Below are positions 1 to 64,000 of a stretch of 64,000 nt of DNA, in pieces. The notes below the pieces were generated by a model. That model ran no database searches, was not told where the DNA came from, and saw only the letters and a program-made list of their open reading frames with translations. Position 1 is the first letter of the stretch; each line of letters opens with the position of its first letter. A program made the translations under genes and the position numbers. This DNA is from Zopfochytrium polystomum (taxonomy: Eukaryota > Chytridiomycota > Chytridiomycetes > Chytridiales > Chytridiaceae), in NCBI GenBank assembly GCA_025765615.1, contig JAIVFJ010000222.1, positions 38,735 to 102,734 on the forward strand, read 5' to 3'.

Positions 1-575
1 TTATTCTGGCGCTTGGTGACGTACTCTGCATACACCTACCTACCTACCTGTGCACCTGCTGTCTGTCTGTCTATCTGTCAATGTTCGCTTAGACTTTATC
101 CGCGGAACCCACCCCGACTCGCGACTGTGCCCCTTTCCTGATGACGCCGCGCTGACCCACTTCGCCGAATTCAAGCAGCATGGATGAACAACCCGACAAA
201 TTTTTTTGTGAGGAACGGAAAAATCGGCTCCGTGCCTCGACGAGAGGAGAGAACGTCATTTTCTCCCAATCTTCCTACTGCGACTTTCCCGCTCTGGATA
301 AAAGGAAAATGGCGTGGGGAAAACGGAGAACGGGTTAGAGAGCACTGCGCCAATCGCCTTCCGAACACCATTTCGCTGTATTGCTGCTTTTGGTTCATGC
401 AAAACATGAAGAATAATGAAGAATATAAAGGAGCCCCATACCCCTCGCACGTTCGTCACGGTGACCGCCCAATCGAAGAAATGAATGAACGAACGCCCCT
501 TCGATTCTGGGTTGAGTGGTGGAAAGGGGAAGAAGAAAAAAGCAATTCACCGCCACGCAAGTTCACGTAAAAAAA
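1..575. other. No recognisable gene
   Basis: The first 575 bases have short T/C-rich and CTGT-like low-complexity stretches. Open frames on both strands show no domain, no codon-composition signal like the neighbouring genes and no splice pattern. This is probably the 3' flank of the DsbA-like gene that ends at 576. Confidence 0.5.
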
Positions 576-1843
576 TCAGTGCACGCGCTCGTCCAAGAAC
601 TCCTTCCACTTTGCAAGATCCCATCCAGAGGAGACATTGTTGTCGATCAGCCCGTTCCAGAGCACGGTCGGGCTGACGTGAATGGCGTTCTGGCGCGCGA
701 TGCGGATCTGCACCTTCAGCTCGTCCGTGACCTATTGGCATCGGCACAATCACGATTGAAAGTAAGTAAACGAAGGACGAGCCGTGGAGACTTGAAGCTC
801 TTTCCAGGTTATTATGGCAACCCACGTTCCCGTACCACCAAAAAACAAGCAAAGGACGACTCAACCCCCTCCCGAAGAAAAGAAGCAAACGACCCACCGA
901 ATTTCCACCGTTCTTTGCCCCATCCGCCGTGTTCAGCTTGAGCAGCGCGAGGATTTTCGACTTGTCGACGCCGGCGCCCTTTTCCACTTCCGCGGCGAGC
1001 TCCTCGTACAGCTGGATGCGCGACTTGCTGTACGAGTACGCGTCGTAAAAGTTTTCAGAGACGGCAAAGAGGGTTTTGGCCGTGGCCTGGAAGGCGGAGG
1101 GGGAGACGCGCGTCGCGGCGATGAGAACCTCGTGCAGGAGCGCGGACTGCGGGTGCCATGGCTGGACCTGCTGTCTGTTGGTTTTGATGAGGTTGTGTGT
1201 TTTTGTTTTTTTTTTGTTTTTTGTTGGGGAGGGGATTACGTATTGTCATGAGATAATCGTGAGTTTGATTGATTGTGCGAGTGAGGGTGGGATGCATGTG
1301 CGCATCTGTGTTGAATGCGGTGCCTTCTTCGGGGTTAGCGGTAAGAAGATAGGCTATGACACTCATCACTTTTGGCTGGCGCATCCTCATTTTAGAAATG
1401 GGCCGCGTCGTCCATACCACCAACCAAAACCGTTTCATAACATAGGCTGGACTCTTGCCTCCCATCATCCTCGCATCGCCGCATCCGTCCGTTGAAGACG
1501 CGCCTTCAAGAATCTTCCTTTTGTCGCCAGCTCTCTCTCACTTCACCTCACTCTCCGTCATCCGCCCCTCATCCGCTCGTCTCCTCTCTCTCACATGCCA
1601 CGGCAGCTAACTTTTGGCGACTCTCGCTCTCTCTCACCTCAGGACAAAGGCCACCTTTCCCGGGTACGCCTCCTCGGCGTACGGGACGACGTCTTCGACG
1701 AGACGCGTGAAGATCTTTTTGCTGAACGGGCACACAAAGTCGACGTAGAACTCGAGGATGTTCGTGGCGGAGCCGGCGGCGGCGGTGGCGGCGGTGCTGC
1801 CGAGCGCGCGGACAGAGAGAGGGTGGGCAAACAGGGGCGGCAT
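576..1843 (-). CDS. DsbA-like thioredoxin-fold protein
   Basis: Three exons close in frame: 1843-1638, 1174-898 and 731-576, giving about 212 aa. Introns are 463 and 166 nt with GTGAG...CAG and GTGGGT...TAG borders. Exon 1 carries the thioredoxin-fold signature, a hydrophobic strand followed by VDFVCPFSKKIF, where CPFS replaces the usual CxxC, so a one-cysteine active site is likely. Exon 2 begins with QQVQPWHPQS, a stretch I recognise from the eukaryotic DSBA-like thioredoxin family, and the last exon contains HVSPTVLWNGL with the cis-Pro region that closes the active site. There is no signal peptide, so a cytosolic or mitochondrial redox or glutathione-linked role is inferred. The start is the first ATG in frame with the fold. 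Upstream residues are low-complexity Lys/Gln and look non-coding. Confidence 0.8.
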
Positions 1844-3191
1844 GTGTGGGTGGTTCGATTGTTCTTGCTTTTGTTCCTCCTTTTTTTTCTTTCCCTTTTT
1901 CGTTTTTTCTCTGTCTGACTTCATTTGTAATTCATTCATTATGATTATTATGATGAGGTTTGAAATTCAGAATCAGGGGGAACCCCCCGGGTGGGGGACT
2001 GGGAAGAGCAGCTGCAGGAGTGCAAAGGACGATTATTGTAAAGTTTCTTGTTCTCTGCGGCTCTCAAAGTGTCGGCTTCACTCTTAAGTTAACCCTTTCA
2101 AGCTGGCTCTGGGTGCTTGGCAGCATTTGGCGGCATGCTCAGCTGCAGGCATGCAAACTGATAGATCCCACCACCCGCCATTCATCATTTGTAATTCCGT
2201 ATTCATGCCATTTTTGGCTAAGGCTTGTTGGGTTATTCGTGGGATTAAATTCCCAACCTCAGGGTTTGCAAATTTTGGTTTGGGTTGGATCCCAGTTAAC
2301 TTTAGAGGTTGTTTTTCAGGATAGGAGAGAGATATGGGTCCTTTTAACCTAGTTTCTATCACCTTCATATCAGAGTAAAAGTTGGCGGTGCAGCTGCCTC
2401 TTTGTATTGCTCTTGCGAAGTGCCTATCACAATGCATGTATCGCAAGAGCATTGTATAGCTTTATCAAATGGGATTCATGATTCATTTTTGTTCCGTAAG
2501 ACCAAAAATTGGTGTGCTATCAATGAATTTGCTTGTGCTGCTGCTTGGTCAGCTGTACTTAATTGAGATCAGACTAAGGATTCTTCAAATCAAGCGTTCA
2601 GGCGTTGCTTGGCTTGTTTGGGCATTATATTTACTGGATTCTTGTCGGCTTTAGACTCCATACGGTAAGCGAAAACAAGAGATGGATTATCATTAATGGC
2701 ATGCAAGTCATGGATGGGTATTGCCGACCGTATGATTTCAAGTGAATAAAAATAACTTGTTGAATTTGGTGCAGTCAAGAGTCGGATTGAACTGAGTAAA
2801 TTATACTTCGTCCAGAGTTCTTTTTATCTGTGCAGAACCGAACTTTTCTTCTGCAAGGAGCAGGGACTTCAGTGCAAATGTTGAAACTTACCATTGATCC
2901 GGACAGAGGGTAGTTGATAGGTCATGGGCCAAGAAGGCCACACCTGTGAAATCGAAGTGCCAAACATGCGGTGGGAGAGGCAGACGCCCGGAAACGCCTC
3001 TGGAGTCCGACTTTCATTGTGGCGGTTTCGGATCCTTGCATCTTCCACGTCAGAGCGAAATGTCGAGACCCATCAGTCTCGCGGTCTCTCTGAATAAAAT
3101 AATAAAAAAGAAAAACGCCTCGTACAGCACCGCATCCTTCACAGTCGCCCCCGTTGGACCCAAGCAGCGCACATATTGTACACATCACACA
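1844..3191. other. Intergenic region between divergent genes
   Basis: This stretch lies between the minus-strand DsbA-like gene and the plus-strand F-box gene and should hold both promoters. I see no coding domain in it. The 2100-2900 portion is less GC-rich than the genes and may be old repeat sequence. A perfect 11-bp inverted repeat (2408-2418 with 2441-2451, stem TGCTCTTGCGA) could form a hairpin with a 22-nt loop. Confidence 0.4.
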
Positions 3192-3245
3192 ATGTCTCCT
3201 CCTCCTTTGCTGTCGTCAACAGCCGCCGAGTCGGCCGCGGCGACC

Positions 3246-3280
<35 letters not shown>

Positions 3281-4826
3281 AACGACGGGGACCTCCACCT
3301 CCTTGGCATCTTCCTCGGCTTCTTCCTCCGCGCATTCCTCACCGTTGGCGGCACTGCCAGATCTCGTCGTCGCGCAGATCCTGTCCCTCCTGCCCGTCGA
3401 CTCCATCTACGCGCTGCGCCAGGTCTGCCGAGCGTTCCGTCTTGCCTCGCCGCACGCCACCTTTCTCGCCCTGCTGCGCCTCAACAATGCCGCCGCCGCC
3501 GAGGTGGACGCAGAACGCTCCTCAAGTGCCAGCACGACAGACTCCGCTTTCGCAAATACCGCCTCTGCCGCTCGCCGGCCGGCCGTTGCGCCGGCGGCGC
3601 CCCCTGCGTCGGTGGTCGTATCGCACCGCCACCCGCGGCCCGACAACGCCCACTGCGTCACCGCCATCCACCTCGTTCCGGTGACGTTCGCGTCCTTTCC
3701 CGACAGCGGAGGAGGTAACATCCGCTTCGAGTGCCGCCAGACCACATCTACTACTGCACCGGTCGCCGACCTTCCAAGTGCATCCGTCGGCCCATTCCCC
3801 ACCACCCTCTCTGCCGTCGGGCTCAACGCCCTCTTCTGCGGCTGGCTCAACATCGAGAACCCCGATCCGGCCGCTGCCAGCTCAGCAGGCGGCGCGGCCA
3901 CGGCTGAGCAGAGACGGGACACCCTCGCCGCGCTCTTGTCAAACCCGGCCACGGCGCGCACCTACTTCCACGCACAGTACCGCCCTCTCCTCTCGCAGTT
4001 CCACGCGATCCCCCTTGTCGACCTCCCGCCAGCGCCGGCTGGCCCCGCAGAATCAACGGCGTCCTCCACGACCGCCGCCGCCACCACCGAACTCCGCTAC
4101 GCAGGGGACGCCGGCGCCATCGTGTCCTACACATTGCACCGCGACGGCGGAGGCGGCGCTGACTCGCCCAACGCCGCAGGGCACGGCGGCGGCGCCGTGT
4201 GGGTCACAGTGCACGCGGTGACCGTGAGCGTCGAGTGGTTGGCGGCGGGGTTCCGCACGCCCCCGGCGGCTGGCGGCCGCGACACAGGCGTGTCGGGGTT
4301 CGCGCACGCTGTGCACGACCCGCGTCACCGCGCGCTGCAGGACGCGGCCGCCACTGCCGCCGCTGCCAACGGCGCACCGGCCGCGGATCTATACCACGGC
4401 GACCCGCGCGTCGTCGCGTACCTCCTATACCCGCGGGGCGACGACGACACTGCGGCTACGGTTGTCGCGGCGTCGCTGAGGGCGTCGCCGCTGGGCGCGT
4501 CGGACGGCGATCTGCGTCTGGCGCCGGCGTCGCGGCGGCGGCGGCTGGAGGCGCACCTGTTTGCGAGCGGTTGCGACCGCGACTGCTACTGGGCGTACGG
4601 GTTTGCGCGCCGGTGGGTGCTGGAGGGCGAGTACAACGGCGACGGCGGGGACGCGGCGTTCCGGCTGGTGGCGGAACGCGTCGTCGGCGCCGAGCGCGAG
4701 GGCGGGTTCGTGGCCTTGCCGCCGCAGCCGCCTCAGCCGCAGCCGCCGCCGCCGGTTGCGCCTGCTGGCACTGTCGGGCTTGCCATTGACCAGGTTGCGG
4801 GCTGGTTCGGGCGCTTGCTGGGATGA
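3192..4826 (+). CDS. F-box protein with long variable C-terminal region
   Basis: A single-exon frame of 544 aa. After a Thr tract encoded by an ACG microsatellite and a Ser-rich stretch, residues ~55-100 form an F-box (LPDLVVAQILSLLPVDSIYALRQVCRAF), the Skp1-binding domain of SCF ubiquitin ligases. The remaining ~440 aa have no repeat class I can name, such as WD40 or LRR, but have strongly biased GC-rich codons, so they look coding. I chose ATG 3192 because the open frame upstream of it reads as ordinary 5' sequence without the coding bias. A canonical AATAAA lies at 4855-4860, about 30 nt after the stop. The function is inferred as substrate recruitment for ubiquitination; the substrate is unknown. 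A second F-box-like gene lies at 32439-34085. Confidence 0.75.
3243..3290 (+). repeat. (ACG)n microsatellite inside coding sequence
   Basis: Nearly perfect ACG trinucleotide run encoding poly-Thr near the N-terminus of the F-box protein. Length changes would keep the frame. Confidence 0.9.
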
Positions 4827-5663
4827 CGGTGGCTGGGGAACCGCCTCGAAAAAGAATAAACCGCGCATGTGTCGGTGGTGCAGGGCGCGCCGTCGCCCCC
4901 TTTCCGAATTTTCGATGTTTGTATTTTTTTTATATTCCTGCTTCGTTCGTCGGGGGCAGCCCGTGTGGGGGAGCGCCTCTCTTTCCTTTTCAGGCTTATT
5001 TGCTTCGCGTAGATTCTTTGTTGGGTTATTTTCTGCTCCGCCTTGTTTTCTATCGCTACATTCCTTTGTTTCTGACAATCGCTCCGCACCCCTCTCCCAT
5101 CTTTTCTTCCTGCTCGTCTTTGCTTTGCTGAACAGTGTCTCGCTTCTTTTCATTTTGTTACTACCAATACTCTTTCACGGTCGCTGGCATTATTTATTGC
5201 CTCGCCCTTTGACTTCTTCGTTTTTCTACTTTTGTTCTTGTACTTCGGGAGTGTTGATTCTCTTCTGCTTTTCCCCGCCAGGTGAATGAATAGTGTACTG
5301 CAAGACCCCCTTCAACCTATAGAATATAAGCGAACGTATTCGCAATGCCAAGCGCGTCACTCTTCAGAAGACATCTGAATGCGGATGCACGCTTCGCAGC
5401 GCTTGCTGCTTGGCCGCTCGTCACTAAAGGGGCTGTCGGACTGCTGGTCCGACTACTGTACGATTGCTGTATCATCACTACGCTCCACAGTTCTTCCCCC
5501 CACATCTTCCGTGTCCCAAGTCCCCAACGCAAAGTATATGATCGACAATGAAGAACTCGACCAAGCCTCGATTCAACCTTTTCCCTCCTAGCCTTGGCGT
5601 ACAAACAGTACCAAAGCCTACCCGCGAGCTCCTTTACTACCTTACGAACAAGACTTCTCCAAA
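4827..5663. other. 3' flank of F-box gene, no gene seen
   Basis: T/C-rich AT-leaning sequence with the AATAAA noted for the F-box gene. The segment 5247-5338 recurs at 6426-6510, listed separately. No ORF here has the codon bias of the genes. Confidence 0.5.
5247..5338 (+). repeat. Duplicated downstream segment, copy 1
   Basis: About 92 bp closely matching 6426-6510. Both copies contain a GGGAGT-T-TTG start, a CTTCTCTTCTGCTTTTC block, a GTATGAATGATA-like block, CAAGACCCC-TTCAAC and a CGAACGTA end. The copies are roughly 1.18 kb apart in the same orientation and bracket the weak ORF at 5664-6347. This is consistent with an old tandem duplication of a gene plus its 3' flank, followed by decay. 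Confidence 0.75.
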
Positions 5664-6347
5664 ATGTCATACCTCACCCGCTCTCGTGCGCGAGCCGCCA
5701 ACGCCGCCGCCGGCGCCCCGACCACCGCCCCTGCCCACTTTCTCCCATCAGCAGCTGCGGTGACGACCCGCGCCGCCGCCACGCCAACTACTAGGACACA
5801 AGGCAACTTCGGATACGCTGAACTGCCACATCCGTCACACCTCCCCTCTGGGGGCGTTTGGATGGCGGTGGCGGCGGAGATCATCCGCCTAGCCCGCGAG
5901 AGGGGTTGCGCTCCGGTCGATGTCACCGCCTCACCTCCGCGCCGATGGACACCCTCCCCGCTGGAGCTGGATTCGACCTGGATCTCCTCGCCGCCGTCGC
6001 CACTTCCTGCTCCGAAGCCCGCGTCGGCCTACCGCAGTTCGTCGAACATTTCGTGGCGCCAGAGTTTTTGGGCTACCGGGGTCCTGTTCGTTTGGCCAGA
6101 CGCGAAGAGAAAGTACCAGCATGAGGCGACGCAGCGGCTGGAGAACTCACTTGACGAGCCATTAAAAACGAAGTATGCCAAGGCTTCGCGGGGAGCAAAG
6201 GCTGACGGAGGCACAAGGGGCAAGTACGACGAGCACCCGCGGCTGAACCTCCCCTTCGTGCCTCTGCCAAGGCACATCACCCCGTTGCGTCGAAGACGAT
6301 GTGCCATTTTTCTATTTGTTACCCCTGCCATTCATTCGGGCACTTGA
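5664..6347 (+). pseudogene. Hypothetical or decayed gene, frame-shifted
   Basis: A GC-rich ORF of 227 aa starts MSYLTRSRARAANAAAG. The most protein-like middle part (DLLAAVATSCSEARVGLPQF, then VEHFVAPEFLGYRGP, about 5985-6100) sits in a different frame from the N-terminal part. The C-terminal KYQHEATQRLENSLDEPLKT stretch is back in the first frame. Either a short intron or indels would be needed to join them, and no clear GT-AG pair does so. Its 3' flank is a duplicate of the F-box gene's 3' flank, so this may be a relic of a tandem gene copy. I do not recognise a domain. Confidence 0.35.
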
Positions 6348-6425
6348 TCGCTTTGTTTTTCTCTCATGCCGGTCGCTGCCATTAACTTTTGCTTCGTGTT
6401 TCTCTTGTGACTTTACTTTCCGTTT

Positions 6426-6510
6426 GGGAGTTTTGCTTCTCTTCTGCTTTTCGTCCGCCCCTTGTATGAATGATATACTTGCAAGACCCCTTCAACAAAG
6501 AACGAACGTA
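6426..6510 (+). repeat. Duplicated downstream segment, copy 2
   Basis: Second copy of the segment at 5247-5338. It ends just before the 3' end of the minus-strand gene at 6585. Confidence 0.75.
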
Positions 6511-6584
6511 CAGCAATGAAACCAGAGCAGACGAATTTTATTCAGATACAGGTTGTAAGTCGAACAGGTCCAAGCGGGGAAGAA

Positions 6585-9364
6585 TCACTTTTTGCGACCC
6601 ATTCCAGCTGCTGCCTTGGCCCTGTTCGGCGAGGCTGCGCGCTTTGGCGTAGCTGCTGGCTTAGGCGTGGCTGCACGCTTCTGGGTCTGTTTCGCCTTTG
6701 GCGCCGCTCGCTTCGGTGCCCGCACAGCAGTGCCCGTCTTCTTTCCGGGCGCCCTAGTTGGCGGCTTCACCGCACAACCGGTCGTCGTTTTACCCTTCGC
6801 CTTCCCAACGGCTGGTCGGCCGGCTTTGCGCGCGTTGCTCGGTGCCGGCTTCTTGGCACCGCCAGCCCTGACTGGTGCCTTGCCCTTTGCTCTCACGTTT
6901 GACTTGGACTGCTTAGCGCCTCCTGGGCTCTTGCGCGTCGGAGCCTTCCTGGCAACGGGTCTGCTGCTTTTCGCCGCCGCGGCCCGCTTTCCATTCGATT
7001 TGGGAGACTTGCTGGTGGCAGCGGTGCGGCCCGTCTTTGCCCCGCCCTTCGGGCCCTTTGCGACTCTGCCGCGATTCGCCGAGACAGCCGCTTTGCCCCT
7101 CGCACCGCCCTTTAGCTTGCCCGGTGCGCCTTTCATGCCCTTTCCACTGAAGCGTCGGGCAACCTTTCCGCCGACGGTCGTCTTGCCCTTCTTGCCGCCT
7201 GGGCGTGCTTTGTTGCCGGCCCGCGCCGTGGCCTTCTTGCCCTTGGTCGCCACCGCTTTGCCTTTTGCCGCTTTACCCTTCGGCGCTTTACTCTTCGCCC
7301 CCTTTTCCTTCGCCGCCTCTGTCTTGGCCCCCGTCGCCGCGCGGTCCCTCCCAGCCGCCTTTCCCTTTCCGTCAGCCGCGGCTAACGCGCCCTTCTTCGT
7401 CACGTCGGGACTCGGCGGCGGCGGCGGGGTCATCGAGCAGCTCGCCATGGCCCCCGGCGGCAGCGCGTAGCGCGCCGCCTTCCCCGCCGCGCGCCGCCAC
7501 AGCGCGGCGCGGCGCATGACGCCGCAGCTGCTCGGCGCCTCGTTCCCGCTCGCGCTCCCGTCCATCGCCGCACGGAAGTTCGCAGCCGCGTCGTCGGCCG
7601 TCGGCGTCGTGGGGACGTCAGCGGGGTCCGCGGCGGGGGCGGGGGGAGTCGGCGCGCCGTCGACGACTGCCTTTACGTAGTTTTTCGTCGTGTCGCCGAC
7701 GAAGGAGGTCGCCGCGGCGATGCCGGCGCCGATCAGGAAGTTGCCGGTCCCGATCGTTTCTGCCGCATGCGATGCGGCGTGCTCTTTGGCGTGGTGGGCG
7801 CCGTATTTTCCGGCTGGAAAAAAAGGGGGGACGGGGTAGGAGGAGAGGAGAATTGAGCGGGGATTCGACGTAAAAATTAGTCGTTTTCCATCTCACCAAT
7901 TGCAAGGCCAGTGGTCAGAGCTTGCGCTTCTCCCTTCCCATGAGACCCTGGATGGGCGAAAAATGCGGTGAACAATTCAAAATGTTCAGACGTTCAGGCG
8001 CCCTCCCCCTTCGCTGCACCATGGACGCAAAGCGTATGTAGTACCTTGTACCTCTCCATCACTCTGCTTGTTCCCTGTACTCTTCTCCACCACATGCGGT
8101 TGGACTCCACTTGCAGCGGCAGTGACGAAGCTGCCTGTAGAACGCATTACACACCACATTAAGAAGGCGACAGTGAGCGGGAGTTCGTCCAAAAAAGATG
8201 AAAAGAAAAAAAATTCCATTGGTTACTTGCCAGGCGCATATGTTGCATCTTTAACAGCCATATTAATCCCGTTGGCCGTCGCTTGGGCGAGCGCAGCCAA
8301 TTTTATTTTGGCGCTGACCGCTCTTTGGGCTAGTTGTTGGAAAGTGGTTAGTTGGAGCATCTTCCGGTCTGAAAAAAGCATCAAGGCATGCCATGCCATT
8401 TTAGATAACGCTTACATATCTCGTCCGTCTTCCCGTCGATCTTGCCGTTGATGTACTCTTTCGTCGCGCCGCACGCAGCGCCCCAAGCGCAAGCAGCCAA
8501 CTGCGGGACAGGGTCGGGCAGAATTTCTTTCTGCGCGAGAACCCTTGCTCCGTTCACCCCGACGTTGTTGATGACAGACATGACGGCGTTGACACCCTTT
8601 AAAAAAAGGCAAAAATTAGAGATGGAGCAGCTGGAATGTGGGGTCGCGGGGGAACACTTACCACTTTCATTCTCGCCTTGGGCGGTGGTTTTTTTTTTTT
8701 TTTTTTTTTTTTTTGCGTTGTTGTTGTTTTTGGGGGGATGAGGAAAAGTCAGCGAGACTCCCCAAAGGCGCGAGAAACACGAGGGTCGCGGGGCCCCGAC
8801 GTTTCGCAACACCCCACAGCCCAAATCCACTTCCGAAAAGAACTGTTTACGCGGGAGGCTAAAAAAAAAAAAAAAAACTCCCCCTTCACCTTGGCCCCAG
8901 GACTTCGCCCCGCAAAAAAGCCACCGCTGTTGTTGTGGGCGGCGGCGGCGGTGGTAGTCTCCGTCACGTCGTCGCCGGAACCTCCGCCTTCCTCGACGTT
9001 CCGCCGAAAGACGACGCCGACGACGCCAACGTCGCTGCTGCTGGCGGCGGCGAAGGCGGCGGCGGCGCGGCGAGCCAGGCGGAAGCCGACGGGCGGCCGT
9101 CTTCGGGTGGTGTGGAGCCGGGGGTGGTGGTGTTACCGAGGACGACGCGAGCGGCGGCGAGACGGGGAAGGGAGACTGCGCGAGGCTCGCGGAGCCGTCG
9201 GCGTCTACGGGGGACGCGGCGACGGCGGCGGCCGAGGGTTGAGCAAAAGGTTCAAGGAGGAGGAGAAGGAGGAGGGGGAGGATGAGGAGGAGTTCGGGCA
9301 GGCGACGGCGGCGGGATCTGCCGCTGGCCGAGCGTCGAGGCTGCTGCTCCTGCGCTGGCGTCAT
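6585..9364 (-). CDS. Secretory/membrane protein with H1-like Ala/Lys tail
   Basis: The best model has seven exons that close in frame to about 672 aa: 9364-9137, 8991-8890, 8596-8416, 8368-8227, 8130-8045, 7947-7897 and 7813-6585. Residues ~20-50 are a strong signal peptide or signal anchor (a run of Leu after an Arg-rich start). Middle exons encode a soluble-looking region (GVNAVMSVINN, QLAQRAVSAKIKLAALAQA) and a hydrophobic glycine-rich segment (GTGNFLIGAGIAAATSF). The last ~280 aa are almost entirely Ala, Lys, Gly, Arg and Pro (KGKAAKGKAVATKGKK style), like the tail of linker histone H1 or bacterial DNA-binding tails, but no winged-helix domain is present. Exons 3-7 have good splice borders. 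The junction between the first two exons is the weakest. A secreted or membrane-anchored polycation (wall, DNA or acidic-glycan binding) is inferred; the family is not recognised. Confidence 0.55.
8691..8877. repeat. Poly(T)/poly(A) runs in an intron
   Basis: A homopolymer T run near 8691-8714 and an A run near 8862-8877, both inside the predicted intron between exons 2 and 3 of the Ala/Lys-tailed gene. Confidence 0.8.
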
Positions 9365-9862
9365 AGTGGGGGCGCCGAGGACCAGGAGTTCGAGGAGTTA
9401 GAGGAGAGGATCTGGAGGGGTGTGCTTTGGTGTGAGACCGCGGTCCGTTTTTTTTTCTTAAAAGCTGGATGTTATTATGACAACCATGCTTTCAACGCGC
9501 AGCCTGCAACGCCAACAACGAAGACAGCCCGCTTGAAGTGAGACAAAAACGTAGCTGTCTGTCTGTCACTGTCACCCTACCCTTTCTCTCATGAGGAGAC
9601 CGGCGAGGCGCGTGCTCCACTATATGATTAGAAGAAGAAAAAAAAAAAAGAAAAAAAAAGAAATAAAAAAAGGAAAAGAGGGGAGAGCAACAGGAACAGG
9701 AGCTGCGAGCCATATGGACGGCCCGAGCTGGGATTACTTCTTCTCCTTCTTCTTCCTCTTCTGAGAAAGAGCCCGGAACATCACCGTTCAAGGGAAGCAG
9801 CTTGGTTTCTCCACAGATCCATCAAATTCGCCGAGGGGAGAGTTCAAGACCCACACTCACAC

Positions 9863-9908
<46 letters not shown>

Positions 9909-10317
9909 CGTATCAGTTCTTTATCTTCTACTTTTTTCTTGTCTTTTTTTTTTTTTTTTTGTTTTGGCCGTTTTCCACCGTTTGAGAGGACCAAAAGCAC
10001 TAGTAGTACGAATAGAAAGATTGGAGACCACAAACAAATGATAGCTGGAAAGCACAAGTACTGCTGCTTGCAAGACAAAGGGGATGAAATCGTACACGCG
10101 CAAACAAGGAGAAGTACAAAATGGGAAGAGACAGAGGGAGAACGCAAAAACAAGTATCGGCGCTTAACGGCCAAAGAGAAGCGAAAGCCAAGACGAAGAA
10201 GGAACCACAAAAAGAAGACCTTCTATTATTTACCACCTCGTCGCCGCCGCGCCAGTCCGCTGCAGCTGCTGTCGCTGGGTGCTTACTGCGGCCGGTACAC
10301 CAACGCCGCCATCTCCG
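9365..10317. other. Intergenic region with microsatellites
   Basis: Contains an A-rich tract (9636-9675), an (AC)n run (about 9866-9905) and a poly(T) run (about 9946-9960). No convincing gene. It probably holds the promoter of the gene starting at 9364 and the 3' flank of the gene ending at 10318. Confidence 0.6.
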
Positions 10318-11008
10318 TTATCGGCCCAGCGTCCAAATTAAAGCGGCGGGTCCGTCCTTCGACGCCGCCCCTTTTGCCCCCGACGACGCCGTTGCCGTCG
10401 CGCCCCTTCTCTTTCCCGCGCCGCCGCCGCCGCCGCCGCGCAGCTCGCGGCACCGCGCACACCCGTCGCGCCGCCGGCGGTGCTCGCACACGGACCCGCC
10501 GCCCGTGCCGAGGTCGTAGCACGCCACGCACTGCGTGCGCCGCCGCCGGTGCTGGCAGATCGTCTTGTGCGCCCGCACGGCGTCGGCGGCCGCCGCTAGG
10601 GCTAGCGACATCGTCGTCCCACTCGAAAACATGGACGACGACGACGGCGACGGCGGAGCTGTTGGTGCCACTACCGATGCGGGCACCCCAGCGCCGCCGT
10701 CGGACCCTGCCGCGATCCTGCCCCGTCGTCGCTGCTGCGGGACACGGTGCGGGTCGTACGAGGCCATGCGCAGCGGCGCGAGCCGCGCCGCCGCGCCACC
10801 AGACGCAGGCGAGGCGGCGGGCGGCGCCGCCGGAGGGGGAAAGGACAGTGAAAGGGTTACTTTCTTCGGGGACGGTGACGCGCGGCGGGCGAAGGTGAAG
10901 GAATCGTGCGGCGGCGGCGGTGGTGGATTTTGAGAGAGGGCCACGTCGACGGCGGCGGCGAGTACGTGGTGCGGCTGGCTGTAGTTCGGGGCGCTGTAGC
11001 TGTAGAAC

Positions 11009-11060
<52 letters not shown>

Positions 11061-11930
11061 GCTGTTGTTGTAGTTGTTCTTGTTGGTGTTGATGTTGTTG
11101 GTGGTAGAGGTAGTGGTGGTTGTTGTTGTGGTGGTCGGAGAAGGCATGATCTTGGTGGTGCTGGTGCCAGTGTTGCGCCTGGGATTGTGAGGACGGCGGC
11201 GGCGGTGATGAACAGACAAATGTGGAAGTGGGAGGGGACGGCGCGTGCTCGAAGAAAAGCGTGGGAGTGGGGGGAGTAGCGGTGGGCGTGGTAGTGAAGG
11301 TGGAGGAGAAGGAGGAGGTGGTGAAGGAAATGGGGGTGGAGTATGGCGCGGAGAGGAGGAGGAGGTGTTGGTGGTGGTGGTGGTGGTGGTAGTGGGAGGG
11401 TAGTAGTTTGTGAGCGGCAGGTGGGACGTGTCTTTCGAGAAAGACAGTGGCGGCAGCTGTGGTGGCGTGATGGCTGTTGTTGTTGTTGCTGTTGTCGATG
11501 TTGCTCTTGTTGGCGGCTTTGACTGCGTCTTCTTCTTCTTGCTGTGGTTGCTGGTGTTGCTTGTGTTGGCCCTCTTCCCTCTCCCTCTCCCCGTTGCACC
11601 GGGCAGCTGCTGCTGTTGCTGTTGCTGTTGCGGAAAAGGCTCGTCGTTCTGATTCCATTGGTGCTGCGGGTAAACGAGCAGGCGGGGCGACCGCACTTGT
11701 GCCATTGCTTCAGGAAGAGCGAGCGAAGGAGGAGGGAGGACAGGCCCGCGCGGCGGCGGCGGAGGAGGAGGTGGAATGGCGCCGTATCCTCCGCCGCCCG
11801 CGCCGGTGCCGGTGCCATAGGCGGGTGGGCTTGCGGAGGAAGGCGGGGTTGTCCTTCGGGCGAGGCGGACAAAGGAAGGGAGGAATGACAAGTCGGCGTC
11901 GTCGTTGTCGTTGTGGTTGAACGCGCCCAT
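10318..11930 (-). CDS. Q/H/P-rich protein with two CxH-x6-CxxC zinc motifs
   Basis: The C-terminal half (about 11100-10318) is in one clear frame. It has a ~21-residue poly-Gln run, then Ala/Pro-rich sequence, then TICQHRRRRTQCVAC followed by a linker and VCEHRRRRDGCARC. These are two CxH-x6-CxxC units, a small predicted zinc-binding repeat I recall as tandem arrays in various protist and chytrid proteins. A good N-terminus, starting at ATG 11930 (MGAFNHNDNDDADLSFLPSF) and followed by Pro-rich and poly-Gln stretches, is in another frame. The switch lies somewhere in 11660-11200, where all three frames are open because of low complexity and no convincing intron is visible. Either an unseen intron or an indel joins them; a start at ATG 11658 in the C-terminal frame is the alternative. 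A nuclear or RNA-related regulatory role is only a guess. Confidence 0.55.
11008..11061 (+). repeat. (TTG)n / poly-Gln-coding microsatellite
   Basis: A trinucleotide run that is CAA/CAG on the minus strand, encoding the long poly-Gln tract of the zinc-motif protein. Confidence 0.9.
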
Positions 11931-12265
11931 TATTATTTTTTTTTTCAGTGTTGCGCTCCAGTCTTTGGCTTCTGTGTGATGTACAGTTCTTTTTGTTCGT
12001 TGTTGTTGTGGATGGTTGCTCTTGCTGTATTTGGGATGGCGGTCGTCGCCGTGGTCGTCGTCGTCGTCGTCGTCTGCTGATTGACGATGGCTTGAGGGCG
12101 GCGGTGGCAGGGGCGGGCGGACTGGGCGGGTTGTTGCGGATGCGAAAAAAGGTGGGTGGGTGTCCCCCCCTCTCCTCGTTTTCTGTTTTTTGTTTCTTTT
12201 GTTTTCTTTCCTTCTCTCTTTTTTTTTTGTTTTTGTTGTGCGTGTGTGTATGTGGGTGTATGTGT

Positions 12266-12325
<60 letters not shown>

Positions 12326-12727
12326 CGGAGGTGTGCGTGCGTGGAGATGAGAGAGAGAGAGAGAGCACAACGCATTGCGATAGAGACAGACAAGTGAGAG
12401 AGAGAGAGAGAGAGAGAAGGAGACGTGGAGTACCGAAAAAAAATCCGAAAGAAGAAGAAAGCCGACGAGCAGGCGTGTGTGCGTGTGTGGGGTTGTGTGT
12501 GTGTCGCATTCGTCAGTCAATCTGTCTGGGGATCTGAGTGATGGTGTCCCTGAACTGCCAGAATTGCGTGTCGGGTGTCTGTCTATCTCTGAGGCTGGCT
12601 GTCTTTCCGTCTGTGCGTCGGTCTTGCTTCGTTCTCTGTCTGTGTGTCTGTCTCACTGCCTGTGTCCTTCTTCGAAAAGACGAGAGGTGTGTTGGTGTGG
12701 AATTCTAAACTGTGCAACGCGCATGTG

Positions 12728-12781
<54 letters not shown>

Positions 12782-13344
12782 GCAGTGGGTGGTGAAGCGC
12801 AACAATGATGATGGCGTTCGGATGTGGCCAAGACGGACAGACAGTCAAGAGCCGAACCGGACACGAATTTCACCCAAAAAAATTCTTCTCATATTCAATT
12901 TGAAAGCAACGAAGAAATGACGATCCGCATATTTTTTTTTGTCCTTTGCTGATTGCGGAAGCGAAATTGGAAATGATCCAATCAGTTTTTCTTTTTTTAA
13001 AAAAAAAAAGCCAAAGGACGCCCAAAAAAGGCGATACCCCGTGGCATCGGGTTCTTCAAGAAAATAGCTGACTAACCCAAATGACGACCACTCAGGTAGG
13101 CAAATGGGAAGACACTCCCTCTGTCGCTTATTTCCCTTAGTAATATTTGATTCTTTTCACGGAAATGAATAACACCCGAGAGTAAAAGGGAAAAAAAGGA
13201 CAAAAAGAAGAACGGTAAACACGACCCCAACAAGCTACGGTCTTGGCGTGTGTCTGTCTGCCCGTGCGTGTCTGTGTGTGTGAGTGTTGTTCAGCCGAGG
13301 AGGAAAAAAAGTCTTGTCTTCCCTCACCTTGTCAGTGTCAGGGG
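11931..13344. other. Microsatellite-dense upstream region
   Basis: Upstream of the minus-strand gene. It contains (GT)n at about 12236-12321, (GA)n at about 12348-12364 and 12395-12416, and a second (GT)n at about 12725-12780. It also has CTGT-like repeats around 12570-12660. No gene or domain is visible. The first part presumably carries the promoter of the gene starting at 11930. Confidence 0.6.
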
Positions 13345-13915
13345 TGTGAGGACAAAAGGCTGTTGAACAGCCTGCAACCTCAAATTAAAAAAGTATTCCC
13401 CCTTTTTTAACTGATAACTTGTGAGGATTATCAATTTGCCTCAACCAAACAATGAGTAAAGTAACATGGTTGGACCCTGCTTCTTATTATTTTCATGGGT
13501 TATTATTGTCCCTGTAAGCCGAACCACTGAGATTTGGACTGTCTCTTAGTTGCAACCATGAATATTATTCATGCTATTATTACGCACTAAGTTGCAGGCC
13601 AAATGGGTCAGGCTGCTCTGCACTATTGGCATCAGGCCCTCTAGCTCAGTGGTGCAGAGCGAAACCTTCAATGGGAGGGGTGCTAAGTTTGAGACCTGCT
13701 GCCAGTTGCTTAGTATATGATGCAGAAAGGCGAGGTTCTGCACCATGACTAGCCTTGCCCTCCTTGCTTTTGGAAATGGATTAGGATGATGCACTTCAGT
13801 GGGGTAGAAGTACAGAGTCCAGGTGTACACAGAGCTAACACAGAGCTGCTGCATAAGCTACCACGATGAAAGGCTTCATGAAAGGGTATGATATCAAGGG
13901 TTTCTCCTTTCTTCA
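13345..13915 (+). repeat. Repeat S, copy 1 (tRNA-related, SINE-like)
   Basis: About 570 bp beginning TGTGAGGACAA and ending near GGGTATGATATCAAGGGTTT. The same order of blocks occurs at 24265-24815 (+) and, partly, at 58922-59327 (-). Inside is a tRNA-like stretch (about 13635-13702): an A-box-like CTAGCTCAGTGGTGCAGAG and a B-box-like AAGTTTGAGACC spaced as in a tRNA gene. This points to a Pol III promoter and a tRNA-derived SINE or composite element. The tRNA-like part sits in the middle instead of at the 5' end, which is unusual for a simple SINE. Confidence 0.6.
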
Positions 13916-14129
13916 TTGATGACTTTTTTCACTTTTCAATTAGTAGTATTTTTTCTTTTTGTGATTTTCGGTTTTTGTTATTGTTTTTTTCCTTTCTTTC
14001 GTTTCACCTTTCCTCCAAGAAATCTCTTGTGAGAAACGGGTGCGGATTGTCCCCGTTGTCCCGACCCCAATCACTCCCTCGCGCTCACGAGTGATCCTTT
14101 TCCCTCACTGATCCCTCCGCTGCCATATC

Positions 14130-14590
14130 TGGATCTGTCGCAGCCAGAGGCCGCAATCTAATCCCACCACATCTCAATCTCAACATCATCATCTGCCGTG
14201 GCGGAGCTGCTGCCTTCTGCTCTTTTCTGTTGCAATCGCGGCCAAAGGCTGCGATCGCGATGGAATCACCATTACTGCTTTCCGATTTCGCGGCCTACTG
14301 CCGCGATCTCGCCGCTGCCTTCAAATTCACCTCCACCGATCTTGCGGCCTTCAGCCGCGATCTCAACTTCATCACCATCACCACTTGCAGTAATCACGGC
14401 CTTCAGGCGTGATTTTCGATCTCGACACCACCACCAATTGCAGCAACAAAGCCGCCGCATTTTGTTTGTTCGGCAGGCTTCCGGCCTGCAGCCGCTCGCC
14501 GCCGCCTACTCGAAAAATTTTGGACAATTCAGCAGCTAGACAATTTTCTGCCGCTCTCGCTGCGGCCTTTGGCTGCCCCCTCGCACGGTC
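14130..14590. repeat. Array of short GC palindromes, ~53-bp period
   Basis: Short inverted repeats of the type ATCGCGGCC-3nt-GGCNGCGAT recur at GCGGCC positions 14238, 14290, 14344 and (variant) 14396. That is steps of 52, 54 and 52 bp. Weaker relatives lie near 14140, 14480 and 14565. The spacers are diverged (TTC/ACC/CTC-rich). I do not know what this array does. Confidence 0.65.
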
Positions 14591-15670
14591 TCTCACACAC
14601 ACACACTCTCTCTTATCCTTAGTTACTTTGAGAGGTTTTTAACTTTGATGTTTCCTTTTCTTTGAAGGTATTTTCCAGCATTTGGAATATCTTCTTCTTC
14701 CCGCCCCCCATTTACTGTGGTGGTTATTCAGGTTCTGGGCATTCAGCTGTAATAGTCAGTGTCCTTCGGTTAATTTCTGTGGTTTGCACTGTCCAACTAG
14801 GGGCGGAGCAGCGTAAACCTTGCTCAACAGTCTCTCTCTACATCAGGATCCAACCTTTCACTCCGCCTTTTCATTTACCCTCTTTCCTTATTTGTACCTG
14901 ACTGACACTCCAGACTGCTTGCCGCAGCTCTTGCCCTTCTGACCACAACTCTTGTCCTTGATTTCCCCACTGGCTCTTGCCCCTCTGACTATTACTCTTT
15001 CTTGAACTCTTCAATTCTCTCTTCCAGAACTTTGTCCCTCAACCCATATACAACTTCCAACCTTCCCTTTTGGGAACTCTGACTCAGGCTTTGCCTATTT
15101 GACAACAATTGCAATGTATATTACTCATTCTTTTTCTCTGCAATTCTCTCTTTGAGAACATTGCCCCTTCACCTCTCCAGTACAATTACTACTTCTCTTC
15201 AACCACCAAATCTCCCAGTCACCTTCCCAATCCCTTTTCTTTATCGCTATCATTTATGAATTTGCCCCTATGGGTCACTGCTCTCGCAGCCCTCGACTTG
15301 CTGCTTCCTATCCCTTGAAACCTCACTCACTACAACTTATTCATTTACCTGGCTTTTGCCCCTCTGACTATAACCATTCATGCTCCTCCAACCTTCCCTT
15401 TTGGGAACTCTGACTCAGGCTTTGCCTACTCTGACTACTATCACAACGCATATTTGTTTACCTTTCCTTTTGAACTTCCATTTGGGCTCTCGCCCTTCTG
15501 ACAACAACTCTTGGCCTTGATTTCCCCTCAGGCACCTGCCCCTCTGACTATTACTCTTTCTTGATCTCTTCAACTCTCTCTTTGAGAACTTTATCCCTCA
15601 ACCTTTCATTTACAACTACAACCTCTCTTCAACCACCAATCCTTCCCATTCCCTCTTCTTTGTTACTTCT
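14590..15670 (+). repeat. Pyrimidine-rich body with internal tandem repeat
   Basis: C/T-rich sequence with no stable ORF. Blocks recur: the CTTGCCCTTCTGAC-AACTCTTG block at ~14935 and ~15495, CCTTCCCTTTTGGGAACTCT at ~15060 and ~15392, and the AACCACCAA block at ~15200 and ~15625. It leads directly into the poly(A)-ended tail below, so it is probably the body of a retroelement copy. Confidence 0.5.
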
Positions 15671-15836
15671 TTTATATGCAGTGGAGATACCTGACGACCC
15701 TGTAAGTCCAAAGTGCATGGGGTGGGTTTGCTGAGGTGATACCTTGACTAAGTCAACGATGGTTCACCGCTGATGGCGCTTTCTCTTCCCGACAAGCCCT
15801 CTGGTGCTGGGAAAAAAAAAAAAAAAAAAAAAAAAA
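15671..15836 (+). mobile_element. Poly(A)-tailed retroelement 3' end, copy 1
   Basis: About 140 bp ending in a 25-nt A run (15812-15836). The same sequence, diverged, occurs on the minus strand at 26912-26746, also ending in an A-rich tail. Shared blocks include GTGGAGAT-CCTGACGACCC, GCATGGGGTGGGTTTGCTG and GGTTCACCG-TGATGGC, and both end in a small hairpin just before the tail. A shared 3' end with a hairpin and a poly(A) tail is typical of LINEs and the SINEs that use them. No LINE coding region is present here. Confidence 0.65.
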
Positions 15837-16827
15837 CAAGAATGGGAGCTGGCGCACTCACCTCAAGATGATCAGAGGGTGGATATTGAAGAAGGAGACA
15901 ATTAACTTTATTTTGCTCTGATAGAAAGATGCTTCATTCACTATGAACAATGACGTTTCTTGGCTTTTCCACCACTACCCAAGACCTGCCACCACCAGTT
16001 TTGACTCGTCCAATTGCACCTTTCACAAGCCTCATGTAAATAACAACTGTTTCTCCACCTTCCGAAATCACTGGCAAGTGAAGTTTAGTACAAGTTCTGA
16101 CTGCAAATGAACTAATGCAGCCATCACAGTCTCCATGTCTTCTGAATTCTCGTCAAAGTCCTCCTGATGGCTGATTGTCATGATAGAGAGAACCTGTCTG
16201 TAGTGTGTGAAGGGCTTCATTTCAGGAGCAGCTCTTTTGCGATGGGATTGATGGTCGACAAATTCAACATACTGTGTTGAAACTAGTCAACAACAAACCA
16301 TAGAGGAGTGCCCAATTACAAAAGAAAACAGACCTTCAGATAAACTTGAGGCGGTTCTACCACTCTTTTGGTCAGCTTAAGTAGGTGGTCAGAGATACTA
16401 AAATTGGCTGTGACAAACATGGTATAGTCTTCATCTTTCAAGAATCCTCTGAGAAGTTCTCATAGTCAAGTTTGCATCTCACATCAAGGCAATGCTATCC
16501 TCTCTTTTGGTTTTGCATGCAGGCAAGCAGACAGTTGTCACTGATGTCAAAGTTATTTTCAATTTGCTGCAGGCAAGCATGCTGGAATAGGCAATTACCC
16601 TTTGTAACAAATGGATGTTGCTGATTGGGAACTGCAACAGAGTTATGATTGCAAAAACGCTCCATAGGAATCCTCCCCCACCTAACACACATCAACAGGA
16701 GTGTGGCTTCGCACTTTCTAACTCATGATCAATGCACTGGCAGTGTTCCTGCGCAGGGCCGCAGCTGCAGTGGTGAAGGTTGTGCAGTGGGGTGGTGGGT
16801 GTACAGCAAGTTTTATGGCCTGCAATG
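15837..16827. other. No recognisable gene
   Basis: AT-leaning sequence with short open frames only and no domain. Probably decayed repeat or intergenic sequence. The last five bases (16823-16827, CAATG) are one half of the solo LTR target duplication. Confidence 0.5.
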
Positions 16828-17110
16828 TGTTATGAATCACCCTCTGGAAACCTCTGGAACCTTCCAGAAAATTCCTCCTTGGAACCTTTTTTGCCGTTCT
16901 GACTTGTCTTGTTGTTGTCATTGGTATTATTGCATTGTTAATTGTTCTTTCTGGAATTTTCTTTGAGTTTTGAGAAGGAAGACTCTCAAAAAGTATATAA
17001 GGGGGGATGGGGGGCCTGTCTCATCCCTCAAGTGAATTATTGTTTACAATACAATCATCACTCCTCTCAGTTCCTTGTCTGCCTTGCCCTGTCCTGCCCT
17101 GTTCCTGACA
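16828..17110 (+). mobile_element. Solo LTR of the Gypsy family, with target duplication
   Basis: 283 bp starting TGTTATGAATCACC and ending CCTGTTCCTGACA, clearly homologous to the 353-bp LTRs at 19109 and 22711 but diverged. It is flanked by a perfect 5-bp target-site duplication, CAATG (16823-16827 and 17111-17115). It keeps a TATA-like TATATAAGG and the AGTGAATTATT block of the R start. It has only four contiguous heat-shock-element units (16857-16874). It is a product of LTR-LTR recombination of an older insertion. Confidence 0.92.
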
Positions 17111-17112
17111 CA

Positions 17113-17765
17113 ATGGTGGCTGCGATACAGCTTGCACCTACGCCATCAACTGCACCACAGCTGCCATTTTTTTTGCAGTGCTGGGGTCATTGTGGATGGT
17201 CCTTGACAAAGAGCATCCACAACGGCCACAAGAAGACTTCAACAAAAGTGAGGACAAAGATAACACAAGGATAGACAGAAAGAGAGAGAGACAGAGAGGG
17301 AGAGGGAGAGGGAGAGAGAGAGACTCAGAGAGATAGACTTTTTGTGCTGGTCCGCTTCAAGAAACGCTTTGACATGGTTGCACCTGAAAATAAGAAAGAA
17401 ACAGAGAGAGAGGGACAGAGATAGAGATCGAGGGAGACAAAGAGAGACAGAAATATAATTTAAGAGGAGAAAAAAAGCCCCCCTCACCGCGCGACCCTCT
17501 CGTCCTTGTACCCCTTTTTGGTCGGCACCCTGTCTGCGTACAGTGCTGTTGACTTCTTCTTCAGCTGCGGGGTCGACCTTGACGGTGCAACAACAACAAC
17601 AACAACAAATGCCAGCAACTTCAGCCGGCAGGGAGGTTCGTCGGCCTTGCAACTGTTCGTAAACTCTTTTCCCCCATCCAGGTCTTACCTCTGCTTCAAG
17701 CACACCCTCATTTTACATGGTTGCCACCTCGTTGGAAGGCCCCTGCAATCAAAGAGAAAACTCTT
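17113..17765 (-). pseudogene. Possible exon remnants of a host gene
   Basis: On the minus strand two short segments join across good splice borders. One starts after CCCCGCAG near 17570 and reads LKKKSTALYADRVPTKKGYK, then DERVAR, with donor CG|GTGAGG. The next begins after TTTTCAG near 17392 and reads CNHVKAFLEADQHKK. The second frame then runs into GA/CT microsatellites and the Gypsy solo LTR. The CNHVKAF start is reminiscent of a zf-UBP finger, but too little remains to assign a family. A weak upstream exon ends at a GTAAG donor near 17682. This is probably a gene fragment cut by repeats. Confidence 0.3.
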
Positions 17766-17979
17766 GTTAGGCAGAACTGACTGGTTAGCAGCAAGAGGCA
17801 CAAGACAGACCCGAACCTATTGTGACTGTCAGTTATCGTTCTCACAATGCCCATGGGAGAGCAAGCCACAGCCAATGCAGACCTGGGCGCTGGCTTGCGC
17901 TGTTGACAAACACTCTGAGTATTAAGTGGAACAGAAACCTGGTGTCAACAGTTTTCCTCCTCCTCTGCTCAAGCAGATA
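17766..17979 (-). repeat. LTR-like repeat B, partial copy (inverted)
   Basis: Reverse-complement match to about 62735-62945. Shared blocks include TGCTTGAGCAGAGGAGGAAA, TTTCTGTTCCACTTAATACT and TCTTGTGCCTCTTGCTGCTA. The 62.6-kb copy starts TGTTATGAATTATTG, so this is probably an LTR of a second retroelement family that shares the TGTTATGAAT start with the Gypsy LTR. Confidence 0.7.
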
Positions 17980-19108
17980 ATTGTGAGACTACACCGAGGT
18001 CTCAGTGATAAAGTCTAGGGATTTTATTTGCAAAAACAAGCGTACCTGTCATAAAACTGCAAGGATCAGGACCCCTATTATTGCTCCCAGTTCTTTAGTT
18101 TCCAAGGCGTTATCAAAGTGTATTTGCAGCTAACCTGTCTTTATTATTGGGTCTGCTTTTACTACTTTTGTCTTAACAGTTTCTGTTGCACCAGGGTTTC
18201 CTCAACATATTTTCTTTTTCGGTGACTAACGGAGACTGCCCGACTGCCTAGGGATGGTGTGCCTGACAGGCTGTACCCCAAGCCCGCCTAATTTATTATT
18301 TATTTTTGGCACTTGTACATACATGCATAGGGTTGGGGGGGACTTAGAGCATTTGTGGTGGATGCTCCAAGTCAGGGGGTTGACTTGTCAATTTTCTCTC
18401 TCTCTGTTTTTGGGCCATTTCTCTTTTTCCTTTTTTTCTTCAATCTGATTTCTGTCCATTGGCACCAATACAGAGTCCCTTCAAATCCATCTGGCTCACA
18501 AAGGTGAGGGTAGTGAGAGATGGTACACACCCGGGTGTGTACATGGTCCCTTCGTGGGGCTCCTCTTAAGGGGCCGTGGGTGGGGAATGCAGCTGGCCCC
18601 ACCAGCGACTGTGTGACATTGCCGGCTCTGTGTTGGAGTGAGGATCCCTGGCGCTTGCCCGCCGCGACGACTGTGGTGGTGGTGGCGACGACGACGGCGT
18701 CGTCGTCTCCAACCTTCCCGTCCCCGCGAGGGTGTTGGTGGGTGCAGCCCCCGACACCTGAGAGTTCGATCTACAAGCGCCTGCCTCAGTCCTATTGCTG
18801 TGAGGATGAGATGTGTGAGTACGAGTGCGATGCGATAAAGCCCGTTGGTCGAGTGATCGTGCCGACGCAGCCCGGCGGGGTGCGTGTACGATCGCAGGTG
18901 TTTCCGCGTGCGAGTTCCCTGCTGGCGACCTTCTGACCCCTACATAGTCGACTCCCTTCTCTCTCTCCCCCCCGTCGCTGGCGACGACGAGGGCTCCCGC
19001 AGCACTGTCCGCGACGAGGGGCGCTAGGTCGCACCCTGTCCGTCCCGTTGCTATTAACCGCTCCTGTTGTGTTTGAGATTAGGTTCCTGAGATAAAAACC
19101 CCCGTTTC
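17980..19108. other. Repeat-like sequence hosting the Gypsy insertion
   Basis: There is no gene with support. The open frame at 18520-18936 has no recognisable domain. With the Gypsy element removed, this stretch continues directly into 23069 onward, so 18.2-19.1 kb plus 23.07-23.39 kb is one older sequence, possibly a long LTR (repeat A) into which the Gypsy inserted. Confidence 0.4.
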
Positions 19109-19137
19109 TGTTATGAATCACCCTCTGGAAACCTCTG

Positions 19138-19235
19138 GAACCTTCTAGAACATTCCTTCATGGAACCTTCTGGAACCTTCTGGAACCTTCTAGAACATTC
19201 CTTCATGGAACCTTGTGGAACCTTCTGGAACCTTC
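19138..19235 (+). promoter_or_regulatory. Heat-shock-element array in LTR U3
   Basis: Alternating GAA and TTC triplets at exact 5-bp spacing, the binding pattern of trimeric heat-shock factor (nGAAnnTTCn). Block 1 (19138-19155) has four units. Block 2 (19163-19200) has eight consecutive perfect units. Block 3 (19208-19235) has six units with one TTG mismatch. The array lies about 110-210 bp upstream of the TATA box and is repeated in the 3' LTR at 22740-22837. Heat induction is inferred from the motif, by analogy with the heat-activated plant element ONSEN. Confidence 0.8.
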
Positions 19236-19345
19236 TTTGCTTTCCTGACTTGTCTTGTTGTCATTGGTATCATTGGTATCATTGTATTACTAATTGCTCT
19301 TTCTGGAACTTTCTTGGAGTCTTGACAAGGAACACTCTCAAAAGG

Positions 19346-19352
19346 TATAAAA
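19346..19352 (+). promoter_or_regulatory. LTR TATA box
   Basis: TATAAAA in a G-rich context, positioned ~35 nt before the self-primer sequence at 19381. This is the expected distance between TATA box and RNA start. Confidence 0.8.
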
Positions 19353-19463
19353 GGGGGAAGGGGGACCTGTCCCATCCCTCAAGTGAATTATTGTTTCCAA
19401 TACAATCATCACTCCTCTCAGTTCCTTGTCTGCCTTGTCCTGTCCTGCCCTGTTCCTGACATC

Positions 19464-19474
19464 ATAATTCACTT
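19464..19474 (+). promoter_or_regulatory. Primer-binding site, Tf1-like self-priming
   Basis: The 11 nt ATAATTCACTT, two bases after the 5' LTR, is the exact complement of AAGTGAATTAT at 19381-19391, which is where the RNA should begin. No tRNA 3' end complement is evident. This is the arrangement of Tf1/sushi-type elements, where the RNA 5' end folds back, is cleaved and primes minus-strand synthesis. Confidence 0.75.
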
Positions 19475-19501
19475 CACCCTCTCCCACTACTCTCTGCCAT
19501 C

Positions 19502-20425
19502 ATGTCTGACCCAAACAACACCTTCCCTGATGCAACTGCCTTCCAAGCCGTGATGGACCAATTACAAGCCCTCTCAAGACAGACACACCAACTTCAAGAA
19601 CAAGTCCTTCACCAGCAGCACCAGCTTCAACAACAACTTCACCAACAAGAACATCAAGCTCTTCCCCTGCCTCAAGCCAACCAAGCAAGAGAGCCCAAGG
19701 TTCCCAGCCCTGACAAGTTCACTGGGCTGGCCAAAGACCTTAGGAACTTTATGACCACTGTGGAGAATGTCATCCTTCTCCAACCTTCAAGATTTCCCAG
19801 TGAGCAAGTCAAGGTTCTTTTCACAAGCACCCTCCTGTCTGGTCAAGCTCAATCATGGTACCGATCTCTCCCAAGCACACCCACCACCCTGCAAGAGCTC
19901 TGGGAGGGGCTGGAAGCTACCTTTGGTGACCCCTACGCATCTTGGACAGCAAGATCCAAGCTCAAGCATATCAAGCAAGGAAAGCAATCTTGTGTGGCCT
20001 ACACCAACCAATTCAAGCAACTAGCCAGAGACTCTGGATACAATGATGCAGCTCTGATGGAGCTGTACCATGATGGTCTCCATGAGTCTATCCAAGACAT
20101 GCTCTCCCAGTCTCTGCACATCCCTGAGACCTTGGAAGAGTACACTCTCCTTGCCATCAAGATTGACAACAGACTCTACTCCAAGAGACTGAAGCAAAGA
20201 CAAGTAGGAACTACATCAAGACCTACCCCAGTTCCTCAAGCTCTTACAGTTCCTGAACCCATGCAAGTGGATGCAGTTGAGACACTTCCTAAGGGTCCTC
20301 TGAGCCAAGAGGAGAAAGCAAGGAGGGCCCAGCAGGGACTGTGTTTTTACTGTGGCTCCAAGGAGCATGCTGTCAAGGACTGCCCAAGGAAGAAGCACCC
20401 AAACTCCCAGGTCCAGGCTCACTGA
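19502..20425 (+). CDS. gag: Gag of RT-less Gypsy element
   Basis: 307 aa from the first ATG after the LTR. Residues ~15-60 are Gln/His-rich. Residues ~70-230 form a retrotrans_gag capsid region (for example SKLKHIKQGKQSCVAYTNQF and RDSGYNDAALMELYHDGL). Near residue 279 there is a classic CCHC zinc knuckle, CFYCGSKEHAVKDC. The frame is fully open. The pol frame overlaps its end in the -1 frame (20341-20425), so expression of pol could use -1 frameshifting or a separate start. It would assemble the virus-like particle in the cytoplasm. Confidence 0.92.
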   Translation: MSDPNNTFPDATAFQAVMDQLQALSRQTHQLQEQVLHQQHQLQQQLHQQEHQALPLPQANQAREPKVPSPDKFTGLAKDLRNFMTTVENVILLQPSRFPSEQVKVLFTSTLLSGQAQSWYRSLPSTPTTLQELWEGLEATFGDPYASWTARSKLKHIKQGKQSCVAYTNQFKQLARDSGYNDAALMELYHDGLHESIQDMLSQSLHIPETLEEYTLLAIKIDNRLYSKRLKQRQVGTTSRPTPVPQALTVPEPMQVDAVETLPKGPLSQEEKARRAQQGLCFYCGSKEHAVKDCPRKKHPNSQVQAH

Positions 20426-20520
20426 GGGGCAATTCCCTGGACCCTCCTCCACGCTGCCCCTGTTTCATCACCACCACCAGCACCACAAACACCTCAGATT
20501 CCAAGCCCCACCAACTCACC

Positions 20521-22710
20521 ATGGATGTCAAGATTCAACTCTCACCCAAGTCAACCATCACAACCAAGGCCCTTATAGACTCTGGATCATCCTGCAACAT
20601 CATTGATGCCACCCTTGCCAAGTCTTGTGCCATTCCCACCATCAAGAAATCCACACCCCTCAAGGTTCACTTTGCCAATCATGCTCTGTTCAAGGAAATC
20701 AGCCATGAAACCAAGCTAAACCTCCACATCCAAGACTTTCCACCATCCATGGTCAACCTGGAAGTATTGGATCTTGGCTCACCCACATTCTCTGTCATCC
20801 TGGGATTACCATGGCTGCAAGCCCAGAACCCTGCCATTGATTGGGTCACTGGTCAAGTCCAACCTCCACCAATTGGAACAGTCACCCAAAACTCAAGTCA
20901 AGCCTCCAAGTCTCATGCTCTCAAGTCCCTGATTCAAGGCTCTCAGCCTAGTATCCAAGGTCAACCACAAATGACAGCTCCAGTATCAGCCTGCAGCTCA
21001 CAGATCCCAGCCAAGATTCAAGTTTCACAGTTCACAGTTCATAGTCAAGATTCCAGCACAGCTCATAGAGCTCACAGTCATGGCCAAGTCTGTAGTTCAC
21101 AGAACCCACAGTCAAAGATTCAAGTACCACAGTTCACAGTCCAAATTCAAGATTCAAGCTCCACAGCTCACAGTCTTTGCCAAGAACAGAACCCTCAGTC
21201 AAAGATTCAAGAATCACAGTTCCCAGTCAACAATTCAAGCCCCACTGCTGATGAGCACAGAAGGACAGACCTTGCACCTGAAGGGGGAGATGGTTTCACC
21301 CCACCTTCCAAGACACACCTTTCACTGCTTCCTGACAGTGTGTGGGCCCATGCTATTTCCAAGGACCCCAAGCCTCACAAGATTCAAATCAGCCAAGAAG
21401 AGGAAAAACTTGAGATACTCAAGACAAGGCATGTTGCAGCAACAGCTGGACACCCAGGAGAGCACAAGACATATGAGCTTGCTTCCAGAGACTTCTACTG
21501 GCCAGGCATGAGGAAGTACATCAAGAACTATGTCAGCAGCTGTGAAACCTGTCAAAGAAACAAATCCAGCAGACACAAGCCCTATGGACTTCTGGAGCCC
21601 CTCCCAATTGCCATCAGCCCTTGGTCATCAATATCCATGGACTTCATTGTGAAACTGCCCCCATCCCATGGATTTGACTCTATCCTTGTTGTCATCTGCA
21701 GAAGGACAAAGTTGGCCCATTTCATCCCCTGCACTGAGAATATAGATGCACAAGGAACAGCAGACCTGTTTTTGCAGCACATATTCAGGCTCCATGGGCT
21801 GCCTCAGTCAATCGTCAGTGACAGAGGACCACAGTTCAGATCTCAATTTTGGAAAGCACTCACAGCAGCCCTTGGAATCAAGTCTCAACTGTCAACTGCT
21901 TATCACCCTCAGACTGATGGACAAACAGAAAGAACAAACCAGACTCTGGAGCAGTATTTGAGGTGCTATGTCAGCTATCAACAGGATGATTGGCCCACCC
22001 TCCTTCCACTGGCAGAATTTGCTCTCAACAATTCTCTCCACTCAAGCACCCAGCTATCTCCTTTCTTTGCAACCTATGGCTTCAATCCAAGAGGAGATCT
22101 TCTGGGACAAGAGACCCTATCCAATGTCCAAGCTCCTGCTGCGGCTTCACACTTACATAAGCTCAAGATCATCAACTCCTTCCTGGACTCCACCCTGAAG
22201 CAAGCCCAAGAAGATGCCTCAAGATTTGCCAACACTCACAGAATGGACCATGACCTTGCTGTGGGTCAGCAAGTTTGGCTTCTGAGGAAGAACTTGCAGA
22301 CCAAAAGACCAAGTCCCAAGCTAGACAACCTCAAGTTGGGTCCTTTCAAGATCTTGGAGCAAATCAATCCAGTCACCTTCAAGCTGGATCTCCCTGCATC
22401 CATGAAGATCCACCCAGTTTTCCATGTCAGCCTTTTAGAGAAGTTTGTGGCCAATTCCATTCCAGGCAGAGTTGTTCCTCCTCCTCCTCCAGTTGAGGTA
22501 GAAGGTGAAGAGGAATTTGAGGTTGAACAAATCTTGGATGCCAAGTGGTTTGGAAGAACACTCAAGTTCCTTGTTAAGTGGAAAGGTTACTCAGATGCTG
22601 ACAACACCTGGGAGCCTGAGTCAAACCTCACTCACTGCCAAGACCTTCTCCTCGAGTTCAAGACCAGGTACCCCACCAAGTTGCAGAAGAGGCCTAAAAG
22701 GGGGAGATGA
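20521..22710 (+). CDS. pol: Truncated Pol: protease, integrase, chromodomain (no RT/RNase H)
   Basis: 729 aa from ATG 20521; the open frame extends upstream to 20341, overlapping gag. Aspartic protease: ALIDSGSSCNII. Next comes a linker rich in Ser, Gln and His with NPQSKIQ repeats. Residues ADEHRRTDLAPEGGD resemble the usual end of Gypsy RNase H (NPADxxSRRxD...PEGGD), which locates the deletion just upstream. Integrase: HHCC finger (AGHPGEHKT ... CETC) and catalytic D, D, E in SMDFIVKLP, VSDRGPQF and QTERTNQTLEQ. Chromodomain near the C-terminus: EVEQILDAKWFGRTLKFLVK, WKGYSDADNTWEPE. The stop codon abuts the 3' LTR. Codons are unbroken, consistent with recent mobility. Complete RT and RNase H are absent. 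Confidence 0.93.
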   Translation: MDVKIQLSPKSTITTKALIDSGSSCNIIDATLAKSCAIPTIKKSTPLKVHFANHALFKEISHETKLNLHIQDFPPSMVNLEVLDLGSPTFSVILGLPWLQAQNPAIDWVTGQVQPPPIGTVTQNSSQASKSHALKSLIQGSQPSIQGQPQMTAPVSACSSQIPAKIQVSQFTVHSQDSSTAHRAHSHGQVCSSQNPQSKIQVPQFTVQIQDSSSTAHSLCQEQNPQSKIQESQFPVNNSSPTADEHRRTDLAPEGGDGFTPPSKTHLSLLPDSVWAHAISKDPKPHKIQISQEEEKLEILKTRHVAATAGHPGEHKTYELASRDFYWPGMRKYIKNYVSSCETCQRNKSSRHKPYGLLEPLPIAISPWSSISMDFIVKLPPSHGFDSILVVICRRTKLAHFIPCTENIDAQGTADLFLQHIFRLHGLPQSIVSDRGPQFRSQFWKALTAALGIKSQLSTAYHPQTDGQTERTNQTLEQYLRCYVSYQQDDWPTLLPLAEFALNNSLHSSTQLSPFFATYGFNPRGDLLGQETLSNVQAPAAASHLHKLKIINSFLDSTLKQAQEDASRFANTHRMDHDLAVGQQVWLLRKNLQTKRPSPKLDNLKLGPFKILEQINPVTFKLDLPASMKIHPVFHVSLLEKFVANSIPGRVVPPPPPVEVEGEEEFEVEQILDAKWFGRTLKFLVKWKGYSDADNTWEPESNLTHCQDLLLEFKTRYPTKLQKRPKRGR
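22696..22707 (+). promoter_or_regulatory. Polypurine tract
   Basis: AAAAGGGGGAGA directly before the 3' LTR, overlapping the last codons of pol. It would be the plus-strand primer in reverse transcription. Confidence 0.85.
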
Positions 22711-23063
22711 TGTTATGAATCACCCTCTGGAAACCTCTGGAACCTTCTAGAACATTCCTTCATGGAACCTTCTGGAACCTTCTGGAACCTTCTAGAACAT
22801 TCCTTCATGGAACCTTGTGGAACCTTCTGGAACCTTCTTTGCTTTCCTGACTTGTCTTGTTGTCATTGGTATCATTGGTATCATTGTATTACTAATTGCT
22901 CTTTCTGGAACTTTCTTGGAGTCTTGACAAGGAACACTCTCAAAAGGTATAAAAGGGGGAAGGGGGACCTGTCCCATCCCTCAAGTGAATTATTGTTTCC
23001 AATACAATCATCACTCCTCTCAGTTCCTTGTCTGCCTTGTCCTGTCCTGCCCTGTTCCTGACA
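22711..23063 (+). repeat. Gypsy 3' LTR
   Basis: 353 bp, no difference from the 5' LTR found on visual comparison. It repeats the heat-shock-element array at 22740-22837. Confidence 0.95.
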
Positions 23064-23168
23064 GTTTCCCTCTTCTCTCTCTTTATTCTGCGGTTGTGTT
23101 GCGCCCTTGGGAGTGCCCTTCCGTTTCCCCTCGCATCGGCCCGCGGCCCCGCGAGTAATCGGTGCTCT

Positions 23169-23387
23169 GGCACCGATCCTTCAGAGGATTGTCCCTCTGA
23201 ATGTTCATTCTTTGTGTTTGAGACCCCTGTTAGACAGATCATAAGGGATACTTCGTGGACTAGGCAAGTAGTAGGGTTGAAACACCCCCTAGACAACAGC
23301 CCAATAAAGTTAGTTTTAGCCTATTATTTGCTTTCCCTCACTCTAGGGCCCAGATCCCAGGGTCAAAGGAGTGAGTATAGTCTCACA
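23169..23387 (+). repeat. Repeat A, copy 1
   Basis: 219 bp shared at high identity with the minus strand of 60993-60775. It contains AGAGGATTGTCCCTCTGAAT, a GCCCAATAAAGTTAG poly(A)-signal-like block and an AGTATAGTCTCACA end. The CA end and internal AATAAA suggest the 3' part of an LTR. It is the continuation, across the Gypsy insertion, of the older sequence left of 19108. Confidence 0.7.
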
Positions 23388-24264
23388 GGGGGGGGCTTCC
23401 GTCGATTGTGTCAGCCGTACGGCCTGCACAATTGAATTTCGAACGTATTTCTCACGATTGGGGACGAAAATCGTCGAAAACGATTGTCGACGACGAAAGT
23501 CGGCGACGACAAAGCCAGGTGGCACCCGACCACCGAGACGAGGTCTCAATTTTGACGTTACCACTTAGTAACTCGACCCGAAAACTCAATATATCCACCA
23601 CGTGGATAGCGGGTTTGAAAGCTATGCCAATTCCGCGTATGGATCTGCAAAAGTTAGCAGCTTTTAATTAGTGAAAAAAAATTAGAAAAAATCGCAAAGT
23701 TAATGCGCGACAGGCAGGGTCCGATGCCCCAACATCGCAACTCCGCGGGGAAACTAGCTAGAGACCTTCGTGATAGTGCGTTGGAAAGCCCTCGCCGAGC
23801 GCTGTTGAACGACATAGTTACGCTTTTGCTGCATGCAAAATCCACGGAGTTAGTTCCGAAATTCGACTTTTTGTAGAGGCCTTCAGCGGACCTGCCGTAC
23901 CTCTACGCTTGTAGAGCTTGCTTTCAGCATCACGAATATGTATTTTTCATTCGAGGTTAATATGTAGAATCAGGTGTTACAACCGGATTTCAATCCGCTA
24001 CTTTGCTGGTGACCCCCACTAAGCTAGGTCTGCCACGTCGGTCCGGTCTTCCTCAGTCATGCCTATAGTGCTCCCAGTAAGGCCCACTGGAGGTGATGTT
24101 AATTGCAGTAGCACGGAATCCAACCCGCCGTGCCATCACCTCCAACACCAGAGCTGTACACTGTTACCCAATTCACTTTCGCTGTGGATTACCATGAGGT
24201 TGATACTTTTTACCAATTCCAGTTTGACTTCTTCCAATTCTGATTGCTGAAGCTGAATGCTGAC
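23388..24264. other. No recognisable gene
   Basis: Sequence with several TCGTCGA/CGACGA-type words at 23450-23510 and no domain in any frame. A short region near 24000-24060 has an unassigned C/T-rich stretch. Nothing supports a gene. Confidence 0.45.
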
Positions 24265-24815
24265 TGTGAGGACGACAGGCTGTCGAGCCTGTGACCTCAA
24301 ATAAATTAAGTGTATACCCACTTTTTAACTGGTAATTGTGAGGATTACCACCCTGTCTCGACCTGCGTTTTGCTGGCAAAACGTGACTAGGCTTGGATTC
24401 CTACTCTCTTATTATCTATTGGGTTTCCATACGGCCTTTGACTGGCTCTGTATGTCTGCCTCTGAGCTCTACTATTATTACTTATTATTGGCGATGTTGC
24501 AGACAGAAAGACTCAGTCTTGATTCTAATTGCTGATACAAGGTTCCCTTGCTCAGTGGTTAGAGCGCTCCCTTCAATTGGGAAGGTGCCAAGTTCGAGAC
24601 ATGCTAGTTGACAGACTGGGCAGAAATGCAAAGTCCTACTATGCCTGGCCACTGGCCCCTCACTTTTGGAAATGATTTAGGACTGAAACACTTCTGTGGG
24701 AGAAGTGCTAAGCCCAGATGGACAGAGTTAACAAGATGATGGCAGAGCTAACAAGCCCTACCACCTGCTACCATGATGTAATACCTCATAAAAAGGGTAT
24801 GAGATCACAGGGTTT
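24265..24815 (+). repeat. Repeat S, copy 2 (tRNA-related)
   Basis: Starts TGTGAGGACGAC and ends near AAAGGGTATGAGATCACAGG. Its tRNA-like core (about 24543-24603) is the best preserved of the three copies: A-box-like TTGCTCAGTGGTTAGAGCG and B-box-like AAGTTCGAGAC. An anticodon-stem-like segment CCTTCAATTGGGAAGG lies between them. Confidence 0.65.
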
Positions 24816-24980
24816 TTCTTTATCTTTTCATTGGTGATTTTTACTTATTTTTCCAATTAGTAATTTATCCTGTTTTTCCTGTTTTTCCTGTTTTCTCTTT
24901 TATTTATTCCTTGTTGTCTCTGTCTGTGTCTTTTCTTTCTTGTGTGGCTGTGAGTGACTGTCTTCCTCTTTGCACCAACC

Positions 24981-26081
24981 AGCTCTCTCCATCTCCTCCA
25001 TCTTTCTTGGCAGCTGATGCCAAGAAATGCTCCATGATTCTCTGAGCTGTCTTCCTTGTTTGATGGCTCAGCCCCATTGTTTGGTGACTCACTCCTCCTC
25101 TCTCTTCTTTGCTGTTTTATTTATTGTTTTGTTCTTTTGTATATGTTTTCCCCTCTTTTCCCTTCCTTCTTCCTTGACCCTGCTAATTCCAACCCTCTAC
25201 TATTTTAGCAGCCCACCCACATTCTTGTTGCCCCTTAGAACCTGTACCTGAAGTCTTCTTGCCTGCCCTTTTCTTCCTGACTGTATGTAGAGCTGGGGGT
25301 GGCAGTCCCCTGGTGTGTGACAGGAGGTTGAAGTCCTCTTGGCCATGATGGCAGTGTGCTGGGTTCAAGCCCCAGTGCACCTCACCAATTCTGCATGCTG
25401 CTTAGGTTGGACTGGGTAGGAGCCACTTGGTGATGGAAGGATGGAGGGTAAATCTGTGGTGGTGCCTCTAGGTTCCTGTCAATACATCTAGTCAAATCCA
25501 GGTCTCTCAAGGGGATATGAATGAGCTGTCTGGTCAGGTACTGCTGCAGGAACGGTCTCTCAGGTATGCCCCCTCCTCCCTGGTTGTTGGCTCCTGTGGC
25601 CTCTGGTGGGCCTGGTCTTCACTGGGTTCAGACCCTCTTTCTCTCAGATTAATGCCTGTGATGTCATGGTGCCACATTTGGGTGAGGGAGTGGGTGTTAA
25701 CCTTCCTTGCTTCTAAGATAGGGAATTCCTCTGGCTTGGTGAAGCAGATGTCTGTGTCCTAGTAGGATGAAGTAAGAAGAGTCCCACTGTCTCCCACCCC
25801 TGTGTGCCCCCTCCTTGGATTGAGTTGGAACTTCTCTTTGGAGTGAGACAAGTTGTGCCTGGTTCTGTTAAGTGGAAAACAGTTCTGATTTAATTCAACA
25901 GACACCTCTGCACACTAACTGTTCCTTGTGTTTGCCCTCTGTGTCCAACCCCCTCCAACTTAGGGCTTGTCTTTGACAGAGAGGGAGCCTTGCTCCATGG
26001 TGGTGGCTCCAACAGACCGGGGTCTGGCCACTTTCCTCCCCACTCTCTTGTCTTCTTCAGTTGGATTGGAGTGCTGCACTT
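24981..26081 (+). repeat. Repeat R, copy 1 (inverted partner at 56.7-58.9 kb)
   Basis: About 1.1 kb nearly identical to the reverse complement of 56721-58921 once the 1,098-bp MULE in that copy is removed. It includes a T-arm-like tRNA feature (CTGGGTTCAAGCCCCAG, ~25350-25366, followed by GCACCTCACCA). Both copies lie next to repeat S. Short ORFs are conserved between copies only because the DNA is; none has a domain. The element's class is unknown. Confidence 0.75.
25120..25128 (-). other. Empty target site of the MULE
   Basis: TTTATTGTT here is the single, uninterrupted copy of the 9-bp AACAATAAA that is duplicated on both sides of the MULE in the other R copy (57667-57675, 58774-58782). 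Flanking sequence matches on both sides. Confidence 0.92.
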
Positions 26082-26745
26082 AGTGCCGCTCCCTGGAGCT
26101 TGCTGCATCTTGCACCTCCAGCATTGTTACCGGATTTCCCGGTCCCCTTTGGCTTTGGCTTTTGCCTCCCATTGGGCCCACTCTGTGTCATGGACCAGAG
26201 AACCCTGCACATTCTTTGCTGGTGTGCCACCTTTTCACAGTTGCCTTTGGTCTGAGTGTGAGAGTCTTCTCTTTGTGTGTAATAAGAGAGTTTCTTTGTG
26301 TTTCTTGGGCTTCTTAAGACTCCAAATACATTGTCCTGTCTAGTGACCCCTAGACATCTCCTTTTTGCCCTTTTTCACTCTTCAGGATTGGTATTTAGGC
26401 CATTGCTCTATTTGCCACCCATAGCCCAGGGTGAGGATTTAGAGAGCACAGTCTCACATGACTGAATGGAGGAAGTTGTTGTTTTCAGGAGTGACTCTGC
26501 TGTGGGGAACGGTTAATGCTTTGTCTGACTTTGTTGAGGCTGCAGAAAACTGAAAGCAATTCCAATTCAACTTGTTCAACTGGCAAAATTCAAGTTCAAA
26601 GATGGTTCAAGGTGACTGGTGACTGAATGGAGCAAAGTGGTGATGTTGGTGTTGTTTCTGAAGCTGATCTGCAGGAATGAATAGTTGAAGGTTTCCTGAA
26701 TTTTGCTGAGACTGCTGAGGTTTGAATAGTTTGATGATATGGTAA
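26082..26745. other. No recognisable gene
   Basis: Ordinary-looking sequence past the end of repeat R. The end (26670-26745) is one copy of a ~75-bp direct repeat, the other being at about 27395-27470. Confidence 0.45.
26670..26745 (+). repeat. Direct repeat flanking the retroelement tail, left copy
   Basis: Block GAATAGTTGAAGGTTTCCTG followed by TTGAATAGTTTGATGAT-TGGTAAT. It recurs at ~27395-27470 with mismatches. The poly(T)-started retroelement tail begins directly after the left copy. Confidence 0.6.
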
Positions 26746-26912
26746 TTTTTTTTTTATTTTTTTTTATTGTTCCAGCCCCAGAGGGGCTGGCGGGAAGAGA
26801 AAGAGCCATCAACGGTGAACCGTAATGGACTACGTCCAGGTATCACCTCAGCAAACCCACCCCATGCGCTACAGACTTACAGGGTCGTCAGGCATCTCCA
26901 CCGCACATAAAG
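26746..26912 (-). mobile_element. Poly(A)-tailed retroelement 3' end, copy 2
   Basis: Reverse-orientation homologue of 15671-15836. On the minus strand it ends in a hairpin (CAGCCCC-TCT-GGGGCTG) and then an A-rich tail (T run 26746-26769 on the plus strand). Upstream on the minus strand (26913-27390) is a pyrimidine-rich body, like the one before copy 1, with one open but domain-less frame (27555-27097). Confidence 0.65.
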
Positions 26913-27394
26913 CCACAATGATCAAAGGAGAGGGGGAAAACACAGAATCAAGAAAATAGAGAAGTGAGTCTGAAGGATGTCAGTGTAAGAGAGGGGAGCA
27001 TCTGTGAAAGATCGGAGGGTTGGGATAAGTCAGATTAGGCAACAGCCCATGTCAAGATTGAGAAGGGCAACAGTGGCTCAGTGAACGTCAGGGGGCTCAG
27101 CAGGAGATGGGTGACGAGTGGCTCTTGCTTGTTGGCCTGAGGGGAGTTGTATTGTGTGGTGAAGCCAGATAATGCCTGCAACAAGTTTTATGCGGCCGAG
27201 TAGTGGTCAATCCATCTGGAAGAAGCCTTGGTGCGCAAAAGCCAGATGCCTGGGCAAGTGTCAGTGGAGTGCCGGCGACTACACGTGGTGCAGTGAGGTT
27301 GAGAGGGTTGTGAAGAGCTGTTACAAGTTCTGTGGGATGATGGAGTGGGAGGGAGGGAAGAGTTGATGTTTGGAGAAGATAGTGGGTGAGAGGC

Positions 27395-27470
27395 TGCGGA
27401 AGTAATGAATGGTTGAAGGTTTTCCTGAATGCTGCATATTGAATAGTTTGATGATGTGGTAATTGTGACT
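27395..27470 (+). repeat. Direct repeat flanking the retroelement tail, right copy
   Basis: Matches 26670-26745. Together they bracket a ~650-bp minus-strand retroelement copy. They are too long and too diverged for a normal target duplication. Confidence 0.6.
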
Positions 27471-28592
27471 GTTTGACTATGAGGTGGTTGATTTTTGTTT
27501 TTGTTGGTCTAGAGTGGAGAAAAAAGATAGAGACAAAGTTAGTGGTAGTAAGCATTAGTGAGAGTTAGTATATCCAGATGTTTCCACAGAGCCTGATTGC
27601 TTGATGATGAATAGCCCTTAGTCTCCAAGTGATGTTGTGGTGAATTAATGCTGGTAGAAGAGTGTTAATGCAAGCAAAGGGAACAAAGACTTAGCCTGAT
27701 GTCTTCTACTCTGCCTCGTTAAAGAATCAGCAGATTTGTCAAATCTAACATCCAAGCCAGAACCACTAAGTTTCTGGTCAGATTACAAAAGTTGAGGGCA
27801 ATCTCTGAAGTATCCAGATCCTGGTTATGCTGCATGAATGAATGAGGAATTCAAAGAACATAGCTGTTCTGGAGTGACTCTATTAAGAGCAGTTCAATCC
27901 ATGCTGAGACCACTTTGGATGTATGTGGAAACAAAAAAGAAATTTTGCACAGTCAAAATTTTGGTGAAGCAAAATTTGTGACAGTTAAAGTTGGAGCTCT
28001 GCTGCATAAGGCCTTACGTTACTCAATACGTGACTCAGCTTGTACAATTCTCCTTGCAGAGGTTGTCGGGTGAATTCAATTGAGTAGCACGTTTTCTCTT
28101 TGGCGGAATGAGCAATCTGTGGAAGCATTAATTTTTCATATGGACAGAATGCGATTTTGGTGCGAACTGGCGCAATTGTGCCGGTGGGCGTCGGATCCAC
28201 TTCGGCGCCTCGTCAGACCCGCGGGACGAGAGAGACAGATGGCTCTCAGAGAGAGAGAGAGAGAGAGAGAGAAACAAAAGAGAAAATTTTCACCGCTTCC
28301 TTTTATGCGCTTTTAGGTTTGTTTGGTGGTTGCTTGTTTGGGTTTGGCGTTTTTGATCCTGTTTTTTGTTTTTGACTTGCGTCGCTCAAACTTTTCCGGC
28401 TCACTTCTCACGGAAAATATACAAACAAGGTCAAAATTTGACAGCAAAAAAAAGAAGCGAAAAAAAAAAAATAATTACAAATGGGAAGAGTGCACACGGA
28501 GGACTATAAGTAAAGACCTGAAGTTCGCCACAAGGAAACCAGCTGCTTGCACGGAAACAAACAGAGCTCTCCGTTCTCGTCCCTCTTTCAAC
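27471..28592. other. No recognisable gene; promoter of Cip1-like gene at the end
   Basis: Decayed or intergenic sequence without a domain. It has a (GA)n run at about 28246-28272 and A-rich sequence at 28440-28475 just before the next gene's 5' leader. Confidence 0.45.
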
Positions 28593-29369
28593 ATGACCCC
28601 CTCTTTCACAACGATCGCGACCGTTCTTCTGGCCGTTTCCGCGGCCACGTTTCCGGCCGTCGCGGCCCCCGCGAAAGCCGGCTACAGCGGTATCTTCTTC
28701 TACGAAAACTTTGAAGCCGTGACGACCGCAAACAGCTCTCTGTGGTCGATTGAGACGAAGAACGCTGTGGCGTCCATCGACAGTACGAACCCGGCCCACG
28801 GCAAAAATGCACTACGCCTCGACGTGGTCGGCAACGGCCGCGCCCTCCTTTCCCCGACAACCTTCAGCCCGCCGGGCAACTCGTTCTACGGCCGGCTGAA
28901 CCTGTACGTGAACAACTTTCCTACTTCGCCGGACTACTCGCACTGGATGAATGTCCAGCTTACCGGGACGGGCGACGGTACCATGCTGCGGCCCGTCGGT
29001 GGGCAGTACATCCCCAACCAAGGCATCGGACAGAACACGTTCTGGGGGGTCGGTGCGGACGGCGGGCCTACGGGCGACTGGACGAACTGGCGCACGACCC
29101 AGCCTGCCGTGAATGCAAAGTACCTCTGCATCGAGTACTTCGTCAACGCAAAGGACAACTCGGTGTCGGTGTCGTTCGACGGCGTACCCCAGCCGCAGCT
29201 GTCTGTGAACCAAACCAGCCACGGTGGCAACGCCGTCGACCTGATCTTCCCCCAGTGGAACAAGATCCAGATCGGCTGGTGGAACTTCCAGTCCACTCCT
29301 TTCAACTTTACGGTGCTGCTTGACGATATTGCCCTGTCGTCGACCCCTATTGGTTGCGAGTGCAAGTAA
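28593..29369 (+). CDS. Secreted Cip1-like jelly-roll protein
   Basis: Intronless, 258 aa. ATG 28593 starts a clear signal peptide (MTPSFTTIATVLLAVSAATF, cleavage likely after PAVAA). The mature part reads YSGIFFYENFEAV near its N-terminus, then GKNALRLDV, NSFYGRLNLYVNNF, HWMNVQLTGTGDG, KYLCIEYFVNAKDN and KIQIGWWNFQ. This order (NFE opening, 'FYGR' strand, 'HW' strand, cysteine pair and amphipathic strands) resembles the Cip1/polysaccharide-lyase-like concanavalin-type fold of fungal and bacterial secreted proteins. Action on plant or other polysaccharides outside the cell is inferred from that resemblance. Codon use is strongly biased to C/G, suggesting high expression. No neighbour is functionally linked. 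Confidence 0.6.
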   Translation: MTPSFTTIATVLLAVSAATFPAVAAPAKAGYSGIFFYENFEAVTTANSSLWSIETKNAVASIDSTNPAHGKNALRLDVVGNGRALLSPTTFSPPGNSFYGRLNLYVNNFPTSPDYSHWMNVQLTGTGDGTMLRPVGGQYIPNQGIGQNTFWGVGADGGPTGDWTNWRTTQPAVNAKYLCIEYFVNAKDNSVSVSFDGVPQPQLSVNQTSHGGNAVDLIFPQWNKIQIGWWNFQSTPFNFTVLLDDIALSSTPIGCECK

Positions 29370-29808
29370 AGTCGGTTGGTCCCCGCGTTACCTATTAGTC
29401 TTTCTGTCCTTCCTTTCCGCGTCTCTCGTTTTTTTGGGGACGCATCTGCATAGCTTCTTTCGTTGTTCCTTTTGCGCGATGTGTGCCCTTACTTTTCTAC
29501 CACGCCTCTGTTTGCCTGCATTGCACTGTGTGAATCGTAACACGTTCAGTAGGAGAACAGAGCCAGCCAAAAATTATTTTGTTTTTTTTCTCATTTACGA
29601 ACGTGTATGTAAATTGAAAAGGTCACGTGTCACTGACAGAAATTGGTGTGTGTATGTGTGTGTCTCTCTCCCTCTCTTTCATCAATTCCCACCACTCGAA
29701 AATCAATTCCGGAAATTCACCGCCGCAGAAAGACAGGCCTCATTCGATTTGTTGTCCGTCGACCACGACGACGACTGACCTCGCTTCCTTCCCCCCTCTT
29801 GAGCTGCG
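29370..29808. other. Intergenic region
   Basis: 3' flank of the Cip1-like gene and 5' region of the membrane-protein gene. No extra gene seen. Confidence 0.6.
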
Positions 29809-29817
29809 ATGCCGACC

Positions 29818-29862
<45 letters not shown>

Positions 29863-31864
29863 ACTCAGCCGCGCGATCGCCACCACGCTCTTAGCCCGTA
29901 CCACCAACACCCTCCTCTCCCGCAACAACAGCAACATGCTCGCATCACCACCACTCCCATCCCTGACTCTCGAAGCGTGGAACGTGTCGTCAACCCTATC
30001 CACCATTCCCACCGACCGCAACCCAAGCCGGCGGCGGCGGCGGCGCGCATCACAACCCCAAAAAGGGACCCGCTCCTGCAGACGCCGGTCGTCCCGCCAA
30101 CTCTTTTAATCGCTCTGGCACTCTTCGTCTCCCTCCTCTTTCCCTGCTCATCGCATCACTCCGCATTATTGGGACCCGTCTCCGTTTTTGCTGAGGACAC
30201 CCCACCTGCAGTCACGATTCCTTTCCAACCCGCTGTTCTCTACCAGCCATGCTTGGATTCAAATGCAAGCGTCAGCTGGCCACTTTACGCCGAAGACTGT
30301 CCTGCAAATTTGACCAAAGCAAGAACCGTACACACTATCCGGGGCGCAACTATCATCGTCAATGTTTCGTATAACTTCGTAAACGTTTCGAAAGTGCAGC
30401 TGATTTTGATTGTGAGAATCTGCTCCTTTAACCCCGAGCGGCCCTGGATCTCACTTTGCAACTTTTCCTTAGGAGTACACGAATTCCACTCCTCCGTACC
30501 GTACCCATAATCTCACTGAACTCATCGATCCAAAGAGTGTGGGCAGGCCCACTGCTTCTTTGAAAGCTGTTGTACCGGAAACCATACCCGTTCCAAAGCG
30601 GTATTGCGAACTCAAATTGATTTGGGTTAACTCCACCAAGCAGCAGACCGAAAGGTTGGCATTTGAGGTGACAGTTGACGCAAGCGTTGACTCTTGGCCT
30701 CCTCAAAATCCCCCCGTGCCAACAATAACCGGCAGCTCTGGAGGGACGAGTAGCGGTGGAGGGAATTCAACAGTTCTCTGGGCACTTGTCGCTGCGGGAG
30801 TTGTCGTTCTTATCATCCTTGCTGTTATCGTGGTGTATCTAGCACTTCGATGGCGCAAGCGCTTGCTTTCGTGGTCAGCAACGCCTTCATCGGAGCCGAC
30901 AATATCTGCAGAGATGCAGGCAGCCCTGGACGCTCGTGATGCAGCCGCAAAGGCCAGAGCAAAGCACAAGGCCGCAGCTCGCGCGGCTTTGGCGATGGGC
31001 GAGCTGACCGTTGACACGAGGGCTGCCGCAACGGTGATGAATCCTGATCCAGAAGGTCGGCGGAGCGTGGCAAACTCTGTCGGAGCGGAGTCCGCGTCGG
31101 CGGCCGGGGTTGTCGGTGCCGTGTCAGACTCTCCACGTTCGGAGCGGCGTCCCAAAGTCTCGTTCAGCCCAGCTGTAGTGGGGCAGCACGACGATGACCG
31201 GCCGAACTCGAGACAAAGCACACTGTCTCGAGGGGTGTCTGTCGCCGAGCAAGCACAATCGTTCTTGTACGACTACGCTTCGATCAGCGTGCCAGGCGTG
31301 GGGCAGAATCCTCCACTTCCAAAGCAGCCCACGCCATCCTCGTCTCCCGCTCTTGGGAGGATGAGGCCGCTGCCGAGCCAGTTTCCCGTGCGGACAATGT
31401 CTACAAGCTCTGCCGCCTCGTCGAACACAAACTCGTCTCTAGCCGCAGCGCGAAGATCTGCCGCTGGGACTCCGCTCGCCCCAGCCGTAGTTGTTGACGA
31501 TGTGTTCAGAGAACTGGCATCGGACGGCCGTGACGACATGTACTACGGCGATGGCGGTGGTAGCGGAGACGAGGCTGTCGTTCTGGTTGTCGGACCGTCC
31601 ACAGGTGCACCTGGGACGGTGTCGGTCGAGGTCGTTCCGGTGCCTGTTCCGTCCGTAGCCAATTCGTCGGCGGGCGGTATTGTTCAGGCAAGGGCTCTGC
31701 CGCCTCCGAACTCGGGTGTGGGACTCGGGATCGGGGGCAGTGGCGGGGTTGCCGGTGCTCCACCGCCGGAACCACCAAAGGGGCTATTTGTGGAAGACGA
31801 GGAGCTTGTTGAGGATGAAGTCGACGACGGCGCCTGGCGGAAAGGTTCTGACGACGATCAGTGA
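29809..31864 (+). CDS. Single-pass cell-surface membrane protein
   Basis: Two exons: 29809-30411 and 30473-31864, joined across a 61-nt intron (GTGAGA...CCTTAG), giving 664 aa. The N-terminus has a poly-His run from an ATC microsatellite and a basic, Pro-rich stretch, then a hydrophobic segment around residue ~100 (PTLLIALALFVSLLFPCSSH) that can act as a signal anchor. An extracellular-type region follows with several N-glycosylation sites (NAS, NVS, NLT) and paired cysteines. After a Ser/Gly linker comes one clear transmembrane helix (VLWALVAAGVVVLIILAVIV) with a basic stop-transfer sequence (RWRKR), then a ~330-aa Ser/Pro/Ala-rich cytoplasmic tail ending in an acidic stretch. The architecture suggests a wall sensor or receptor-like protein; the family is not recognised. 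The true start could be a later ATG. Confidence 0.7.
29818..29861 (+). repeat. (ATC)n microsatellite, poly-His coding
   Basis: Trinucleotide run giving ~14 His residues at the predicted N-terminus of the membrane protein. It may instead be 5'UTR if translation starts later. Confidence 0.85.
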
Positions 31865-32438
31865 GGACCGTCCTTTGACTTGATATTCTCACAAGACCCA
31901 CACACACACACAATGAAGCATTGCGTTCGCCACTGCTTTTCGAGTGAGGGATTCTTTCTATACATGCGCTGCTATCTCCGACTTCCAAGTGTATTTTCCT
32001 TCTTGTTTATGATGATGTCGATGGTAGGAGGGTTTTTTTGTGATTTGGGGTAGTTTTACACCAATTATTTTCCTGAGGGTGGCCATCATCTCGCTGTTCA
32101 AAGCAAAATACAGAAACAGCTACTGAGCGCAAATGTCACTTTTTTTTTCACCTGATCTTCCTCCTGTCCTCCAAAGACTCCCAAAGGACTCGGCCCCGCT
32201 GACACTTACAAAAAAAGGTTCTCGCAATTCTATCGGCTTCATCTCTCCAACCAACACGGCGCGGTATGGGAGGTTTGGAGGCCTGAAGTTGGCGATTTTC
32301 TCTTGCCTCGATATTTTTTTTTCGCCCTTCGTCCATGATGCTATAACGTTGCATTCACCCCATGGGGAAAACCTTGCAAATGCAGCAATTCTTGTTCAGA
32401 GACTGTCCTTGACCATGCAACGCAACAGGCCTTCCTTT
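31865..32438. other. Intergenic region between convergent genes
   Basis: 3' flanks of the plus-strand membrane protein and the minus-strand F-box-like gene. No additional coding signal. Confidence 0.6.
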
Positions 32439-34085
32439 TCACTTGCGAGTCTTCTTCGTTCTCTTTTCAATCTCCAGTTCCTTTGCGACTGCGGCTCGCG
32501 TCTCCTCAACAAATGGCTGCAGGTCCGGCCACTCCGTGGATGGTTCAATGAACGCTTGCATGTCCTGACACTTCCTTACCGGCTCGAAGCCGTACTGCAA
32601 CTTTCCCGCGGCGAAATCGTGAATCGACTTGAACGCGCTCGTGTAGGCCTTGGACATTCTTGCGACATAGTCAGGTACAGCCGCCCTCAGCGCCGCGGTC
32701 CGCACGACGACTTCAACGACGTGCAACGCTTTCGCCGCGATGCGCTCCTCGCTTCTGCCCTCGACTTCGCTGTAACTCAGCAACAGTTGCATCGCCCGCA
32801 GCCCTTCGACAACCGCCATCGGCTCGTCGATGCCTCGTTCGATGAGTCCGTCCTCCACCGCTCCTCGCGCAAACGCAACTCGATTCTGCAACTCCAAAGG
32901 TTTCGAGGCCTCGGTTATGGCGAGCCGCATCCGATGAGCCGTCGGGTACCAACCGTCCCGTACCTCCTCTTTGAGCCGTTGGAACGGCCTTGCGGTCTCC
33001 ATCGTCTCGTCCAGATACTCGGCAAGCGCGGGCGGCCACAGCGCGCGGAAAGCCCGCTCCGCCTCGGCGAGTCGCGCCTTCACACCCCACCGACGCCACT
33101 GCGCGCCGCCGCCGCCGCGTCCGCCCAGCAGCGCCGCGAACCCTTTCTCGACCCGCGCCAGCGCGTCCCGCTCGGCGCGGAGTGCCTCGAGCACAGCGCT
33201 CACCGCTTCGCCGGTTCCCAGCCTCCCCGTCCACTCGGCCACGTCGTCCCGCCGCACCAAGGAAACCGCCTGGATCAGCTCGCACTCTGGATGCGTGGTG
33301 CCGATGACGTGCGGCAGCTCCCCGACGACGCGGCATTCGTCGTCCCCCTTGCGGCGCAACCCTGGCGCGCGCTCCTCCGTCTCGTCTCTCAGACACTCGT
33401 CGCAGGCGCGCACGCGCAGCGGCCAGCTGACGCGGCGCACGTGCGGAGTGCCGCACAGCTGGCAGCCGACGTCGCAGACGAGCAGGTACGCGCGGCGCGG
33501 GGTCATGCCAAAGGGCATCGCAAAGCCGTCGTTGTCGGGAAGGCCGGCGAGCCGGAGGAACGCGCGGCGGCAATCGGCGAGGAAGGCGCGGCAGACGCGG
33601 GGGACTTCGATCGGGTCGCGCAGGGCGGCGAGCACGACGATGTGGGATCGGATTTCGGGCGGGAGGGCGAGGAGGTGGAATGATCGCGGCGGCGTCCGGC
33701 GTCGTCGTCGTCGTCGTCGGGTCAAGGCCCTTGGTGGTGGTGGTGGTTTACGTTGGTCGACTCCGCTATTCTCCCCGCCGCCGCTGCCGCTGCCGGCGAC
33801 TGGATCGTCGTCGTCGCCGCCGCCGTCACTGTCATCGCAGTCGTCGCTTTCGTTGTCGCCGTCTTGGACATCGAAGTCGCCGTCGTCGTGGTCGTCAAAG
33901 TCGCCGGCTGCGCCGTCTTCGCCTTGGTCTTCGGGAGTGTCAAAGGTCACAGTTCCGTGCGCGTTGGGGCAGCCGCAATATACTCTGTACGCCGATTCGC
34001 CTCCGTAGTCATAATCATCGGGTGGATCCCACTCGTCAAAGAGATCCCAGGCGTCGTCGTCCAGACAAAGAAAGGTGGTCATCAT
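32439..34085 (-). CDS. F-box-like protein with cysteine pairs
   Basis: Single-exon frame of 548 aa from ATG 34085. Residues ~1-105 are very acidic (Asp/Glu/Gly runs) followed by a basic RRRRRRRR block (possible nuclear signal). Residues ~130-175 read HLLALPPEIRSHIVVLAALR and VCRAFLADCRRAF, an F-box-like helix set similar to the chytrid-type 'LPPEI' F-boxes. Next is a cysteine cluster (CDVGCQLCGTPHVRR ... RACDECLRDE) of zinc-ribbon type spacing. The C-terminal ~300 aa are helical and charged, ending KRTKKTRK. A role as an SCF substrate adaptor is inferred. The upstream part of the frame beyond 34085 is microsatellite sequence and was excluded. Confidence 0.7.
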   Translation of the reverse strand: MMTTFLCLDDDAWDLFDEWDPPDDYDYGGESAYRVYCGCPNAHGTVTFDTPEDQGEDGAAGDFDDHDDGDFDVQDGDNESDDCDDSDGGGDDDDPVAGSGSGGGENSGVDQRKPPPPPRALTRRRRRRRRTPPRSFHLLALPPEIRSHIVVLAALRDPIEVPRVCRAFLADCRRAFLRLAGLPDNDGFAMPFGMTPRRAYLLVCDVGCQLCGTPHVRRVSWPLRVRACDECLRDETEERAPGLRRKGDDECRVVGELPHVIGTTHPECELIQAVSLVRRDDVAEWTGRLGTGEAVSAVLEALRAERDALARVEKGFAALLGGRGGGGAQWRRWGVKARLAEAERAFRALWPPALAEYLDETMETARPFQRLKEEVRDGWYPTAHRMRLAITEASKPLELQNRVAFARGAVEDGLIERGIDEPMAVVEGLRAMQLLLSYSEVEGRSEERIAAKALHVVEVVVRTAALRAAVPDYVARMSKAYTSAFKSIHDFAAGKLQYGFEPVRKCQDMQAFIEPSTEWPDLQPFVEETRAAVAKELEIEKRTKKTRK

Positions 34086-35901
34086 GCGACGCCTGCCTTG
34101 GCGAGTGGAGAGAGCTCGCTGTGGGGTGGCGTGAGCCTTTTTTTTTTTTTTTTTGTCCTCCAGGAAGGGCTTGGCCCCCCTCGGTCTTGTTCTGCTACTC
34201 TCAAACGAGTGTGTGTGGATGGTCAAAGTCGTGACGATGATGATGATGGTGATGATGATGGTGGTGATGTTGTCATTCAGCCATACGCATACACTTTGAT
34301 GACTCCTCCTCTTATTTAATCTAATAATGTGGTCGATGTTCCTCATGGCCCCCCATGTCCCCCGCCCTCCCCCCCAAGGGCTGTCCAGCTTCGGACACCT
34401 AAATAAATATTTATCGTTTCGGACCACGACGACAAAGTGATTTTCGAACACGTCCAAAACGGACAAATGAAATACACTTTACCTGAAGCTAACAAACAGA
34501 AATGCCTCGCACAAGCAGCCTGCGCCCACGCCTAGCGCAAGGACCCACCCTTTCCCTTCCCTTGTTGCCCCTTTTCCCGCATTGTACTTTCGATCCACAC
34601 ATCCATCCATAATCCGCTCCATTCGCCGCGTGCAAAGCAACGGTGGTCAACCAGCTCCGTTTGTTGCTCAAGGAGTCTTCCAAGTCGGTGACGTCGATTG
34701 GACGACCAAGGAGGAAGGAAGTCGAAGATATTATTCTCCAGGGCGTGCTGCAGAATATCTGCACGGGCCGAAAGCTTTCTTGTTGGGTCAAGCGGCCGGC
34801 CCTATTCCATTTGAACACACCGTAAAAATTGAACGCACGACAGCGCCAGGTATTTGCGCATCGCAATTTGGCAGTCATTGGCTGTTCACTGAACGAATTT
34901 CGGTAGATGACCTTCGACCGGACAAGGAATGGCCTTCCTTACTCCCATCCATTCCTCGCTCTTCTGGAACATGCAAGTTGTTTAATAGGAGTCGCTATTT
35001 AGCTTTGTGTTCCCATTAAAAACAGTGCATTTAACAAAATTAGTTTGACTCTTGGTTGAATAGATCACTATGTTCATGTTCAATGGATCGTGAAACGATT
35101 GTTTCGCTTGCCTTTTTCTAATTATTTTGCACACAGACTATTTGGCGCAATGATCGCCAAGGGGTGGTTGCTCATGATGGGCCACGCAGTGAACGTCGTT
35201 CGGTGCTCGGATTTGAATGATAACGACGCTGCGAATCAAAGGTGTCTTCAGAATTCGGACGCCGCAAGACAACGACGTTCTTCGAACGGAAGTTTGACCA
35301 TTCAGGATCGTGAGCCGCGAAAAACTGACGCGACCAAACTGGAAGAGATGGGTGCCGAGTACGAAATTGCAGCTAGGCGCGAGGAGGCGCTATGAGATGG
35401 TCCTCGACTCGTGGTAATGGGTGTATGCGAACAAAGTGGAGGAGCCTGGCTTCTAACTTTGGTTACCTAAATATCGCACGCGCATTAACCGAACATTCAG
35501 AAATGATCTCATCCTCGGCCGATCGATTGGGCTCGACTATTTTACGCTTGTTGAACTCGGCCTCCCCCACAGCGCTAATCCTTTTTTTCCTCTTTCGCCA
35601 TCTCCATTTCCCATCGAAAAATGAAGATTGGGGTTCGCAGGGATCACGTGTTTGCAAAGGGTTGCTGCAGAAGTTAGTGCATGAACCCCAACCCTCTCGC
35701 TTTGGGAGGAAAAAAATAGGAAACAAGGAAAAGAGAAATCGAGACGAGAGGAGTTACGGTTCGGAAATGACATTGTTGTGGGGTTGCGGAGGAGAAGATG
35801 TGGCGGATACTGGCTTATAACAACCTTTCTGGGTGCGAGGAAGAAATCGCCCACGTCTGAACATGTTAAAACATGAGGCAGAGAAATGAAAATCCTTATA
35901 T
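34086..35901. other. No confident gene
   Basis: About 1.8 kb with open frames at 34582-35019, 35090-35395 and 35392-35820 on the plus strand. None has a recognisable domain or the strong GC3 bias of neighbouring genes, and no splice pair makes a longer protein. It holds the promoter of the F-box-like gene (GATGGT/ATG-rich 34230-34270) and otherwise looks like intergenic or old repeat DNA. Confidence 0.4.
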
Positions 35902-35973
35902 TGACCCCTACGTGATTTGAACACGCAACCTTTCGATCTGGAGTCGAATGCTCTACCGTTGAGCTAAGGAGTC
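35902..35973 (-). tRNA. tRNA-Trp (CCA)
   Basis: A complete 72-nt cloverleaf reads on the minus strand. The acceptor stem is GACTCCT/AGGGGTC with discriminator A. The D-arm is GCTC-AACGGTA-GAGC. The anticodon stem-loop is TTCGA-CTCCAGA-TCGAA with anticodon CCA. The variable loop is AGGTT and the T-arm is GCGTG-TTCAAAT-CACGT. There is no intron, and no CCA is encoded. A short TTTT follows about 10 nt downstream as a Pol III terminator. All stems pair, with only G-T wobbles. Confidence 0.95.
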
Positions 35974-36473
35974 GTTGCTACCATTAAAATAAGGTTTTCT
36001 AAATTCCCTCACACATAATGCCCAGAATCTTTGCTTCTTCTGCATGTGCGAAGCAAAGTGTTTTTTTCTCATGTGCTCTTTGAACGGACGGTTCGCTGCA
36101 ATTGGCAAATTTGCAGCGATGTTGTACACCTTCCATGCTGTTTGCGAAGAGCGTAAATTGACGGCAATGTTCCAAATGGCAGCGACAATTCTCAGGGAAG
36201 AGTTGGCAGGCCTCCCTTCAGCTTGTCCGGGGCGGAGACGGAAACCTGTGGAAGGCTTACCCTGGGTTTCATTGAGCCACAAGAGAAGCCCCAGATGCCC
36301 AACCAATCCACAATCGCCTTCACGATCAACAATTCTCGGTTTTGCATTGAGGAAAAAAACACTGATGTCAAACAGACCTGAACAAGGGTTATGAGTTCAT
36401 ATCGGAATGTTGTGCCTCCTTTTCGTAAGAGGCAGAGCAGCGTTTATGGTGCAAATGGGATTGCCCAACGAAT
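35974..36473. other. No recognisable gene
   Basis: Between the tRNA and the piggyBac-like remnant. Short frames only (for example 36044-36394) without a domain. Confidence 0.5.
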
Positions 36474-37489
36474 TTAAACCCACACTGCAACTGTACCAAT
36501 GCTGGCACGCATTTTTGGCCATTAGTCAACCTATGCAAAAACTGCATTTAAGTCTCTCAAATTTTGCGCTCTACTTCATAATTGGCCAAAAAATTAATTG
36601 GGTTAAGAGACTATAGGTCCATTTTTTTTTTTCTGATGATTCATTGAAGCAAAAGTGGAAAAAATTACAGAAAAGGGCAAGCTCTAACTGCGTCTTGAAA
36701 TCTGACAAATCTTGCAGTTTTGCAATTTGAAAAAAGATGCAAAACCCATGATAATTAATTGGTTACTTAATAGTAAATACTAACCTGTATTCTCTGCTGC
36801 TGCTTGCTATGTTTCATTTTGTGGATGTGAGCTCCCTTCTTAGTGTTCTTTCAACCTTTGCACAATCAGGAGAGATATTTGGAATGGTTCTAGTTGTTCC
36901 AAGTAAGAAGGTTTTCTGATCAAGCAGCTTCTTTGCAAGCTCAATGCGTGTAACGTAATTAATAATGCAGCCCATGATTTCAATGCTATCAAGGAAAGAC
37001 CAGTCAGTGATTCCTTTGTGTCTCCAGAGTTTATTAACGGCATCTCCCAGTGTGCCTTTATGTTTCTCCCAGGTTTTTTGGCACAGGGTGCGTGTTTTCA
37101 TCAGCAGTCTGTTCTATATTTTTTCTCTGATTTTTCTTGAGTAACGGTTTCCTGGAAGCTGATCAGTGAAAGTATACAAACAAATGAAACTTCATTTGAT
37201 GCGCAGAAGTTGGATCTACCTACACGCAAAAGATTGCGATACAAAAGAGATTGGATGTCACAGGATCTCCGAGGGTGCACTGGCGCCGAGAGTCGGCTCT
37301 GTGCCAATTTTGGCACGCCATTTCGTCGATTTGACACGTCCTTTTCACAAGCAACACAACAAAACTAATTCACACTCCTTTTGCAGAAATGGTGGGGAAC
37401 TGATAAGTTTCGGTTGAGCTCTCATAATCGTAAAGGTGAAAAATTCAGTTTCCGTGCCAATATTGGCACACTGAACGTTAAAGGGTTAA
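36474..37489 (-). mobile_element. piggyBac-like element remnant
   Basis: The right boundary is clear: TTAA at 37486-37489 directly follows GTTAAAGGG, so the element reads CCCTTTAACG inward, then GTGTGCCAATATTGGCAC. The candidate left boundary is TTAA 36474-36477 followed by ACCCACACTG and TACCAATGCTGGCACGC, a degenerate version of the same terminal pattern. Another TGTGCCAATTTTGGCACG lies inside at ~37300, like piggyBac subterminal repeats. A minus-strand transposase fragment lies at 37101-36814. The CCC terminus and TTAA target are hallmarks of the family. The left end is weak. Confidence 0.55.
36814..37101 (-). pseudogene. piggyBac-type transposase fragment
   Basis: 95-aa open frame containing IELAKKLLDQKTFLLGTTR, which matches the pattern of the piggyBac DDE domain around 'LAxxLLxKKTxxxGTxR'. 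This is followed by a degenerate version of the usual 'xxxxxIPxxL' segment. Upstream DNA-binding and catalytic regions are missing, so it is inactive on its own. Confidence 0.5.
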
Positions 37490-37751
37490 GGGGTGGGAAA
37501 CGCTTGGGGGCTTCATTGAGCAAAATGACAAGACCTCCTTCTTGCTGCACCGTCCAGAGGCTTGCTCTTTTTTTTTGTTGCACTGCTTTGTTGGTTGTTG
37601 TTTTTTTTTCTACTTCTTCTTCTCCTCCTTCTTATTACTGGCAACGGCGTCCTACCCCTCTCCGTCCCTCACTCGTTCGTACTCTGCGACAACACTGTGA
37701 GCAACGCGTCCGTTGCAGGCAATGAGAGATGAAATAAATTAATCTCTCCGA
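37490..37751. other. Short intergenic stretch
   Basis: T-rich sequence with CTTCTTCTCC repeats; 3' flank of the LRR gene. Confidence 0.6.
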
Positions 37752-39837
37752 CTAAGAAGGAGCCGGCATCTCCAGCACCCGCGTCGTCGCCGTCCCTTGC
37801 CAGCTCCCTTTGGCCGCGGCGCGGTGATGCCTCTTCTTCAGCTCGTTCACCGACGTCCCAGAGTTCTCGCCGACCGCGGGCCGGCGCGGCCACCGGTCCC
37901 ACAATCGCGAGCGCCCGTTGTCTTGGGCGTTGTCGTCCGCGCCGCCGCGTCCAGAGTAGAACAGGTCCTGCCGCTCCATCGCCCTGTCGACAATCGAAAC
38001 GAGCCGCAACTTCGTCTCGAACGCCGCAAGCCGCCAGGCCATCAGCCCGCTCTGCAGCGGCGGCGCGACGACGACGCGGGGCGGCGGCAGCGTGCCCGCT
38101 TCGTCGTCCAGCTGCTGGCGGCGGCGGCCTGGTGCAGCTGCTGCTGCTGCTGTGGCGTCGGCGCCGTCCGTTCCGCCGGTCCCGCCGTCTGCCGCCTGCA
38201 GCTGCCGGAGCTTTTCCTCCGCCCACCCGCGCAGCTCCCTCGCTGCTCGCTCGACCGACAGCAGCTGTGAGTTTTCGAGCGTCAGGCATTTGAGGCAGGC
38301 AACGAGCGAGGTCAGGATGCTGGAGCTAGACACGACAAAGACGACCGGGTCGGTCGCGGCGCAGAGAAAGTGAAACACTTCCAGCATCAGCTCCGCCGAC
38401 GGAGCCGTCCAGGTCGTAGTCGCGTCGGCGGCCGTTGAGTCGTATTCGGATCGAAGCCTGTTTTTGATGAATTCCACCAGGTCTTCGACCAGAACGTCGA
38501 GCCGGTTTTGCAGCAGCGAACGGTCGTGAGCGTCTCCGAGCGCCGTCTCTGAGGTTTTCCCGGGGGGGGAGGGGAAGCAAAAAAGTCCAGCCGGGGTTGA
38601 GGCTTTGGAAATGAATTCGAATTACAGTTCCTCCCTCACCAGACGATCCGTCCATTTTAAGACCGGCGACCAGCAACCCCAAAAACTTTATTTGGCCCTT
38701 GGGATCCCAAAAGAGCGGCGAGCGCGTCCGACGGGTCCACGCCGACGCCGGCGACGCTGCGGACGCGGAAGCGCCCGGAGGTGCGAAGAACCCCTCCAAG
38801 TTGGACTGCAGCAGCGCGTTCGGTGCGGCCTCGCTGAGCGACGCGACGAGGAGCATGGCCATGGCGACGCGGCCGCGGAGGGTGCCCGGCGCGACGGGCG
38901 CGGCGGAAGCGGTCGCGGCGGCGGCGCTGCCGCCGTCCTCGCCATCCTCGTCCTCCGCGGACCCCGCGCGCTTCAAAAACCGCGTCACCGCTTCCCCGCC
39001 GCCACCGCCGTCACCCCGCGCCGCCGCCGCCGCGTCGACCTCGCCGCGGAGGAGCGCAACCATCTTCCCCAGCCGCAGCTGATCGAGCCCTTCAGCCATC
39101 GCGACGCCGCACGCGGGCATCCCGCGCATCAACTCGACGGCCTCGTCCGTCCACACAGTCGCCGTCGCCGCCGCCGCCGCATCCGTCCCACTCCCACCCC
39201 CACCGCCACCGCCGCCGCCGCTTCCGCCGCTTCCAGCCCATCCGCCCGGCCGCGGCGCGAACGGGACGTAGTGCTGCCGCACCAGCAGGGACCATCGCCC
39301 GCAGCCTGCGTCGCCGAGAAAGTACTTTGCCCAGGCGCGGCGCTCGGACTGCAGGGTCGGGACGCCGTCGAGGCACCAGACGTTTGGCAGGACGAGGGCG
39401 ACGAAGCCGCGCAGCTGGGCTTGCGTCGTGGTCGCGGTCGTGGTCGCGGTGGCGGTCGCTGCGGGCGACGGCGGCGCGAGCGGCGGCGGCTCGCCGGTGA
39501 CGGCGGCGGCAGGTCCGGGTCCGAGGAGCGCGTCGATTTTGGGGCACCGGACGATGCGGAGCTCGCGGATGTGGATTAGGCGGAGGTGGCGCTGGAGTGC
39601 GAGGAGGGTGACGGGGGTTGTGGAGAGATCGAGGAGGCCGAGGGCGGCGAAGCGCGACAGCGGGGCGAGGTCTCCGGCCGCGAGGGTTGAGCAGCCGACG
39701 AGGGAGAGCGACCAGAGGCCGGCGAAGCGCAGGTGGGTTAGCCGCTGGAGAGGGTGGTGGTTGGAGGGTCGCCCGTCGCCGCCGCCGCCGGGTCGGTCAT
39801 CGGGCGGTGCTGAAAGAGTTTGCCAGTCGACAATCAT
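37752..39837 (-). CDS. Leucine-rich-repeat protein with helical C-terminus
   Basis: Two exons, 39837-38640 and 38548-37752, joined in frame across a 91-nt intron (GTGAGG...CTCAG), giving 664 aa. Residues ~35-130 have leucine-rich repeats: LTHLRFAGLWSLSLVGCSTL, FAALGLLDLSTTPVTLLAL, LIHIRELRIVRCPKI. After a Pro/Ala/Thr-rich insert comes LRGFVALVLPNVWCLDGVPT and AWAKYFLG, a typical closing motif of an LRR block (LxxLPNVWxLDG). The rest is low-complexity Gly/Ala with helical segments, and exon 2 contains VEFIKNRLRSEYD and a long helical region ending in PAPS. A scaffold or protein-interaction role is inferred; no enzyme domain is present. Confidence 0.7.
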
Positions 39838-40122
39838 CGGCTTTTGTTTTTGTGCGGTCTGCAATAGACTGTAATGTGTCGAAAACAAGGCATGAAGAGA
39901 TTCAAGTTGGGGGCTAAACAAAACCCATCCGACGAGCGGCGAAGAAATGGGATTCCCGTTTCGCTCAACCCCCCACTGCACTTGCAGCGGAAGCGACTCT
40001 TTATTGGACAGCGCATAAAGTTTAAGGAAAAAAAAGAAAGATACATAGTACGAAGGGATAGCGACGAAATTAGGAATCAAAAAGAAACCAATCTTTTTTC
40101 ATTCTGGCGTGGAACTGAGAAC
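39838..40122. other. Intergenic region
   Basis: Promoter of the LRR gene and 3' flank of the S41-like gene. Nothing else seen. Confidence 0.6.
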
Positions 40123-41887
40123 TCAGGGCTCGCGCGCGGCGATGCGCGCCATTTCCGCCTCGGCGGCTTCTTTGGTGACCGACGTGACACGGTGGTACTG
40201 CATCTGCGTCTGGATGCCAAACAGCTTCAGGTAGCGCACAGACCGGCGGTCGTATGTGCCATCGGCCTGCTCTTCAAAGTACAAGCCGGGAGCGTAGTGC
40301 TTCTTCTGGCGCGTCGCCGTCGGCGCAGTCTCGGCCTCCACGTCGACGACCACATCAACGGTTTCGGCTGGGGCGGCGGCGGGGTCAGTGGCAGCAGATT
40401 CGGCGGGGGCGGCGGCAGCGGCGGTCTCGTAACCCTTGGCGACGGCCTCGAGCTCGGCGATAGCCTCTGCAGCTTGAGCGGCGAGGGCCTTTGACGGGCG
40501 CCTGCGCTCAGCCTCTGGGATCTGGTCGACGGCCTTTGCGACGAGCCTGGCGGCTTCGAGGTGTGCGACGGTGAGCGCGGCATCGGCGCCCCACTCGGCG
40601 GGGACCGGTACGTTGGGGACGCAGCCGACGCCCTCCCATCCTTTGCCGGTTGCGATGCAGGTCGTTTTGCCGATGGAGATGGAGGCCAAGAGGTGGTCGT
40701 GGATGCGGACGTGCGAGCACGGGTGCCCGCCGCCCGCGGTGGTTTGGCCGACGACGGTCGTGGCTCCGAGAGCTTGCGATACGACCGCAAACTTTTCACA
40801 GGCAGAAAAGGTCTTCGACGTCGTCAGGACTGTTCAACACGCAAGGTCACAAATACAGCACCAAGCAATGTGATCGCGGCTTCACGTACCGTAAACGGGT
40901 CTGTTGAGATACTGGGGCTTTTTCGAAAAGTCCCTGCTCTTTGTCGTCATTGTATAGTCCTGGGGCCGCCAGTAGATGTTGACCAACGGAGTGGGTTTTT
41001 CAAGCAAGAATGACATGACGTAATCTGCCATCTCTCCGTCTCCGCCCAATCCGTCCCTGAAAACGAGGGGCATCAGCAAATTTTTGAGTCTCCTCGTATT
41101 TTTGTTAAAAGGAGACGACGTTACCGCAAGTCCAGGATCAGGGCGCTGGTGTACCGCACCAACTCAAAGGCGGCGTCGATCTGCTTCTTTGCGGCGTTTC
41201 CGGGAGCAAACAGCTTGAATCGAATGACGCCGACGTTTCCCTTGAGCCTGCGGACGTCGTGGAAGCTGGTCCCGTCGACCTTGAGCGTTTCAAACATCTC
41301 GCGCATCATGGGGGGGATCTGCTCCTCGTCGTCCTTGCCGTCGTCGTCGTCCTTGCCTTGCTCCTCGTCCGCCTTGGGCCCGTAGTTTGGGTCCGTGGTG
41401 AGGTCCTTTTCCTCGTCGACGACGGCCTCGGAGCGGCGGACGTACAGGTGCTTGTCACCGTTGACGGACTGGAGGTCCTTTGTGAGCAGGTCGGCGAGGG
41501 CGGCCATGTCACCGCTGGTGGCGGGTTCGTCGTACGCGCCGGCGTCGAGGCGGGCTCTGACGGCCGTGGCGATCTTGGACGCGACCTCATCGCCGAGGAC
41601 GTAATACCTATTTGTTGTTGTCGTTTCGAGTAGGTGGGGTTAGGTGGGTGGGAAGGCGGGTGGTTTGTGTGGTTGGATGGACGGATGGATGGAAGATGGA
41701 TCCGTTATTTAGTAAAGAACGACAGTTGTGTGTGCGACTACTGGCTACTTACTTGAGCAGCTTCGCACACAGCGCGTCCACGGTGGCGACGAGGTCCTCG
41801 CGCGATGTGGGAAACAGCTGCAGCGGGGCGGCGACGGCGGCGGCGGCAGGCGATGAGGAGGAGGAGGAGGAGGAAGAGGAGGAGGCC

Positions 41888-41889
<2 letters not shown>
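40123..41889 (-). CDS. S41/IRBP-type peptidase-like protein
   Basis: Four exons closing in frame: 41889-41753, 41607-41125, 41056-40890 and 40829-40123. Introns are 145, 68 and 60 nt, all GT-AG, and the product is 497 aa. After a Ser/Ala-rich N-terminus without signal peptide, residues ~50-110 form the N-terminal helical domain (YYVLGDEVASKIATAVRARL). Then comes an acidic insert (DDDDGKDDEEQ) and the core: GNVGVIRFKLF, ALILDLRDGLGGDGEMADYV, LVNIYWRPQDYT, RPVYVLTTSKTFSACEKFA and ALGATTVVGQTTAGGGHP. TSKTFSACEKFA corresponds to the S41 active-site region (T-x-SAxE), so the nucleophile Ser appears kept. The end KGWEGVGCVPNVPVP matches the C-terminus of bacterial-type tail-specific or IRBP-like proteases. 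The family is common in bacteria, so horizontal origin is possible, but the introns show it is established in the nucleus. Confidence 0.85.
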
Positions 41890-41918
<29 letters not shown>

Positions 41919-42048
41919 CTTGATCGAATAGTGCTCGTTCTTCGTATTTATTGCACACGGTGTCTCTCTGGCTCTCTTTCGCTCTCTGTCTCTCTGCCTC
42001 TCTCTCGCTCTCTGTCTCTCTGCCTTTCCTTCTCTCTGCCCCTCTCAA

Positions 42049-42112
<64 letters not shown>

Positions 42113-42194
42113 GCAGCTCCCTGAAGGTGTCTCGCTCGCACATATACTGCATACGTAAACACACAATTTATCTCTCTTCTCCCTCTCCCTCCCT

Positions 42195-42225
<31 letters not shown>

Positions 42226-42242
42226 GCTCTGTCTCCCACTCC

Positions 42243-42300
<58 letters not shown>
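41885..42300. repeat. Microsatellite cluster upstream of the S41 gene
   Basis: (GGA)n at the start codon region gives the Ser tract on the minus strand, followed by (ATTG)n at 41890-41919. Long (CT)n runs lie at about 42056-42113, 42197-42226 and 42252-42297. They occupy the likely promoter of the S41-like gene. Confidence 0.85.
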
Positions 42301-43269
42301 CCGATCTGCTCTCGTCCACACGCACCCCCACGCTTTACAATCGGAACCCATTGCGGAATCAAAAAAAGAAAAAAAAAAATACCTACAAAAGAAGAAGAAG
42401 TAGAAGAAAAAGAAGAAAAAAAAAAAAATTTAAAAAACGAATGGAAACGAGACAAAGATTGGGCCTTGCCACCTGCCACCAATCGAACGACCGACCCAAC
42501 CAAACGGGAGCAATCCGTCTGTCGTGGGGCCCCAAATGGTTGTGCAATACCTGTCTTGCCCTTCGCTCTTCGCTGGGCACCCACGCTTTTCTTCTTCTTC
42601 TTCTTCTTCTTCTTCTTCTTCTTCTTCTTCTTCTTCTTCTTCTTCTTCTTCTTTTTTCCTTCTCGCGGTTGCTAAAGAACGCATCCTATCTCTACGCAAT
42701 AATGCCATCATGGCCCCTTTCCCCCACCCCCCTCCATTTCCCCACGCTGCTCTCCCTTCTTTTTTACTGCGTGCAACAGGACTACGATAAGGAAGGAAAT
42801 GAACAAACCGTAAATAAACGTAAATAAAATATTACAAAAACAACAGCAACGGTCCTGCTACTTGCAAGAGTCGTTAGCGTGTCAGACCTCCAAAGGCCAG
42901 GCACAGCCTCGCACTGTTTTTTTTTTTTTTTCCTTTCTTTTCTTTTTTCCCCTCTTTTTTTCCTTTTTTTTTTTTGAACCGGGAAATCGCCCGCCTGGGC
43001 GGAGGTCCGTCAGCCAGAGCCTCTCCTTAACTACTATAAGTCTACGATGAAAGCTGATATAAGTTCGTGAGGTTAAAGGGGAGAGTCGCCCTGTGGTATT
43101 TCGACCTTTCTTCCATTAAGCACACTGGGAGCACTTTTTTTGTGGAATCGCTTTGTCTGGATATTATTGTGAGTACTTTTTTGTTTTTTAAAAATGAACC
43201 ACTTTTTTCCGCTCCTTCCTTCTTCTTCTCTGCTTTTCTTGTCAATCGCACTGGGTCCAAATACATTTC
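42301..43269. other. Low-complexity intergenic region
   Basis: A/T-rich tracts, a perfect (TTC)n run at about 42590-42652, poly(T) blocks at 42918-42975 and no gene. The DIRS-like element may begin somewhere after 43000, but no terminal repeat could be defined. Confidence 0.5.
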
Positions 43270-43335
43270 TTGCAATCGCTGTTCACCATTTTCCAGACTG
43301 CCCTCAGTCAGCTTGACATCCTCTGCGCCTTCTCA

Positions 43336-44606
43336 ATGTCCTCGCACGCAGAACCAGAACTATGGCGCAACCTTTCCGGAGATTGCCTGCCACCCCCAAA
43401 TCGCTCGGGGCTGGAAACCCTGTTTGACAGCCTACTTGAGGGCCACTGCACCGCTCGCGTCTCCGAGCTTCCCTTTCCAGACGACCGCCACTTTACAGTA
43501 TGCTGCGTTAACTCTAATCGCCTTGCGTTCTGGGACAAGATTCTCTGCTATTCTCCGCCTTGGCGAGCGACGATGGTTCGGGACTGGCTCTCCAACGGGG
43601 TCGATGTAACACGCATGTTCCGTCCATTCCAGGGCATTTTCCAAGGCCGCTCCTACAACGCACCCTCTCCACCACACCGCGTCTTTCGCAATTACCCACT
43701 TCCACCAGGTACGCACCCCAAGGCTGGCCCATTCGCCGTTTGGATGGCCTCGACAATTGAGGACGAGGTCCGCTCTGGCGCACGCTGTATCATCAGCCCA
43801 GTGGCCAACTGCCCCCACCACATATTGTCTGCCCCACGGGGATCGAGCCCAACAAGCCTCGGAAGTTCGACGATTGCACCTTTCTCAACCTTTGGTTCTC
43901 ACCACCTTCCTTTTCCCTTGACACAATCACAACTCTTACGGGTTGGCTGGGAACTTCTGCGGCTAGCATCAATTTCAAGGCTGGCTACTTCAACATTCCC
44001 TTGGCCCCAAACAGCTACACTTATTTCGGCACAAGGGGACGGCTGAATGGGATTGAATACTACTTTGAGGCCCTCTGCCTCATTTTTGGTGGCTCCCCAT
44101 GCCCTTACGTCTTTCAAATGTTCTCAGACTCACTGGTTGCATTTCTTCGCCATTCACACATCCCATCTGCTATGTATTTGGACGACGCCATCTTTCAAAG
44201 TCGTCTTGCCTGGCCCACGGACTCTGTTGTGGCACAAGCGCCACCCCCAGTCCAAGCGGAGACGTCTATTTGTATCATATGCTTGCTATTTATCAATTGC
44301 GGCTATTTCATAAGCATTTCAAAGTCCCAGCTGGAGATGCTGTCTGCTCTGGTGTACCTGGGGTTTGTCTCTGATTTTGGCAATCAGACGTTCAGCATCC
44401 CGTTGGAGAAGGGCATCAAGTTTCAGACGCTTTTGGAGGCTATCTGGCTCCCAGCCTCCACCAGCCAGCCTATCTGCGCAGCTTCAGTCGAAAGTTTTGT
44501 TGGCAAATGCGCCAACTTCTCCCTCATAATTCAAGGCGGCCACACCAGCACTCAAGGCCGACCCGTTGGACCCATACATTGCTGCCCGTCGCCAGCTCTT
44601 TCATGA
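43336..44606 (+). pseudogene. DIRS-like reverse transcriptase, frameshifted
   Basis: The first frame (to ~43800) reads through RVFRNYPLPPGTHPKAGPF and EDEVRSGARCII, the region upstream of RT in DIRS elements. The protein then continues in another frame: CPTGIEPNKPRKFDDCTFLN, FKAGYFNIPLAPNSYTYFGT, FGGSPCPYVFQMFSDSLVAF, YLDDAIF (the YxDD catalytic motif), YFISISKSQLEMLSALVYLG, FSIPLEKGIKFQTLLEAIW, ESFVGKCANFS. These follow the DIRS RT order closely. A one-base shift near 43800 breaks the gene. The stop at 44606 comes where RNase H should start. Confidence 0.8.
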
Positions 44607-45870
44607 GTTCCTCCGCTCACGGCCGCGCCAACTCCCCAAGGATGCCGTACGAGACGCTTTGGCCCACTTCCTGTCAATCCGGGGCATTCCCATTTCTAGC
44701 ACAACTCCCACCCTTGTAGTGGACTTCCTCATCTCAAAAGATCAGTCCGGCACCACTCAGTTTCACACCAGTTCCTGCCCCCACAAAGGCCATGCAACTC
44801 CAGGCAAACGTCAGCTGGTGGGGTACTCATGTGATGGTTTCACCTGCCCTTCCTTCTCCAGCTGCCCTCACCGCAATGATCGGGCAGGCCCAGCTGATCC
44901 CACACTCTGCTCTCTCCACGCAGCCCCTTCCTCCCTGTCCACCATTGTAAGCCACCTCCGGCAAACATTTGTTCAGCTGGGCTCTGATCAACCCTGGTCT
45001 CCCAACAATCCAAGGGGGAATCCAGCTGACTCCTTTCTGGTCTCGTCCTATGTTGAATGGATGACATCCTTGGCATCGTCGGCCCAAGTGACCCCACTCC
45101 AAGCAACGCCTGCGTTCGCAGATGACCTGCGACAGGTTCTCTGTCAGTGGGCCTCCTCTCAGACAGCCACCACTATTCGTTCGTCTCATGTCACTCAGCT
45201 CCGTTCTCAGCTCCGCCTCTGCACTTGGTATGCATTCACCCTGCTTTGTGGCCTCACTGGTGGTCGCGGGGGGGATATTGTCCAGCTTATGCCCACAGCT
45301 GTCTGGCACCTCCCAAACTATGACGGCGTCCTCCTGGGTTTCTTTGCGGGCAAGACTACATCCAAGGGCGCAGCTGAATATGTGGCTATCCTTGCTTCAC
45401 CAGAGGATCTGCGCCTCTGCTTTGTCCAAGCACTTTCACGTCTTAGGGAGGCCTCAGCGGCAGCCGGTCTGGACGTCATGGCCCAGCCCAAGCTATTTCT
45501 TAATCACACAGACACCGCGTTTTCTACGGCCCCCCTTGCAATCCCAACTGTCAAACGCTCCATCCAGCAGATTTTGGGCCGCACAGTGACAGTCTATGGC
45601 TTTCAGGTGGGGAACGCCATCTCGTCTCGCATGGCCCCAGACCAGCTTCACGACGTCATGAGTTGGGGCAACTGGCGCACTGCTTCTATGGCGAACCGCT
45701 ACAGCCATCTTGTCCCTGTCACTGCTGGCGGTGACCCAGCACAATGGATGGCGAATCTCTCTCGTTGGATCCAGGCTAATCGGCAGCTTCTCTTCTTTGC
45801 TTCCTCTGATACTATGCAAATCCCCTCAGTTGTAGCCGCACACGGCCACATATTTTCAGTACAGGGATGA
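44566..45870 (+). CDS. Tyrosine recombinase of the DIRS-like element
   Basis: A 434-aa frame open from 44566; the true start may be the upstream overlap with RT. Helical N-terminal part: REFLRSRPRQLPKDAVRDAL-like. The catalytic domain follows: STIVSHLRQTFVQLG, then TIRSSHVTQLRSQLRLCTWY, FTLLCGLTGGRGGDIVQL (box I Arg), HLPNYDGVLLGFFAGKTTSKG (Lys strand), SSRMAPDQLHDVMSWGNWRT (box II region) and MANRYSHLVP with the nucleophile Tyr. A cysteine/histidine-rich stretch (SCPHKGHAT ... SCPHRND) lies between. In DIRS elements this enzyme inserts the circular DNA copy into the genome without making target duplications. Confidence 0.8.
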   Translation: MDPYIAARRQLFHEFLRSRPRQLPKDAVRDALAHFLSIRGIPISSTTPTLVVDFLISKDQSGTTQFHTSSCPHKGHATPGKRQLVGYSCDGFTCPSFSSCPHRNDRAGPADPTLCSLHAAPSSLSTIVSHLRQTFVQLGSDQPWSPNNPRGNPADSFLVSSYVEWMTSLASSAQVTPLQATPAFADDLRQVLCQWASSQTATTIRSSHVTQLRSQLRLCTWYAFTLLCGLTGGRGGDIVQLMPTAVWHLPNYDGVLLGFFAGKTTSKGAAEYVAILASPEDLRLCFVQALSRLREASAAAGLDVMAQPKLFLNHTDTAFSTAPLAIPTVKRSIQQILGRTVTVYGFQVGNAISSRMAPDQLHDVMSWGNWRTASMANRYSHLVPVTAGGDPAQWMANLSRWIQANRQLLFFASSDTMQIPSVVAAHGHIFSVQG

Positions 45871-46673
45871 GCACCGTGAATGAGGGGCCACTGCCGATGC
45901 ATGACTTAAGCCTAGCACAGTTTATTGCAATAAAATCAAATCACGTGTGGGCTCACGTGCTCACTGAAGTGCGCGGAGGATTTTGGAGAAAGCTCCAAGC
46001 ATGAAAGAGAGGCCGTATAAGTAGTGTGTGTGCAATAACGGGATCTGCCTCTGTGGGGATTCACTAGATAGAACACAGCACACACGCACAGTCAAGCATT
46101 TTCTCCCTCCCGCCCACACCATATGTTTCCTCTCTGCTGTTGTTGTTGTATTCTTAGCTCTCCCTGCACCGACCGCTAGGCTTCGTGGGGTTCGACTCCC
46201 CTCGAGCGGCAGGTGCAGGCACGCAATGTGGCGGTGGGTGGGACTTGTCACGTCAGCCATCCATCCGCCATCCGCCACCCCCCGACGATTTGTTGTATTT
46301 ACCTATTATTATTTTATTGCGCGGCGGCAAACGCGTAGGTTGGTTGGTTAAGGTTGGTTGATGAATGATGGTGAGGCGGCCCTCTTGAGCGACTGGGCGC
46401 TGAACGCCAGGGAAGGGGAGGAGACGTTTGAGGAGGGTTATGAATTGTGTGCACGCACGCACGCAACGCACGGGAAATCAAAGGAACAAACGAGCAAAGG
46501 AGAAGAAGACGAAGAAGAAGAAGAAGAAGAGAAGAAGAAGGTGCGGGGAACCACCAGTAAGTCAAAGCGTGAGGATGGGTGGGGTGGATGGCTGCAAGAG
46601 AGGCAAACCGCTCCAGAAATCGCGACAAGTCACACCAGTTTCCGCGCGCGGTCAGACAGAGTCTCCCCACCAC
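45871..46673. other. No gene; end of DIRS element and low complexity
   Basis: Shortly after the recombinase stop there is GCAATAAAATC, a likely poly(A) signal. A GAA/GAAG-rich run lies at 46503-46540 and a GGTTGGTTGGTTAAGG run near 46338. No domain. Confidence 0.5.
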
Positions 46674-48277
46674 CTACCGGGGTCTCAAGGGCGGTGGAGG
46701 AGGCGGCTGGAACGGCGTTCCTAGCAGCGGCGGCGGCGGCGGCGGCGGCGGCGATGTTGCCGGGCTGCTGCTGGCCTCGACGGCCACGACGGAAAAGGGC
46801 GCCACCCGTGCACCTGGCAAAGGCGTCGCGTGCGGCGGCCCGTGGGCCGCTGCAACTGGCGTCGCCGTCGCCGCCGTCGCCGCCGCCGCCGTTGCAGCGT
46901 GAGGCCATTGTTGAACCGTCGGTGGGGCGTGCGACTGCTGCGAGGAGGCCGCTGCCCGTGCCGCCGAAACAGGCGTGGCCACATTGACATTTGCTGCCGC
47001 CGCCGCCGCCGCCGCTGCTGCTGCCGCAGCAGCACCCGTCGCGCGCCGAGTTCGCAGTCCCGACACTACGCCCAGCCCCGCGCCGGCCACCGCCAAAGCC
47101 TCTCCGCTGGCCTTCTCGCTCCCCGCCCCCGCCGCCACTCCGCCGCCTCCCGCCGCCGCCCCGGGCGGCGCGGCCGCCGTTCCGACGGCGGCGGCCGTCA
47201 GCGCGCTGCGAATCGCGTTCATGGCCTCCTCGCCCTTTGCAATCTCGTCGCGGATGGCCTGGATCTCTTGCCGTTTCAGCAGGATTTCAAAGTCAAACTG
47301 CGTGCGGATGACGTGCGAGACACGGTCCATCGTGCCTGGGTCTTTTTGTGTGTGTGTGTGTGTGTGTTTGTGTGTGCGCGTGCGGGTGGGGGGTGGGGGA
47401 TGGTTAGCACATAAACAAAAAAGATCAATCAGAGAAATCGGGCAAGCTGAAGAGAGAGAAAAACACCTTCCAAACTTCTTCGCCATCCCTCTTCCCCGCC
47501 GCCCCCGGGCCTTTCCGAGTCCCCCGTCGTCGGCGGTGGCGGTGGCGGTGTCGGTGGCGGGGGCAGCTCCCTGCGCGCATTCTCCGTTTGCTCAAAATGG
47601 ACCGTGGCATCTCCGTCCGGCGCCGGCCTACGACCCTCGTCGCGCCAAGCGTCCCCGTCGTCGCCTGGCCTGCGCACCAAACCTTCTTCCGGCTGATCCG
47701 CTTCGGCGGCCTCGGAACGGCGCGGGCGCTTCGCGGGCGAGTCTAGCTTGTTCGGGTCGGCGGGGTGCGCGCCGCGCTTTTGTGCGGCGACTGCGGCAGC
47801 GGCGGCGTCGTTGTTGGATCGCGGCGGGGGCGGAGGAGGATGCGGATGCGGATGCGGTTGGGACGGGTGGGAAGGGCGCGGCGGGTTTGGTAGGAGATCG
47901 GCGGGCGCGATCCACTGCGGAGAATGATGAGAGGGTGGTTGCACAGCCGATGGGGTGATGGATGCTGTTGACGATGGGAGGTCGGGTGTGGGGAGTTGCT
48001 TCTGCTTGTCTGAGGGGCGAAGAGGCGGCGGAGGCGGCGGCGGCGGAGGGTGCAGCACTGGCGGCGGGGGCGGTGGTGGCAGCGCCGCGCCCTCTGAAGA
48101 CGCCCAGGCCGAGGCGATCGGGGCCGGGGCCGGAGTCGGGTTCGCGGTCAACAAAACGGGAGTCGACGTCGGCGTCGCAGTTGCATAGCCGGCCGCCGAC
48201 GACGACGACGACGTCTTTGGGGCGGCGGCAGCGGCGGCGGCGGCGACAGCCAAAGAGAAAAGAGGGTTGTCGTCCAT
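46674..48277 (-). CDS. Pro/Ala-rich nuclear-looking protein with coiled-coil segment
   Basis: Two exons, 48277-47467 and 47335-46674, join in frame (47466-47336 intron, GTGTTT...CCCAG), giving 490 aa. Exon 1 is Pro/Ser/Ala/His-rich and contains KLDSPAKRPRRSEAAEADQ, a classic basic nuclear localisation signal next to an SP site. Exon 2 opens with TMDRVSHVIRTQFDFEILLK, then RQEIQAIRDEIAKGEEAMNA, a strongly predicted coiled-coil helix. The rest is poly-Ala and Pro-rich. A strong donor-like GGTAGGT overlaps the stop, so another exon could follow. A transcription- or chromatin-related role is inferred from composition only; the family is not recognised. Confidence 0.6.
47342..47375 (+). repeat. 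(GT)n microsatellite in an intron
   Basis: GT run directly upstream of the 3' splice site of exon 2 of the minus-strand Pro/Ala-rich gene (CA run on the coding strand). Confidence 0.85.
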
Positions 48278-48516
48278 TCAATGACGATTTGTTTGTTCGG
48301 TTCGGTTTTTGTTGGCTTGTTGGCTTCTCCCTCCCACCCACACAACACTTTCTCCCACCTTCTCCCCCTCAGGTAGACGGCGGCAAGAGATGGCAACTTT
48401 GTAAAAAGAGCGTGCGTAAACGATCGCGTTACGAGGCGGGGAGAAAAGAAGAGAGGAGGACAAGAACCTTCAGCGCGGACACCACACCCAAGAAACAAAC
48501 AAACCAAAAAAAAAAC

Positions 48517-49262
48517 CTACCCCAGCAACCCCCTACCCGCCCACTTTCGCGGCGTCAGCGTCAGCTCCAGCTCCGCGTCGCCGCGCACGACCGCGACCGC
48601 GAGTGGCTCATTCTCCATGCGCGCCACGAGCGGCGCCAGCCGCTTCAGCCCGTCGGCGCCCGTCACGTCGCCAAACGCCACGACGCGGTCGCCCGCCGCC
48701 AGGCCAGCCGCGGCCGCGGGGCTGCCCGGCTCGACGCGGTTGACGACGGCCAGCGGCTGCCGAGGCGGCGCACTAGCTGTCGCGCCACCGCCCTGCTGCT
48801 GCTGCTGCTGCTGCTGACTTGCGGGAGGCGACGGCGGCGGCACGGACTCAAACACGGCGTGCATGGCGCGCTCCAGCTCGCGCATGACGTCGGCGAGGTC
48901 GTTGCGGAGCCGGATGATGCTGTGCCGCGTGTGGCGGACGGTGTAGACGTCGACGTCGGCGCGCGGGAAGCCGTCGGCGTCGACGAGGGGCTCGGTCATT
49001 CCAATCTTGTGCTGGAAAAACCGTGAAAGAGATAGAGAGTCAGTCGGCAACAGTCTGGACCGTAAAGGCCCTCACTCACTCACTCACTCACTCACTCACT
49101 TACTCTAACTCACTCACTCACCGAGGCTAGGACGTCGTCCAGCGCCTTGATCTCCAGCTCGATGGCCTGCCGCTTTGCGTCGAGGTCCTGGAACCGCTGC
49201 CGCGCGGCCCCATGTGACGAGAATGACGATGAGCCAGTGGCGGAGTCGCTCGCTGCGGGCAT
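48517..49262 (-). CDS. NAS2: 26S proteasome assembly chaperone Nas2/PSMD9
   Basis: Two exons, 49262-49122 and 49011-48517, with a 110-nt intron that contains a (CTCA)n run; 211 aa. The N-terminal coiled coil (RQRFQDLDAKRQAIELEIKA) leads to the conserved HKIGMTEPLVDADGFPRADV and VYTVRHTRHSIIRLRNDL. After a poly-Gln insert comes a PDZ domain (AVVNRVEPGSPAAAAGLAAG, GDRVVAFGDV). The C-terminus LTPRKWAGRGLLG is the diagnostic Nas2/p27 ending. It is a chaperone that binds the Rpt5 ATPase tail during assembly of the proteasome regulatory particle, in cytosol and nucleus. Length and domain order match the family. Confidence 0.93.
49074..49119 (+). repeat. (CTCA)n microsatellite in the Nas2 intron
   Basis: Tandem CTCA/ACTC run lying directly at the 5' splice site of the Nas2 intron. 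Confidence 0.9.
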
Positions 49263-49481
49263 TTTTGTTATTACCGACCAAGTCAAATAAGGACCACCCT
49301 CTCCCTTCTTTGCAAACCAAAAAAAGACAGAAATTCGCAGTGTATTTTTTTTAGAGATGAGACGGAGGGCAGGGTTAGCGACTGGGAGATACAGAGGACG
49401 GGGCGTTCAGCCCACACACAACACACACAAGCCAGAGAGAGAGAGACTGGCGCTGCAGGTACCAAAACTGCAGCTTCGCGC

Positions 49482-50289
49482 TCAGAATACGGGCGCGCCT
49501 GCGCCAACGCCGCCGCCTCCGCCTCCGTCTCTCCGCCGCTCAAACCCCATCGCCAGCGTGCTGGTGTACATCCGGACCAAAGCGTTGTACCCGCGGAGGT
49601 CGCCGCAGCGCAGCAGGTTTGCCGCGTCGCAGTTGAGCGGGCTGCTCGGTTCCGGGGCCGTTAGGAGGACGCCGATGGCGAGGCACGCCGATTTGAGCGT
49701 CCACGCGGGGCTCCATTCGGTCTTGAGGAGGTCGAGGCAGATTTCGCCTGTCTGGTCGAGACGTTTTTGCGTGTGGGGAGGGGCACGGGCTGTTGTGGTT
49801 AGAAGGAGGGTTTAAATCATGAAAGAACACAAAACTGGGGATATCGGGAACGATCAGCACCTCCCAATGGACATTCGGGTGGCAGACTTTGGTCACAAAC
49901 TTGATCGTCGGTGGCTGAAGTGGGTACGACTCTGGGATGCGAATGTCCAGCTTGAACTGGCCGTCTGTTGTTGGAATCAATAGCGCGAGAAAACTGCGGT
50001 TATGCGTCGCATCACCGAAGAAACACCGCGGCACGTCCGTACCTTCATACGCAGTGCCAGCTGCGCCAACCAGGACGGCCGTCCAGTGGAACAAATCGTC
50101 ATCGGAGACAGGGCCGAGACCGACGACTTTGTGGACGTCTGCAGAGGCATCCTGCTGTTCCCGTTTCGCCGACGATGTCGTATCAGCATCGGCCAAGTCC
50201 GATGTTGGAGACGGGTCCGACTGGACGACCCGCAGCTCCATGAGCAACCGCTTGGCCGCCTGGCGTGACGACGCCGAACTCGAGCTCAT
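49482..50289 (-). CDS. PEX4: Peroxisomal ubiquitin-conjugating enzyme Pex4
   Basis: Two exons, 50289-49861 and 49751-49482, with a 109-nt intron; 232 aa. UBC fold: SRQAAKRLLMELRVVQSDPS, DDLFHWTAVLVGAAGTAYEG, FKLDIRIPESYPLQPPTIKF, CHPNVHWETGEICLDLLKTE with the catalytic Cys, then WSPAWTLKSACLAIGVLLT and SPLNCDAANLLRCGDLRGYN. The TGEICLxLLKxxWxPxW and SPLNxDxxNLLRCGD segments are typical of Pex4, which mono-ubiquitinates the import receptor Pex5 at the peroxisomal membrane with Pex22. An insert of ~35 residues after helix 1 and a Gly-rich C-terminal tail make it longer than the usual ~165-180 aa. Confidence 0.92.
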
Positions 50290-50861
50290 GAGGTGAAGGC
50301 GGGAGCGTTGGGGCCGAAAGGACAGGGAACCTAACCGAGATGAGAAACGAGGGTTGAGGGAAGGATGCTCAATGACAATGACGTTGAGTTTGCACCTTGG
50401 GCGATCTTCCGCGGAATGCGGAGGAGAGTGGGGATGAATCAGCCGTCGGCCACGTGACTCTGGAAACGTCGCTAACATTCAAAAGAGGGAAATCAGCCGA
50501 GACGCCACAAATCCTTGTGCAGAATACCAGTATATGGGACGGGGAAACAAAAGTGTGCTGGGAACAAGGAAAAATAGGCGATGCGTGCCAACCGAGCCAT
50601 AGAAAAGGTGGATTGGGATGGAGGGAGGGAAGGAGGGAAGGGAATTACGGCGGATATTTAAGCCCGCCACGGAGGACACAAAACGAGAGACGACCGCTGA
50701 CGACAACGGGCCTGGGCTTGAGCGTAACAGTAACAGTGAGGTGTGAAGGTGCGAAAACGATAGCTTTCTGGTTAAGTCAGTACTGGGACGAGGTCTGAAT
50801 TGAAATCTGCAGGTGAAAAGGAAAGCGCTCCACTCGAAACGGGGACAAAATTTTGCCCGCC
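50290..50861. other. Intergenic region
   Basis: 5' region of Pex4 and 3' flank of the BAR-domain gene. No extra gene. Confidence 0.6.
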
Positions 50862-52907
50862 TCAAGATTTCCATTTCAGTGAAGACCGCCTTGTGGAAGA
50901 GTCGACGTGGGGTCTAGACGGCGTTGGGCTCACCGGCGGCGTGGAATCCTGCAACCGGCGCCAGCCATTGGAGGTGGCCCCATTGTCCACGGAGTCTGTA
51001 GGGGTCACGGTCATCGGTGTCCCTGAGAACCTGTCATCGTGCCAACCAAAGTTGCTGAAGACAGACTCAGCAAATGAGGATCCAGAATAGTCAGGCGAAA
51101 GGGCTTCAGGGGTCGGGGTTGGCGTTGGCGAGTACGTTGAGGAATACGCCTGCGGTCGAGGATAAGGCCCATCCGACGGGAAAGGCATGTGGGCAGGAGA
51201 GAGTTGCGCCGGGGCGACGCTTATTTTCGGCACGTCTTGGAATGAGAGCGGTCGTTGGCGTGGCTTCGACGACTGCTGGACAGGCGTTGTAATGTCACCA
51301 GCGGATCTTCGATGGCCAGCATCAAATGAGACGGGATACCCGGTGGAACTGGGTGACATTGCTGTCAGCGAAGACTGCGTTCCGCTGGACATCCTGGCGT
51401 CCGATCGGCCTTGCGCAGGCGGGATATTTGCAAATGACACGCCACTCTCGCGTTTTTGAGATGGCTCGCTTGATCGATCTGCCCAGTTTCGAATGCCGAA
51501 CGGAGCAGGGGAAAGATACTCCTTGGGTTTCGAGGGAGATGGCGGCCGAGATGGTGGCCGAGATGTAGGCGCAAACGGGGAAGCGGGCCGTGGTGCAGGG
51601 GTCGGAGTGGGTGATCTCGACCGGCCTCCGTGAGGTGTGGGAGACCGTGATTCCCTGTGGAGAACAGGTGACGCGGCACGGACAACAACATCTGCAAAGT
51701 GATGGATTGGTTGCGACGTTGGTGACTCATAGCGCGGAGTCGGCGGATACGGTGAGGGACTGTCCGGGATTGTGATCGGCTTTGGTTTCACCGCCTTTTT
51801 GAAGTCGTTGAAAACTCTGTCTGCATTCAACTTGTCCTCGTACTTTGGTCTTTCGTCTCCGGGCTTTATTCTTCCTTGAGGTATTCTGTCTGCCAGGTGA
51901 AGGCCAAATTGTGCTACTGTGGTCATCTGATTCACAACAACATTTAAGCAGCGTGTTATTTTTTGTACAGTTGCACAAAGTTGGCACGACACCTCACCTT
52001 TTCGGCCAAGTCTTTGTAGCCCTCGAAATAAAACTTGAGCGCCTCTTGAAAGTCAGCTCGAAGAAAGCCTGCGTGAACGGCAGCAGATTCTTCGTAATCC
52101 TCCAGAGCCATGTTGTACTCGGTGTTCAGGAATTCCGTGGGCTTGTTCAGCCTTTGGGCCTTGTTCAAGGCATCCTCAGCCTGACGGAGCTTTGTTTTCT
52201 TCTTCGCCAGCCGGTCCTCTCGAGTCTTTATTTCTTGAAATTTGATGAAGAATACTTTGTACGACACAATCATCTCAGCCTCCGCTTCGGCGAGAACTTG
52301 GTTGAGCGCAGCTATTTTTTCTGCAATGTGCTGTTGTTGAAGGTTGTTTCAATTTGGGGGTTTTTTTGTTTTTTTTTTTTTGGATCCGCAGGAAAGGATT
52401 TGTTCTTGTGTCATCGAAGAAAATCATCTTTCTCACCTTGATGTCTTCGTCCTCCTTTTCTCCCCATTTCGCAAAGTACTCCATGCCTGTGTGACGCGGG
52501 CATAGCACGAGTTACTTCCAAGGCGGCAGGATTTTTCGATTCGTGTTCCCAACTCACTGAGGTTCTGCTCCTTCACCACCGACCGCAAAACGGAAACGAC
52601 ATCCCTCGCCTCTTGTAAAAAGAGCGATAGAAACCGGCCCTCGTTTCGTCCAAAAGTGGCGAGGATTTTCCTTATTGCGTGCTGGTTTGGAGGAAAACGA
52701 AGTGGTCGCTGTTTGTCAAGTTCGCCAACAGTGGTTTGTCGTAACATCGGACAGCGGGCAAGCACCCGTCTCACGGCCAGACGTTTGGCGCCCACACCAA
52801 CAACACCGGAAGCTGGAATGGATACGCAAAAAAAAAAAAAAAAAAGATGCACATCTCGCCGGTTTCTGGCAATACGGTCGACCACTCACCTCAATGACCG
52901 TGGGCAT
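50862..52907 (-). CDS. BAR-domain membrane-remodelling protein
   Basis: Exons 52812-52558, 52486-52437, 52330-51998 and 51926-50862 all close in frame. A further 5' exon starting near ATG 52907 (MPTVIE) is likely, but its donor could not be resolved. Exon order: KRLAVRRVLARCPMLRQTTV, RKILATFGRNEGRFLSLFLQ, MEYFAKWGEKEDEDIK, HIAEKIAALNQVLAEAEAEM, then a long helix pair (KTREDRLAKKKTKLRQAEDA, AVHAGFLRADFQEALKFYFE, GYKDLAEK). This is a fungal BAR domain, which binds and curves membranes and links to actin or endocytosis. The last exon is a Pro/Ser/Thr-rich tail (~350 aa) with many SP sites, as in eisosome or endocytic adaptors. Confidence 0.8.
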
Positions 52908-53610
52908 TGTCGAGGGAGAAGGACTGCGTGAGTTACAAAGGAGCGCAGCGACCGCGTTGCCGTCGAATGTGGTGCGATGCCCGGCCGATGGTGGATGCCC
53001 AGAGAGAGGCTGGGAGGAACTGCCTGCGAGATGATACAATGATGAGGGGGGTGAGGTGGCTACTGCTGCTGCTCCACTCCGCTTCCAGTCCACTCGATTC
53101 GACGAGAAGGAACAGACAAGGTTGGTTGCCGTTGGACAGACGGCGCGGAAGGATGCGGACTGACGTGCAGGCCGTTCCTTTGAAAGCTTGGTTGGTTTGT
53201 TTCCCCTTCTCTTTTTCTTCCTTTTTTCCTTTTTTGTTCTTTTTTCTTCCATAGTTGATTGTTTTTTTTGTCTAATTTTTTATATGCATTTTTATTGTTT
53301 TTCAGATGAGTGACAGACAGAAACAACAAAAAAAAAAAGTCGCCGGAAATGGGCAAGTGGGGGCGCGGCGAACGTGGCCGCGCAAAGCCCAAAAAAAAAA
53401 GAAAAAAAAAAAACCATGGTTCGTTTCTCCACTCACAGGCAACGTCTGCGACAGACTCCAAAATATATTGCAACCACAATCACACTCTCGTCCAACCACA
53501 CAATCACCCACCGCCGTCGGCTGCTGGATTTCAACACCTTACCAGGGAGACCTCTCCAGAGCAAGAAGATCCATCAGCCCTGACCACCGATCGAACAATC
53601 AAAAGAGCGA
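52908..53610. other. Intergenic region
   Basis: Contains the probable 5'UTR/promoter of the BAR gene, T-rich sequence around 53200-53310 and A-rich tracts at 53321-53413. No gene. Confidence 0.55.
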
Positions 53611-54763
53611 TTGTCCATCATGGAATTGAACCAAAGCTGTTCACCACTTCAACCGAACGATCGCCTTCACCAGTTAGCTAAACAGCCACTGTTTTCAAGC
53701 CCTCACCCACTGATCACAAGACCCATTTCTCTCGAAAGCGACCTGTCACAAATGGAAAATCCAATTGCAATGAGCGTCAAACCAGTCCACCAGGCTCTCA
53801 ATAACCCCATCTACTTTGACACATGGTACGAAGACGTACTTGGCTGTCTCACTGGCAAGGATGCACTTGCTACTGTGAGCCTTCGAGCAGCACGAGGTGC
53901 TGGTGCTGCTGTCGGGGCAGCTGCCAGAGCTGGAGCTGGAGCTGATGCTGGTGCTGACGCTGCTGCTGCCAGTGCAGGATTCATCAACTGGACTGCTGCT
54001 GCACCCCCCCGTTGTGGAGTGATCAGATGTCATGCGTATGCTCCCAGTACATGTACCCAACCACCCACAGCATGTCAGCTACTGGAACTTCAGTGACGAC
54101 AGAACTGTCTTTCCTGGAACCTATGCGCAAAACAAGCTGGCCATGATGCACATTCGGAATCATGTTGGTGAAAACCTCAAGCAAAAGATTAGCAGCATCT
54201 ACTTTGTCTTCAAGGCCCTCGCCGAACTCAAACGAAAAGTCAGCTGTGTCAACTCTGTACAGGTTATGAACCTTATTGACGAGTTCAAGAAACTTCACAT
54301 TGGAGAGAAAGAAAGAATCGTGGACTTCCAGCAGAAATTTGAGACAAACTATGCATCCCTACAGCATGCATGGGAACTCACTCCAATCAACATGCGCAAC
54401 CAGATTGACATAACCCTACGTTTTCATTCTGCTGTCCATGTACTAAAACAAAGATTCAAGAACAACAAATACTGGTTTCCCCAAGTCAACCACTATATGG
54501 GCAAGATTGATGACAGCACCATCACAGACATCACTGGTCTGTTTGATTACCTGAAGATTATGGAGGCCCACAACTGCAACCCTGAAGACTTCTTGGAGCC
54601 ACCTGCCGACCCAGTGAAAGAGGCAGCCCTACTCAGTGGTCCCCAAGGTCGATGGAACAATGGCCACTCCCAATGGGCAGACAGGTCAGAGCAGCGTCAT
54701 GCTTGCTTTGACTCTCGTGAGAAGCAACACAGCAGCCGTCAGGAGAGGCCTCATAAGGAATGA
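53611..54763 (+). pseudogene. Copia-type gag-like region, frameshifted
   Basis: The first frame contains MENPIAMSVKPVHQALNNP, then IYFDTWYEDVLGCLTGKDAL, the start pattern of Ty1/Copia gag proteins ('FDTWYxDVxxxL'). An Ala-rich insert follows, then FINWTAAAPPRCGVIRCHAY. The protein continues in another frame from ~54050 (HVSYWNFSDDRTVFPGTYAQ, IVDFQQKFETNYASLQHAWE, IDDSTITDITGLFDYLKI). A frameshift in 54032-54096 breaks it. It ends next to the Gypsy LTR at 54848, which therefore lies beside or inside an old Copia copy. Copia pol remnants lie at 59-61 kb on the other strand. Confidence 0.55.
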
Positions 54764-54847
54764 CCTGACTGAGGTGGTCGCCAGAGCTTGGAGCAGCCTG
54801 AGCATCGCCGCAGCCAGAGAGAGAGGAACAGCAACAATAACCCACCT

Positions 54848-55155
54848 TGTCAGGAACATGGCAGGACAGGACAAGGCAGACAAGGAACTGAGAGGAGTGA
54901 TGATTGTATTGGAAACAATAATTCACTTGAGGGATGGGACAGGTCCCCCATCCCCCTTTTATACCTTTTGAGAGTGTTCCTTGTCAAGACTCAAAGAAAG
55001 TTCCAGAAAGAGCAATTAGTAATACAATGATACCAATGATACCAATGACAACAAGACAAGTCAGGAAAGCAAAGAAGGTTCCAGAAGGTTCCACAAGGTT
55101 CCATGAAGGAATGTTCTAGAAGGTTCCAGAGGTTTCCAGAGGGTGATTCATAACA
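54848..55155 (-). repeat. LTR of the truncated Gypsy copy (308 bp)
   Basis: Same ends as the 353-bp LTR (TGTTATGAATC...TGACA). It lacks one 45-bp unit, so it has 10 heat-shock-element units (55074-55101 and 55109-55126) instead of 18. The TATA box and self-primer block are kept. Confidence 0.92.
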
Positions 55156-56602
55156 TCATCTCCCCCTTTTAGGCCTCTTCTGCAACTTGGTGGGGTACCT
55201 GGTCTTGAACTTGAGCAGAAGGTCTTGGCAGTGAGTGAGGTTTGACTCAGGTTCCCAGGTGTTGTCAGCATCTGCGTAACCTTTCCACTTGACAAGGAAC
55301 TTGAGTGTCCTTCCAAACCACTTGGCATCCAAGATTTGTTCAACCTCAAATTCCTCTTCACCTTCTACCTCAACTGGAGGAGGAGGAGGAACAACTCTGC
55401 CTGGAATGGAATTGGCCACAAACTTCTCCAAAAGGCTGACATGGAAAACTGGGTGGATCTTCATAGATGCAGGGAGATCCAGCTTGGAGGTGACTGGATT
55501 GATTTGCTCCAAGATCTTGAAAGGTCCCAACTTGAGGTTGTCTAGCTTGGGACTTGGTCTTTTGGTCTGCGAGTTCTTCCTCAGAAGCCAAACTTGCTGA
55601 CCCACAGCAAGGTCATGGTCCATTCTGTGAGTGTTGGCAAACCTTGAGGCATCTTCTTGGGCTTGCTTCAGGGTGGAGTCCAGGAAGGTGCTGATGATCT
55701 TGAGCTTATGCAAGTGTGAAACCACAGCAGGAGCTTGGACATTGGATAGGGTCTCTTGTCCCAGAAGATCTCCTCTTGGATTGAAGCCATAGGTTGCAAA
55801 GAAAGGAGATAGCTGGGTGCTTGAGTGGAGAGAATTGTTGAGAGCAAATTCTGCCAGCAGAAGGAGGGTGGGCCAATCATCCTGCTGATCGCTGACATAG
55901 CACCTCAAATACTGCTCCAGAGTCTGGTTTGTTCTTTCTGTTTGTCCATCAGTCTGAGGGTGATAAGCAGTTAACAGTTGAGACTTGATTCCAAGGGCTG
56001 CAGTGAGTGCTTTCCAAAATTGAGATCTGAACTGTGGTCCTCTGTCACTGATGATTGACTGGGGCAGCCCATGGAGCCTGAATATGTGCTGCAAAAACAG
56101 GTCTGCTGTTCCTTGTGCATCTATATTCTCAGTGCAGGGGATCAAATGGGCCAACTTTGTCCTTCTGCAGATGACAACAAGGATAGAGTCAAATCCATGG
56201 GATGGGGGCAGTTTCACAATGAAGTCCATGGATATTGATGACCAAGGGCTGATGGCAATTGGGAGGGGCTCCAGAAGTCCATAGGGCTTGTGTTTGCTGG
56301 ATTTGTTTCTTTGACAGGTTTCACAGCTGCTGACATAGTTCTTGATGAACTTCCTCATGCCTGGACAGTAGAAGTCTCTGGAAACAAGCTCATATGTCTT
56401 GTGCTCTCCTGGGTGTCCAGCTGTTGCTGCATCATGCCTTGTCTTGAGTATCTCAAGTTTTTCCTCCTCTTGGCTGATTTGAATCTTGTGAGGCTTGGGG
56501 TCCTTGGAAATAGCATGGGCCCACACACTGTCAGGAAGCAATGAAAGGTGTGTCTTGGATGGTGGGGTGAAACCATCTCCCCCTTCAGGTGCATGGTACT
56601 CA
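55156..56602 (-). pseudogene. Integrase-chromodomain of the truncated Gypsy copy
   Basis: Open frame with the same integrase HHCC (CETCQRNKSS), DDE (SMDFIVKLP, ISDRGPQFRS, QTERTNQTLEQ) and chromodomain residues as the 19-kb copy, reading to the stop at the LTR. The N-terminus is fused to repeat R sequence, so the apparent ORF start at 56736 (MDWSAALCAATPHP) is not a Gypsy start. It cannot make protease or RT. Confidence 0.85.
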
Positions 56603-57666
56603 AAGAGGAGGTTGGCCTGAAGCTGCAGATCCATCCAAGGTGCTGGAGAGGGTGTTGGTTTCGTCGACAAGGGCAAAGCCAGTAACAGAAACAGGGGGTG
56701 GGGGGTTGCGGCACAAAGTGCAGCACTCCAATCCAACTGAAGAAGACAAGAGAGTGGGGAGGAAAGTGGCCAGACCCCGGTCTGTTGGAGCCACCACCAT
56801 GGAGCAAGGCTCCCTCTCTGTCAAAGACAAGCCCTAAGTTGAGGGGGTTGGACACAGAGGGCAAACACAAGGAACAGTTAGTGTACAGAGGTGTCTGTTG
56901 AATTAAATCAGAACTGTTTTCCACTTAACAGGACCAGACACAACTTGTCTCACTCCAAGGAGAAGTTCCAACTCAATCCAAGGAGGGGGCACACAGGGGT
57001 GGGAGACAGTGGGACTCTTCTTACTTCATCCTACTAGGACACTGACATCTGCTTCACCAAGCCAGAGGAATTCCTATCTTAGAAGCAAGGAAGGTTAACA
57101 CCCACTCCCTCACCCAAATGTGGCACCATGACATCACAGGAATTAATCTGAGAGAAAGAGGGTCTGAACCCAGTGAAGACCAGGCCCACCAGAGGCCACA
57201 GGAGCCAACAACCAGGGAGGAGGGGGCATACCTGAGAGACCATTCCTGCAGCAGTACCTGACCAGACAGCTCATTCATATCACCTTGAGAGACCTGGATT
57301 TGACTAGATGTATTGACAGGAACCTAGAGGCACCACCACAGATTTACCCTCTATCCTTCCATCACCAAGTGGCTCCTACCCAGTCCAACCTAAGCAGCAT
57401 GCAGAATTGGTGAGGTGCACTGGGGCTTGAACCCAGCACACTGCCATCATGGCCAAGAGGACTTCAACCTCCTGTCACACACCAGGGGACTGCCACCCCC
57501 AGCTCTACATACAGTCAGGAAGAAAAGGGCAGGCAAGAAGACTTCAGGTACAGGTTCTAAGGGGCAACAAGAATGTGGGTGGGCTGCTAAAATAGTAGAG
57601 GGTTGGAATTAGCAGGGTCAAGGAAGAAGGAGGGGAAAAGAAGGGAAAACATATACAAAAGAACAA

Positions 57667-57675
57667 AACAATAAA
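57667..57675 (+). other. MULE target-site duplication, left
   Basis: AACAATAAA, identical to 58774-58782. Confidence 0.93.
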
Positions 57676-57736
57676 GGGTCTTGCTATAGCCAGCCCTCCA
57701 CGACTAGGAGAAATTGCAGCCCTGAGGCATAAAGGA

Positions 57737-58195
57737 GTGAAGACCTGCATCGACCGACGCACAGGCGAGCCAACGTGCAGCGTCGACGGACAGACACTGC
57801 CATCTTGGCCACACAGGTCTCGTATTGAAGGGAATCATTCTGTCATGAAAAGAGACATTGAGGTATCCACAAAAGACCAACTTGGAGCGGTCGAGGGCAT
57901 TCATCGAGCATTGAAAGACCAAGCTGATAACGAAAGCGCTGTACGATCTCCTGTCCTCTCCTGTCGCCCGACGAAGTTTCGTGTTTCATTCTTGGCTCCT
58001 GGACTTGGAAAGGTGTCGCACTTTGCGATGGCGAAGATATTGGATCAATTGCAGCTGGTTGATGGTCTTCAATTTGCAGAGACATGCTCAGGGCGGTTCA
58101 CAGTGGCCTATGGATTACCGTGTAAGCACTGCATCGCCGCTTTGATCGCTGGCGGTCACAAGCTCAACTGCAACGACGTTGACCGCACTGGCTGA
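57737..58195 (+). pseudogene. MULE transposase C-terminal fragment with SWIM motif
   Basis: 152 aa. RSRIEGNHSVMKRDI and AVEGIHRALKDQA correspond to the region after the DDE core of MULE transposases. The end FAETCSGRFTVAYGLPCKHC is the CxC...CxH SWIM zinc finger typical of the family (also in FAR1-type proteins). The DDE core is absent, so this fragment cannot catalyse transposition. Confidence 0.8.
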
Positions 58196-58337
58196 TTGAT
58201 GGGCCTGAGGCAGCCACAGCTGAACATACTGTCAGGCCAAACAATTTAATCACCAAATTGCGCAGATAGCCACAACACCACCAGTAGCTAAACAGCAGCG
58301 AATACTTGATATTCTCAATGAGACTCTCAGTGGTACA

Positions 58338-58526
58338 ATGACGCAGTTGATTAAGGAACCTGCAAAGGTGTCTTCTCGAGGTCGCCCACCTGGGGCAAAA
58401 AACAGACGACCTCAAAAGTCCATCACACAAGATCCCAGTTACTTTGAGCACGTTGAAGCGCAGGAGCAGCAGCGAAAATGCAGCCACTGCAATCTACCAG
58501 GCCACAACAAGCGCACTTGCCCTTGA
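58338..58526 (+). pseudogene. MULE transposase C-terminal end: AT-hook-like and zinc knuckle
   Basis: 62 aa: SSRGRPPGAKNRRP (AT-hook-like), QDPSYFEHVE, then KCSHCNLPGHNKRTCP, a CCHC knuckle that ends many MULE transposases. It lies ~140 bp after the SWIM fragment, separated by a stop and a non-coding gap. Confidence 0.75.
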
Positions 58527-58921
58527 CGAACATGAGACTGGAGTTTCCAGGGTCGGCTCGGGTCGAGAGGAAGTGTCGGTCGACGCAGGAGTTTGTTTTG
58601 TCTTCACTCCTTTATGCCTTCCTTTTCTGTCTGTTTTTCGAAATTTGTCTCCTCCCAAAATGGAAAGAAAATAAAGAATTGAAAAATCAAGAAAGGGCTG
58701 GAGGGGTGGGTGTGCAGGGGCAGCAGGGCTGGCAATTTCTCCTAGTGGCGGAGGGCTGGCTATAGCAAGACCCAACAATAAATAAAACAACAAAGAAGAG
58801 AGAGGAGGAGTGAGTCACCAAGCAATGGGGCTGAGCCATCAAACAAGGAAGACAGCTCAGAAAATCATGGAGCATTTCTTGGCATCAGCTGCCAAGAAAG
58901 ATGGAGGAGATGGGGAGAGCT

Positions 58922-59327
58922 GGTGGCTTAGTCATTATGCAGAACTTAGCATTTCTGCTTCATTCAGTTAGTGATTGCCAACGTGGCTTGAACTTAGCAT
59001 CTTTCCCATTGAAGGGAGCTCTCTACACCACTGAGCTGGAGGGCCTCCGGCCAGTAGTGCAGAGCAGCCTGAGCCATTCGGCCTGCAACTTAGTGCGTAA
59101 TAATAACATGAATAATATACATGGCCGCGGCTAAGAGACAGTCCAAATCTCAGTGGTTCGGCTTGCAGGGACAATAATAAGAAATGGGGTCCAGCCATGT
59201 TACGTTACTTTCGTGAAACATTGTTTGGTCGAGTCAAATTGATAATCCTCACAAATTATCAGTTGAAAAAAGCGTTGTATACTCTTTTTATTTGAGGTCG
59301 CAGGCTCAACAGCCTGTTGTCCTCACA
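58922..59327 (-). repeat. Repeat S, copy 3 (truncated, inverted)
   Basis: Reverse complement of the first ~400 bp of S, including the tRNA-like core (about 59050-58985; CAGCTCAGTGGTGTAGAGAG on the minus strand). It is cut at the boundary with repeat R, keeping the S-R order seen at 24-26 kb. Confidence 0.65.
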
Positions 59328-59775
59328 CTGCAATCTGGTTGCTGGTTGGTACGTAGCGTACGGTGATCTCTCCAGTGGCTATGCCTTGTCAGAGGAAATG
59401 AGCAGGTATGTCAATGTGTTTTGTACGAGCATGTGTGAGAGGGTTGAGCAAAAGTGCAATTGCAGATTGATTGTCCTCAAGGATTGGTAGTGGCCACTGT
59501 GCGGGGAGTTGCAACTCTGATAATACAGCTAAGAGCCATTGTACTTCTTGGAAGGCTTCAGAAAGTGAGTAGTATTCTGCTTCCGTGGAGGATAGTGATA
59601 CTTGATGTTTGCGTGAGACCCAAGAGACGGCAGCACCCAAAACATATCCAGTGTGCAATGCGTGGTCTCCAGGTTTGCTCCCATAGGATGATGCATCAGT
59701 GTATGCAGCTGGTTCAAGGGCGTTGTTTGTGAAGAGCTGTAGCAGCTTGTTGCTTTGCCTGTAAAATAATCCATA

Positions 59776-59927
59776 GTCCCAGGTGCCTCAGAGGTAAAAA
59801 AAAAGGCGACAGAGTGCATTGCAATGGCACTGGCGTGGAGAATAATCCGTTGTCCCAGGTGCCTCAGAGGTAATGAAGCAGGTGGTGGAGTGCATTGCGA
59901 TGGCACTGGTAAAGTACAATTGTTGCA
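59776..59927 (+). repeat. 76-bp tandem duplication
   Basis: GTCCCAGGTGCCTCAGAGGT starts at 59776 and again at 59852; each is followed by a GAGTGCATTGC-ATGGCACTGG block. It lies within the Copia remnant. Confidence 0.8.
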
Positions 59928-60680
59928 AATGCAATATCTGGTCGAGTTTGTGTTGCAAGATTTTGAATTTTCATGAGTGTGGATCAATGCCAGCTTGAGT
60001 TTCTCTCACTGAATTCGATTGACGTTTTGTCATGCATAAAGGTGATAGACATTGGAGTTGATGTGATATCCAGGTTGTCCCACAATTACTCTTCAGTGAT
60101 AATTGTCCTTGGTGTATTTGTCTAGGCCCATCCAAATGCCTTCGGCGTTGCACTCGAGGTGGATGCAAATCACTTGGCTGACAGTGGTTTCCTCAAGAGA
60201 CATGCTGTACTCAGCGCAAAAGGCATCCTCAATTTTTCGCAACGAGAGCTGGGGTGTTGGCCATGACATTGATGTCGTTGACAAAGACAAGATGATTTCA
60301 AATGTTTGCTGCTGAGGGTCTACTTGAAAGAAGAGGCAGGGCATGGCAAGAGATTGGTTAAAGCCAAGTTTTTCAACAATGAACTTGTGAAGGGTCAGGA
60401 ACCAGTTGTGTCCAGATTGATGGAGTCCATAAAGGCTCTTCAGGAGTTTGCAGAATAGTTTCTTTCCATCTGGAGTGAATTGCTTGTGGCCTTTTGGTGG
60501 GTGCATGTAGATGACTTCTTTGAGGAAAGCGTACAGGTAGGCTGCGTTGACATCCATGCTGTGGTACTCGAGGTCAAAAGCAAGGCTGATTGCAATGAGC
60601 AGTCAGATCGCCTGAATCCAGACGACAGGAGAAAAGGTGTCTGCGTAGTTGATGCCTTTGCTTTGGGTGTTGTGAAACTC

Positions 60681-60774
60681 TGTTATGAATAATTGATATA
60701 TGATGATGATGTGCACACTGTAATAGTTGCTACGCAAGCATGACTGGCACAGGGTGAAAACCTCTCCTATATTA
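60681..60774 (+). repeat. LTR-like repeat B, truncated copy
   Basis: Starts TGTTATGAATAATTG and matches the first ~95 bp of the 62641 copy, ending at CCTCTCCTATATTAT. It is inserted into the Copia RT just before FHNTQSKG. Confidence 0.75.
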
Positions 60775-60993
60775 TGTGAGACTATACTCACTTCTTTGAC
60801 CCTGGGATCTGGGCCCTAGAGTGAGGGAAAGCAAATAATAGGCTAAAACTAGCTTTATTGGGCTGTTGTCTAGGGGGTGTTTCAACCCTACTACTTGCCT
60901 AGTCCACGAAGTATCCCAACTGATCTGTCCAACAGGGGTCTCAAACACAAAGAATGAACATTCAGAGGGACAATCCTCTGAGGGATTGGTGCC
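60775..60993 (-). repeat. Repeat A, copy 2
   Basis: Reverse complement of 23169-23387 with few differences. It sits directly next to the truncated B copy, so the two form a nested or fused LTR-like insertion in the Copia element. Confidence 0.75.
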
Positions 60994-61386
60994 TTCCTCA
61001 AGGCCAGATGCAGTCCATTCTTCGTTATAGTCTGATGCGTGGGCTTCCTTGTGGGAACGTGGCACTGGTGGGAGTTGTGATTGGTGGATTGGTTCTTTAG
61101 GGAAGCGCTTTGGGAAGTGTGGTTCTGGTTTGGCTGATGCAAGGTAGAGTCGCAAGAGATGGTGAGTGATTATTTGATTTGCAAGTAGCTTGCTAAGTCC
61201 AGTTGGCGCATCGTTGATGTTGACAATGACAGATGGTGGAAGTGGTGATTCAATGACAGGTTCCAGTTCAGTGTTGATGGATGCTGCTATGCGGTCTGCC
61301 AATGGAGCTAGGCTCTCTTCAGGTTTGTCTTCATCTTTGCCCAGGATGACAGTGAATGTGTCTGGGTTCCAACCATCGTCTTCCAT
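60994..61386 (-). pseudogene. Copia pol linker region
   Basis: Minus-strand open frame (MEDDGWNPDTFTVILGKDED ... SHKEAHASDYNEEWTASGLE) that, once the A/B repeat insertion is removed, would continue into the RT frame. It looks like the variable region between integrase and RT of a Copia polyprotein. No integrase core is recognisable further upstream. Confidence 0.45.
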
Positions 61387-62640
61387 ATCTTGGGGAAGAG
61401 TTGGAGGTTGATCTGAGGTGTTTGTTGATGATGATGGCAGCTGTCCCCCCCTGGAAGCCTGGCACAGTTGCTAGCGAGTACAAGTGGAGGGAGCACTGTC
61501 AGGAGGAGAGTTGGATAATCAATGGTAAGAGTCAAGTGGTAGCTGAAACAGGCTCGAAAGAAGGAGAGTTGTCAGTTTCAGGAAAATCCGTAAAATCACC
61601 AGAGAGAGAAGTTGAGAAATCAGAATTGGGAGAGTGCAGCTTAGTGTTGCTGCGAACAAGGCCAGGAAAGACATGCTCATGCAAGTTATAGTGGTGTGTC
61701 AGAAGAATGGTCCGTGCGCAAAGTTGTTGAATTCTGTCAGCGTCTTGCCAGTGAACACGCTGACAAAATAGTTTAGGTTGGATGACATAGCGTTGCCTGT
61801 AGTGATGATCCTGTTGCAGGAGAAACCAGTAGCTGGAAACTTTGGAGGAGTTGCTTGACAGTGCAGCAGTGACAAAAAGTGACTCTAGAAGTTGTTTGAT
61901 GCTGTACTTGATGGAGAAATGGTCCAGGATAGAAGATGTGTGTTTCACACAGTGCTTGTTGCAAGCTGATTGATGGATGAAAATTCTGAAATCGGAATAG
62001 CAGGTTGGCATGTTGAAAAGCTACTGTGTGCAAAATTTCAGGCCGAAAATCAAAGTTTTGGTGGTGTTGCCCCTTAGGGAGTATTGGAGAACGAAATGGA
62101 GGGAACTATCAAAATCTCTTGTAGCTCCTGCTGTAGGCATCATAGCAGTGCTCGTTAGGTATCAATGGAAAGAGCAGAAGCAGGCAAATACAGCTGTGTA
62201 AGGACGTCCTCTGATCGCTTCTCCCCGTTGAAACAATGTCATGCAAAAAGGAGAAAGCGTTTTCAACTTTCGACACCAATCAAAAATCCGTAGGGACAAC
62301 GTAGAGAGCTCCATGATAGCTTGTTCGAAAGAGGAGAATCAGAGCGTTCAAATACACTATTGCAAGTCCAGATTGAATGACAGAGTCGGCCAGGAGAGGG
62401 CGTCGAAAATTTTGGGCCTCCCAAACGAAATGGTTTCTAAAATTGAGCTATGCTGATTCTGTTTGTTGGAGGTGGTAGAGAGTGTTTTTTGGAGCTAGAA
62501 TCTGTGGTTGATGCAGTCAGATAGCTGGCATGCTGTTGTGTAAACAGTCTACTCTGAGTGAGTGGAAGGAGCGAATGAAGTGGAGATGTGTGTTTGTGGG
62601 TGGTCCTTCTCCCCAACTTGGAGAGAAAGAGAAAAAACAC
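61387..62640. other. No recognisable gene
   Basis: The open frame 62011-61532 (-) has no domain I recognise. This is probably decayed Copia or other repeat DNA. Confidence 0.4.
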
Positions 62641-62945
62641 TGTTATGAATTATTGATACATAATGATGATATACACGCTGTAATAGTTGCTAGGCAAGTG
62701 TGACTGGCACAGGGTAAAAACCTCTCCTATAGTATCTGCTTGAGCAGAGGAGGAAAACTGTTAACACCAGGTTTCTGTTCCACTTAATACTCAGAGTATT
62801 TGTCAACAGCGCAAGCCAGAGCCCAGGCCTACATTGGAGGTGGCTCGCTCTCCCGTGGGCATTGTGAGAACAATAACTGACAGTCACAATAGCTCCAGGT
62901 CCATCTTGTGCCTCTTGCTGCTAACCAGTCAGTTCCGCCTAACGC
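62641..62945 (+). repeat. LTR-like repeat B, longest copy
   Basis: Starts TGTTATGAATTATTG. Its interior matches 17766-17979 in reverse orientation and its first 95 bp match 60681-60774. Probable LTR of another retroelement; its 3' end is not defined. Confidence 0.65.
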
Positions 62946-63600
62946 AACAACTTTCAATCTGCCGCAAAGTTAAGGACAACCTTGGAGTGGTTGTCAAAAT
63001 GCTCTGGAGAAAATCCAACCAAAGCTCCGGTAGGTGGTACAATGTTTCTGCATTTAAAAGTGTTAACCTCTTCTGTTTGCAAGATACTGCACAGAACAGT
63101 TGGAGGCTTCGGTGAAGTGGTCCCAAAGGGAGAACCAAGCTGGGTGGACTGTGACGTTGATCATAACACAGCCTACTGCTGAAATCCGATGCTGTCACTT
63201 TTTTTGTCCAGCTGGGACTCTTCAGCTGGTGCAGCAATATTCTTTCCAATCCCAGGGTGTCATTTTTGACTTCTTTATGTGACAAATGCAGTTGATATTG
63301 CCAAGTTGGGCAAACCTCTGTATTCAAGTGCCAGAGTTCTTGCTGTGCAGTTTGTTGAAGAGTGCAATGTCGAGGCAGAACGGCTTGTTCTTCTTGAAGT
63401 GCGCTCAGACACGAAAACACTCGGGAGTTTGAAATATCGTCCTAATCAAGACTCCTCGGGCCACGGCACACAGTGCCAGGAATCAATCACACTAAAAAAA
63501 ACCAGGCTTTGCAGCTAAACTGTTTTCCTAATTGCAATTAGTGGAGCAGGGCGGGGGGGTTAATTTTTTGTCTTTGGTGGTGCCCAATCAAAACTCAGCA
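62946..63600. other. No recognisable gene
   Basis: Short frames on both strands without a domain. A minus-strand frame at 63420-62929 is open for 163 codons but has no recognisable motif. Confidence 0.4.
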
Positions 63601-64000
63601 CCAAAATTCAAAATGGAAGGAAGTCAATGCACTCAACAAGCTGTCTGTCTTTCTGTCTCCACCGGCGTCTCTCTGTCTCTTGTTGTGCACTGGCTGTCTG
63701 TCTCCCTGTCTGTCTCTGTGCCTGCAGTGAGCAGGCTGTCTGTCTCACTCTCTGTCCCCTTCCTAAGGCAGTTTTTCCTCTGCCTTTCTCTCTCTCTGCC
63801 TTTCTCTCACTCTCATGTTTTTTCTTTAGTGCCCAATTGAAATGCAGTGGCAAAATCAACACACTGAAGAAAACGAGGCTTTGCAGAGTGGCAAAATTCA
63901 AAAGGAAGTCAACGGGCTGTCTGTTTATCTGAGTGGAAGTCAACAGGTTGTCTGTCTACCTCCCTCCCTGTCTCTGAGTCTGGGAGTGGCAGTCAACAGG
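63601..64000 (+). repeat. CTGT/CTCT-rich minisatellite-like array
   Basis: Imperfect copies of a block containing CAAAATTCAAAA-GGAAGTCAA followed by CTGTCTGTCT runs recur from 63603 to the window end. GTGCCCAAT and AGGCTTTGCAG words recur as well. It continues beyond the window. Confidence 0.65.

What the first reader, a model, noticed from the sequence alone, without database searches (positions are those of the whole stretch)
19109..23063. Recently inserted Gypsy chromovirus that lacks RT and RNase H but keeps open gag, protease, integrase and chromodomain
Seen: equal 353-bp LTRs with no difference found by eye, a 5-bp duplication (GTTTC), an open gag frame, and a pol frame running from the DSGSSC protease site to the chromodomain with no stop, yet no RT or RNase H. 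The remnant ADEHRRTDLAPEGGD resembles the C-terminal end of RNase H, so RT/RH was removed in frame. Known: Gypsy pol order is PR-RT-RH-IN, and LTRs are identical at insertion. Inference: this is a non-autonomous derivative that supplies its own Gag and integrase and borrows RT in trans. That is different from classic TRIM/LARD elements, which keep no coding capacity.
Basis: partly seen in the sequence, partly recalled or inferred. Interest (0 to 1): 0.9.

Follow-up and report, generated by a model that had tools for sequence, protein, structure and literature searches.

The report
RT-less chromovirus, likely copied by sisters
This mobile element, whose two ends are still identical, lacks the reverse-transcriptase part of its gene but keeps open frames for its other proteins; more than 200 places in the same genome carry the same gap, so it was likely copied by enzymes of complete sister elements, and its sequence is a patchwork that likely arose when RNAs of both kinds were copied together.

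Summary
Window 19109-23063 is a 3,955-bp Ty3/Gypsy chromovirus with identical 353-bp LTRs, a 5-bp duplication, open gag, and a pol frame with protease, integrase and chromodomain but no RT or RNase H. Full-length sisters of 5,305 bp exist; the 1,410 bp missing here encode RVT_1 and RT_RNaseH. The RT-less junction occurs at 224 places in the 80-Mb genome, the RT active-site motif at 351. Eighteen of 20 RT-less copies examined have 5-bp duplications, all different, so they moved as RT-less elements, likely with RT in trans. By exact patterns 138 RT-less places also lack the integrase core and 46, the window among them, keep it; 13 RT-bearing places lack the core and 318 keep it. All four combinations point to exchange. 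The window copy itself is a mosaic: linker identical to integrase-deleted RT-less copies, integrase core identical to a full-length copy (0/774), break at 21482-21495. Template switching between co-packaged RNAs is the likely cause. Semi-autonomous elements keeping Gag or Gag-Pro are known in wheat; loss of RT/RH alone with integrase kept is a new variant.

The parts
19104..19108 (+). target-site duplication GTTTC, left copy
   Evidence: sequence
19109..19461 (+). 5' LTR, 353 bp, TG...CA
   Evidence: identical to the 3' LTR; 100% identical to LTRs of full-length copies on contigs C351 and C110
19346..19351 (+). TATA box in U3 (predicted)
19381..19391 (+). AAGTGAATTAT, predicted start of the RNA and self-primer
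   Evidence: 11 nt perfectly complementary to the PBS, 35 nt after the TATA box
19464..19474 (+). ATAATTCACTT, predicted self-primed primer binding site
   Evidence: motif present in 30 of 30 copies tested
19502..20425 (+). gag, 307 aa, capsid and CCHC zinc knuckle
   Evidence: Retrotrans_gag E 2.4e-12; zf-CCHC weak, below its cut-off
20398..20404 (+). CCCAAAC, possible -1 frameshift site in the gag/pol overlap (predicted)
   Evidence: in phase for -1; present in 30 of 30 copies
20293..22710 (+). pol frame, 805 codons open, -1 relative to gag
20560..20814 (+). aspartic protease (DSGSSC)
   Evidence: Asp_protease_2 E 1.7e-06
20899..21258 (+). protease-side linker of the RT-less lineage; 20947-21006 is absent from the full-length copies aligned
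   Evidence: 0/360 differences to integrase-deleted copies J25, K34, K35, K36; 21-22/300 to 7 full-length-type copies
21258..21259 (+). deletion junction: 1,410 bp coding RT and RNase H missing, in frame
   Evidence: block identified; junction at 224 places
21397..21570 (+). integrase H2C2 zinc domain
   Evidence: E 1.4e-22
21482..21495 (+). switch point of the mosaic (inferred)
   Evidence: MaxChi permutation with four candidate RT-less parents and FL3, p 0.0002-0.0004
21509..22282 (+). integrase core region kept here and deleted in the larger RT-less class
   Evidence: 0/774 differences to full-length copy FL3; 138 RT-less places lack it, 46 keep it
22264..22449 (+). SH3-like C-terminal integrase domain
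   Evidence: SH3_Tf2-1 E 7.6e-19
22516..22668 (+). chromodomain
   Evidence: Chromo E 2.4e-16
22696..22710 (+). polypurine tract AAAAGGGGGAGATGA (predicted)
22711..23063 (+). 3' LTR, 353 bp
23064..23068 (+). target-site duplication GTTTC, right copy
   Evidence: sequence

Best explanation
This is a copy, with identical LTRs, of a chromovirus subfamily that lacks reverse transcriptase and RNase H, was likely replicated by enzymes of full-length sister elements in the same genome, and is a mosaic of RT-less and full-length-type sequence. Shown: one deletion junction at 224 places; RT-less copies between different 5-bp duplications; LTRs, polypurine tract and primer site kept; gag and the shortened pol frame open in nearly all copies read; all four combinations of RT present or absent and integrase core present or absent. 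Inferred: RNA of the RT-less element is packaged together with full-length RNA. Inferred: the reverse transcriptase starts by self-priming (5' end of the RNA on the site next to the 5' LTR), transfers to the 3' end of a full-length RNA, copies U3, chromodomain and integrase, then switches near 21482-21495 to RNA of an integrase-deleted RT-less element and finishes. One such switch explains why both LTRs carry a U3 variant (19359/22961 A) seen only in two full-length copies of those aligned, why the integrase is full-length type, and why the linker is RT-less type.
For: RT-less junction at 224 places, 0 for the reversed control pattern; RT motif at 351 places; 6 of 7 full-length-type copies read have open gag and 1,255-codon pol; the missing block is RVT_1 plus RT_RNaseH. 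18 of 20 RT-less copies have 5-bp duplications and 2 of 2 more, all 20 different. Zero LTR differences in 14 of 23 RT-less copies. PBS motif in 30/30 copies, PPT in 29/30. Exact-pattern table: RNase H side with integrase intact 318, with integrase deletion 13; RT-less with integrase intact 46, with integrase deletion 138. Of the 13, two on C25 and three on C36 and C52 carry, at the edges of the integrase deletion, variants printed (CCGGGC or CAGTCC) that RT-less deleted copies also carry. Mosaic of the window copy: 0/584 differences from 20899 to 21482 against J25, K34 and K36, 0/774 in the integrase core against FL3, 0/272 in U3 against FL1 and FL2; break 21482-21495 against K33-K36 with FL3 as other parent, p 0.0002-0.0004. 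Further mosaics: J25 (p 0.0008 with K34, 0.007 with K35) and J11 (p 0.003 with J17; with J25 as parent the break moves and p is 0.03).
Against: No RNA, protein or particle data. Gene conversion between integrated copies followed by a new round of transposition would give the same mosaics. The integrase deletion lies between 8-bp repeats and could have arisen more than once, which would weaken the four-combination argument. The direction of exchange is not settled: the CACCTTCC variant is in 8 of about 100 integrase-deleted rows shown (of 138) and 1 of 46 integrase-intact places, which alone is not significant (Fisher p 0.27). No one sampled full-length copy has both the U3 variant and the integrase variants of the window copy, so the donor is unsampled or there was a second switch. 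The integrase core is also only 1/774 from RT-less copy J17, so an integrase-intact RT-less donor is possible. Gag does not point to one parent (6-22 differences to every copy). MaxChi p values are not corrected for the choice of parents.
Confidence: 0.82

Rival explanations
1. Passive cheater: the RT-less lineage moves because it keeps the cis signals, and the open gag, protease, integrase and chromodomain frames are leftovers of youth and of frequent exchange with full-length copies.
For: Copies look young (14 of 23 with identical LTRs). Exchange with full-length copies imports filtered variants. Removing sites polymorphic in the 7 full-length copies raises gag pN/pS to 0.58, not significant. 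Singletons, which should be mostly neutral, are also low in the pol frame of integrase-deleted copies (0.30; SH3-chromodomain 0.17), as import would give and selection on RT-less proteins would not. The integrase core is dispensable for spread.
Against: In integrase-deleted copies shared variants have pN/pS 0.17 (gag), 0.05 (protease), 0.12 (SH3-chromo) but 1.28 in the orphan zinc-domain relic (N/S contrast Fisher p 0.001). After removing variants polymorphic in full-length copies the contrast is p 0.08 for all three and p 0.008 for protease plus chromodomain. Both large deletions kept the frame.
Confidence: 0.45
2. Semi-autonomous partner: RT-less copies supply Gag (and protease or integrase tail) to shared particles, and selection keeps those frames open.
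For: Frames open in 22 of 23 RT-less copies for gag (at least 320 codons) and 22 of 23 for pol (at least 500 codons); gag singletons 1.30 against shared 0.17 in integrase-deleted copies; precedent RLG_Quinta and RLG_Sabrina_SA (PMC11302176, PMC9744471, passages).
Against: Import from full-length copies can mimic the signal; low pN/pS of pol singletons is not expected from it; no protein data.
Confidence: 0.42
3. The copy is an assembly collapse or a local deletion in one old full-length insertion.
For: None found.
Against: Same junction at 224 places, different duplications, linked variants around the junction in all 14 RT-less copies aligned.
Confidence: 0.01

Closest known systems
RLG_Sabrina_SA of wheat (semi-autonomous Gypsy; PMC9744471, passages seen)
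   Same: No RT and no integrase coding, open Gag-protease, high copy number, moved in trans.
   Different: Here the subfamily shares most of its DNA with its full-length sisters; the window class keeps a whole integrase with chromodomain; the second class keeps the chromodomain tail.
RLG_Quinta / RLG_Cereba of wheat centromeres (PMC11302176, passages seen)
   Same: Autonomous and non-autonomous partners with conserved PBS and LTR ends; the partner keeps Gag; recombination by template switching proposed.
   Different: Quinta keeps only Gag plus an unknown domain and its Gag barely aligns to Cereba at DNA level; an old pair, while the copies here are nearly identical and show exchange of sequence.
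Tf1/Sushi and related self-primed chromoviruses (PMC6317226, passages seen)
   Same: Chromodomain and an LTR-complementary PBS.
   Different: Those are classed by their RT, which the window copy lacks.
ONSEN recombination in Arabidopsis (PMC5668417, passages seen)
   Same: New copies are mosaics of two family members, attributed to co-packaged RNAs.
   Different: A Copia family observed in a burst; here one parent type lacks RT and the other carries it, and the evidence is from resident copies.
TRIM, LARD, TR-GAG, BARE-2 (definitions recalled, not from a call)
   Same: Non-autonomous LTR elements moved in trans.
   Different: TRIM/LARD keep no coding frames, TR-GAG keeps gag alone, BARE-2 lost gag but keeps RT.

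Membership tests
Ty3/Gypsy chromovirus | integrase with C-terminal chromodomain | tested here: met
   rve, SH3_Tf2-1, Chromo in one frame
Ty3/Gypsy chromovirus | pol order PR-RT-RH-IN | tested here: not met
   window copy is PR-IN; its full-length sisters have RT and RNase H between protease and integrase, so it is a deletion derivative of one
Tf1/Sushi-type self-primed elements | PBS complementary to the element's own RNA 5' end | tested here: met
   11 nt, 35 nt after TATA; the RNA start and the priming itself are predicted, not tested
Tf1/Sushi-type self-primed elements | position in an RT/integrase tree | not tested
   no tree was built
TRIM / LARD | no coding capacity | tested here: not met
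   two long open frames
TR-GAG | gag only | tested here: not met
   protease, integrase and chromodomain also present
Semi-autonomous LTR element | lacks RT, keeps open Gag-protease | tested here: met
Semi-autonomous LTR element | autonomous partner with matching LTR ends and PBS in the genome | tested here: met
   partner activity itself not tested
Semi-autonomous LTR element | its proteins are made and used | not testable with these tools
   no expression data

The most novel reading that the evidence does not exclude
A division of labour within one chromovirus family: RT-less elements, RT-less elements without the integrase core, and RT-bearing elements without the integrase core live beside complete ones, hold gag, protease and the chromodomain tail under selection as partners in shared particles, and regain or lose RT and integrase modules by template switching, so that the family behaves like a population exchanging modules rather than as autonomous elements and dead parasites.
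Probability: 0.3. Interest if true: 0.7.

Novelty: new variant of a known kind. Interest (0 to 1): 0.5.

Why it matters
LTR retrotransposons can spread without their own reverse transcriptase. Here the complete form, the RT-less form and forms without the integrase core sit in one genome, in the copies read mostly 97-100% identical over shared coding parts other than the linker, with single-nucleotide marks of exchange. That makes it possible to ask which proteins a borrowed-RT element must still encode in cis, and whether lost domains are regained by copying from partners.

Tried and rejected
Assembly collapse: rejected. Lone copy without partner: rejected. Independent RT deletions in many full-length copies: rejected, because variants 21231, 21252 and 21264 and the junction are shared by all 14 RT-less copies aligned and by none of the 6 full-length copies there. 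Microhomology at the RT deletion: none clear from the aligned copies; the integrase deletion has an 8-bp repeat TGAGGAAG. Excess of integrase-left-end places (459) over the full-length left junction (261) was first read as other RT-less classes. Of four stretches then fetched, L030, L031 and L032 turned out RT-bearing with a variant junction, and L029 was an integrase-plus-chromodomain array, so 261 undercounts RT-bearing copies and 351 is the better figure. The 192 integrase-deletion junctions were first read as all RT-less, made when checking this report, showed 13 exact RT-bearing places with that deletion. Naming the host failed: the F-box gene search found nothing; the one organism name among the 120 listed integrase hits is Taphrina deformans, 54% identical, while the few named gag hits are two fishes and a Brevinema bin at 28-35% identity and the best hits are unnamed metagenome proteins; a fungus is a guess. 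Paper searches for an RT-less, integrase-keeping element listed none that I recognised from title or abstract start; subscription papers are not held. Rows left out of counts: L016, L023 and L027 (truncated or interrupted RT-less copies) were not taken as elements; J09b was left out; K33 and K36 have no duplication check because their fetched stretch does not cover the 5' flank. The full-length sample (7) was chosen by LTR similarity to the window, so its zero LTR differences are biased; the RT-less sample is the first places in contig order plus L005 and four chosen for identity to the window at 21100-21420.
Full report
What was checked. The element at 19109-23063 is as described: two identical 353-bp LTRs, GTTTC on both sides, open gag, a pol frame of 805 codons, and protease, integrase, SH3 and chromodomain matches without any RT or RNase H match listed at E up to 1.

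Sister copies. The LTR finds many copies in the window's own 80.16-Mb genome (44 matches listed, 40 of 1,031 candidates scored). Seven full-length-type copies were read; six are 5,305 bp with gag of 321 codons and pol of 1,255 codons open (stop to stop), and one (FL4, 5,094 bp) has broken gag and pol frames. Compared with them the window copy lacks 1,410 bp at 21258/21259 and has 60 bp more linker. The missing block matches RVT_1 (1.6e-39) and RT_RNaseH (1.5e-36).

Copy numbers (patterns with up to 3 mismatches; the reversed control patterns gave 0). RT-less junction 224; full-length left junction 261, an undercount; RT active-site motif 351; integrase-core deletion junction 192; intact left end of the integrase core 459. 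Exact gapped patterns give a two-by-two table: RNase H side with intact integrase end 318, RNase H side with integrase deletion 13, RT-less with intact integrase end 46 including the window, RT-less with integrase deletion 138. So there are about two RT-less places for every three RT-bearing ones, three quarters of the RT-less places in the exact table lack the integrase core, and all four combinations exist. If each deletion happened once, four combinations require recombination. Five of the 13 RT-bearing deleted places (two on C25, two on C36, one on C52) show edge variants that RT-less deleted copies also carry; the 8-bp repeat at the deletion leaves repeated deletion possible for others.

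They moved as RT-less elements. Of 20 RT-less copies with both ends read, 18 have 5-bp duplications; J12 and J15 do not. Two more (K34, K35) have them. All 20 duplications differ. LTR pairs are identical in 14 of 23; J10, J12 and J15 differ at 1, 3 and 5 positions, and six further counts are inflated by indels, repeat growth or a cut end. gag is open over at least 320 codons in 22 of 23 (not J13) and pol over at least 500 codons in 22 of 23 (J10 is interrupted by an insertion).

Cis signals. The 11 nt at 19464-19474 just after the 5' LTR are complementary to 19381-19391 in the LTR, 35 nt after a TATA box. This fits the self-priming described for Tf1/Sushi and Tcn1 elements (passages of PMC6317226). 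The PBS motif is in 30 of 30 copies, the R motif in 29 of 30 and the polypurine tract in 29 of 30. Any reverse transcriptase of the family should therefore accept RT-less RNA (inference).

Mosaic. One search lists 10 stretches 100% identical to window 21100-21420, the window included (40 of 1,023 candidates scored, so a lower bound). None of the other nine is among the 46 integrase-intact places. Five of the nine were read (K33-K36 and J25), and all five lack the integrase core. From 20899 to 21482 the window copy differs from J25, K34 and K36 at 0 of 584 positions and from full-length copies at 26-28 plus the 60-bp block. From 21495 on it matches full-length copies: 0 of 774 to FL3 in the integrase core, and 22300, 22339, 22437, 22614 and 22654 are full-length type (one of six full-length copies differs at 22437), unlike K33-K36. 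A MaxChi permutation puts the break at 21482-21495 with each of four RT-less parents, p 0.0002-0.0004. Both LTRs carry A at 19359/22961, seen in FL1 and FL2 and in none of the other 22 RT-less copies or 5 other full-length copies. In reverse transcription U3 of both LTRs derives from the 3' end of the RNA (established knowledge), so one minus-strand switch accounts for the pattern. J25 and J11 are further mosaics with weaker support. Against this: the donor with both U3 and integrase variants was not sampled, RT-less copy J17 is only 1/774 away in the integrase core, gag fits no parent closely, direction is open, and gene conversion is possible.

Selection. Among 18 integrase-deleted copies, variants shared by two or more copies have pN/pS 0.17 in gag, 0.05 in protease, 0.12 in SH3-chromodomain and 1.28 in the orphan zinc-domain relic (contrast p 0.001). 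Leaving out variants polymorphic in the seven full-length copies (all 23 RT-less copies), gag rises to 0.58 (not significant) while protease (0.13) and SH3-chromodomain (0.14) stay low; the contrast is then p 0.08 for the three together and p 0.008 for protease plus chromodomain. Against selection: singletons in the pol frame of integrase-deleted copies are also low (0.30, SH3-chromodomain 0.17) although gag singletons are 1.30, which points to import from full-length copies. Selection on RT-less proteins is suggested, not shown.

Known relatives. Wheat RLG_Sabrina_SA (Gag-protease, no RT or integrase) and RLG_Quinta (Gag only) are the nearest in kind (passages of PMC9744471 and PMC11302176). 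ONSEN shows mosaic new copies attributed to co-packaged RNAs (passages of PMC5668417). A fungal survey notes that most of its most successful elements have incomplete pol genes (passages of PMC3248453). This element is a new variant of the semi-autonomous kind.

Noticed in passing
L004 301-5394 (G000:C25:425230-430323): An RT-bearing copy with about 200 bp of gag deleted and broken frames still has identical LTRs and a 5-bp duplication, so a gag-defective copy also seems to have moved.
   Followed up: partly
G000 C19:46011, C25:319487, C25:323633, C36:100909, C36:107595, C40:46050, C52:287005, C210:71949, C233:23127, C288:65770, C290:69560, C365:43662, C514:15490: A reciprocal class: RNase H side present but integrase core deleted with the same junction as in the RT-less copies.
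   Followed up: partly
G000 C47:96161-104743, C63:40823-46766, C25:159411-165263, C6:361891-371679, C6:236776-240261, C18:208217-216572: Head-to-tail series of elements at nearly constant spacing (about 2,769, 2,834, 2,788, 3,171, 1,725 and 4,160 bp), probably LTR-sharing tandem arrays (parts of the last two read).
   Followed up: partly
window 54848-56597, minus strand: Another fragment of the family: LTR, chromodomain and integrase, ending abruptly in unrelated sequence at 56598.
   Followed up: partly
window 16828-17110: A diverged partial LTR of the family (about 82% over most of it) 2 kb upstream.
   Followed up: no
L029 (G000:C6:237500-243500): Array of short units with LTR, integrase core and chromodomain but no gag, protease or RT match; a different deletion class.
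   Followed up: partly
L010 2751-3846: About 1.1 kb inserted in the integrase zinc domain of an RT-less copy.
   Followed up: no
window 44530-45867: Open frame with a weak ALOG-domain match (E 2.7e-06), as seen in some recombinase-type mobile elements (recalled).
   Followed up: no
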